Origin: Actinomycetes bacterium
GTDB taxonomy: Bacteria; Actinomycetota; Actinomycetes; Actinomycetales; Microbacteriaceae
Assembly: GCA_023432305.1 (NCBI GenBank)
Contig: JAEYUT010000095.1
Span: 1 to 5,991, forward strand
Direction: 5' to 3'
Length of the DNA: 5,991 bases
Under the pieces are notes generated by a model. That model did no database searches and was not told where the DNA came from. It saw only the letters and a program-made list of their open reading frames with translations. Numbering within the stretch: position 1 is the first letter of the stretch; each line of letters begins with the position of its first letter. This document shows positions 1 through 5,991 of this stretch, one piece after another. A program made the translations under genes and the position numbers.

Positions 1-518
1 CCCTCGTGCGGCGCGTGCGGGAGAGCGCCGATCCGGATGTCGTGAAGCGTCTCGTGCATTTCACCGACGAGCACGGCATCGACACGCTCGCCGAGCTGTG
101 GGCGATGGCAGGCCCGCTGACGCTCCCCGGCGCGCTGTGGCGCATCTACCTTCTGCGCGCGATGATCCTCAGCGACCCGGAGCTGGCGGCGCTGGCGTTC
201 CGGCGCGGCAGTGACGTGCTCACCACGATCGACCCGGTGATCGCGGGCGCTCCCACCCCCGCGGGGCCTGCGGAGGTCGTGGAGCTCGCCGACCGCATCC
301 TGCGCGGGGTGTTCCAGGGCAACTTCGCGCACGCTCTCGAGCGCGCGGCGGCGTTCTGCCGCATCGAGTCGGCAGGGGCTGCGAGCCTTGCGGATGACCA
401 GGATGCGGCCTCCGACACACGCTCCGCGCTGCTCACGACGCGCGCCGCACGACTGGCGACGATGGGCGACGAGCTCGCCGCATCCGCGCGCCTGTCGCGC
501 GAGGACGCCCTCGACTGA
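1..518 (+). CDS. Conserved hypothetical protein, C-terminal part (5' end outside the window)
   Basis: The reading frame is open to the left edge. The GTG at position 6 is probably an internal Val rather than the start, because the frame continues upstream (CTC at 3-5). It ends with TGA at 516-518. The visible 171 or so residues are soluble and probably helical: there is no signal peptide, membrane segment or Cys cluster. A region rich in Leu, Trp and Arg (TLPGALWRIYLLRAMI) is followed by an APTPAGP linker, an FAHALERAAAFCR helix and an acidic, Ala-rich tail. I recognise no catalytic motif. The style resembles short conserved proteins of Microbacteriaceae with no assigned function. From memory, some relatives carry an RNA polymerase beta-subunit label, which this sequence does not support. 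Codon use matches the neighbours. It converges on pstB, so co-transcription with the pst genes is excluded. Coding status is fairly certain; function is unknown. Confidence 0.8.
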   Translation, partial: LVRRVRESADPDVVKRLVHFTDEHGIDTLAELWAMAGPLTLPGALWRIYLLRAMILSDPELAALAFRRGSDVLTTIDPVIAGAPTPAGPAEVVELADRILRGVFQGNFAHALERAAAFCRIESAGAASLADDQDAASDTRSALLTTRAARLATMGDELAASARLSREDALD

Positions 519-554
519 GGCGGGACCGCCGCACCACTGAGCCTTCCCGCAGGG

Positions 555-570
555 GGCCCTGGCAAGGGCC
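555..570 (+). terminator. Possible terminator hairpin of the left-hand gene
   Basis: The sequence ggccct-ggca-agggcc forms a perfect 6-bp GC-rich stem with a 4-base loop, 36 bases past the TGA of the left-hand gene. No T-run follows (tgggtgcgcc). Terminators without a U-tract are common in actinobacteria, but such stems also arise by chance at this GC content, so the call is tentative. Confidence 0.35.
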
Positions 571-717
571 TGGGTGCGCCACGGGGCGGGCGTGGGTCAC
601 GTAGGATTGTCCGGCCGGGCCGCAGTAACCCCGGGCTCCAATTTTCGCCGCTTCGAGCGGCCTTCCGCCGAGAGGCGTTTCTGCGGCTCGGTCTCTCTGG
701 CCCTGCCACCTCGCCCG

Positions 718-930
718 TCCTGCATGAACCCCATCTGTTCTGCAGGAACCCCGAACGGTTATGCAGGAGCCACTATCGGTTATGCAGGAACCTCAGCCGC
801 ATCCTGGTCCAGGTCAACCCCTGGAGGTTGCTGGAACGGTCCGGGACTGCGTGGGATCCTGCACAACAGATCCGGGATCCTGCACTACAGACCAGGGTTC
901 CTGCACAACAGATCCGGGATCCTGCATAAC
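718..930. repeat. Symmetric inverted array of eight 20-21 bp units around a central palindrome
   Basis: Four units run in plus orientation, with their TGCA cores at 721, 741, 762 and 783 (spacing 20, 21, 21). Four run in the opposite orientation, with cores at 860, 881, 902 and 923 (spacing exactly 21). The approximate consensus is GTTRTGCAGGAWCCC followed by about six variable bases, often GGATCT. Facing pairs of units share one centre near 823. That centre is marked by caacc-cctgga-ggttg at 815-830, with cctgg-t-ccagg at 803-813 just beside it. By hand alignment the two arms are roughly 70% complementary over about 80 bases, so either strand could fold into one long imperfect hairpin as RNA. 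The array begins about 33 bases past the pstB stop. Plausible roles are a bidirectional terminator or 3' stabiliser, an array of protein-binding sites on one helix face, or a dispersed intergenic repeat. The structure is directly visible; the role is unknown. Confidence 0.85.
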
Positions 931-932
931 CG

Positions 933-960
933 CAGCGCGGGTCAGCGCGGGTCAGCGCGG
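933..960. repeat. Tandem decamer gtcagcgcgg
   Basis: Two perfect copies of gtcagcgcgg lie at 941-950 and 951-960, preceded by a partial copy, cagcgcgg, at 933-940. A further similar start (gatcag) at 961-966 runs into the pstB stop codon at 963-965. The tract directly joins the inverted array to the end of pstB. It may have grown by slippage. Confidence 0.75.
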
Positions 961-962
961 GA

Positions 963-1742
<780 letters not shown>

Positions 1743-1752
1743 CGGGTTCCCT

Positions 1753-2838
1753 TCAGCGGCCGGTCTTCGGCGCGAAGATCTTCGCGACGAGTCGAGCGAC
1801 CAGGTTGAGCAGCATGACGATGAGGATCAGGGTGAGCGCGCCCGCCCAGGCGCGGTCGAGGGATGAGGTGGGGTCGGTGCCCTGGCTCACATACGAGTTG
1901 TAGACGAACACCGGCAGCGACTGCATGCGGCCGTCGAACAGGTCGGCGTTCATGTTGGCGGTGAAGCCGGCGGTGACGAGCAGCGGAGCCGTCTCGCCGA
2001 TGACGCGCGAGATCGCGAGCATGATGCCGGTCGTGATGCCGGCGATCGAGGTGGGCAGCACGACCTTCACGACCGTGAGCCACTTCGGCACCCCGAGCGC
2101 GAGCGACGCCTCGCGCAGCTCGTTCGGCACGAGCCGCAGCATCTCCTCGCTCGAGCGAACCACCACCGGGATCATGAGCACCGACAGCGCAACCGCGCCC
2201 ACGATCCCCATGCGGGTTCCGGGTCCGAGGATGAGCGCGAACAGAGCGTAGGCGAACAGACCGGCGACGATCGAGGGGATGCCGGTCATCACATCCACGA
2301 AGAAGGTGATAGCGCGCGCGAGCGGTCCGCGTCCGTATTCGACGAGGTAGATCGCGGTGAGGAGCCCGATCGGCACCGAGATGAGGGTGGCGGCGCCCGT
2401 GATGAGGAGGGTGCCCTGGATGGCGTGAAGACCGCCGCCGCCTTCGCCGACGACGTTGCGCATCGACCAGGTGAAGAACTGCAGATCGAAGCGGTTCGCC
2501 CCCCGCGTGATCACGGTGAACAGGAGCGAGATGAGCGGAAGCAGGGCGATCGTGAAGGCGAGCGACACGAGCGCCGTCACCAGGCGGTCGATCGCTCGCC
2601 GCGCGCCCTCCACGAGGCGTGAGGCGATGTAGATCGCGACCGTGTAGAGCAGCACGGCCACGAACACGGTTCCCACGATGTTGAACTCGCCGACGGCGTC
2701 TTCGCTCAGCCACAGGAACAGGAAGAATCCGGCGCTCACCCCGAGGCAGGCCGACAGGATGCTCCATGGGGTTGCGCGGTGCAGGCGCCCGGAGGCGTAC
2801 GCGTTCGCCACGCGGCGGGGGCTCGTCGTCGTGCTCAT
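1753..2838 (-). CDS. pstA: Phosphate ABC transporter permease PstA, with an extended N-terminus
   Basis: One of the two membrane subunits of the phosphate channel. The product has 361 residues, against about 300 in well-studied PstA proteins. Hydrophobic segments lie near residues 25-44, 53-73, 87-110, 143-165, 178-204, 211-229, 262-278 and 333-352. The last six match the usual permease core; the first two look like an added N-terminal pair. The cytoplasmic EAA loop that docks on PstB is at about 232-260 ([19 protein letters not shown]), and [12 protein letters not shown] near 276-287 is a PstA hallmark. The ATG at 2836-2838 shares one base with the pstC stop (TGATG). A GGGAG Shine-Dalgarno at 2846-2850, 7 bases upstream, lies inside pstC. 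This indicates translational coupling and balanced PstC:PstA synthesis. Confidence 0.97.
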
Positions 2839-3791
2839 CAGTTGGCTCCCGAGAAGTCCTTGCGGCGGTTCACGATGAACCGGGCGAACGTGTTGACGAC
2901 GAGGGTGATGGCGAACAGCATGAGGCCGGTCGCGATGAGCACGTTGACGTTGACGCCGTACGCCTCCGGGAAGCTGAGCGCGATGTTGGCGGCGATCGTG
3001 GACGGGTTGGTCGAGCTGATGAGGTTGAAGCTGATCACCCCGGATGCGGAGAGCACCATGGCGACCGCCATCGTCTCGCCGAGCGCACGCCCGAGCCCCA
3101 GCATCGCGGCCGACACGATGCCGCCGCGCGCGAACGGCAGCACGGCCATCGTGATCATCTCCCAGCGGGTCGCGCCGAGCGCGAGCGCCGCCTCCTCATG
3201 CAGCACGGGCGTCTGGAGGAACACTTCGCGGCAGATCGCGGTGATGATCGGGATCACCATGACGGCGAGCACGATGGAGGCGGTGAGGATGGTGCGGCCG
3301 GTTCCCGACGGCGGGCCCGCGAACAGCGGAATCCAGCTGAGGTTCTCCCACAGCCACGTGTAGATGGGCTGCACGCTGCCGGCGAGCACGCTGCCGCCCC
3401 ACAGGCCGAACACGACCGACGGCACCGCGGCGAGCAGGTCGATCACGTACCCCAGGAACGACGCCAGCCGGCGCGGTGCGTAGTGCGAGATGAACAGCGC
3501 GATCCCGATCGACAGCGGCACGGCCATCACGAGCGCGAGGGTCGCTGCCCACAGGGTGCCGAAGATGAGAGGCCACGCGTACGCCCAGATGTTCCGTCCG
3601 CGCAGGATCGACGCATCCGCGGGATCCACGGCGATGCCGGGCGCTCCCTGCAGCAGGAGGAATCCGGTGACGGCGGCGAGCGTCGCGAGGATGAGGGAGC
3701 CGGCGGCGAGCGTCGTCCCGGAGAAGATGCGGTCGCCCGGGCGCTGGTAGGCGCGGACGGCGGTCCGCGGTGCGCTGGCGGTGGACGTCAT
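2838..3791 (-). CDS. pstC: Phosphate ABC transporter permease PstC
   Basis: Partner membrane subunit of PstA in the phosphate channel. The 317-residue length is normal. Membrane segments are visible near 26-48, 74-101, 112-136, 169-188, 226-250 and 286-306, giving the six expected. PstC hallmarks include AAVPSVVFGLWG at 121-132, the EAA loop HEEAALALGATRWEMI at 198-213, and GLGRALGETMAVAMV at 232-246. The ATG at 3789-3791 has only a weak Shine-Dalgarno (AGG, 5 bases away). A tandem 7-base purine-rich repeat (GAGACGA twice, 3801-3814 on the complement) lies 10-23 bases upstream. The gene follows pstS after a 107-base gap containing a strong hairpin, so its transcript level is probably lower than that of pstS. 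Confidence 0.97.
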   Translation of the reverse strand: MTSTASAPRTAVRAYQRPGDRIFSGTTLAAGSLILATLAAVTGFLLLQGAPGIAVDPADASILRGRNIWAYAWPLIFGTLWAATLALVMAVPLSIGIALFISHYAPRRLASFLGYVIDLLAAVPSVVFGLWGGSVLAGSVQPIYTWLWENLSWIPLFAGPPSGTGRTILTASIVLAVMVIPIITAICREVFLQTPVLHEEAALALGATRWEMITMAVLPFARGGIVSAAMLGLGRALGETMAVAMVLSASGVISFNLISSTNPSTIAANIALSFPEAYGVNVNVLIATGLMLFAITLVVNTFARFIVNRRKDFSGAN

Positions 3792-3853
3792 GGGCGCCTG
3801 TCTCGTCTCTCGTCTCGGTGGATGGATCGGGGGGTGGTGCTGTCGTGCGGAAA

Positions 3854-3885
3854 CCCGGCACCGGATCCGAAGACCCGGTGCCGGG
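3854..3885 (-). terminator. Hairpin between pstS and pstC (probable attenuator or mRNA stabiliser)
   Basis: The sequence cccggcaccgg at 3854-3864 and ccggtgccggg at 3875-3885 form a perfect 11-bp GC-rich stem around a 10-base loop. It starts 13 bases past the pstS stop. In the direction of pstS transcription it is followed by TTTCC, too short a T-tract for a complete terminator. In pst operons generally the binding protein is needed in excess over the membrane complex. A partial terminator or a 3'-end block protecting the pstS message at this point would achieve that. The stem is seen; the role is inferred. Confidence 0.7.
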
Positions 3886-3898
3886 ATGTGTCACCGGC

Positions 3899-4990
3899 TC
3901 AGCGCATCGCCTTCACAGCCGCGGAGGCCTTCTGGTAGAGCTGACCGGAGATGGGGGCGGAGCCGGCCGATTCGGCGGCGACTGCCTGGCCTTCGCTCGA
4001 GATGACGTAGGAGAAGTACGCCTTCGCGAGCTCGCCCTGGGCGGCGTCCGCGTACTCGGCGCAGCCGATGAGGTAGCTCACGAGCACGACGGGGTAGACG
4101 CCGGATGCGTCGGTGCCGCGGTCGAGTTCGATCGCGAGGTCGGTGTCGCTGCGGCCCTCTTCGAGGGGGGAGGCGTCGACGATGGCGGCGGCCGCCTGGG
4201 CCGAGTAGGGAACGTACTCCTCGCCCACCTTGACCGCGACGGTGCCGAGGTCGCCGGCGCGGGAGGCGTCGGCGTAGCCGATCGTTCCGACGCCACCGGA
4301 GACGGTGTCGATCATGCCGGAGGTCTGCGAGGCCGCCTCTCCGCCCTGGAGGGGCCAGACGCCGTCCGCTTCGAAGCTCCACACCCCGCCGGAGGCGGCG
4401 ATCAGGTACTCGGTGAAGTTCTCGGTCGTGCCGGAGTCGTCGGCGCGGTGAACAGGCGTGATGGGGGTCGCGGGAAGCTCCACGCCGTCGTTCTGGGAGG
4501 CGATCGCGGGGTCGTTCCAGACGGTGATCTCGCCGAGGAAGATCTTGGCGATGGTCGCGGCGTCGAGGTTGAGGGTCTCGATGCCGTCCAGGTTGAAGAT
4601 GATCGCGATGGGCGAGATGTAGGCGGGGATCTCGACGATTCCGGATCCGGGAACGCATGCGCCGAACTCGCCCGGCTCGATCTCGTCGACCTTGAACGCG
4701 CGGTCGGAGCCTGCGAAGGCCGCGCCGCCCGCGAGGAACGTGTCGCGGCCGCTGCCGGATCCGGCGGGGTCGTATTCGACGGTCACGTCGGGGTGGGCGG
4801 TCTGGAACGCGGCGATCCAGGCCTCCTGAGCGCTGCCCTGGCTGGAGGCGCCCGAGCCGACGAGCGTTCCGGTGAGCGCCGAGTCGGTGTTCGCTCCTGT
4901 GCCCGCCTCGTTGGCGGCGGTGCACGAGCTGAGCGCGAGCGCGCCCACGAGTGCGATGGCGGCGGCGCCACCCATACGCATGTTCTTCAC
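3899..4990 (-). CDS. pstS: Phosphate-binding lipoprotein PstS
   Basis: This is the extracellular, membrane-anchored phosphate receptor of the Pst transporter. With the GTG start at 4988-4990 the product has 363 residues. A short basic start and hydrophobic stretch (AAAIALVGALALSSC) give a type II signal peptide whose lipobox L20-S-S-C23 makes Cys23 the lipidated residue. A Thr/Gly/Asn-rich linker follows. Phosphate-binding loops typical of PstS are GSGASSQGS (45-53), AGSGSGRDTF (76-85), AGSDRAF (93-99) and HRADDSGTTENFT (181-193). The start was chosen because GAAGGGA lies 5-6 bases upstream, whereas the frame further upstream (to 5158) encodes a non-hydrophobic extension that would bury the signal peptide. 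An alternative ATG at 4979-4981 is too far from that site. It is the first gene of the operon, behind a PHO box. Confidence 0.97.
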   Translation of the reverse strand: MKNMRMGGAAAIALVGALALSSCTAANEAGTGANTDSALTGTLVGSGASSQGSAQEAWIAAFQTAHPDVTVEYDPAGSGSGRDTFLAGGAAFAGSDRAFKVDEIEPGEFGACVPGSGIVEIPAYISPIAIIFNLDGIETLNLDAATIAKIFLGEITVWNDPAIASQNDGVELPATPITPVHRADDSGTTENFTEYLIAASGGVWSFEADGVWPLQGGEAASQTSGMIDTVSGGVGTIGYADASRAGDLGTVAVKVGEEYVPYSAQAAAAIVDASPLEEGRSDTDLAIELDRGTDASGVYPVVLVSYLIGCAEYADAAQGELAKAYFSYVISSEGQAVAAESAGSAPISGQLYQKASAAVKAMR

Positions 4991-4994
4991 TGTG

Positions 4995-5007
4995 TTCCCT
5001 TCGGGAA
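4995..5007 (-). promoter_or_regulatory. pstS ribosome binding site within a small hairpin
   Basis: On the complement the leader reads ttccc-gaa-gggaa, a perfect 5-bp stem with a 3-base loop. Its 3' arm and loop contain the AAGGGA Shine-Dalgarno that sets the GTG start at 4990. If it forms, the hairpin partly hides the site. A 5-bp stem is marginal, so regulation by it is only a possibility; the ribosome binding site itself is well supported. Confidence 0.6.
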
Positions 5008-5043
5008 TTCGGTCAGGTGAGGCTCTTGGCGGCCTCGACGCTG

Positions 5044-5049
5044 ACGCTA
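5044..5049 (-). promoter_or_regulatory. Candidate -10 element of the pstS promoter
   Basis: TAGCGT on the complement, 10 bases downstream of the nearest PHO-like unit, is the best -10 candidate between the PHO box and pstS. The position 17 bases upstream reads GCACTG, which is not a sigma-70 -35 match. That fits an activator-dependent promoter. Transcription would start near 5036-5038, giving a leader of about 47 bases. Confidence 0.4.
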
Positions 5050-5058
5050 CGAAGTGAT

Positions 5059-5098
5059 GGTGACCACAGTGCAGGGTGTTGGTGAACAGAAGGTGAAC
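5059..5098 (-). promoter_or_regulatory. PHO box (PhoP-type direct repeats) controlling pstS
   Basis: On the complement, GTTCACC at 5092-5098 and GTTCACC at 5081-5087 are perfect copies separated by TTCT, an 11-bp period. GGTCACC at 5059-5065 is a one-mismatch copy exactly two periods further on; the intervening slot at 5070-5076 is degenerate. An upstream slot at 5103-5109 matches weakly. Direct GTTCACC repeats every 11 bp are the known PhoP-binding PHO box of Streptomyces. The slots run into the -35 region of the candidate promoter, as expected for activation. The regulator gene itself is not in the window. Confidence 0.88.
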
Positions 5099-5105
5099 GC
5101 CCAGT

Positions 5106-5161
5106 GAGGTGTCAGGCGTTGCCGCTTTCGGCGGGGCCATAGCGGCACCAACTGACACCTC
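5106..5161 (-). terminator. Large hairpin at the end of the Nudix/phosphatase gene
   Basis: The sequence gaggtgtcag at 5106-5115 and ctgacacctc at 5152-5161 form a perfect 10-bp outer stem. Inside it, tgccgct at 5120-5126 and agcggca at 5141-5147 form a second 7-bp stem, with an internal loop between them. The structure starts 4 bases past the stop of the upstream gene and ends just before the PHO box. It probably terminates or insulates that transcript from the pst promoter. No T-run follows (ACTGGGCG). Confidence 0.65.
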
Positions 5162-5165
5162 GGGG

Positions 5166-5991
5166 TCAGGTGGCGGGGCCGTGCACCTCGATGGCGACGA
5201 TCCCGGATGCGGGGTCGTCTCGCGGGATGTGCAGCACCGCGTATTCGCCCGTCGAGAGCGCCGCCGCGCGGTGCAGCTCGCCGTTGCCGGAGTAGCCTGC
5301 GTGCTCGGCGACGGATGCGATGATCTGCGGCAGCACCGGTCCGTGGCTGCACAGCACCGTGGTCTCGCGGGTGGCGAGCACGTCGCCGACGAACGCGCGC
5401 ACCTCCGCGCCGCCTGCGCGGTAGGCGTCCTGGCTGATGACGTCGCGCTGCGTGACGTCGAGACCGGTCACCCGGGCGGTCGGGGCGATGGTGGCCACGC
5501 ACCGCACCGCGGTGGAGCTGATGAGGCGCTTCGGGCGGTAGGCGGCGACGGCGGGTGCGACGCTCACCGACTGGATCTCGCCCTTGGGCAGCAGTGGTCG
5601 CGTGGCGTCAGGGCCATCCCACTGGTCGCGCGCGAGCGCCTTGCCATGGCGCAGGGCGATGATCGCGTAGGTGCGTGCGCGGCCCAGCTCGTAGAGCTCC
5701 GCGAAGCGCTCCACGATGTCGAGGTCGTGCGCGTAGGTGAGCACTTTCCGCGCCTTCTTAACTGTCACCCAGCGGAGCTCCGCGATCTCGTCGTTCGAGA
5801 TGAACGTCGAGTTCGCCCGCGCCTCATCGGTGACCTCGCCTGCCCAGTAGTACACGGCCTTGTCGCGTCCGCTCGGCAGCACGTACTCGACGACGCCGAG
5901 CGGCACGCCGAGCGCGATGATGAGCCCGGTCTCCTCAGCGATCTCGCGCACCGCGGTTTCGGGGAGTGTCTCGCCCGGGTCGAGCTTGCCC
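5166..5991 (-). CDS. mutT1: MutT1-like Nudix hydrolase fused to a histidine phosphatase domain (N-terminus outside the window)
   Basis: The frame runs off the right edge, and 274 residues are visible. The first 23 (codons at 5922-5990) fit the complete Nudix box Gx5Ex7REUxEExGU: GKLDPGE, then seven residues, then REIAEETGL. This is the Mg-binding site for nucleoside diphosphate-X hydrolysis. Residues 107-274 form a histidine phosphatase domain, with the RHG motif at 114-116 in ALRHGKA, a conserved Arg163 in SSTAVRC and the second catalytic His in SHG at 215-217. This order is that of mycobacterial MutT1, which removes phosphates from 8-oxo-dGTP and 8-oxo-GTP and so cleans the nucleotide pool. 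Hydrolysis of diadenosine polyphosphates is another possible activity. Both active sites look intact. In mycobacteria mutT1 neighbours the polyphosphate kinase gene; whether that holds here cannot be seen. The GTG at 5949-5951 lies inside the Nudix box and is not a start. Confidence 0.9.
   Translation of the reverse strand, partial: GKLDPGETLPETAVREIAEETGLIIALGVPLGVVEYVLPSGRDKAVYYWAGEVTDEARANSTFISNDEIAELRWVTVKKARKVLTYAHDLDIVERFAELYELGRARTYAIIALRHGKALARDQWDGPDATRPLLPKGEIQSVSVAPAVAAYRPKRLISSTAVRCVATIAPTARVTGLDVTQRDVISQDAYRAGGAEVRAFVGDVLATRETTVLCSHGPVLPQIIASVAEHAGYSGNGELHRAAALSTGEYAVLHIPRDDPASGIVAIEVHGPAT

Follow-up and report, generated by a model that had tools for sequence, protein, structure and literature searches.

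The window analysed here, the whole stretch of 5,991 nucleotides from a Microbacteriaceae genome, carries a mirrored repeat array in the 519-962 gap between two convergent genes. The upstream gene ends at 518, and its product gave no Pfam match when the six window proteins were scanned. The facing gene, pstB (ABC_tran; 963..1742, minus strand, with its end at 963), belongs to the host context outside the element, and beyond it lie other pst phosphate-transport genes and a NUDIX/phosphatase gene. The initial annotation had placed in this convergent setting an eight-unit array at 718-930, in which TGCAGGA-type units face TCCTGCA-type units in a 21-bp register about a mid-point at 823, with facing pairs that are not perfect complements; all of this is borne out. 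On the plus strand, the left arm consists of a degenerate unit 1 (715..730; core TGCATGA at 721-727, with one mismatch and a 20-bp step to the next unit), unit 2 (CTGTTCTGCAGGAACC, 735..750, core 741-747), unit 3 (CGGTTATGCAGGAGCC, 756..771, core 762-768) and the innermost unit 4 (CGGTTATGCAGGAACC, 777..792, core 783-789), giving core steps of 20, 21 and 21 bp. The centre between the innermost facing cores spans 790..856, the core starts being 74 bp apart. On the minus strand, the right arm begins with its innermost unit 1 (CTGTTGTGCAGGATCC, 854..869, core 857-863), followed by unit 2 (875..890, core 878-884), unit 3 (896..911, core 899-905) and the outermost unit 4 (917..932, core 920-926), all in steps of 21 bp. 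The two arms are 77% complementary over 60 nt. Eight exact TGCAGGA/TCCTGCA words occur in the gap, the one at 718 overlapping the degenerate outer unit. In 2000 dinucleotide-preserving shuffles the count averages 0.08 and never exceeds 2, and the window has no exact word outside the gap. The mirrored polarity and the 21-bp period, as opposed to the one-polarity direct repeats and unique spacers of CRISPR, agree with the earlier view that the array is not CRISPR-like. A search of the window against Rfam at E up to 1 returned only two matches, both below the gathering score and both away from the array, and BLAST of the array against plasmids and phages gave no match.

Two further features share the gap. 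A 10-bp tandem repeat (CAGCGCGGGT, 3.4 copies, 933-967) lies between the array and the pstB stop. The other, at 613-700, is a conserved element some 85 nt long that is preceded by a -10-like box. Searches recover it, at E values of 1e-13 or lower, in 59 of the 60 genomes of the genus nearest by sampled words, and also in all nine genomes of the Homoserinibacter group. It has no Rfam match, either in the window or in seven relatives, and is possibly an undescribed small RNA.

Among the six relatives compared at this locus (G399, G364, G225, G477, G277 and G001), the nearest is G399, a member of the Homoserinibacter/Protaetiibacter group of Microbacteriaceae, with 91% identity over 3850 bp; its pstB locus bears an array of the window's type in the same place, with fewer units. 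G001 is the nearest genome by sampled words, yet its pst region is only 83% identical over 1661 bp, and it shares 1.7% of the 31-letter words of window positions 3-3852, against 15.2% for G399; at the array locus it has a different gene and no array. The pstB loci of G477 and G277 hold arrays of the unit CTGTTGTGCAGGA, those of G364 and G225 hold arrays of another, CATCTCAAGGAGT-like unit, and no array is visible by eye in that of G157. A scan of the genome collection with the upstream protein returned 158 stretches and no confirmed relative. In five relatives (L213, L214, L216, L217 and L220), a further array end, TCCTGCATTTCTGAGG, is located upstream of the small-RNA-like element, so that the locus looks like an array hot spot. 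The pstB gap of G428 (L218) presents a different hairpin, CCCGTTTGTTGCACGCGCGCC and its complement, where relatives carry arrays.

The array belongs to a dispersed family. The G399 chromosome gives 55 single-unit matches, as opposed to one for the reversed-pattern control; 49 of these units are gathered in ten arrays, all inward-facing, and six stand alone. An array occurring only here and varying freely in close relatives had been named beforehand as the sign of chance slippage; instead, an array lies at the matching G399 locus and nine others elsewhere in that genome, and two of the ten flank a DUF559 gene. Related arrays are present in Homoserinibacter gongjuensis, Protaetiibacter mangrovi, a Naasia MAG, Rathayibacter, Cryobacterium, Galbitalea, Microbacterium and others, and the bases 5' of the core vary by lineage (GTTRTGCAGGA, CTGTTGTGCAGGA, CAGAAATGCAGGA, CGAATGCAGGA, GCGGTCTGCAGGA). 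The breadth of the searches depended on the pattern used. A strict two-unit pattern gave no match in 100 relatives, and a second one matched in 4 of 398 genomes, requiring CC two bases after the core and thus missing most unit types. A scan for facing cores 61-76 bp apart gave at least 118 stretches (L082-L199), of which 46 were inspected. Non-actinobacterial and Pseudonocardia pattern matches were dropped, being by eye coding or chance matches, and the matches in L053, L055, L057 and L068 were rejected as arrays, since they lack a facing arm and resemble coding sequence.

The spacing between arms is strongly constrained. In 61 distinct TGCAGGA-type elements, part of which come from the pattern restricted to 61-76 bp (the G399 arrays are not so restricted), the innermost facing core starts are 62-64 bp apart in 48, 65 bp in one, 73-75 bp in seven and at other distances in five. 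This set covers mainly Microbacteriaceae loci and one other actinobacterial MAG, leaves out the Microbacteriaceae loci among L162-L199 and includes two doubtful members, L095 and L138. The step from 63 to 74 bp corresponds to roughly one helical turn, and the arms hold one to six tandem units, mostly in steps of 18-22 bp. The centres are less uniform: the pairs of array centres more similar than the null maximum number 0 of 78 in Naasia, 1 of 55 in G225, 36 of 171 in G364, 16 of 45 in G399 and 4 of 6 in G161. Centres within a genome are thus only partly alike, so that simple copying of whole elements is not established.

Regarding gene context, gene calls from a simple purpose-written caller were used for the 57 arrays in gene-called loci, nine of which stayed unscored (one inside an open frame, six without a near gene call and two at an edge). 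Of the 48 scored, 21 lie in convergent, 22 in co-directional and 5 in divergent gene gaps, as against 11, 42 and 33, respectively, for the background of 86 array-free gaps of 100-500 bp in array loci. Arrays are enriched in convergent gaps and are not confined to them. One G399 array is located inside hrpA, where it is read in frame and adds about 62 residues with a repeated VMQD; it is absent from the HrpA of all eight other genomes of the genus. The HrpA linkers of eight relatives lack the G399 array and are too diverged to define a target-site duplication. In G364, the HrpA linker that corresponds to the G399 array contains a facing CGTTCGGGAGGA pair 58 bp apart, and the same CGTTCGGGAGGA flanks that genome's own DUF559 gene L234, at 59 bp. 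In the G225 linker, a single exact CAACTCAGGAG, which is also the unit of the DUF559 gene L242 in that genome, stands opposite an arm with only CTCAGGAGA in common. Taking the HrpA linker and the pstB locus together, the array type found at a given place differs from one species to another.

Whether selection acts on the unit or on the fold can be judged from the arms. The match between arms is no better within than between elements for G399 plus the window (9 elements, p 0.99), G277 (6, p 0.98), Naasia (13, p 0.87), the G364/G225 type (37, p 0.21) and G477 (9 elements, with two types of unit, p 0.11). In the remaining set, that of the G161 type, the arms do co-vary (7 elements, p 0.016), which counts against selection on each unit. 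The window array folds better than its shuffles on both strands (z -5.7 and -6.5), a behaviour expected of any inverted array. Consequently, of the two kinds of selection proposed in the initial annotation, that acting on the individual unit (a protein-binding site, for instance) is supported by units that are conserved and dispersed and by arms that do not co-vary in five of the six sets, and that on the whole fold finds no support for the window's type. In this type the unit itself is what is kept, and it is likely read as double-stranded DNA.

These data also bear on the proposal that each array forms a long imperfect hairpin and serves as a bidirectional transcription terminator or as a stabiliser of mRNA ends. 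The enrichment in convergent gaps, the good folding of both strands of the window array and the co-varying G161-type arms would all be in line with such a role. Nevertheless, a search for intrinsic terminators, defined as a GC hairpin with a T-tract, gave none in window positions 500-1000, the five arrays between divergent genes and the one in frame inside hrpA do not fit, and the arms of the window's type do not co-vary. Furthermore, a terminator would not predict the match with the flanks of nuclease-family genes described below. The terminator role suggested earlier is accordingly improbable.

The evidence that connects the arrays with a protein comes from the DUF559 genes. In G399, two arrays flank the DUF559 gene beside dapA; H. 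gongjuensis shows the same arrangement, and G277 has an array on one side only. A family search in 10 genomes yielded 25 DUF559 genes; many of them lie between two matching arrays, the array types differ within one genome, and DUF559-type proteins occur in 107 of the 150 Microbacteriaceae genomes searched. The set examined for flanking units comprises 114 DUF559 loci: the 25 above, 29 loci and 60 among the matches listed in the 150-genome Microbacteriaceae search, with two listed matches, G121:C5 (a short frame) and G171:C188, omitted. An identical inward-facing 11-bp unit is present in both flanks of 51 of the 114 genes, compared with 1.4% of 3000 mismatched flank pairs, and a stricter test retains 32 of 114, compared with 1.0% of 12882 mismatched pairs. 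Matches of opposite polarity were found for 5 of the 114. Among 104 control genes in array-bearing loci, the only one with a shared flank unit is itself a DUF559 gene (L045), leaving 0 of 103 other genes flanked. No exact shared flank unit was found for 63 of the 114 DUF559 genes, nor for any of three plasmid copies from Tsukamurella, a member of another order.

The unit follows the protein. In the 51 flanked cases, similar units go with similar DUF559 proteins (Mantel r -0.51, p 0.0002): for pairs of proteins more than 70% identical, the units lie within one mismatch in 7 of 7 cases, and at 25-35% identity this holds for 0.7% of 701. Two unit types other than the window's are abundant mainly or only where a matching DUF559 gene exists. 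The unit CAACTCAGGAG, which flanks the DUF559 genes L239 (G364) and L242 (G225), has 68 copies in G364 and 34 in G225; in 13 other genomes it numbers 8 in G477, 5 in G453, 3 in G173, 2 in G161, 1 in G128 and none in the remaining eight, with reversed controls giving one each in G477 and G230. Neighbouring facing copies are 52-54 bp apart, often as tandem pairs, and the G173 DUF559 gene L265 has a unit near CAACTCAGGAG. The unit GACAGGAAAAACT, found in the flanks of L247 (G161), has 11 copies in G161 and none in 14 other genomes, and its four exact pairs in G161 are all 44 bp apart. In G477 and G453, no CAACTCAGGAG-flanked DUF559 gene was found despite their CAACTCAGGAG copies, and none of the four DUF559 genes found in G364 is accompanied by a unit matching the CATCTCAAGGAGT array at that genome's pstB locus; relics could account for both observations. 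G157 has neither a DUF559 match nor an array at the two loci inspected.

Such a partnership weighs on the alternative that the arrays are miniature inverted-repeat transposable elements (MITEs) moved by an unrelated transposase, with DUF559 genes as frequent cargo. Terminal inverted repeats, a criterion for MITEs, are present in the arrays, and the dispersal and the in-frame HrpA insertion would be expected of them as well. An unrelated transposase, however, does not account for flanking units that among the genes tested are restricted to DUF559 genes, or for a unit type that tracks the similarity of the DUF559 protein, and no target duplication was seen. Taken together, this origin appears very improbable, even more so than that of a terminator.

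The DUF559 proteins themselves are predicted to combine two parts. DUF559 lies above the cut-off in all 10 proteins scanned; the nuclease family MTES_1575 matches all 10, above the cut-off in one, and AbiEi_4 matches 6 of the 10 at E up to 0.1, likewise above the cut-off in one. PADLOC AbiEi models match 4 of 4 DUF559 proteins, and database records name these proteins only as endonuclease-domain, very-short-patch-repair or AbiEi-antitoxin-domain proteins. In an alignment of 62 proteins, the acidic residues E173, D200, E210, D212, D223 and D227 are invariant. For the structure model of the H. gongjuensis protein (L155; pLDDT 94.5), the best PDB matches are 6y8q, the Streptococcus agalactiae AbiEi antitoxin (E 5e-4, TM 0.50 by target), and 3r3p, the I-Bth0305I catalytic domain (E 1e-3, TM 0.77-0.78 by target, rmsd 1.7). 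The prediction is thus of a fusion protein, with an N-terminal AbiEi-like part for DNA binding and a homing-endonuclease-like domain. The second likeness, which concerns the fold of the catalytic domain, comes from a predicted model only, and I-Bth0305I, a homing endonuclease of the EDxHD/Vsr-like class, differs from the DUF559 gene in that the latter is flanked by mirrored repeat arrays; among the loci inspected, no intron or intein context was noticed for the DUF559 genes.

The AbiEi-like part offers a plausible link to the unit length. According to PMC7319586, AbiEi proteins autoregulate by binding inverted repeats, AbiEi binding two repeats of 23 bp and the related Rv2827c binding four; this fits the roughly 21 bp per array unit, and the resemblance to AbiEi operators extends to the predicted DNA-binding part and to inverted repeats of similar length. 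The present system differs from AbiE in its added nuclease-family domain and in its arrays, which flank the gene on either side and are also scattered over the genome. Beside the few DUF559 genes inspected, no AbiEii partner was noticed; in three Tsukamurella records, judged by annotation names only, no AbiEii is named among the annotated neighbours.

The main rival explanation follows from the same likeness, namely that the DUF559 protein is mainly a regulator or chromosome organiser and that the arrays are its dispersed binding sites, maintained by selection rather than multiplied by cutting. It would draw on the autoregulation of AbiEi proteins through inverted repeats, as described in PMC7319586, on the joint variation of unit and protein, on the arms without co-variation in five of six sets and on the strict spacing. 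The retention of arrays at the dapA-DUF559 locus in three species points the same way. On the other hand, a purely regulatory role does not explain why the acidic residues of the nuclease domain are invariant, why an array also lies downstream of the DUF559 gene, away from its promoter, why one array sits inside hrpA, or why arrays favour convergent over divergent gaps against the opposite trend in the background. It is consequently regarded as unlikely, while more credible than either of the two other alternatives.

The best reading of the data is a two-part system comparable to REPIN-RAYT, built on an unrelated nuclease. Since matching repeats flank a nuclease-family gene, its product is likely to bind them and likely to aid their spread. 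On balance, it is probable that the window array is a member of this dispersed family whose DUF559 protein binds the units and cuts DNA in such a way that arrays are copied to new sites. Each DUF559 monomer may bind one 21-bp unit as double-stranded DNA, likely through its AbiEi-like part, and two inward-facing units at a fixed distance would then bring two nuclease domains to the centre. Cutting followed by repair could extend arrays by further units and give rise to new arrays without a gene. The driving unit would be the DUF559 gene with its two arrays, and the window array would represent a passenger copy, tolerated because of its position between convergent genes. The broader proposal, on which the evidence is evenly balanced, is that the AbiEi/homing-endonuclease fusion and its own mirrored arrays form an undescribed class of two-part selfish DNA in actinobacteria, cutting in helical register, seeding gene-free arrays and using a separate array language for each nuclease lineage, with several such systems per chromosome.

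PMC3116915 describes REPINs as extragenic inverted doublets with conserved distances and tandem doublet clusters, with repeats close to a single-copy cognate gene and a proposed co-evolution of gene and repeat. The present arrays are similar in their inverted doublets at constant distance, in their mostly extragenic position and in the placement of a cognate gene beside its own repeat type, here DUF559 (51 of 114) and not a RAYT. They differ in that the gene is an unrelated AbiEi-like/nuclease fusion and in that each arm holds from one to six tandem units. Membership in REP/REPIN-RAYT was considered and rejected: the Y1 transposase (PF01797) was found in 0 of 10 genomes, with the control search positive in 5 of 14 known genomes, and with no Y1 transposase the arrays are not members.

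Rickettsia palindromic elements insert in frame into genes that stay open, and the hrpA array resembles them, by description, in both respects. The present arrays are distinguished from those elements by their link to a nuclease-family gene and by their construction from repeat arrays. The initial annotation knew of no named element of this form, and none was found in the literature: the titles and abstract openings searched describe no DUF559-flanking or mirrored arrays in Microbacteriaceae and no such gene-repeat partnership. If the proposal is correct, DUF559-type proteins would gain a partner and a likely function, and the REPIN-RAYT mode of existence, in which an enzyme gene is accompanied by dispersed passenger repeats, would have arisen again with an unrelated enzyme. 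Taking into account that each protein lineage has its own readable unit, the system provides a natural code for studying the evolution of DNA-binding specificity, and the proposed binding is open to test with one protein and a few DNA probes.

Other mirrored repeats were observed during the inspection of these loci. The Naasia MAG contains a second mirrored-array type (L038, 384-440; L134, 532-611) with the unit CGCTCAGCAGGAG and a shorter centre, and a DUF559 fragment in the same MAG (L237) has a unit matching the CGCTCAGCAGGAG-type arrays on one side. In Microbacterium sp. NIBRBAC000506063 (L187, 4127-4195), another mirrored tandem unit, CCGCCCGATCTGC, is present.
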